From: a virus | Direction: 5' to 3' (one strand) | IMG/VR virus record: IMGVR_UViG_3300050821_001195 | Span: 1-22,039 of that record | Length of the DNA: 22,039 nucleotides | In this document: positions 1 through 22,039 of the stretch, in pieces | Layout: every line of letters starts with the position of its first letter | Numbering within the stretch: the stretch's first letter is position 1 | The notes under the pieces: model-generated | Database searches by the model: none | Told to the model about the DNA's origin: nothing | The model's input: only the letters and a program-made list of their open reading frames with translations | Program-made: the position numbers and the translations under genes

Positions 1-590
1 AACATAGGTGCCTGCACAGGTGAAGATTGTTGTAATGGACTAGTTGCACCTAAGGCTGATAAATTAGGTGCTGCTTCAGATGGCATAGATGGTAATGGAA
101 CGTTAGGTGTAATAGTATTATTGATACTTCCAGATGGTAATGGCACCATCGAAGGCATCGTCATATTGATAGATGGCTGTTGTTGCTTACCGCTAGAATT
201 TACACTATTTCCTAAAGATTGAAGTCTGCCAAGTTGCGATAAATTACTAAGTCCAGAACTACCCATATCTATAGTTCCACTACCTCCGGCAGGCAAAGTG
301 GATAGTCCCGAACCAATATTCGTGCTATCTAATGTAGCATTAGTAGCATCACCCAATCCAGCAGCATCTCCAGCATCAGCAGCCCCAATAGCAGCATCTC
401 CCCCCATAAGAGCAGGACCTAATAATCCTGCTGTAGCAAAAGCTGCTACTGGAAGAAGATAGCCAAGTAAGCTACTACTTACATTACTTGGCTGCCCCGG
501 TGTACCTGCTGGACCACCTGTAAATAAATTCTGATTTTGATTCTGTCTACTATTTTGCCCCATAGCAGACAGTGGTGATACTAGAGGCAT
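1..590 (-). CDS. N-terminal part of a low-complexity virion-type protein (truncated by the window)
   Basis: A frame beginning with the ATG at 590 (coupled as TAATG to the upstream stop) stays open to the left edge, at least 196 codons. It starts MPLVSPLSAMGQNSRQNQNQ, then has a hydrophobic stretch (SSLLGYLLPVAAFATAGLLG, about 39-58), then Gly/Ala/Asp-rich residues, then Ser/Pro/Asn-rich low complexity with QQQPS and several PSM repeats. The hydrophobic segment could be a membrane-interacting helix, as in ejection proteins that form a channel in the host envelope; that is inference. The stop lies outside the window. Confidence 0.7.
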   Translation of the reverse strand, partial: MPLVSPLSAMGQNSRQNQNQNLFTGGPAGTPGQPSNVSSSLLGYLLPVAAFATAGLLGPALMGGDAAIGAADAGDAAGLGDATNATLDSTNIGSGLSTLPAGGSGTIDMGSSGLSNLSQLGRLQSLGNSVNSSGKQQQPSINMTMPSMVPLPSGSINNTITPNVPLPSMPSEAAPNLSALGATSPLQQSSPVQAPM

Positions 591-1810
591 TAGTAACCTG
601 CTAATCCAGAATAAACATTAGCACCAGTTCCAACCAAATTACCAATCTGTGAGGCTGAACCAAGCGCCTGATTAAGATTGCTAGGAACCTGCGATTGGCC
701 TAATTGACCGCTAATTAAGAGCTGTGCGATTTGGTTAGCTAATGAGTTACCAGTTAGCTGTTGGCCACTAGTTCCTAGCAACTGCTGGCCTAACATTGAA
801 CTCATACCAGGTGTAGCACCATACGCGCTTGTCATTCCACCTAATGCACCGAGCTGTGCACCAGTTAGCCCAGATAATCCTGCAAGTTGCCCCTGCTGCT
901 GCATTTGTGCAATAGCAGCATTAGTAGCAACATCAGAAGCAGAGATACCTTGTGTAGCTTGACGACCCAAATTAGCTTGAGCAGCAGCAAGGTTAGGCGC
1001 ATAACCACCTGTTAATGCTGAATTAGTTTGTAGGTCATTTTGCATATTTTGATATGCAGCGCGTGTTGGTGCTTCTCCCTGCTGCTGCATACTTTGAATC
1101 TGCGCAGGAGTGAATCCCCCAGTCTGCGCCATATTTGTCCAGCCACCAATAGCTGAACTATTTCCACCACTACCACCAGATGGGGCTGAAGCTGTGCCCC
1201 CGCCAATAGCAGCAGCATTACCACCATTCTGCACAATTCCATTCTGCAAACGAGTTAGAAAATATGATGGGTCAGAACTACCCCACTGATTCCACGCGTT
1301 CATCCAATACGCGCCATTATCAGTATTAGGCACGCCACCCGCGCTAATATACTGATTCACAAGTTGATTAACTTGTGTTGGGCTCATACTAGATGAAAAC
1401 TGGCCTAATCCCGATGCAGTGCTACCAGTATTAGTGGATGGCGATGCTTGGCCGCCTGATGGATTACCACCACCAAGAAATGAATTATATCCCCCCAGGA
1501 TACCACTCAAATCTTGATTATTTCCAGCTAAGCCATTATAATAACTATTTGCCCCTGATAGGTACTGGTTTGCCAGATTTTGCGTAGTGGTATTTAGCCC
1601 ACTATACGCATTACCGACACCAGTGCTAATAGCCCCTTGCACCGCAGATTGGCCGTTATTTGTAAAGCCAGATGTTCCAGTTGCAGGGTTATAACTGTAT
1701 GCACCACCTAACCCGGGGTTAGTTGGGGTAAAAGTTGTTGCAGATAATGGCGCATATGTATTTTGCATCGAGCCATTATTCTGCTGATTTTGTGTTCCGC
1801 CTAAAGCCAT
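590..1810 (-). CDS. Gly/Gln/Asn-rich virion protein with a WGSSDP module
   Basis: The ATG has GGAG seven bases upstream. The 406 residues are dominated by Gly, Gln, Asn, Ala and Ser. Residues 142-192 carry the module with LVNQYI, DNGAYW and WGSSDPSYF shared with 20579-21016. Residues 235-310 are helical, with YQNMQNDLQTNSALTGGYAP and LAAAQANLGRQATQGISASD, a pattern I know from a recurrent phage virion family of unknown function. The C-terminus is a Gln/Leu-rich helix region ending in GLAGY. There is no signal or membrane segment. It probably belongs to the internal or ejection proteins of the particle. Its stop is coupled by TAATG to the next gene. Confidence 0.75.
   Translation of the reverse strand: MALGGTQNQQNNGSMQNTYAPLSATTFTPTNPGLGGAYSYNPATGTSGFTNNGQSAVQGAISTGVGNAYSGLNTTTQNLANQYLSGANSYYNGLAGNNQDLSGILGGYNSFLGGGNPSGGQASPSTNTGSTASGLGQFSSSMSPTQVNQLVNQYISAGGVPNTDNGAYWMNAWNQWGSSDPSYFLTRLQNGIVQNGGNAAAIGGGTASAPSGGSGGNSSAIGGWTNMAQTGGFTPAQIQSMQQQGEAPTRAAYQNMQNDLQTNSALTGGYAPNLAAAQANLGRQATQGISASDVATNAAIAQMQQQGQLAGLSGLTGAQLGALGGMTSAYGATPGMSSMLGQQLLGTSGQQLTGNSLANQIAQLLISGQLGQSQVPSNLNQALGSASQIGNLVGTGANVYSGLAGY
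1235..1387 (-). repeat. Copy 2 of the shared 51-residue WGSSDP module
   Basis: This codes for residues 142-192 of the Gly/Gln-rich virion protein. It matches the copy at 20615-20767 at LVNQYI, the Gly-Val pair, DNG.YW, W..WGSSDP.YF and final GI. Confidence 0.75.
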
Positions 1811-1812
1811 TG

Positions 1813-2190
1813 CTAAACTCCGATTGAAAGAATCTTACCCTTGCAGGGTTCAAATCCGGCTTTTTCGAGATATTTTAACCAATTATATTCATGAACAAAT
1901 GCGTGGAGTCGAGAAAAGCCGTATCTTTTAGCTGTGTAAAGATTATCATCAAACATCTCTTTTAATCCTTTCATTCGCTCCCCTAATTGGGTATCTTTAT
2001 CAGTTAAGATAATTGTCTCTGCTATGGGTAGGATGCCCCCACCAGTAATAATCTTACCTTCTCGATTTGTAACAACAATAGGGTCAATAAATCGGGGTAG
2101 AAAATTAGGAAAATCAAACTCTTGAGCATAAAATTTTTCATGTATACGTTGTAGCTCAGGAATATCTGATTCTCGTAATTTGCGTGTCAT
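1813..2190 (-). CDS. GNAT-like (acetyltransferase fold) phage protein
   Basis: The protein starts MTRKLRESDIPELQRIHEKF, the typical first strand and helix of GNAT proteins. VVTNREGKIITGGGI (39-53) would be the beta-hairpin, and RLHAFVHEYNWLKYLEKAGF (94-113) the C-terminal strand plus helix. At 125 residues it is shorter than usual, and the acetyl-CoA loop (Q/R-x-x-G-x-G/A) is not evident, so it may have lost catalysis. Related short proteins occur in phage tail regions, from general knowledge. It lies in the same ATGA-coupled string as the endolysin. A target protein or peptidoglycan substrate is not identifiable. Confidence 0.7.
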   Translation of the reverse strand: MTRKLRESDIPELQRIHEKFYAQEFDFPNFLPRFIDPIVVTNREGKIITGGGILPIAETIILTDKDTQLGERMKGLKEMFDDNLYTAKRYGFSRLHAFVHEYNWLKYLEKAGFEPCKGKILSIGV

Positions 2191-2618
2191 ATATTAAAAT
2201 AGACTTGTTTTCCGTAAGTTATGAGATTTATCGGTTTAGCTGCCCATGAAGGGGGATGCGTATTGAATAATTCTTTTGTCATATAATAGTGTGCATCTTT
2301 AGTATTATCCTTTAATAAATTCTGAACAATACCTTCAGCGACCCAATAGAGCTGCTCATAACCTTGCATATCTCCATCTTGCATTTTTTGCGCAAGGTCA
2401 ATTAGCAGCAAATAATTAGGGTCATCTTTATTCCAGCAGCTAAACTGCTCGGGAGCAAGACAAATTTGCGTATAGGTCTTTTTCTGAGTTTGCATGCGAT
2501 TGCGAATAACTGAACCCGTAGCTACTTGTGATTCAATTGGTTCACCACGCGTTTCACCAATAAGAGTAAGCCACAAAATCTCTTGGTCAGTAAGTGCTAG
2601 TAAAATTGGATTTATCAT
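2187..2618 (-). CDS. Cell-wall hydrolase, SleB/Hydrolase_2-like (endolysin)
   Basis: The 143 residues carry the SleB/CwlJ-type (PF07486) signature: LTLIGETRGEP near residues 18-27 with E22 as the likely catalytic acid, ATGSVIRNRM (33-42), then TQICLAPEQFSCWN (50-63). This family cuts the glycan of peptidoglycan. It has no signal peptide, so release would depend on a holin or on delivery with the particle. The length is that of a stand-alone catalytic domain with no wall-binding module. It sits among tail genes and beside a GNAT-like gene, so it could be a lysis enzyme or a virion-associated one. It is joined to both neighbours by ATGA. Confidence 0.88.
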   Translation of the reverse strand: MINPILLALTDQEILWLTLIGETRGEPIESQVATGSVIRNRMQTQKKTYTQICLAPEQFSCWNKDDPNYLLLIDLAQKMQDGDMQGYEQLYWVAEGIVQNLLKDNTKDAHYYMTKELFNTHPPSWAAKPINLITYGKQVYFNI

Positions 2619-2989
2619 CGGATACCTATCTCACCTTCTGCACTCAGTGTGAGTGTTGTTCCGGCTGATGCGCCACCAACTAGGAAATCAGCTATATCCA
2701 ATGTTAGTCTACCAGTCCATTCAACATAAGAATTAGCAGCAACAGTTAGCGCAGTCCCCATGAATTCAGTGCCAGCAGCATTAGCTCCAGTAGCACCAAC
2801 CCATAGAGAAAAGGTAGCAGATGAACTAGTCTTATTTACAATTCGAATATGATAGATAGTATAGTATGTATTGACAGTTGTGCCTGGAACACCAACACCA
2901 CCTGTAAGAGTGGGTGGATTAAGAATATTAGTTGTGAGCGTTGCACTTAGCGCAACTGGACCAAAGCGAACATACTTATTAGCTGCCAT
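2615..2989 (-). CDS. Small beta-sandwich tail protein (124 aa)
   Basis: The protein starts MAANKYVRFGPVALSATLTT and ends LTLSAEGEIGIR. The core (IYHIRIVNKTSSSATFSLWV, then GATGANAAGTEF, then DIADFLVGGASAGTTLTL) matches in style a recurrent family of small phage structural proteins that I know only as uncharacterised. It is all beta, with no signal or cysteine. The start is coupled by TAATG to the collagen-like gene and its stop overlaps the endolysin start as ATGA. A role as baseplate or fibre attachment protein is plausible but unproven. Confidence 0.75.
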   Translation of the reverse strand: MAANKYVRFGPVALSATLTTNILNPPTLTGGVGVPGTTVNTYYTIYHIRIVNKTSSSATFSLWVGATGANAAGTEFMGTALTVAANSYVEWTGRLTLDIADFLVGGASAGTTLTLSAEGEIGIR

Positions 2990-3831
2990 TAGACAAGCTC
3001 CAGATATGCGCCAAACATCCGCCAGCTAGTAGTAGCATTATTCACTGAATGCTGAACGGAAACTTTGAATGTTTGTGTTGAAGTAGAATCCACAGTTCCT
3101 AAACCATATAACACGTTTTGACCCAAACCATTCGCATCCCAATTTCCTACGCCATGAGTCTGCGCAGTTCGATCGCCATACATTGATTCTATCACAACGA
3201 AGTTAGCATTTGTAGCACCATAATTACCAAGCACCATATCAAGAAACCAGGGAGTTAAAACTGCATTACTCGCCCAGGTTCCAGTGCTCTGATATAATAC
3301 TGAACTACCATAGTATACGCGTATAGTTATAACATTACTAGTTCCACTGGTATTTTGCTGGTCTCCAACCATTCTTAGGTGGAGATGATTTGTTGTTCCT
3401 AATGTGCCACCTGTAACAGAATAAGTATAGATAATTGTTTCTGTGGTAGTAGCAACTACATTTGTCATCCCCTGGTGATCAATTAAACTACCACCGCTAC
3501 CAGGTGCTCCTGTTGCTCCTGTTGCTCCCTGTGGCCCGATTGGACCAGGAATTTGGGGGAAATAATCATCATTATTATCATTAGGAAAGATTATACCAGC
3601 AGGACCAGCAGGACCAGGAGTTCCACCGCCTCCACCACCACTAGAAGTTATTGGATTTTTATTAAGATATGCAACAATGTTAGATGCTACACCATGAATA
3701 GCTTGACTCGAATTGAGTAGCCCCTTAATCGTTTGATACAGCGGATTGTTCGTAGATGCCACCTTACTAGCATTGAGTTGTGCTAATAAGGAAGGAATAT
3801 CCGGAACAGATGTATCAATATTAACTGCCAT
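2989..3831 (-). CDS. Collagen-like tail protein (280 aa)
   Basis: Three parts are visible. Residues 1-62 are helical with DIPSLLAQLNA and IHGVASNIVAYL, possibly a trimerising or attachment domain. Residues 65-113 hold a glycine run, a short G-X-Y stretch (GTPGPAGPAG, 70-79), an acidic loop and a second G-X-Y stretch (GPIGPQGATGATGAPG, 96-111). Residues 114-280 form a beta-rich head with HLHLRMVGDQQN and WRMFGAYLELV, like receptor-binding tips of fibres. Collagen-like stalks of this kind are known from phage fibres and trimerise. The ATG lies 11 bases inside the upstream gene; no strong binding site is seen. Confidence 0.8.
   Translation of the reverse strand: MAVNIDTSVPDIPSLLAQLNASKVASTNNPLYQTIKGLLNSSQAIHGVASNIVAYLNKNPITSSGGGGGGTPGPAGPAGIIFPNDNNDDYFPQIPGPIGPQGATGATGAPGSGGSLIDHQGMTNVVATTTETIIYTYSVTGGTLGTTNHLHLRMVGDQQNTSGTSNVITIRVYYGSSVLYQSTGTWASNAVLTPWFLDMVLGNYGATNANFVVIESMYGDRTAQTHGVGNWDANGLGQNVLYGLGTVDSTSTQTFKVSVQHSVNNATTSWRMFGAYLELV
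3499..3624 (-). repeat. Collagen-like G-X-Y stretches
   Basis: Codons for residues 70-111 of the tail protein: two G-X-Y tracts of about 3 and 5 triplets, interrupted by the acidic IFPNDNNDDYFPQI. Pro occupies X in several triplets, and Ala, Gln or Thr the Y position. Confidence 0.7.
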
Positions 3832-4123
3832 AGAACTGGGTCCAAAGTGGCTTAGCGTAAACTACTATACGATTAATTCGAAAAGTTTCATTTAAGTTCA
3901 TTGTTTCAACACGCAAAAATGCGCGCTGACTAATGAAATTTGTAAGAATTGTAGGTTCCCTACCAGGTGTCGCTTGCATTGCTATCGTAGCAAGTTGCGT
4001 AGTTTGTACCGTATCTAATGATTGAAAAGTTGACACAAGATTACCAGAACCAGTGACGCGATATTTCACTGCGCCAAAATGGCAAATTGATTCGTCGTTG
4101 CTAAGTTCAGATGTGTCAATCAT
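3821..4123 (-). CDS. Small tail-associated beta protein (100 aa)
   Basis: The product starts MIDTSELSNDESICHFGAVK and ends ETFRINRIVVYAKPLWTQFYG. The pattern of PTILTNFISQRAFLRVET followed by NETFRINRI is one I associate with small proteins encoded next to tail spikes in many phages, without a known structure. It is mainly beta, with no signal peptide or membrane segment. The ATG overlaps the spike stop as ATGA, and its stop lies 11 bases inside the next gene, so three tail genes are tightly coupled. It may be a spike chaperone, a cap or a minor virion protein. Confidence 0.7.
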   Translation of the reverse strand: MIDTSELSNDESICHFGAVKYRVTGSGNLVSTFQSLDTVQTTQLATIAMQATPGREPTILTNFISQRAFLRVETMNLNETFRINRIVVYAKPLWTQFYGS

Positions 4124-6978
4124 AAGATAAAGTATGGGTTGGGAATTGGAACTATTTCCACTGACGTAACTGGTTGTGAAGAACCTGTCCCATACTGAAT
4201 ACTATAGTAAATTGTATCATTTGTTTTACCAAGATTGATATAATATATACCGCCATTTCCAATTAGTGGAGGGGGTGGTGGTCCATTAATTAAGAAAAAT
4301 ACCTGATTATCGCTTGGGCCAAAAAATGCCGCTGGCGTTAATGTTTCAGGTGGCGCGTAAGAAGCATCCTGAAATTGTGGAACTGTTGGTGTCTGAAATA
4401 AAGTTAGTCCAGTGCTAACTTGAATGTTTAAGAAACTAGTTGTATTAGCCCCAGTTGTGGGCGTATACGCCATGACCCAGAATGAGTTGGGATCATCGAG
4501 CGCGTGTTGTATTCCCTGAACAAGATATGTTCCACCAAGTGTAATAGTATTAAGAACTGTTCCAGTTGGTGAATACTGTATTACGATAGCATTTGTATTT
4601 CTTATAAATAAAGCAAGAATTGTATCATCTTCTAGAACAAGAAGTATACTATTACTAACCCCAGCTTCAGAACCTGAAATATAGAATGACGGAGGATTAG
4701 GGAAGCTACTTAAAGCTACATTATTAATTAAATCCCATCTCCGCACCATGTAATCATTTGGCGGAGGACCAGAACCACCTGGGCTAGGCTGACCAGAAAT
4801 ATAATAAAGAATTGTATTATCGCGTGATGGCGCTATAGCCCATATACCACTATAATAAACAGTTGGTTGCCAAACTTGTGTTCCCTGTTGTCCAGTAACA
4901 GCAGAAACTGTAGTTACATATTTTCCATCATTTGAAGGAGATGTGTCCCCAGTAATATAGAAAGTTTCATCTCGGTCACTGCTAATTGCACTTGCGTAAG
5001 TAAGCTCAAATGGTGAACCAAATGAAACGTTTGGAATGGTTTGGGTGTAGCTTGTTCCATATCCTTGTAAAGCCAGTGATGGGAAAGTATTTATTATTAA
5101 AACAGTGCCATTTGGCAGGCTCTCTGCTGCATAGCCACCAGTAGCATAATTATTAACTAAATCAATAACCTGTCCTGAGACAGTAGATAAGATACAGAGT
5201 GGTAAAGAATTGTTTACATCAGGAACAGCTAACGAACCAACAGGAACAGTTGATGGAACAAATAAGCTACCTGTTATAGTAAGATTAGCTGGTGATGGAT
5301 TTCCAGAATTAGTTGCGATATGGAAATAGTAAACTGTTCCCTGAACTGTATAAAGTTCAATTGGAGCATTTGGCTGGTAACCAACAATATGGGGTGTATA
5401 GACAGTTAAATCACCATATGCCCAAATACTAACATATCCAGTTGTTAAGGCAGTATACTTATACCAGACAGCATAAGTTGTGCCACCCGAATCAACTCTT
5501 TGAGTGAGAGTATTTGAAAGTGGTCCTAGTTCAATAGCATTAGCTTGTAGAATATTTGGGGGTAAACTACCGGTCGAACCAACTCCAGCTAAGCTGCCAC
5601 TACCAGCTAATGTTCCAACACTTGGAACTAATAATGCAGCGACACCAGCTAATGCTCCACCACCACCTAAAGCACCTGTAGGACCAGCTAATGCGCGCCC
5701 TATGCCGGCTAATGCACCACCCCCAACAATTGTTCCAGCAGTAGGAACTAAAGCCTTTCCTACACCAGCTAATGAACCAATTCCAGTGATTACACCATGA
5801 TTAGCTACTGGGCTAACACCGAGTAGTGAGCCAGCACCAGTGATTGTGGCTACTGAGCCAAGATATTGATATGCACCAATAGTATATGGGACAGTGCGTG
5901 GATTTCCTGCAAAATCGATTGTTACAGCAGGAATGGTTAAACCAGCACCAATACAAAGACTAGTAGCTTGAAGTTGAAAATTTCCTGCGCCTGCATTTAC
6001 AAAGAGTGGATTACTAGTATAATTATTACGAATAGTTGCGCTACCACCGTAATCATTTATTGCTGAATTATTATTATAAACAATATTATTTTCAATGGTT
6101 GGTGCTGTGGCATAGTATTGACAATCAATGCCACCGCTACCAGTAGATGGGTTATTGTTATAGATTGTATTGTTATAGACTAACGCAGCTTTCGAATTTG
6201 AGTAAATTGATATACCACCGTAATTATCATAAATAATGTTGTTGTAGTAGAGGTTGTCCTCACCACCGTCATCGACTATTCCGTAAGATGTAGTAGTTGA
6301 CCGACCATTATTATAGATTAAGTTACCATAAGTTATACAATTATTTACATCATAAAGTCCATCATCTTCATTATTGTGAATTCCATAACCAAGATTATTA
6401 TAGATTGTGCAGTTATTAATTGTTACATCACTAGCACCAGTATTATAGATGCCATGACCATTCGTAGCAAGGCTACCAGAGCCATTACCATGAATTGCGC
6501 ATCCATAGATAGTGATGTTATTGGCAGACCCATTGTTATTAGAAAGGGAGATACCAAAATTTGGGAAGTAACGAATTGAGCAAACATTTATATTAATGTA
6601 TGAAGCTGTGCCAGAGATGTAGATACCCTGGTAATTAATATTTGATTGAAGGGAACCATCAAGGATAAGTCCCTGAATGGTGATATTCGTTTGCGTGCCA
6701 GAACTGAGATTGATGCAGTTCGTAGCATCTGGTGGTTGGATGATTACAGATTCAGAATTATAGTTAAGAATCGTGAAGTTGCCTGGAACGGTGTAAACAG
6801 TAGAATCAATTCTATTGGCTGCCCCACTATAAGTTCCTGCACGCAGGTATAGTGTATCTCCTGAAGCAAGCTGCGCCACACCATAAGATATGGTTAGCCA
6901 GGGAGAACTAATTGTGCCGGGATTAGAATTACTAGGACTACCGCCAACCCCAGCCGTATCTACGAAGTAGATTGCCAT
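4120..6978 (-). CDS. Tail spike with beta-helix, repeat linker and beta-propeller-like end
   Basis: This is the largest gene in the window (952 residues). Residues 1-370 form a right-handed parallel beta-helix of the pectate-lyase/DUF1565 kind, with repeated rungs such as NNCTIYNN, LYYNNIIYDN and LVYNNTIYNN and the opening SSPWLTISYGVAQLASGDTL. Such domains in spikes bind or cleave host surface polysaccharide. Residues 376-475 hold five 20-residue repeats (separate entry). Residues about 476-575 look like a pre-peptidase C-terminal-type beta domain (TYAVWYKYTA), and 576-952 are repeated beta units suggestive of a propeller. Enzyme residues cannot be assigned. The ATGA at its stop couples the next gene. 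No ribosome binding site is visible at the start. Confidence 0.85.
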   Translation of the reverse strand: MAIYFVDTAGVGGSPSNSNPGTISSPWLTISYGVAQLASGDTLYLRAGTYSGAANRIDSTVYTVPGNFTILNYNSESVIIQPPDATNCINLSSGTQTNITIQGLILDGSLQSNINYQGIYISGTASYININVCSIRYFPNFGISLSNNNGSANNITIYGCAIHGNGSGSLATNGHGIYNTGASDVTINNCTIYNNLGYGIHNNEDDGLYDVNNCITYGNLIYNNGRSTTTSYGIVDDGGEDNLYYNNIIYDNYGGISIYSNSKAALVYNNTIYNNNPSTGSGGIDCQYYATAPTIENNIVYNNNSAINDYGGSATIRNNYTSNPLFVNAGAGNFQLQATSLCIGAGLTIPAVTIDFAGNPRTVPYTIGAYQYLGSVATITGAGSLLGVSPVANHGVITGIGSLAGVGKALVPTAGTIVGGGALAGIGRALAGPTGALGGGGALAGVAALLVPSVGTLAGSGSLAGVGSTGSLPPNILQANAIELGPLSNTLTQRVDSGGTTYAVWYKYTALTTGYVSIWAYGDLTVYTPHIVGYQPNAPIELYTVQGTVYYFHIATNSGNPSPANLTITGSLFVPSTVPVGSLAVPDVNNSLPLCILSTVSGQVIDLVNNYATGGYAAESLPNGTVLIINTFPSLALQGYGTSYTQTIPNVSFGSPFELTYASAISSDRDETFYITGDTSPSNDGKYVTTVSAVTGQQGTQVWQPTVYYSGIWAIAPSRDNTILYYISGQPSPGGSGPPPNDYMVRRWDLINNVALSSFPNPPSFYISGSEAGVSNSILLVLEDDTILALFIRNTNAIVIQYSPTGTVLNTITLGGTYLVQGIQHALDDPNSFWVMAYTPTTGANTTSFLNIQVSTGLTLFQTPTVPQFQDASYAPPETLTPAAFFGPSDNQVFFLINGPPPPPLIGNGGIYYINLGKTNDTIYYSIQYGTGSSQPVTSVEIVPIPNPYFIL
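5554..5853 (-). repeat. Five 20-residue Gly/Ala repeats in the spike
   Basis: Residues 376-475 of the spike repeat the unit (T)I.G.GSLAGVGkALvP.aG five times: ATITGAGSLLG, VITGIGSLAGVG, TIVGGGALAGIG, ALGGGGALAGVA, TLAGSGSLAGVG. Each is about 60 bases. The unit separates beta-helix from C-terminal beta domains and could act as a flexible or glycine-rich fibrous linker. Confidence 0.75.
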
Positions 6979-7127
6979 TCATTACGCGCTTTAGTAATTC
7001 TAACCTTTAATTCTTCTGGATTAGTGATGCCTTCTGCAAGAGCTTTTTGCAGAGCAGCCATCATTACAGCTTCTAATTCTTCTTTATGTTCTCCATTTGC
7101 TAATACTCCGGTAGCTGAAACTCTCAT
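6960..7127 (-). CDS. Small helical protein (55 aa) upstream of the spike
   Basis: The stretch between the tail-fibre-like gene and the spike is coding, not intergenic. The ATG overlaps the upstream stop as ATGA and the TAG stop lies 19 bases inside the spike gene. The product starts MRVSATGVLANGEHKEELEA and ends VRITKARNEWQSTS. It is a compact helical protein with the segment ALQKALAEGITNPEELK, no membrane segment and no cysteine. Placement before a spike suggests an assembly or attachment partner, or only a coupled small gene; the function is unknown. Confidence 0.7.
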   Translation of the reverse strand: MRVSATGVLANGEHKEELEAVMMAALQKALAEGITNPEELKVRITKARNEWQSTS

Positions 7128-7561
7128 GATTCAGTTATCGAAGTTCCCGTGGTTAATTCAGGTGTGGTGCCATTTACAACAGCGATAGATGGCGAAATGG
7201 GACCAAACCAGAGAATGATACCAGCACCAGAGGAAGCCGTTCCAAGGCTGCAATAAGTCTCAGTCTCAGAGCCACCAGTAGCCGTAGGGAATACTACCGT
7301 AGATGCGGGATTAGAGACTTGTGCTGTAGCAGCAGAAAAGCCAGAAGTTGTGCGAGCCGCAGCAACACGCGCATAACTTGTATAAGCTGCTTCACTTGTA
7401 GTTTGGTTTCCAGTAGCACCTGGATTGGCTGTATGAAGCGCCCAATACAAACTGGTATATGGCGAGCTACTAGCATTTTGAGCCATACTCGTCATTGTTG
7501 TAGCATTTAAAATTAAATTAAGAAAACTATTAATAAAGCTATTTCCCTTTCCAGTTGCCAT
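7124..7561 (-). CDS. Tail-fibre-like protein (145 aa)
   Basis: The protein begins MATGKGNSFINSFLNLILNA and carries YWALHTANPGATGNQTTSEA, then YTSYARVAAARTT and a GTASSGAGIILWFG segment. From general knowledge this LALHTA.PG..G...T.EAAYT.YARV pattern is a recurrent family of small tail-associated proteins in many phages. It has an N-terminal helix for assembly and a beta-rich body. It probably attaches to the tail hub or spike. It is coupled upstream by TGATG and downstream by ATGA. Confidence 0.8.
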   Translation of the reverse strand: MATGKGNSFINSFLNLILNATTMTSMAQNASSSPYTSLYWALHTANPGATGNQTTSEAAYTSYARVAAARTTSGFSAATAQVSNPASTVVFPTATGGSETETYCSLGTASSGAGIILWFGPISPSIAVVNGTTPELTTGTSITES

Positions 7562-9024
7562 CAGCTCGCTCCAATGAGAAATTGATTGTAGTTAATCATT
7601 GCAATAGTATTGGGAGTAACATCGAATGTCCAATGAGCCCATCGAATAGATTTGAAATCTAACCCATTCGAGTAGTCACCCATTAAGATAGTTCCATCAG
7701 GCATTGAAACATATATAATTTGGTCAATGGCATCATTCATAATTTGCATATTTATAAAGCCACTACGTGCTTGGCTCATCCAATAATCTTTAACTTTCCA
7801 CGTTAGCTCAGGCCGAATATATGCGCCATTGAAAAGAATAACACCTGAAAAATCAATGATGATGAGATAGAGAAGATTGACAGCTTCACTATCTAATACT
7901 GCTGCAACCCCATGAACCGATGCGCCAACACCACTATCAACAATTGTTAAAGGCCAAGTAGATGGCACATCGCCGCTATCAGAATAGGCAAATGTGCGCG
8001 TAGACTTGAACATATAAAGTGTATCTTGAAATACTTGACCATTAGTTAGTGGCCGTGCATCTAATGGAACAATTAATAAGCCAGTTACTTGGTCCACCGC
8101 TTCCGGCTGACCCACATAGCTAACTCGTGCAAGGCTGATATTAGCATACTCAGAAAAGCTAACCAAACGATTATGATAGGTAGTAAAACCAACGCCAGCA
8201 GGAATGTTAGTAAAAAGATTGAGAAGATACGAAGCATCTTCTAATAGCTCGGCGTCATAGAACGACAGTGTGATGCTAGTCGTTGTATTGTCTGCTATTC
8301 TGCCTTCCGGAATAAAGAAAAATTCATATTGATCTTGAATATCGCCTGAAAAGAGAGTAGGTTGAATAGCTATTGTGCTTACAAGTCTACGTGCTACAAC
8401 GTAGCTTGGGCCAACTGGAATAGCAGAAATTGTAACTTCATCGCTACCTGGGTCATTGATATTTGCAAATCCCGCCAGAGCAGTGATAAATCCTGTATCA
8501 GTTTCAAAGGCGACCGCGTAAACACGCACTCCAGCCGGATTATTTCCTGAGCCGGTATTAGCTAATGTTAATGTGCCAGTAGGTGGAGCACCCCCAGCTA
8601 ATCTTGCAGGTGTTCCATCTCCTTTATAAATCCATACCGACTGATTTTGCATTCCTGTGGTGCCATTGCATGGATTAATAAAAGCGCGTCCATCAATAGC
8701 AACGAAACCAAAATCAGTCATTCCTACGATAGTTAATATGGGAGTATAAGGAGTAGGAGACTTATCGTGGAAAATATTGCCATTGCTATCAAGAATAAGA
8801 AGAGATTCGTAGGAATTAGGAACATTAAGATATACATAGTTATAAATCCGCAGAACATTACCATACGGCTCATAAGTATCTAATCCATCTCTTGTGCGTA
8901 TTCCTGATTGAATAAAAGCTACATTATTGTTATCTGGTGAATGGTCTGGTGGGCATGCTTCTGCATCGCCCCTAATATAGAGACCATTAAATTCTTCAAT
9001 TACTATTGGGTCGTGATCGCGCAT
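7561..9024 (-). CDS. Tail nozzle/stopper protein (beta-propeller-like)
   Basis: The 487 residues are beta-rich with repeated strand-turn units: FGFVAIDGRAFI, YHNRLVSFSEY, LYMFKSTRTFAY and IYVSMPDGTILMGDYSNGLD. The ordered recurrence of such blade-like units over about residues 40-470 suggests a propeller or barrel. The start (MRDHDPIVIEEFNGLYIR) and the place after the adaptor match the tail nozzle or stopper proteins of short-tailed phages (P22 gp10 or T7 gp12 type), which close the portal channel. The N-terminal NNVAFIQSGIRTRDGL is typical of these proteins in my recollection. The stop overlaps the next start as TGATG. Confidence 0.75.
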   Translation of the reverse strand: MRDHDPIVIEEFNGLYIRGDAEACPPDHSPDNNNVAFIQSGIRTRDGLDTYEPYGNVLRIYNYVYLNVPNSYESLLILDSNGNIFHDKSPTPYTPILTIVGMTDFGFVAIDGRAFINPCNGTTGMQNQSVWIYKGDGTPARLAGGAPPTGTLTLANTGSGNNPAGVRVYAVAFETDTGFITALAGFANINDPGSDEVTISAIPVGPSYVVARRLVSTIAIQPTLFSGDIQDQYEFFFIPEGRIADNTTTSITLSFYDAELLEDASYLLNLFTNIPAGVGFTTYHNRLVSFSEYANISLARVSYVGQPEAVDQVTGLLIVPLDARPLTNGQVFQDTLYMFKSTRTFAYSDSGDVPSTWPLTIVDSGVGASVHGVAAVLDSEAVNLLYLIIIDFSGVILFNGAYIRPELTWKVKDYWMSQARSGFINMQIMNDAIDQIIYVSMPDGTILMGDYSNGLDFKSIRWAHWTFDVTPNTIAMINYNQFLIGAS

Positions 9025-9027
9025 TTC

Positions 9028-9297
9028 TTATTCTACGCGCTCAGGCCAATGCCATGTCCTAGCTTGTGGAGTTTCACTTGCATCTAAACTAACAGATGTA
9101 ACCCATTTAATAGGCATCATATTTTGTTCATCAGAATTATTCATATCCGTGAACACCTGAAGATTAACACAAGTATCACCCCATACTGCAACAATAATAG
9201 CGGGGAGATGAACCATCTTTCGAGGCTGGTCTGCCTGCTGATAATGAGCAGGTTTCTCCTGAACAAAATGAACAATTCTACCAATTGATGGTTTCAT
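9028..9297 (-). CDS. Small conserved phage protein (89 aa)
   Basis: It starts MKPSIGRIVHFVQEKPAHYQ and ends QARTWHWPERVE; the middle has HLPAIIVAVWGDTCVNLQVF. From general knowledge of phage genomes this pattern (GRIVH, AIIV.VWG..VNLQVF, TWHWPE) is a widespread small family found in many tailed phages, usually without assigned function. The fold looks beta-rich. The ATG lies two bases after the upstream stop and its own stop lies three bases before the next ATG. Position between connector and nozzle genes does not prove that it is in the virion. Confidence 0.75.
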   Translation of the reverse strand: MKPSIGRIVHFVQEKPAHYQQADQPRKMVHLPAIIVAVWGDTCVNLQVFTDMNNSDEQNMMPIKWVTSVSLDASETPQARTWHWPERVE

Positions 9298-9299
9298 AA

Positions 9300-9623
9300 T
9301 TAACTAGTCGCTGAAGGATACCACTTGGAAGTGCCAGAATCATAGATAAGAGTAAAAACCTTATATCGGGTCAGCGTAACACCCAGGGCGATATTACCAG
9401 ATGTGCCAAGCGACGCCACTGACGAATCAGTCTCGTAAATATAAAGTGGCCCAACAAAGTTAGGCACGGGAAGATTAATGGTCTGAATCGCTGTAGTTCC
9501 AGTAATACGAACCACATCACCAGTCGGTGAAATAGTTGTAGTTGAAGCGACAGCAGTATTGCTTGCATTAACATAATCTACTTCACCGAATGTTTGAGTT
9601 CCTAAAGTCTGCCCAATATTCAT
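9300..9623 (-). CDS. Small beta protein, paralogue of 11581-11916
   Basis: Two in-frame ATGs exist (9629 and 9623). The second is chosen because GGAG (9630-9633) is six bases upstream of it and it overlaps the connector stop as ATGA; the first would touch the binding site. The product has 107 residues, MNIGQTLGTQTF onward. Residues 24-63 (AVASTT, GTTAI, LPVPNFVG) match residues 26-66 of the protein at 11581-11916, and both end in D-(S)-G...WY. It probably is a beta-rich virion protein, here next to connector genes. Two diverged copies in one head operon suggest two attachment sites or a specialised second copy. Confidence 0.72.
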   Translation of the reverse strand: MNIGQTLGTQTFGEVDYVNASNTAVASTTTISPTGDVVRITGTTAIQTINLPVPNFVGPLYIYETDSSVASLGTSGNIALGVTLTRYKVFTLIYDSGTSKWYPSATS

Positions 9624-10339
9624 ACCCATCTCCTGCGACCAACTATAACAAATGGTCGCCTACGTGTTCTCGCACCTTGCTTAGATTTTAATCCAATACG
9701 AATTACCCAATCAAGATTTAATGTAGCTTCTTTATCTAATTCATCAGCCCTGGTTGGATTTTCACCAAGATACCGCGCAGCCATTGCAGCCGTGCGATTA
9801 ATCATAAATTGTTGTGAATTATTAACAGCTATTACGCTACCAACTCCAGTTATATTAATTAACTTTTTAAGATAGTATACTTTGATATCTCGTGCTGTGG
9901 TGCAGCCAACAAAGAAGATATCTTCTTCACGATATGACCAGTATCTTAGGCTATCTGTAGGTTGAACATCTGGTTCCCACGCACGCCGAATCATGGGGAT
10001 AAACTGGTCTGTAGTGCCAGTTAGACGTTCTTCTAATCTTTGCGGTTCTAACATATCATCAGGAATAAGTGAATCGAATGGTGCTCCAGCAGCAGAGCCG
10101 TCCCCACCATTTCCCAATGATACAAGATTTTCTTGATTTGCATTTAATGAGATTGGGAATGGAATGATAGTGCTAATTTCTTCTAGCACTAAAGCTCCAT
10201 TCAATTCTAGCATAGACTGTAGCTCATCTCCCGCATCTTGCGCATATGGAATTAGCGCAAGATTGGTGTAGATGTTTTGGTCGGAGTCATTTAACCTCGC
10301 TACGATGCGAGGTATAATGTCTAACAGAGTGTAGCTCAT
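9620..10339 (-). CDS. Head-to-tail connector/adaptor protein
   Basis: The 239-residue protein begins MSYTLLDIIPRIVARLNDSD and has a helical N-terminal region, a middle with IRRAWEPDV and YWSYREEDIFFVGCTT, and a helical plus strongly basic C-terminus (TRRRPFVIVGRRRWV). Its size, layout and place after capsid and before the nozzle protein fit the adaptor ring under the portal of short-tailed phages (gp4- or gp11-type connectors). An Asn-rich loop precedes the segment AAMAARYLGENPTRADEL, which resembles the helical bundle of such adaptors. No single residue proves the role. It overlaps the next gene by four bases if that gene starts at 9623. Confidence 0.75.
   Translation of the reverse strand: MSYTLLDIIPRIVARLNDSDQNIYTNLALIPYAQDAGDELQSMLELNGALVLEEISTIIPFPISLNANQENLVSLGNGGDGSAAGAPFDSLIPDDMLEPQRLEERLTGTTDQFIPMIRRAWEPDVQPTDSLRYWSYREEDIFFVGCTTARDIKVYYLKKLINITGVGSVIAVNNSQQFMINRTAAMAARYLGENPTRADELDKEATLNLDWVIRIGLKSKQGARTRRRPFVIVGRRRWV
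9630..9633 (-). promoter_or_regulatory. Ribosome binding site deciding the start at 9623
   Basis: GGAG on the minus strand, six bases before the ATG at 9623 and directly touching the ATG at 9629. Spacing selects the downstream start. Confidence 0.55.
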
Positions 10340-10340
10340 C

Positions 10341-10982
10341 TTACTTCACGGTGGCTAATACGCGATCATACTCAACTTTATTTAACACAGTCTGGCAGGA
10401 GATACATTTAAGCGCACCAGGATTAATTGGATTCTTGCAGATTGGGCACTTCTCCAGTAATTCACTAGGAGTGGGATTAATCCAATCTCGCTGAAAACCA
10501 AGCTGCTTAGCAGCACTACGCTGCAAATCAGAAATCATAACTGGCGAATGAGTTTTAGCCCACATATCATCAGCATCGCGAACAAGATTTTCAAACCAGT
10601 TCAGCTGATACTTACGATACTGAATTAACTTATCTGCATGCTTAAGTTGAAATTCTTTCTTATCTTTCCAGTCACCTTCTACAGCGAATAAGCCGGGCAC
10701 GCGGTCAGGCAAATCCACTGCGATTAGCGAAGTGACATAATCATTAACAACAGAGCGCGCACAATCAATAGCAGGTACAGGAACTTTTATGTAGTGCGTC
10801 TGCTTTGCTTCTGCGAGTGGGTCTGGATTCACCAGGTAATAAATATTGTTTGGGATAATGTTAAGCGTAAATTGGTTTGGTTCTGCTTTAGCAATTGGAA
10901 AAGAATTGGGGTATAATCCTGTCTTAACTTCTAGAAGCGCGTATGGAAGCATCGAGCACACAGTTGCGAATGTGTTATCCAT
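10341..10982 (-). CDS. Phage protein with C-terminal zinc ribbon (213 aa)
   Basis: The first 170 residues are helical and mixed in charge, without a family motif I can name. The C-terminus has CPIC at 179-182 and CISC at 193-196, separated by NPINPGALK, a compact zinc ribbon of normal spacing. It overlaps the upstream gene by eight bases and ends one base before the next ATG (TAAGATG). Its place between capsid and connector genes suggests a head-completion or assembly protein. The zinc ribbon could bind DNA, RNA or protein; zinc binding itself is inferred from the four cysteines. Confidence 0.75.
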   Translation of the reverse strand: MDNTFATVCSMLPYALLEVKTGLYPNSFPIAKAEPNQFTLNIIPNNIYYLVNPDPLAEAKQTHYIKVPVPAIDCARSVVNDYVTSLIAVDLPDRVPGLFAVEGDWKDKKEFQLKHADKLIQYRKYQLNWFENLVRDADDMWAKTHSPVMISDLQRSAAKQLGFQRDWINPTPSELLEKCPICKNPINPGALKCISCQTVLNKVEYDRVLATVK

Positions 10983-11565
10983 TGATAATCTCTATCTTCT
11001 TTTCTTCCTTTGGCATTTCTGATTTACTTCGTCCAAATAACACAGCATCACCATCCTGCACAGCAGAATGGAATGCATCATTCTTGATTCTAGTATTCAT
11101 AATCTCCATCATTAATTCTTCATCTTTCTTAGCTTGTTCAAATTCTTTATCATTCATTTGTGATGGCGTGAGCTTCTTTGGATTGTTCACGCACATCAAA
11201 ATTATTTCAATCGCACGCCATACTGGTTGTTTCGGCTTATTCTTATCATCGAGCCCAAAGGCCCATAATGGTTCATAGGTGCACGTGCGTGGAGCAAGAG
11301 TGGTGTTATCAAGTATTTCATTGTTATGCTGGTTGAAAAAGAGCTTCTCAAGTATCCATTGGGGTGCAAAATCAGGATACTTTTTAACTTCACGAACTTC
11401 AGTAACTTCCCTAAGAAAGATATTTGTTCCTTGTAGAAAATCTCGAAAAGTCGAAAATCGCTTTTCTGTTTCACTTGCACTCCAAACGATACGATAAATA
11501 GGCTGGTCAAGGAAATCATGACCATAGATGTCAGCTAGACGCCGATTAATGATATGAATGTCCAT
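10975..11565 (-). CDS. Conserved phage protein of unknown function (196 aa)
   Basis: A GAGGG six bases before the ATG gives a firm start. The protein begins MDIHIINRRLADIYGHDFLD and contains IYRIVWSASETEKR, REVKKYPDFAPQWILEKLFF and QPVWRAIEIILM, then a Lys/Glu-rich C-terminal third (about 140-196). Proteins of this type recur beside capsid and connector genes of short-tailed phages, from general knowledge, but without a defined role. There is no membrane segment or cysteine motif. It overlaps the next gene by eight bases, and the two are probably translated together. Confidence 0.75.
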   Translation of the reverse strand: MDIHIINRRLADIYGHDFLDQPIYRIVWSASETEKRFSTFRDFLQGTNIFLREVTEVREVKKYPDFAPQWILEKLFFNQHNNEILDNTTLAPRTCTYEPLWAFGLDDKNKPKQPVWRAIEIILMCVNNPKKLTPSQMNDKEFEQAKKDEELMMEIMNTRIKNDAFHSAVQDGDAVLFGRSKSEMPKEEKKIEIING

Positions 11566-11580
11566 GACCAGCCCTCATTA

Positions 11581-11916
11581 TTACTTCAAATACCAGAGAT
11601 TTCCATCAGTAAATACCATTACAGGAACATTAGTTGTGGCAGTAAATGCAGCAGCGATAGGCAATGCTGAAGTGGTAGCAGCAGGACCACCAGTTGCAGC
11701 AGCCATCGCTCCTGTTGGAATATAAACAAAATATCCTGTAAAGTTGGGGTATGGTAGCGCAATGCTTGTAATAGATGTAGTTCCGCTAACGAATGTAATA
11801 AGTGCCGTGGGAGCGGGCATTGCAGTGGTAGATGCTACCGTAGTAGGATTTACCTTGCCACCCTGCACGCCCCCAGGGCTGATAAACGGAAAGATATTTT
11901 CAACAATAGCTCCCAT
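11581..11916 (-). CDS. Small capsid-proximal beta protein, paralogue of 9300-9623
   Basis: The ATG at 11916 comes two bases after the capsid stop (TAATTATG) and gives 111 residues beginning MGAIVENIFPFISPGGVQGG. A GTG at 11961 would add 15 residues overlapping the capsid gene and has no good binding site, so it is rejected. Residues 26-66 (TVASTT, then SGTTSI, then LPYPNFTG) align clearly with residues 24-63 of the gene at 9300-9623, and both end in a DG/DSG plus WY motif. The composition (Ala, Thr, Gly, few charges) suggests a beta-rich virion protein such as a head decoration or fibre. The function is inference from position. Confidence 0.7.
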   Translation of the reverse strand: MGAIVENIFPFISPGGVQGGKVNPTTVASTTAMPAPTALITFVSGTTSITSIALPYPNFTGYFVYIPTGAMAAATGGPAATTSALPIAAAFTATTNVPVMVFTDGNLWYLK

Positions 11917-11918
11917 AA

Positions 11919-13175
11919 TTAGTAACCACTTGGAATGGTCAGCGTGCTGATATAAACGCACGCAGCCGGGTTTCTAACGAATTCTTGAAATGCGATGGTA
12001 ATATAGAAAATCTGCGAGGTAGCAACGCCACCCGAAGCGCCACGTAACTCGAAAATCTTCCTACCATCTACGTCATAAAATTTACAGGGATGCATCTCTG
12101 CACGTCCCCATGTTTCTTCATAAATAAAATCAATACGTGTCTTATCCCAGGAGAATGACTCCTCAATCGGAGCACCCGCCATTTGCATATTATCGCCAAA
12201 ATACATATCTAAAGCTTCATCCTTTGGCTGCTTATGAATAATGCTGACAAGCTGTCCAACAGCTTCATAAGCCTGCTTCTGACAAGGATGCATCCATGCT
12301 TTAACTTTCTTAACCGTATCCATTCCAACGCGGTCGCCAACCTTATTACGGGCCAAGCGAGCAAATGGAAGTGTAAAGCTGCCACCAGCAGCAACATTGT
12401 TAGCGCGAATTTCAGGCGTGGTCGCACGATTGAATCCGAGCCATGTGCCAGTAGAAGCATTATTGTGATGATACTTAACCCCAAAAATAGAAGAGGGATT
12501 AGGTCCATTCAAACCAGCAACAACAACCAAATCACCAGCTACAATATTAGCAACAGTCTGGTTAATTTGAACTGTCTTATTCGCGAGGTCATAGAAAATA
12601 ATAGTAGGGAGTGTGCCAGTTGTGCGCTGAGTTCCCAGTGTAGAACTATAAATATTGATACGCATTCCATAACGCAGCAAACGAGCATTGAACCCGTCTG
12701 TGTTAAGAAGAATGGTATCATTGGTCAGGGTAGTAGTAGTGAGAGATGTAACAGTGCCCATCGTGCCTGTTCCATCAGTCATTGATAGAGAATCAAGATT
12801 ACGGCGGAACTCCTGCATTGATTTAGAAGTCAACTGACGAACTAAATCAATAATAGCTTTCCGCTTATCATCAGCAGCCCATTCTGCCTTCTTGGTCCAT
12901 TGAATAGCTTCCCGCAGAAATGCAGGCTGCAAAGTAGCTACTTGATAATTAGGACCATCACCAACGCCCAAATCACCGCCATCTGGGTCGAAATGTGCGA
13001 AATCTCCACCGGGATCTAATTCCAGTGGAATACGCATCGCACGATTAGAAACCTTAATTACAGGTCTCTTTTCGAGCTTAGCGAAGAATCTATCTTCGCG
13101 GTCGAACAGAGTGGGTAGCACTTCATCAACATGCTCCAACTCTGTTGCAACAACTTGTGCCTCATTTAACGCCAT
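11919..13175 (-). CDS. Major capsid protein (HK97-fold type)
   Basis: This 418-residue protein follows the scaffold and precedes small head-associated genes, as major capsid genes do. It starts MALNEAQVVATELEHVDEVL, has an N-terminal helical arm (residues 1-40), a long helix-rich segment around KKAEWAADDKRKAIIDLV, and a beta-rich second half with the dense strand/turn pattern of a HK97-like shell protein. From general knowledge of phage genomes its opening and its order resemble capsid proteins of short-tailed phages. An AGGGA lies eight bases before the ATG, inside the scaffold end. No cleavage site or protease gene is visible, so maturation by cleavage is not supported. Confidence 0.88.
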   Translation of the reverse strand: MALNEAQVVATELEHVDEVLPTLFDREDRFFAKLEKRPVIKVSNRAMRIPLELDPGGDFAHFDPDGGDLGVGDGPNYQVATLQPAFLREAIQWTKKAEWAADDKRKAIIDLVRQLTSKSMQEFRRNLDSLSMTDGTGTMGTVTSLTTTTLTNDTILLNTDGFNARLLRYGMRINIYSSTLGTQRTTGTLPTIIFYDLANKTVQINQTVANIVAGDLVVVAGLNGPNPSSIFGVKYHHNNASTGTWLGFNRATTPEIRANNVAAGGSFTLPFARLARNKVGDRVGMDTVKKVKAWMHPCQKQAYEAVGQLVSIIHKQPKDEALDMYFGDNMQMAGAPIEESFSWDKTRIDFIYEETWGRAEMHPCKFYDVDGRKIFELRGASGGVATSQIFYITIAFQEFVRNPAACVYISTLTIPSGY

Positions 13176-13180
13176 ATCAA

Positions 13181-14509
13181 TTATCCCTTAAGTTTGATTT
13201 TGCCTTCGAAAATGTCATCATCAGAAGTATTACGATAATCAATTTTACGTGGGTCAACATTTTTCATATTGACCTTGCCATCATTGCTCGGGCTGCGTCC
13301 AGTCCGACCCTTGTTTACAAGTTTGATATTCTTCTTATCACTGTTATCATCATCGTTACGCGCTTCACGTTGCGTAATCGCTTTACTTCGGAATTTATTT
13401 CGCACTGTAGGAATCACAGGTCTTGCGCGCTCCAGGAACGCGGAAACAATACTGGATAGACTTTCTCTGTTAAATCCCTGCTGTGCGGAACGCTTCCATA
13501 AAGAAGTCATACGTTTTAAATGAGTCTGGTCCTTGCCAACCTGACTCTTAACTTCATCTTTAATTTTTTCTAAAAGAGTATCCCGAGTAAATTCGTTCAT
13601 CTTGCCATCAGGGTCTAATCCCTGAAGAATCATTTTGTCAAGATGACGTTCTACAGCTGTGCTACAAGTTGAATATGCAGAATTATATTTCTCCTGCGCG
13701 ATTGCTGATTCTCTACGATTTAACTCTGCTTCTTTCTCAGCAATCTTAGGGTCAACAGGCTGGTCTGGCTTATCAATAGCATCACCATCTTCAAAGGCAT
13801 ACTGCATGATATTACGCGCAGTAGCAACTAATGCTTGACCAGATTCATCCTTATCATTTCGCTTCAGAATCTTATTGCCAGCATCATAAATTTGTCGAGC
13901 AAGACGCTTGACGACTGGCGTAATCATTTCCACATAAGTATTATTATCTAGTTTAGCTACAGTGTCAAGAAAACCAGTTGCGAGTTTCTTGTATGCTTCA
14001 GGAGATGCCTCATTAACAGCTCGCAGTAAATCAGTAGCATCACCCTTTTGAACTAATGCTTCATTCAGCTTATTAAATGTCTCATTATTCTCAGCAGCTT
14101 CATGAGCATCTTCTAAAGTCGGGAAGATTTCAGTATACTGAGATTCGCGATAATACGCGTTTCTCAGTTCCCTAAAATCATTTGTCTTTGCGAAGTCAGG
14201 ATACTTTTCCTTAATTTTCTTGAGGTCAACGCCACGCGCGTTAGTTACATCAAGTAAATCTTCCTTTTCTTCTTCCTCATCTTCATCTTCTTTTTCTTCT
14301 TTATCTTCTTCTAATAAATCTTCCTTATCTTCTTCATCTTCTTTTTCTTCCTTATCATCTTCTTTATCTTCCTTATCACCAAGGAGACCATCTAAAAGAT
14401 GAGTGTCATCATCTAGAAATTCCTCCTTAGGACCAGGTTTATCAAGAACTGCGCTGCCACCAGAATCAGAAGGTGGAGCATAATAAAGATACCAAATTTT
14501 TCTATTCAT
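13181..14509 (-). CDS. Scaffold-like protein with a long acidic tract
   Basis: The gene lies between portal and major capsid protein, the standard scaffold position. Its 442 residues are highly charged and helical. Residues 45-84 are an almost pure Glu/Asp/Lys tract with the repeated pieces KEDLL and DKEEKED. The middle (about 100-330) looks alpha-helical and the C-terminal region (about 355-442) is basic, with RNKFRSK and KKNIKLVNKGRTGR. An acidic body with a basic capsid-interacting end fits scaffolds, which shape the procapsid and then leave. The start is coupled to the portal stop by TAATG. A tail or DNA-binding role is less likely. Confidence 0.75.
   Translation of the reverse strand: MNRKIWYLYYAPPSDSGGSAVLDKPGPKEEFLDDDTHLLDGLLGDKEDKEDDKEEKEDEEDKEDLLEEDKEEKEDEDEEEEKEDLLDVTNARGVDLKKIKEKYPDFAKTNDFRELRNAYYRESQYTEIFPTLEDAHEAAENNETFNKLNEALVQKGDATDLLRAVNEASPEAYKKLATGFLDTVAKLDNNTYVEMITPVVKRLARQIYDAGNKILKRNDKDESGQALVATARNIMQYAFEDGDAIDKPDQPVDPKIAEKEAELNRRESAIAQEKYNSAYSTCSTAVERHLDKMILQGLDPDGKMNEFTRDTLLEKIKDEVKSQVGKDQTHLKRMTSLWKRSAQQGFNRESLSSIVSAFLERARPVIPTVRNKFRSKAITQREARNDDDNSDKKNIKLVNKGRTGRSPSNDGKVNMKNVDPRKIDYRNTSDDDIFEGKIKLKG
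14258..14377 (-). repeat. Low-complexity acidic tract (GAA/GAT/AAG codons)
   Basis: Codons for scaffold residues 45-84. On the plus strand this appears as an almost pure pyrimidine tract of repeated CTTCTTCATCTT-like units. The related blocks around KEDLL suggest growth by slippage or small tandem duplication. Confidence 0.6.
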
Positions 14510-16842
14510 TACTGTTGCCCCTGCGGTTGTGGTGGTGGCGCACCTGCTGAATGTATTACATGCAATTGCGACGGTTGTTTATTTCCCTGTGGCGGCTGCT
14601 TCTGTTGTTGCTGCTGTTGTGGTTGCGGTGGTTGCATCGATTGCAAATGTGCAACATGCTCACGCAAATGCAGAATAACATTCATGTAACCAACAGGATT
14701 AGTTTCCTTAAGATATAATCCTTCAGCGCTTACGCACCAAAGTTTAATAACCATAATATGAACATTATCATCATCGACATCAGGGTCGATAGGAACTGTA
14801 GATTGTTGCGCGTCCGGTGGGAGTTGGTCAGCATCTACTAATGATAACTTACGAAGTTCAATGAGCTGCTTTGACCTATCTTCTTCACCGGGAATATAAA
14901 ATTCGGGAAAGCCCAATGCATCTTTTGTATTCTGCGCATTATTTGGATGTAACATAATTTGCCCAATAACGGGATTTTGCATTGTTATCATTTGCATAAA
15001 TAAATCACGCTTTTGAGCCCAAGTTAATGGAAACTGCTCTGATGGGTCAGGTTCAACATTCCCGACTTTACCAGTAAGTTCAGCTTGTCGAATCCAGACA
15101 GTTTCGAATGAATTCCCATTTTGTCTAACAAATTTTTCGTCTTCAACCATTTTTGTGGCGAAGAGACGACAAGCCTTACCCAAAGTTTCTGCCCAAAGAT
15201 ACTTGATATTAGTCCAATGATTACCAAGTCTTTGTAAGGCAAAATTTCGACTTTGGTTATATTCTGTCGCAGTTTTCGACCCAGATACTTGTGACCCACC
15301 AAATATACTAGGAACTGCTCCAAGTAAGAATTGCGCATCACTATTAAGCGATTCTGCCAATTCTGTATCTTCTTCATTCATGGCCGCCGTTCTAGTTTGA
15401 AAGAAGCTTTGCGCTAATGCTTGTCCCTGTGGGGCATTAGCAAATGTTACATAACCGGGGCCAGCCATTTGCTGACGATAGGATTCCTCGTCAATAACAG
15501 AACCATCAACGAACGTTTCCGCAATACCGAATTGGTGCTTTTGTAATCCAAGATTCTTAACTTCATTATACGCGTCTTGAACATCTAATGCTGCGCGACC
15601 AATTGGGATACCATGAATAAAGCTATCAAGTGGATTAACCGTAATTGACCAGTGGTCGTCTAGCGATTCATCATAAGCGCGTGCAAAGATATCATTAACA
15701 AAGATAGCACAGCACCCATGTGGAAACTTTTTCTTTAGGTCTTTAATTGTAGTGTCTGAGTCAATGACTCCACTACGGCCAGAAAACGCCTCAAATCCCC
15801 ATTGCCGCACCCAGCAATATCTGACAGTAACTTGATTAAACAATTGGTCACTGAGGAGTTCCGAAGAAGTTCTACCCCATCGTTCGTATGAATAGAAGTC
15901 ACTTGTAGCTCGTATTTTGTCAGCGATTTCCGGGAATTCGTCTCGCGCTGCTGCATAATGCATCTCCAATTGAAGTTCTAACAATCCTACATCTTCAACC
16001 GTTTTTGCGTAAGAACTAATGCGGACGTTAAGGGGACCAAAAGACTGTATACTGATTCTACCTTTTGGAGTATCTGAATAGCCTGTAAGTCTTGGGATTG
16101 TCTCATCAAAGACTTCACCAGCTTCCGCTTGCCCCTCATATCCACAATTAGAGCAGTGATAGATTTGTTCCAGAGGTTTTTCTTGCGTAACTTGAGATTG
16201 TTCTTCTTTCGTAAGTTGGTCGTCGGCATTTTCTTGTGATGACTCATCCTGAATAGGAGAATTAGCTAAGATGGATTGACACTGCGGACAGACAATCTCC
16301 TGCATCTTAACTTGTTCATTAGTAAAGTTTGGAATTTTAACAGAACCATATTTCTCGTCGTCATCCCATGAAGTATAGGTTGCAACGAGTCCCTGATTAT
16401 AAAGAAGTGTAAGAATATGAATAAATAGTAAAGGAGCACGCGAATGCTTCTGAATTAGTTCAGAAATTAGCGAATACGCTTTGGCAGTATTAATGTCGTC
16501 AGGGTTATCAGCGTCATCAGGAAAAAAGAGAACAGATGGAATAGTAGCTGCCATCGCAGCGATGACGCTCTCTCCATATGCTCTGTAAATAGCAAAGGTC
16601 TTTGGCGGAACACTTTCATTGTCATCATCATTTCCCGTTGGCTCCTGAAAATTTGTTATATTGCGATAGTCAAGAGCTACCTCAGACCAATAGATGTATT
16701 GATTTAGGCGCCAGTATTCCTCAGCTTTCTTCCACGTGCGGATATTTCTCTCACGAATATACTGGTCATCTTTCTCCAGCATAGTTACGCAAGCCTTTAC
16801 CGCGGTCTGTTGTTCTTCTGTTAGCTTTATCTCTTTAGCCAT
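14509..16842 (-). CDS. Portal protein with an inserted zinc ribbon
   Basis: The 777-residue product lies two genes after terminase plus small ORFs and directly before scaffold and capsid, the usual place of the portal, the ring through which DNA enters and leaves the head. The size and acidic, Trp/Tyr-rich N-terminal half fit portals of short-tailed phages. An insertion at residues 185-233 has two CxxC pairs (CPQC 185-188 and CSNC 230-233) separated by 41 acidic, Gln-rich residues. The C-terminus (about 725-777) is Gln/Pro-rich with a run of six glutamines. No strong ribosome binding site is visible; the ATG follows the upstream stop by five bases. The call rests on position, size and general features rather than one diagnostic motif. 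Confidence 0.85.
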   Translation of the reverse strand: MAKEIKLTEEQQTAVKACVTMLEKDDQYIRERNIRTWKKAEEYWRLNQYIYWSEVALDYRNITNFQEPTGNDDDNESVPPKTFAIYRAYGESVIAAMAATIPSVLFFPDDADNPDDINTAKAYSLISELIQKHSRAPLLFIHILTLLYNQGLVATYTSWDDDEKYGSVKIPNFTNEQVKMQEIVCPQCQSILANSPIQDESSQENADDQLTKEEQSQVTQEKPLEQIYHCSNCGYEGQAEAGEVFDETIPRLTGYSDTPKGRISIQSFGPLNVRISSYAKTVEDVGLLELQLEMHYAAARDEFPEIADKIRATSDFYSYERWGRTSSELLSDQLFNQVTVRYCWVRQWGFEAFSGRSGVIDSDTTIKDLKKKFPHGCCAIFVNDIFARAYDESLDDHWSITVNPLDSFIHGIPIGRAALDVQDAYNEVKNLGLQKHQFGIAETFVDGSVIDEESYRQQMAGPGYVTFANAPQGQALAQSFFQTRTAAMNEEDTELAESLNSDAQFLLGAVPSIFGGSQVSGSKTATEYNQSRNFALQRLGNHWTNIKYLWAETLGKACRLFATKMVEDEKFVRQNGNSFETVWIRQAELTGKVGNVEPDPSEQFPLTWAQKRDLFMQMITMQNPVIGQIMLHPNNAQNTKDALGFPEFYIPGEEDRSKQLIELRKLSLVDADQLPPDAQQSTVPIDPDVDDDNVHIMVIKLWCVSAEGLYLKETNPVGYMNVILHLREHVAHLQSMQPPQPQQQQQQKQPPQGNKQPSQLHVIHSAGAPPPQPQGQQ
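16144..16290 (-). other. Split zinc-ribbon insertion in the portal
   Basis: This codes for portal residues 185-233: CPQC, 41 residues rich in Glu, Gln, Asp and Ser, then CSNCGYEG. Two CxxC knuckles with the second followed by G-Y/E are typical of zinc ribbons. Zinc binding is inferred. Confidence 0.65.
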
Positions 16843-16847
16843 TTACG

Positions 16848-17087
16848 TTACGAGCAGGTAAATGAGAATACGCTAGAAGCTGCTGTCGCTGAAATGGAAC
16901 TAAATGAATCCATCCCAACTTCCTGAACTACCGTTCCACCGCAAGTAATTCGCATAACATTATGAGTAATATCAAATTCAACTTTTGAAACTCCAGTAAT
17001 GAGCTTAGTTGTTACTTGCTCACTACCAGCAGTTAATCCAGTAACAGTAACTTTACAACTTGGTGTAGGCGGAATTGTAACTGACAT
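16848..17087 (-). CDS. Small beta-rich phage protein (79 aa)
   Basis: The start has one of the clearest binding sites in the window, AGGAG five bases before ATG. The protein begins MSVTIPPTPSCKVTVTGLTA, is rich in Thr, Val and Ser with alternating hydrophobic residues, and has three cysteines (about positions 11, 49 and 78). No transmembrane segment or signal peptide is visible. It looks like one small beta sandwich. Being between terminase and portal suggests a head protein, but no family was recognised. Its stop is five bases before the portal start. Confidence 0.65.
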   Translation of the reverse strand: MSVTIPPTPSCKVTVTGLTAGSEQVTTKLITGVSKVEFDITHNVMRITCGGTVVQEVGMDSFSSISATAASSVFSFTCS

Positions 17088-17095
17088 CTGCTCTC

Positions 17096-17254
17096 CTAAA
17101 GTTTAATCTTTAATCCGGATAAACCAGGATTAAGTTTCATTTTTGGCTTTTTCATTCCCATTACTGGCTTCTTACGAATTGTATCATCAGCAATCTTTTT
17201 AGAGGGAGAAGGCATATGAAACTTCGCCGGTGGCTTAAGATTGAAACTAGCCAT
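17096..17254 (-). CDS. Small basic Lys/Pro-rich protein (52 aa)
   Basis: Reading the minus strand between two annotated genes gives a clean frame of 52 residues, beginning MASFNLKPPAKFHMPSPSKK and ending GLSGLKIKL. It contains about a dozen lysines plus many Pro and Met residues, and KKPVMGMKKPKMK in the middle, so it is strongly basic. The ATG overlaps the upstream stop by eight bases (ATGGCTAG), and its TAG stop forms part of the TAGGAG binding site of the next gene. This exact fit with both neighbours supports a real gene. A DNA- or capsid-binding role is conceivable from the charge alone; no family was recognised. Confidence 0.65.
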   Translation of the reverse strand: MASFNLKPPAKFHMPSPSKKIADDTIRKKPVMGMKKPKMKLNPGLSGLKIKL

Positions 17255-17732
17255 TAAGCATCATTCCTGTGTTTGGCTGTGTGTTTGGGTTTAGCTTTGC
17301 GATATTGCCATTAACTGGTAATGAACTAACTTGGCCAGCACCAACTGGTCCATTATACGCGCCACCGCCAGCAAAATATGGACTTTGCATTATAGGTTGT
17401 GGATTACCGCCAGTGCTCATTCCACCACCTTGTGGTTGCATTGGTGTTCCTTGCGCTGGTAATCCGCGATTAAAATTCTGCTGCCCACCTAATAACTGAG
17501 TAAGAATTGTTTGCAAGGAACCAGTATTATTCAATAGCATAGGACTACCACCTGATAGTCCAGCATTAGGAGATGGAAAAGCACCACTGCTTTGTCCACC
17601 CATATTCATCATTGGCTGTCCCATCTGACCATTATTCCATGAAGTGCTAGACTGGCCAGGTAATGGTGAAGATGAAGATGATAGCAAATTATTAAGTGAG
17701 TTACCACCAGATGAACCGTTACTGGACCCCAT
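17247..17732 (-). CDS. Gly/Ser/Asn/Gln-rich low-complexity protein (161 aa)
   Basis: The protein is almost entirely Gly, Ser, Asn, Gln, Pro and Met, starting MGSSNGSSGGNSLNNLLSSS, with the only helix-like part around LQTILTQLLGGQQ. There is no signal peptide or enzyme motif. A GAGG lies nine bases upstream of the ATG. It overlaps the upstream gene by 14 bases and the downstream small gene by 8. Similar composition is seen in the two proteins at the left end of the window. Low-complexity proteins of this kind occur in phage morphogenesis regions as disordered virion or assembly factors; the function is unknown. Confidence 0.7.
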   Translation of the reverse strand: MGSSNGSSGGNSLNNLLSSSSSPLPGQSSTSWNNGQMGQPMMNMGGQSSGAFPSPNAGLSGGSPMLLNNTGSLQTILTQLLGGQQNFNRGLPAQGTPMQPQGGGMSTGGNPQPIMQSPYFAGGGAYNGPVGAGQVSSLPVNGNIAKLNPNTQPNTGMMLNG

Positions 17733-18111
17733 TTTCCATTACCTCAACTTCTGGTTTTTCGAGAGCTTGAATACGCGCTTCATAATCAGCTCTACGCTTA
17801 GCACTTAATAATGTAGCTTCTTGCGCATCTTTTCGTTCAGCATGACGAATACGCGCTCCCATAGAATTAATATTGCGAGGTATGCTATGCATTTCACCAG
17901 ATGATTCACGCGCTACGCGATTCATTCCAGTAATATGCTTAATGATATCATTCATATCATCGTGATGAATACGAACTTCATTTTCCCACTTTTCATCACG
18001 AGAATGCAGTTCTTGCTGGAGCAATGCTATTGTAACATCACGCGCTTCGCAAGCTGCGCATCTTTTTACGAAGAGTTCTCGAAAAGCTACCAGCACGCTT
18101 CGCAAATCCAC
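17719..18111 (-). CDS. Charged coiled-coil protein overlapping the terminase end
   Basis: The open frame reaches up to a TTG at 18132, but the best start is the GTG at 18111, six bases after a GGAG (18118-18121); that gives 130 residues. The first 74 bases lie inside terL in another frame. The protein is rich in Arg, Glu and Ala, with heptad-like helix over about residues 25-60 and again near the end (KRRADYEARIQALEK). A CAAC pair sits in the overlap-coded part. An ATG at 18038 that would couple exactly to the terminase stop is in a different frame and closes at once, so the overlap appears real. No family was recognised. It ends inside the start of the next gene. Confidence 0.65.
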   Translation of the reverse strand: MDLRSVLVAFRELFVKRCAACEARDVTIALLQQELHSRDEKWENEVRIHHDDMNDIIKHITGMNRVARESSGEMHSIPRNINSMGARIRHAERKDAQEATLLSAKRRADYEARIQALEKPEVEVMENGVQ

Positions 18112-19765
18112 GCTTAGCTCCAGTTCTTTCAATTAATTCCATCTTGCGATAGTAAGCTGTTTGATTTCCAGTTGTAGCAAGTTCAGCTACAACCTTTTGT
18201 TCACGCGCTCGATATTCAAATTCATTCGCAGATTCTTTAATGAATCTATCTACGCGCTTTAATAAATATCGTAGACAATCGTATGGGTCATCACCAACTT
18301 GCGAATCTGATACTTGCCATTCCTTAACATCTTCGACATTCTTATCATCATAAATGCATAGCGGGATGCATTCGATAAGTTGCTTACAGGTGTCGAAAAT
18401 CTGAAGGCGCGGTAAGTTTTGTTCGATAGCTGGTGGTTCGAATAATTCAATGTAGCGTTGCCACGCAGTTTCTGATAATCGCTTTAATCGTAACGATTCT
18501 TCATAATCAAACGTCTTGCCAGGGTCATGCTGAAATGTTGGTTTCGGCTTCCAACGTAGATATTCCTGAACCAACACTTTACCTGAGATTCTACCTTTCG
18601 TCGCTTGTTCTGCTTGTAGAACGCCACTAAAGGCTGCTGTAAAATGTTCTTGAAATTGCTGAGCAATAGTCTTAGGTTCACCACGTGACTCCCACGCGTT
18701 CGTATCTAAATCTAAGCAACGAATATTTTCTCCACGCGATAATTCCCCAATTTCCGTAGCCCACACCGCGACTTCTGTTTCCCGCACATAATATTCGCGG
18801 TAAATGAAAACTCTACCTTCTGGAGATATCGCTGCCCAATATGCCACAGTTGCAGCTTTAAAACCCCAGTCAATCGCCAGAATTCGCGGCCACCAATGTG
18901 GTATTTCCTGGGCTGGTATAACATGCAGTGCATTATCGGGCTCGTCCGGATAATGTCTGGCACGAAATGAATCAAATACTTGACCTGAGAATGTCCACCA
19001 ATCTCCGTAGAGCTTCGCTGCTTTTTCTGCTTCCGGCAGCATTTCGAGCTTAACAAGATAGTCTGGGTCATTTTTCAGGAGATATGGGTTATCAGTAGCT
19101 AATGCTTTAATAAATATTCGCTGGATAAACTTTCGATTGCCAGCCCCATCGAGTATGTAATTTCCGGCCTTATCAAAGAAGTATTGGCGAATAATCTTTC
19201 CTCCATCTTTGTAAGGTTCAACGAATCTTTTTCTAACCCATCCATGTCCAATATTTCCGGGATTTGATGCGGAGAATACGATAGATGGTAAATCTTCATC
19301 TGCGGGCCTGCACCTCGAAATCATGTAGATATATTGAAACTCTACAAATGAAGTTAACTCTTCAAAAAATTCATATGAGAATTGTTCTGTATCATACTTA
19401 CGAACATCATCTTCGTGTTCTGCGGCAGATAGATACATCTGCGCGCCCCACGGCCATGTCCATACGCGATCAGTTTTATTATAAGTAGCGCCAGTCTGGG
19501 GATAAAATCCTTGACAACGCTTAACTAATTCTTTCTTTAACTCAGGAATTGTGCGACGCATGATGATTCCCTTAAATAAGGGATGCTGATACATCATGCG
19601 GTCGCTATATCTGCACTTCTTCATTAGTGGTAGAACTACACCACAATCTGTCTTACCAGGTCCAGCAGCACCACCAAAGAATGTTTCCAAAACAGTATTA
19701 GGCACACTAATAGCCTGTTCCTGTTTAGGATGCGGTCGCCAATCTCTTTTGATGCTGTCAAACAT
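18038..19765 (-). CDS. terL: Terminase large subunit (packaging ATPase and nuclease)
   Basis: This is the motor protein that translocates phage DNA through the portal and cuts it. Of 575 residues, the N-terminal ATPase has a Walker A-like GGAAGPGKT (31-39), a Walker B region YEFFEEL (131-137) and a coupling motif SASNPG (165-170). The C-terminal RNase H-like nuclease shows IDWGF (D299), LDLDTN (D352, D354) and DDPYDCLR (D492, D493, D496). The length and motif order are complete for the family. The start is coupled by TAATG to the small upstream gene. The last 74 bases overlap the next gene, whose GTG start and ribosome binding site lie inside terL. Confidence 0.95.
   Translation of the reverse strand: MFDSIKRDWRPHPKQEQAISVPNTVLETFFGGAAGPGKTDCGVVLPLMKKCRYSDRMMYQHPLFKGIIMRRTIPELKKELVKRCQGFYPQTGATYNKTDRVWTWPWGAQMYLSAAEHEDDVRKYDTEQFSYEFFEELTSFVEFQYIYMISRCRPADEDLPSIVFSASNPGNIGHGWVRKRFVEPYKDGGKIIRQYFFDKAGNYILDGAGNRKFIQRIFIKALATDNPYLLKNDPDYLVKLEMLPEAEKAAKLYGDWWTFSGQVFDSFRARHYPDEPDNALHVIPAQEIPHWWPRILAIDWGFKAATVAYWAAISPEGRVFIYREYYVRETEVAVWATEIGELSRGENIRCLDLDTNAWESRGEPKTIAQQFQEHFTAAFSGVLQAEQATKGRISGKVLVQEYLRWKPKPTFQHDPGKTFDYEESLRLKRLSETAWQRYIELFEPPAIEQNLPRLQIFDTCKQLIECIPLCIYDDKNVEDVKEWQVSDSQVGDDPYDCLRYLLKRVDRFIKESANEFEYRAREQKVVAELATTGNQTAYYRKMELIERTGAKRGFAKRAGSFSRTLRKKMRSLRSA
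18118..18121 (-). promoter_or_regulatory. Ribosome binding site deciding the GTG start inside terL
   Basis: GGAG on the minus strand, six bases (CTAAGC) before the GTG at 18111. It lies within the terL coding sequence and is the reason for choosing this start over TTG 18132. Confidence 0.5.
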
Positions 19766-19965
19766 TAGGAAGTGACTTCAGATGCAACAACAGTCGGTTG
19801 AGTAATGCTCACTGCTGGCGTAGATGCTGCAACCTTATTAAGTCCAATAGATACTGCTGAATGAAGTAATGTAGGATTCTTTAGAATCATATTAAGAACT
19901 GCTGTGATAATCTGCTCGACGATTGCTGGATTCTTTTCGATATAGTTAATAATGAATTGTAACAT
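19765..19965 (-). CDS. Small hydrophobic helical protein coupled to terminase (66 aa)
   Basis: The start is well supported by a GAGGGGAAG-type ribosome binding site directly before the ATG. The protein starts MLQFIINYIEKNPAIVEQII and has two amphipathic or hydrophobic helices (about residues 1-23 and 24-46), then a Ser/Thr/Val-rich tail. Its stop overlaps the terminase start as TAATG. The position suggests a small terminase subunit, but it is much shorter than typical ones and shows no DNA-binding helix-turn-helix, so that is not called. A small membrane-active or holin-like protein is the alternative. Confidence 0.6.
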   Translation of the reverse strand: MLQFIINYIEKNPAIVEQIITAVLNMILKNPTLLHSAVSIGLNKVAASTPAVSITQPTVVASEVTS

Positions 19966-19973
19966 CTTCCCCT

Positions 19974-20579
19974 CTAAGATGTTCCGGCGACTGTTGCTTT
20001 TGCATCTATAATTTCGAAATGATTCTTATCTGCAATTGCATAACCACCATGTTCTGTGGTTTTCTTATTGTCTGCTAAAGTATGTTTATCGAAGTCAGGT
20101 GCCAAATTACCTTTCTTCATATACGCGTCACTTAATATAATATTTCGCCCATGCGTTACAAAAATTACCGTATCTTTAGATTTGCTTCTTAAATACTGTT
20201 CGAAGAATGGTAGATATTGTTTAGCCCAATCATTTACCGATTGCCCCCCTGGGATTTTTTCAGAGGGATTATTAAGATAATACTTAAACTCTTTAATATG
20301 TGAATCAATAGGCTTACCAACGAATTTGCCACTATCAAGGGGTTTAAGTGGTGGAGCGGCTTTCATTGGTAAGCCTAACTCAGTTGATAAAATTTTCGCT
20401 GTATCTCTACAACGACTTAAAGGAGAATAATAGATTATTTCTGCGTGATATTGTTTTAGTTCTTTTGCGAGCGCGTATGCTTCTTGCCTACCACTGGAAG
20501 TGAGCGGCTCATCCTTTAGGCCATGAAACTTGCCTTTAGTATTAGCCGCATCACCATGACGCCCGAGAACTATCCTCAT
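19974..20579 (-). CDS. Histidine phosphatase superfamily protein (phosphoglycerate mutase-like)
   Basis: The 201-residue protein opens with the family signature RHG (R7, H8, G9); H8 is the residue that would be phosphorylated. The second conserved Arg lies in SPLSRCRDTA (R56), an acidic residue sits in PLDSGKFVG (D82), and the second catalytic His lies in FVTHGRNI (H143). The full catalytic set therefore appears intact and the length is normal for a single-domain member. The family removes phosphate from small metabolites, sugar phosphates, nucleotides or proteins; the substrate cannot be read from sequence. It sits in a TAATG-coupled string of phage genes just upstream of terminase, which is an unusual setting for an enzyme. 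It ends eight bases before the next start. Confidence 0.88.
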   Translation of the reverse strand: MRIVLGRHGDAANTKGKFHGLKDEPLTSSGRQEAYALAKELKQYHAEIIYYSPLSRCRDTAKILSTELGLPMKAAPPLKPLDSGKFVGKPIDSHIKEFKYYLNNPSEKIPGGQSVNDWAKQYLPFFEQYLRSKSKDTVIFVTHGRNIILSDAYMKKGNLAPDFDKHTLADNKKTTEHGGYAIADKNHFEIIDAKATVAGTS

Positions 20580-21016
20580 TACCCAAAGTATCCATTATAA
20601 TTAGGCTGCCCCTTAATACCTGCAATTAACTTACCTTGGAAATAAGCTGGGTCGCTAGAACCCCACGCGTCCCAATCAGTAACCCAATATTGTCCATTAT
20701 CAATGTTAGCAACACCTGCAATAAGAATATACTGATTAACCAAAGCGCGAACTTGGTCATCAGTCATTCCACTAACGAATGATGCTAATGCGACAGGCGG
20801 TGTGGGGGTTGAAGGGGGCGCGGGGACTGCTGGCGAAACTGGAACCAACGTGATGGGAATAGTTGAATCTAATGATAGATTCTTATAGGGCTGATTTACA
20901 TATGGCGCGTAACCAGCGACGGTCACGCTGATATTTGCAGAATTAGGTAACTCAACAGTTACTTGAAATTCTGCAACTAAATTTCCATTGGGGTCTTTTG
21001 CAATGATTGAAATCAT
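20579..21016 (-). CDS. PEGA-like protein carrying a WGSSDP module
   Basis: The 145 residues fall into three parts. Residues 1-62 look like a PEGA or carboxypeptidase-regulatory-like beta domain (VTVAGYAPY, then STIPITLVPV). Residues 63-78 form a Pro-rich linker. Residues 84-134 carry a module with LVNQYI, DNGQYW and WGSSDPAYF, which recurs at residues 142-192 of the virion-type protein at 590-1810. There is no signal peptide. An AGGTG lies upstream of the ATG, which overlaps the upstream stop as ATGA. Sharing the module with a probable virion protein suggests that this is also a particle component or a partner of one; that is inference. Confidence 0.7.
   Translation of the reverse strand: MISIIAKDPNGNLVAEFQVTVELPNSANISVTVAGYAPYVNQPYKNLSLDSTIPITLVPVSPAVPAPPSTPTPPVALASFVSGMTDDQVRALVNQYILIAGVANIDNGQYWVTDWDAWGSSDPAYFQGKLIAGIKGQPNYNGYFG
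20615..20767 (-). repeat. Copy 1 of the shared 51-residue WGSSDP module
   Basis: This encodes residues 84-134 of the PEGA-like protein. Aligned with 1235-1387 it keeps QV..LVNQYI, GV.N.DNG.YW, W..WGSSDP.YF and a final GI. The DNA has diverged, so this is an old protein-level duplication or independently acquired module, not a recent DNA repeat. Confidence 0.75.
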
Positions 21017-21249
21017 ATCTGCACCTGTAACTCTTTGATTTTCTTCAGCTCAGATTCCAATTCCTTAATTCGTTCTGCCTTAGTGACTCTTAGTTCAACT
21101 AATTCAGTTTGTAGTTCTTCAATCTTATCTAAGGCAGCTTGTAATTTGCCATTGACAATAACCTTAATTGAATGGCCCTGTGAATGATTATAATAACCAA
21201 ACACTGCTGCAATGATAGCAGCTATTGCCCCTACTATATGAGAATCCAT
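21013..21249 (-). CDS. Membrane-anchored coiled-coil protein (holin or inner spanin candidate)
   Basis: This 78-residue protein has one N-terminal hydrophobic segment, about residues 5-20 (IVGAIAAIIAAVFGYY), followed by a highly charged helix of about residues 34-76, rich in Lys, Glu and Leu with heptad spacing (KIEELQTELVELR). One membrane anchor plus a coiled coil is the layout of inner-membrane spanins and of some class III holins. The start is supported by GGAG seven bases upstream and by TAATG coupling. It neighbours a secreted protein, which fits an envelope or lysis role. The endolysin lies about 18 kb away at 2187-2618, so a lysis assignment stays tentative. Confidence 0.7.
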   Translation of the reverse strand: MDSHIVGAIAAIIAAVFGYYNHSQGHSIKVIVNGKLQAALDKIEELQTELVELRVTKAERIKELESELKKIKELQVQI

Positions 21250-21617
21250 TAGTGAACTCCAATTCCTGTTGGAACAGGTATTAACAAATCTACAAAGCTA
21301 TAGGGCGCGCTCGAAGCTGAAACAATACTACCACTCGCAGCAGTCATTGTAACTGTATGACTACCAAGTGGTAGCTGACTTACAGGAGTTGAGCATTGCT
21401 GAATTCCACTTGTGGAACTAGCAACACATGTAACTGGTGTAACGGTAATTGGTGCAGCACCGTCTACGGTAACTGCATAAGTAAAAGATTGTGCTGTTGG
21501 AATATCAGGTGCTGCGATATTCCATTGCAAAACTGAATTTGGTCCGATAATAATTGGCGCTGATTGCGCGCTTAGTGTGGTTATAGCTAATAGAATAATA
21601 GATAAGATTTTCTTCAT
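21249..21617 (-). CDS. Secreted Ig-like beta protein with signal peptide
   Basis: Residues 1-20 form a textbook signal peptide: MKK, a hydrophobic core (ILSIILLAITTL), then SAQSA as a likely signal-peptidase I site. The mature part of about 100 residues is Thr/Ser/Val-rich and reads like one Ig or fibronectin-type beta sandwich, with YAVTVDG and LPLGSHTVTM strands and turns. Two cysteines (C64 and C75) could form a disulfide after export. The gene is coupled by ATGA to the upstream gene and by TAATG to the downstream membrane protein. Export by a phage suggests an envelope role such as surface modification, exclusion or lysis support; that is inference and no specific function is claimed. Confidence 0.75.
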   Translation of the reverse strand: MKKILSIILLAITTLSAQSAPIIIGPNSVLQWNIAAPDIPTAQSFTYAVTVDGAAPITVTPVTCVASSTSGIQQCSTPVSQLPLGSHTVTMTAASGSIVSASSAPYSFVDLLIPVPTGIGVH

Positions 21618-21868
21618 GCAGCGGGTTTCGGTGGGGTCGCGACTGCATTGCTAGTAGCTGGCGGAACGACAACAGCATTGAGCGAAGCAACGATACTCTG
21701 AGCTTCTGCTGTTAGCGATGCGAGCTGGTCTGCTGTAACAGGACTACCAGCAGCTACCTGTGCTTCTAGCTGTGCGATTGTGGCTGCCTGCTGCTGTGAC
21801 TGTGCAACAACCTGAGTAACATCTGCCTGAATTGTATCAAGAGCTGCTTGCAAATCTGCTTCGGCCAT
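21614..21868 (-). CDS. Small coiled-coil phage protein (84 aa)
   Basis: The start is placed at the ATG at 21868 because a GGAGG (21873-21877) lies four bases upstream. An in-frame ATG at 21937 would add 23 residues but would have to cross the stem-loop and has no comparable binding site. The protein starts MAEADLQAALDTIQADVTQV and is an Ala/Gln-rich heptad-like helix over roughly residues 5-40, followed by a second helix and a Pro/Ala-rich tail (PPKPAA). There is no signal peptide or membrane segment. Such short acidic coiled coils are common in phage structural and lysis regions, but no function can be assigned. Its stop overlaps the next start as ATGA. Confidence 0.7.
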   Translation of the reverse strand: MAEADLQAALDTIQADVTQVVAQSQQQAATIAQLEAQVAAGSPVTADQLASLTAEAQSIVASLNAVVVPPATSNAVATPPKPAA

Positions 21869-21890
21869 TTTGCCTCCGTGAAAGATGCTT

Positions 21891-21915
21891 AGTATCTTCA
21901 GAATCTGAAAATACT
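21891..21915 (-). promoter_or_regulatory. Stem-loop in the leader of the small-gene cluster
   Basis: Read on the minus strand, an 11-base arm AGTATTTTCAG is followed by a 3-base loop ATT and the matching arm CTGAAGATACT. All eleven positions pair, one as a G-U wobble. It sits in the only real intercistronic gap of the window (21869-21939), just before the GGAGG ribosome binding site of the next gene. No U-run follows, so it is not a classical terminator. Possible roles are a processing or stability element or an attenuator; the role is inference. Confidence 0.5.
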
Positions 21916-21939
21916 GTCTGTTCGTGATGATTTTCATTT

Positions 21940-22039
21940 CTATTGTGTTACATCGATGATATCGTAGTCTGTTTCCTTTTTAGATTCCTGAACATGAAAT
22001 ATAAATTGCGCACCAGCTAGTGGATTAACTACGGCGGGC
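21940..22039 (-). CDS. C-terminal end of a truncated phage gene
   Basis: An open frame enters from the right edge and ends at a TAG at 21940-21942. The visible 32 residues begin PAVVNPLAGAQF and end DYDIIDVTQ; a charged KKETDYD stretch lies near the end. Nothing here identifies a function. It lies directly upstream of the small-gene cluster in the same direction, so it probably belongs to the same operon. The start lies outside the window. Confidence 0.5.
   Translation of the reverse strand, partial: PAVVNPLAGAQFIFHVQESKKETDYDIIDVTQ

Follow-up and report, generated by a model that had tools for sequence, protein, structure and literature searches.

The window analysed here is a full virus record of 22,039 bases with a late gene block on its minus strand, in which a spike gene adjoins genes for tail components. 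Within this block lie genes for the terminase large subunit (18038-19765), a putative portal or connector (14509-16842) and a putative major head protein (11919-13175), the latter two assigned by weak matches, together with a SU10-adaptor-like gene (9620-10339, match below cut-off) and a cell wall hydrolase (2187-2618). The tail protein gene at 7561-9024 probably encodes a nozzle, a name that we infer; it has homologues in 30 loci and matches a virion structural PHROG family (E = 7.5e-4). The spike cassette is located just after it and consists of a short fibre gene of the Podophage GP4 fiber I protein gp80 family (7124-7561; PF23140, E = 4.8e-15, over cut-off) and the adjoining spike gene (4120-6978), which encodes 952 amino acids from ATG to stop. 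A 100-aa gene (3821-4123) follows; all of these genes are on the minus strand. In kuraviruses such as SU10, the nozzle protein bears a propeller and serves as the docking site of short fibres (PMC9509320). Upstream of the terminase lies a gene of the histidine phosphatase superfamily (19974-20579; PF00300, E = 5.2e-28), and a TCT-rich low-complexity tandem repeat (14258-14378; Tandem Repeats Finder (TRF) score up to 148) is found inside a 442-aa open reading frame at 13181-14509.

The 100-aa gene corresponds to the C-terminal ca. 90 residues of the longer 7561-9024-type tail protein of relatives. Of the 16 loci that match it, 12 have this sequence fused to the tail protein and 4 have it as a separate gene; in locus L183 a similar-looking 102-aa gene is instead located ahead of the tail gene. 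The two tail-protein pieces of the window are separated by the spike and Gp80 genes, as if a cassette had split the tail gene.

The N-terminal part of the spike is a right-handed beta-helix spanning residues 3 to 372 (approximately; 5863-6972, minus strand), with its N-terminal limit set by eye. PF13229 matches at E = 3.5e-13 and 49.9 bits against a curated cut-off of 25.9, best over residues 154-319, so that the beta-helix proposed in the earlier note is borne out. Right-handed beta-helices are the usual fold of spikes that bind or cleave polysaccharides. Residues 328-372 resemble the choice_anch_Q model NF041518 below its cut-off (E = 0.0013, 18.9 bits, cut-off 25), and because of this resemblance the helix appears, from sequence, to close at residue 372, just before the repeats. 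Neither the whole spike nor its N-terminal half has a direct homologue in the viral contigs searched or among cultured phages, where the low-complexity filter may hide repeats, and a sequence search of the spike protein against the PDB returned no match. As in the right-handed beta-helix tailspikes and depolymerases (PF13229; the beta-helix class of DepoScope, PMC11326577), the helix is encoded in a phage tail gene; unlike in those proteins, no virion-binding domain precedes it at the N-terminus, the helix starting near residue 3, and the conserved module is C-terminal.

Five Gly/Ala-rich repeats of 20 residues follow the beta-helix at residues 376-475 of the 952-aa reading frame, precisely at the position given earlier (5554-5853, minus strand). 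Their GxG[SA]LxG cores start at residues 381, 399, 419, 439 and 459. There are five copies, as had been claimed, but their regularity is imperfect, with core spacings of 18, 20, 20 and 20 residues and a degenerate second half of the fifth unit. Identity at lag 20 is 0.40, whereas 2000 composition shuffles reached at most 0.33 at any lag from 5 to 39. This regularity exists at the protein level only: the copies are 27-62% identical in DNA bases, and TRF returned nothing at a score of at least 30 on this array. The suggestion that the length of the window's array is tuned by slippage consequently does not hold, since DNA copies this diverged are no present substrate for it.

Each repeat alternates L, G, G, L and G on one strand face (L-x-G-x-G-x-L-x-G), and this alternation suggests a predicted beta strand with its glycines on one face. 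An AlphaFold2 single-sequence model of the whole spike was unusable (pLDDT 35). Profile searches of the PDB gave weak hits to Hap (3syj, E = 0.0075), 3lyc (a putative pectinase, E = 0.012) and 3jx8 (E = 0.63), the first two of which we take to be beta-helical structures. These hits are in line with a beta-solenoid for the repeats and fall short of proof. Filamentous haemagglutinin has a 20-residue beta-helical repeat (TIGR01731) with a period close to that of the viral repeat; the model has no match in the window's array and reaches a non-significant E = 0.31 in one of 37 family members. An origin from DUF2807/Toastrack (PF10988), a candidate prompted by the weak PDB hits, is not supported: the window's array has no Pfam match and its HHalign probability to the DUF2807 alignment is 0.04. 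DUF2807 does share a period near 20 and a G-x-G that is surrounded by small residues and lies between two aliphatic ones, and isolated members of the repeat family match it (3.3e-7, and 0.0021 in L172).

The window's array is a member of a virus-enriched family of 20-residue repeats. Judged by sequence profile, it scores 47.2 bits, with a bias of 31 already subtracted, against a viral-repeat HMM from whose construction it was excluded, while the best of 500 shuffles scores 7.0 bits. The HMM was built from 36 of 52 family blocks, using for each protein the sub-blocks most like the window's, a choice that flatters the score somewhat, and the shuffles control for composition rather than for this choice. 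The family consensus, seen in virus contigs, is roughly x-G-T-L-T-G-x-G-x-L-x-G-x8. A DNA pattern with two GxG[..]LxG cores at a distance of exactly 60 bases occurs in at least 119 viral and at least 119 genome-contig stretches. Among the matches listed, 93 of 119 viral stretches contain at least 2 in-frame core pairs at a spacing of 20 compared to 4 of 119 genomic stretches; as the two collections differ in size, these are fractions of listed hits and not frequencies. Four of the 119 viral hits (L077, L138, L159 and L171) were judged to be non-arrays and excluded from later analyses. In 95 non-redundant proteins, all selected for at least one core pair at spacing 20, the distance between neighbouring cores is 20 residues in 336 cases, 40 in 66 and 60 in 27. 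Arrays range from 2-3 to more than 20 cores, with 23 in L134. Two of the four genomic arrays (L271 and L284) are located on the chromosome of Phycicoccus sp. HDW14, at ca. 0.85 and 4.05 Mb, with an array sequence equal to that of viral locus L091 in the stretch compared.

The repeat was covered by no Pfam or NCBIfam model among 89 proteins scanned against Pfam and 37 family members scanned against NCBIfam. The Pfam scan comprised 89 of the 95 proteins, leaving out L130, L084 and L125 for their length and L119, L124 and L099 for having few or no cores. Eight Pfam families were found in these array proteins (apiosidase, its partner, LamG, fn3, Fn3-like, beta-helix, DUF2807 and Bflower_3). We read them as flanking or chance domains, having inspected the position of only some of them: apiosidase, fn3 and LamG are located outside the cores, and matches below cut-off to DUF2807 in L172 and to Bflower_3 in L168 overlap array regions. 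The 20-residue array of L135 (3295-6549) has repeats both before and after an apiosidase-like glycoside hydrolase and collagen-binding domain. Among the PHROG families matched by array proteins are those of tail fibre, minor tail and virion structural proteins. Of ten genes sampled next to arrays and compared with PHROG, two encode portal/head-morphogenesis proteins, and one each a major head protein, an integrase and a transferase-like protein; because the other five were without a match, only a part of the family has an established tail context. Two further array proteins gave no homologues in a search of cultured phages. No description of the 20-residue repeat was found in the open-access literature searched, and it is apparently an undescribed, though not fundamentally new, kind of repeat.

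The C-terminal half of the spike is a separate conserved module that combines a probable beta-sandwich, a beta-propeller-like domain and a short conserved tail. Residues 472-952 (approximately) are common to the window and seven relatives (L047, L054, L058, L180, L183, L184/L186 and L185), with L047, L054 and L058 found by BLASTP among 59 loci of relatives. The first part of the module (residues ca. 472-577; 5248-5565) is common to all eight proteins, contains strands in an AlphaFold2 model and by eye is reminiscent of a PPC domain. It is followed by the propeller-like domain (residues ca. 578-903; 4270-5247) and the tail (residues 905-952; 4123-4266), which carries the motif GIYxI..K.NDT ... 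IPxP. A prealbumin-like insert (SpaA_4/DUF5979) is present just before the tail in four of the eight proteins (L047, L054, L180 and L184) and is matched by Pfam DUF5979 in three module proteins. No Pfam family covers the module, and searching the PDB with its sequence gave nothing convincing. Modelled alone from eight alignment rows, the module reached a mean pLDDT of 55.8 and a pTM of 0.54. VIA-align 2 aligned this model of moderate quality with beta-propellers over ca. 250-290 residues at Z-scores of 16.2-18.1 in the rows shown, fold names being taken from PDB entry titles, and Foldseek returned 296 PDB matches at E ≤ 0.001 with low TM-scores as well as viral propeller-like proteins. The propeller-like C-terminus proposed in the earlier note is thus supported as a predicted fold. 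Propeller-bearing phage proteins reportedly include the K1F endosialidase (PMC12632334) and a protein of phage phi11 (PMC4901313). The window's protein resembles propeller receptor-binding proteins and depolymerases (the DepoScope propeller class, PMC11326577) in having a propeller in a tail spike or receptor-binding protein, and differs from them in that the propeller belongs to a constant module joined by a repeat array to a second beta module.

The sequence preceding the module varies between relatives, indicating a modular architecture. In L047, L180 and L184 the module starts at or near Met1, with nothing before it. L054, L183 and L185 possess a LamG-like N-terminus (L183 to L185 at 4e-7, L054 to both at 0.004-0.005; a Pfam LamG match is seen only in L054, below cut-off), and L058 carries another N-terminal domain. 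BLASTP shows no relationship among the N-termini of the window's spike, the L058 protein and the LamG-like proteins. Neither the beta-helix nor the repeats were found in any of the seven relatives, no relative has both, and the best hit of the repeat HMM in 4,023 frames, taken from 67 loci of relatives, has E = 0.74. The presence of the C-terminal module without repeats in all seven relatives, combined with the helix end at about residue 372 (a match below cut-off), upholds the earlier placement of the repeats between two separate beta modules. The genomic location is constant as well: in each of the seven relatives, the module gene comes after a homologue of the 7561-9024 tail gene (homology judged by eye for L180, L183, L184 and L185).

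Overall, we favor a mosaic spike of a short-tailed phage, to which we assign a probability of roughly 0.5, with a virion-bound C-terminal base, an exchangeable N-terminal beta-helix and a beta-rich stalk formed by the repeats. The C-terminal module, consisting of beta-sandwich, beta-propeller and 48-residue tail, would serve as the constant base. Virion attachment is most probably located here, because this module is the sole part common to all eight proteins. The N-terminal module would be exchangeable and is read as the receptor domain because it is variable, as receptor domains are; in the window's spike this module is the beta-helix, whose target would probably be a sugar. The five repeats would act as a stalk holding the beta-helix away from the base once the protein is assembled into the virion. 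Known tailspikes attach by their N-terminus, which makes a C-terminal attachment unusual. A conventional N-terminally anchored podovirus tailspike was considered and rejected, given N-termini unrelated by BLASTP and three relatives without any N-terminal addition. Beta-helix and propeller are the two most common phage depolymerase folds according to the DepoScope study (PMC11326577), and the spike is for this reason a new combination of known parts.

The polarity of the spike could also be the opposite, with the C-terminal propeller serving as a distal receptor-binding or sugar-cleaving domain that is common to the eight proteins through a shared host receptor, and with the spike attached by other means such as a Gp80-like fibre or a chaperone. 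We consider this doubtful, yet it is the strongest competitor. The prominence of propellers, next to beta-helices, among depolymerase folds (PMC11326577, as above) is compatible with it, as is the divergence of the module, where mean pairwise identity across the eight proteins is only 0.24-0.27 outside the tail, as might be expected of a fast-evolving binding face. However, only this module is common to all eight proteins, three of which lack an N-terminal addition to attach by, and the near-invariant last 48 residues (mean pairwise identity 0.50, the highest in the module) look, from their sequence, like a docking element. The C-terminal module thus more probably holds the virion anchor, and it may combine anchoring and binding.

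Alternatively, the repeats might continue the helix as additional coils of 20 residues, in the same beta-solenoid or another one, and would then not be a separate spacer. Twenty residues is a normal coil length, and both the alternation of L and G on one strand face and the weak profile matches to 3syj, 3lyc and 3jx8, the first two beta-helical, are compatible with such coils. This reading is unlikely given that the helix seems to end at residue 372 with the choice_anch_Q-like segment (sub-threshold), that the repeats occur beside unrelated domains in other proteins and that HHalign offers the negligible DUF2807 probability mentioned above. Highly improbable is a glycine-zipper-like segment entering the host membrane at infection: the window's stretch is 27% Gly and 2% charged with a top 19-residue Kyte-Doolittle mean of 1.71, a value reached by only 5 of 52 family blocks, but arrays of the family mostly contain more Ser/Thr, are less hydrophobic (mean 1.31) and their strict 20-residue period shows the alternating positions typical of beta strands.

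In the mosaic spike favored here, the stalk would be drawn from a pool of repeats widespread in phage tail proteins, and the virus-enriched repeat is more interesting than the spike itself. Arrays of this pool may grow or shrink by whole 20-residue units, which would change reach stepwise while the fold is kept. More tentatively, and as a possibility we would rate below the mosaic spike, this unmodelled 20-residue beta repeat could be a general, stepwise-adjustable stalk in the tail proteins of many unrelated phages, here combined with a C-terminally anchored and N-terminally exchangeable spike of reversed polarity. If the repeat is a stalk varied by whole units, it would give phages a simple means to tune the reach of their receptor domains, and a single motif could flag dozens of unannotated phage proteins as tail fibres. 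A C-terminally anchored spike, if true, would also alter the sequence-based prediction of receptor-binding parts, because most schemes assume an N-terminal anchor.

Length differences of whole units occur in the wider repeat family, as judged from aligned sequences. The idea of a changeable repeat length therefore stands for some pairs of this family and fails in its specific form, slippage in the window's array. Ten indels of at least 10 residues were found in nine array pairs, six of which were picked for having gaps, and in seven of the ten the length is a whole multiple of 20 (20 residues in six cases, 60 in one), the others measuring 18, 14 and 10 residues; the indels are not necessarily all inside arrays. 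Whole-unit differences are present in four of the nine pairs and absent in five, including pairs at 74% and 80% identity. Period-60 DNA repeats are detected by TRF in 37 of 115 other arrays and not in the window's. The array protein at 6199-9177 of L069 is 69% identical to that of L135, the two being distinguished by three insertions that are each exactly 20 residues long.

Collagen-like repeats of phage fibres (PF01391) likewise form a Gly-rich spacer within a fibre, but differ from the 20-residue repeat in period and residue pattern. In L054, the closest relative of the window's phage, a 986-aa fibre gene with collagen repeats (18102-21062; PF01391, E = 3.4e-48) is located two genes after the spike.

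Follow-up and report, generated by a model that had tools for sequence, protein, structure and literature searches.

A small, probably helical domain shared by a probable virion protein and a small accessory protein of one phage

Background

Accessory domains can be added to phage virion proteins, with promiscuous Ig-like domains such as those of T4 Hoc (PMC10385173) as an example. Domain mosaicism of phage proteins has been described from sequence (PMC10684548, Nat Commun 2023), with stress on receptor-binding proteins, endolysins, and polymerases. In that work, proteins count as mosaic if the fragment they share is 50 aa or longer, at 30% identity or more, with an HHsuite probability of at least 95% and coverage of no more than 50% of both proteins. 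The ejection-protein operons of podoviruses (T7 gp14, gp15, and gp16) are reviewed in PMC8954989, and domain swapping among ejection proteins is described there.

Here, we analyze a virus record of 22,039 bases from IMG/VR (the window), in which every gene of interest lies on the minus strand. Two of its proteins, here called P1 (406 aa, 590-1810) and P2 (145 aa, 20579-21016), share a module. We describe the match, the predicted fold, the two carrier proteins, and the occurrence of the module elsewhere, and then weigh what it may do.

Results

Copy 1 of the module is found at 20615-20767 (minus strand, P2 residues 84-134) and copy 2 at 1235-1387 (minus strand, P1 residues 142-192), positions that the original prediction had placed correctly. 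Both copies were identified by translation and by similarity to each other. They align without gaps over 51 residues each, with 29/51 identical, and the motifs LVNQYI, DNG.YW, and WGSSDP.YF occur in both in the predicted order and with identical spacing. BLASTP with composition adjustment gives 55% identity over 58 aa between P1 and P2 (68.9 bits, E 5e-19). An hhalign comparison of a two-sequence profile (P2 and the L003 protein described below) with P1 as a single sequence gives a probability of 99.2% over 70 columns at 53% identity. The match covers 70/145 residues of P2 (48%) and 70/406 of P1 (17%); length, identity, probability, and coverage thus all lie within the published mosaicism thresholds. 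The Smith-Waterman score of whole P1 against P2 is 180, compared to a mean of 36.6 (sd 6.1, maximum 68) in 2000 shuffles, and this is the top-scoring pair among the gene products of the window (the runner-up pair scores 99). A match of low-complexity residues only, a doubt raised beforehand, was checked and ruled out: W, Y, F, D, N, and P are all among the identical residues, and the match does not extend into the Gly/Gln-rich part of P1. The sharing of the module between P1 and P2 is real.

At the DNA level, the two copies are identical at 87/153 positions. Because this is only 57%, the similarity is held at the protein level, as had been proposed. We estimate dN at ~0.49 and dS at ~2.1; the resulting dN/dS of ~0.23 is a rough sign of purifying selection, as dS is saturated.

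The module is probably a compact three-helix bundle, based on structure prediction. For a 69-residue stretch of P2 and an alignment of four sequences, AlphaFold2 returned a model with pLDDT 91.3 and pTM 0.78 and helices at residues 10-24, 33-43, and 47-59 of the query. This bears out, for the P2 copy, the compact fold that was anticipated, and the module is conserved in contigs that have almost no other relationship. In P2, the likely full domain is 69 aa in length (20582-20788, minus strand), as judged from the four-copy alignment and from a pLDDT of at least 70 at all 69 residues. It starts just before the invariant F80 and reaches the end of the protein. All four known copies keep a F followed by a M four residues on, L.N.YI, G..N.DNG.YW, and DP.Y, and three of the four have the tail GQPNYNGYFG. 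As only four sequences were found, the conservation and the fold model draw on a small sample. When full-length P2 is modeled, the module has pLDDT values of 77-87 vs 38-61 for most of the remainder.

We found no significant family match for the module in Pfam, PHROGs, or NCBIfam. A Foldseek search with the module model gave no significant match (best E 1.7 in BFVD and 3.0 in PDB); comparing the module profile with PDB sequences was equally negative (best E 0.13). Foldseek returned nothing usable for the model of full-length P2, which has low confidence (pLDDT 62). The null Foldseek result does not prove a new fold, because small helical bundles are difficult to match by structure. We make no claim of a remote link to phage modules of the YW...YW type, as none could be demonstrated.

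P2 consists of a beta-rich segment (residues 1-60, modeled at low confidence), a proline-rich linker (~61-76, very low model confidence), and the module (77-145). Its start, MISIIAKDPNG, has no evident signal peptide. The N-terminus had been labeled PEGA-like, a label we do not keep: a Pfam scan run to an E value of 1 yielded nothing but Big_1, at 0.14, below its cut-off. P2 is located upstream of the gene for the terminase large subunit (18038-19765, minus strand; Pfam Terminase_6N 4.3e-6, phrog_979 7.7e-37), as the original prediction stated, but the two are not adjacent. Between them are a histidine-phosphatase gene (19974-20579, minus strand; His_Phos_1 5.2e-28), for which there is no homologue in the relatives fetched, and a 66-aa ORF. 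The nearest relatives of the terminase are from uncultured viral contigs, and it is ~30% identical to the terminases of isolate podophages, among them HMO-2011 and the CRP roseophages.

P2 sits among small accessory genes, one of which encodes a probably membrane-anchored coiled-coil protein with weak matches to Rz-like spanins. Two small coiled-coil-like proteins near P2-type genes, at 21614-21937 of the window and at 6452-6712 of L003, have VT..QL..L.AEA..IVA in common (58% over 19 aa, E 0.002 for the pair), which hints at a common accessory-gene neighborhood. There was no match to viral contigs with whole P2 as the query; therefore, only the module is shared.

P1 (17% Gly and 11% Gln) has a virion-type composition and carries the module in its middle. 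It has no family match in Pfam or PHROG, and Peptidase_S74 is absent from P1 itself. The nearest relative of the window is G003, with a major capsid protein at 84% identity, a terminase at 69%, and broad synteny. The G003 orthologue of P1 (L030:5400-7193, 597 aa) has a Peptidase_S74 domain at its C-terminus (7.5e-11). Peptidase_S74 is the self-cleaving chaperone domain of tail fibers and spikes. The S74 end of the orthologue matches proteins of Serratia phage Parlo and Klebsiella phage LASTA, among others, which are annotated as “virion structural protein” or “tail fiber domain-containing protein”. In Parlo and LASTA, the S74 gene comes after an acyltransferase gene and leads, by way of one or more shorter genes, towards a giant DarB-like gene, and its product is the phrog_8003 “virion structural protein”. 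In G003, a small GNAT-like gene is followed by the genes for the P1 orthologue, a 377-aa protein, and a 1945-aa protein. The window stops after P1 and part of the next gene. Just upstream of P1 is a gene for a 125-aa protein (1813-2190, minus strand) that has an orthologue at the same place in G003 (L030:5000-5404, 37% identity); its product had no match in Pfam or PHROG searches and is GNAT-like by eye only.

From this comparison P1 is probably a virion protein, as first suggested, and may be internal or part of a fiber. Neither P1 nor L030:5400-7193 has a PHROG match to phrog_8003, the helical region of P1 and its orthologue matches the Parlo/LASTA protein with an hhalign probability of 0.4%, and there is no detectable similarity to that protein outside S74. 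Because the remaining sequence gives no detectable similarity, the assignment rests on the S74 end of the orthologue and on a gene order, seen in G003, like that of Parlo and LASTA.

A few other features of these genomes are of note. The 1945-aa protein of G003 (L030:8299-14136), whose gene is the second one after that of the P1 orthologue, has a HATPase_c_3 domain (Pfam 1.5e-7), and this region resembles RIIA lysis inhibitors (phrog_612, 5.8e-9), which is odd for a giant virion protein that is likely ejected. Collagen-like Gly-X-Y repeats are encoded at corresponding places in G003 (L030:1660-4620, 986 aa) and the window (2989-3831, 280 aa), with very different lengths. The window also encodes a second pair of small paralogous proteins (9300-9629 and 11581-11961, minus strand; 36% identity over 66 aa, E 4e-6), each with a homologue in G003.

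We scanned 2.9 million viral contigs and found two further contigs with the module, L003 (G001) and L004 (G002). Two more pattern scans of viral sequences recovered only these again, giving a total of four copies in three viral contigs. The L003 gene (5863-6201) encodes a 112-aa protein with the layout of P2, in which the module comes last, after a short beta-type start and a proline linker. The start of this gene (5853-5906, GGGTAGGCAACCATGACGGTGACC...GACAT) is repeated 2.5 kb downstream at 8324-8377, as a truncated ORF of ~17 codons. In L004, the module is in the middle of a 384-aa Ala/Gly/Gln-rich protein encoded downstream of tail or adaptor genes, a layout like that of P1. G001 and G002 have one copy each, and neither has both architectures. 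The 127-bp terminal direct repeat of G002 suggests a closed contig; G001 and the window are fragments, in which a second copy could be missing.

An occurrence in many virion proteins, put forward beforehand as support for a docking domain, is not what we see: there is no credible relative in the collections of phage isolates and bacterial genomes searched. Searches of isolated phages with the module gave only chance matches (E 0.5 or worse). Four of these isolate-phage regions were opened and contain three proteins and one translated stretch, all unrelated to the module. A related-locus search of 84,980 bacterial and archaeal species was empty. Five bacterial stretches found with a degenerate DNA pattern encode proteins that match only around the pattern residues, and we consider these to be chance. 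A search for P1-type proteins via their C-terminal regions returned only the contigs already known.

Comparison with G003 indicates how the module sits in P1. It is flanked by two anchors, SFLGGGNPSGG upstream (residues 110-120; 1451-1483, minus strand), which also occurs in the module-less orthologue, and GWTNMAQTGGFTP downstream (residues 223-235; 1106-1144, minus strand). The downstream anchor opens a C-terminal region that is 52% identical to the orthologue; the N-termini align weakly, with a score that beats 999/1000 shuffles. The consensus anchors of the two proteins are SFL.GG.PSGG and GW..MA.TGGFTP. Between them, the G003 orthologue has 262 unrelated aa, compared to 102 aa in P1. Because unrelated sequence occupies the place between the same flanking motifs, we view the module as a movable cassette. 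A free copy of the G003 slot sequence was not found in the records searched, so the pairing of a slot domain with a free copy does not hold as a general rule here. No homologue of P2 was found in G003 or G004.

The P2 module is 67% identical to that of G001 and 54% identical to that of P1, in the same genome. The window and G001 have no other protein in common except for a weakly similar beta-helix protein. The copies in the window do not stem from a recent duplication within the genome, because the P2 module is nearer to that of G001 even though the two contigs share almost nothing else. In a four-taxon tree, the copies group by architecture, not significantly. These sequence comparisons are most simply read as a sign that the module has spread horizontally.

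Discussion

We give about an even chance to the reading that the module is an independently folding helical domain of ~55-69 aa that is shuffled as a cassette and serves as a binding or adaptor domain. P1, an Ala/Gly/Gln-rich and probably virion-associated protein, carries it in a slot that varies while the anchor motifs on both sides are conserved. P2, a putative small soluble accessory protein, carries it as a C-terminal head on a beta-rich segment and a proline linker. Each carrier may use the module to reach the same kind of partner, which could be a virion component or a molecule of the host envelope during DNA entry, and the remainder of each carrier would do its specific job. Either copy would work without the other.

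A ligand on the host side, such as a glycan, peptidoglycan, or another envelope component, is an unlikely but serious alternative, with P1 acting in adsorption or DNA ejection and P2 in lysis or interference with superinfection. The conserved aromatics and Asp (Y, W, W, Y, F, D) are consistent with it, although many of the aromatics may be core residues of a three-helix bundle. The accessory-gene cluster around P2, with its coiled-coil protein that weakly matches Rz-like spanins, points the same way, but P2 starts without an evident signal peptide. A swap within an otherwise conserved virion protein is expected under host-directed selection, as in tail fibers (PMC10684548); known glycan-binding folds were nevertheless unmatched in Foldseek searches of PDB. 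Somewhat less probable is docking, in which the modules of P1 and P2 would bind one another or share a virion partner and P2 would thereby be built into the particle beside P1. The two genes occur in one genome with the sequence signature kept, and the predicted fold is compact. Against this, neither other contig has both forms (and G002 looks closed), the closest relative of the P2 module is in another phage and not in P1, and the P1 of the closest relative has no module. The proposed meeting of P1 and P2 in one particle is not established; we see it as possible but do not favor it, since both forms are not found together elsewhere and P1 can be module-less.

The module could also be a virion-targeting tag, with its carriers, including P2, recruited into the particle or the ejection apparatus. 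We regard this as improbable; if it is true, phages can exchange cargo through the transfer of a domain of ~60 residues. Least probable, and by our estimate very unlikely, is a passive, foldable spacer that is moved by recombination and has no specific partner. The confinement of the module to three contigs and the low-complexity linkers that flank it would fit a spacer, but the protein sequence is held (by the rough dN/dS) in spite of the DNA divergence, and DNG.YW and DP.Y are invariant in 4/4 copies. If the module instead serves in docking or ligand binding, it could reveal the role of otherwise anonymous small phage proteins and could offer a compact tag for phage particles.

The closest described systems resemble the locus in part. 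As in the T7-type ejection operons (PMC8954989), a mid-size protein or proteins and then a very large one come after the tail genes, a likeness of gene order only. The Ig-like domains of T4 Hoc and others are beta sandwiches, whereas this module is predicted to be all-helical. The phrog_8003 protein of Parlo and LASTA shares with the P1 orthologue the S74 C-terminus and a location in the operon that has a small GNAT-like gene on one side and the giant-protein end on the other. It differs in that nothing is similar outside S74, the P1 of the window has no S74, and the helical module was not seen in the Parlo or LASTA proteins. The nearest parallel in kind is the mosaicism of PMC10684548, where otherwise unrelated phage proteins have a fragment of 50 aa or more in common; here, none of the libraries searched has a family for the module, and both carriers are in one genome. 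Domain shuffling is a known and common behavior of phages, and the new part is this module without a family in those libraries. At present, it stands as one more well-supported case of phage domain shuffling. The case defines a small helical domain and shows its movement between two kinds of carrier, one a probable virion protein and the other a free accessory protein, in phages with almost nothing else in common.
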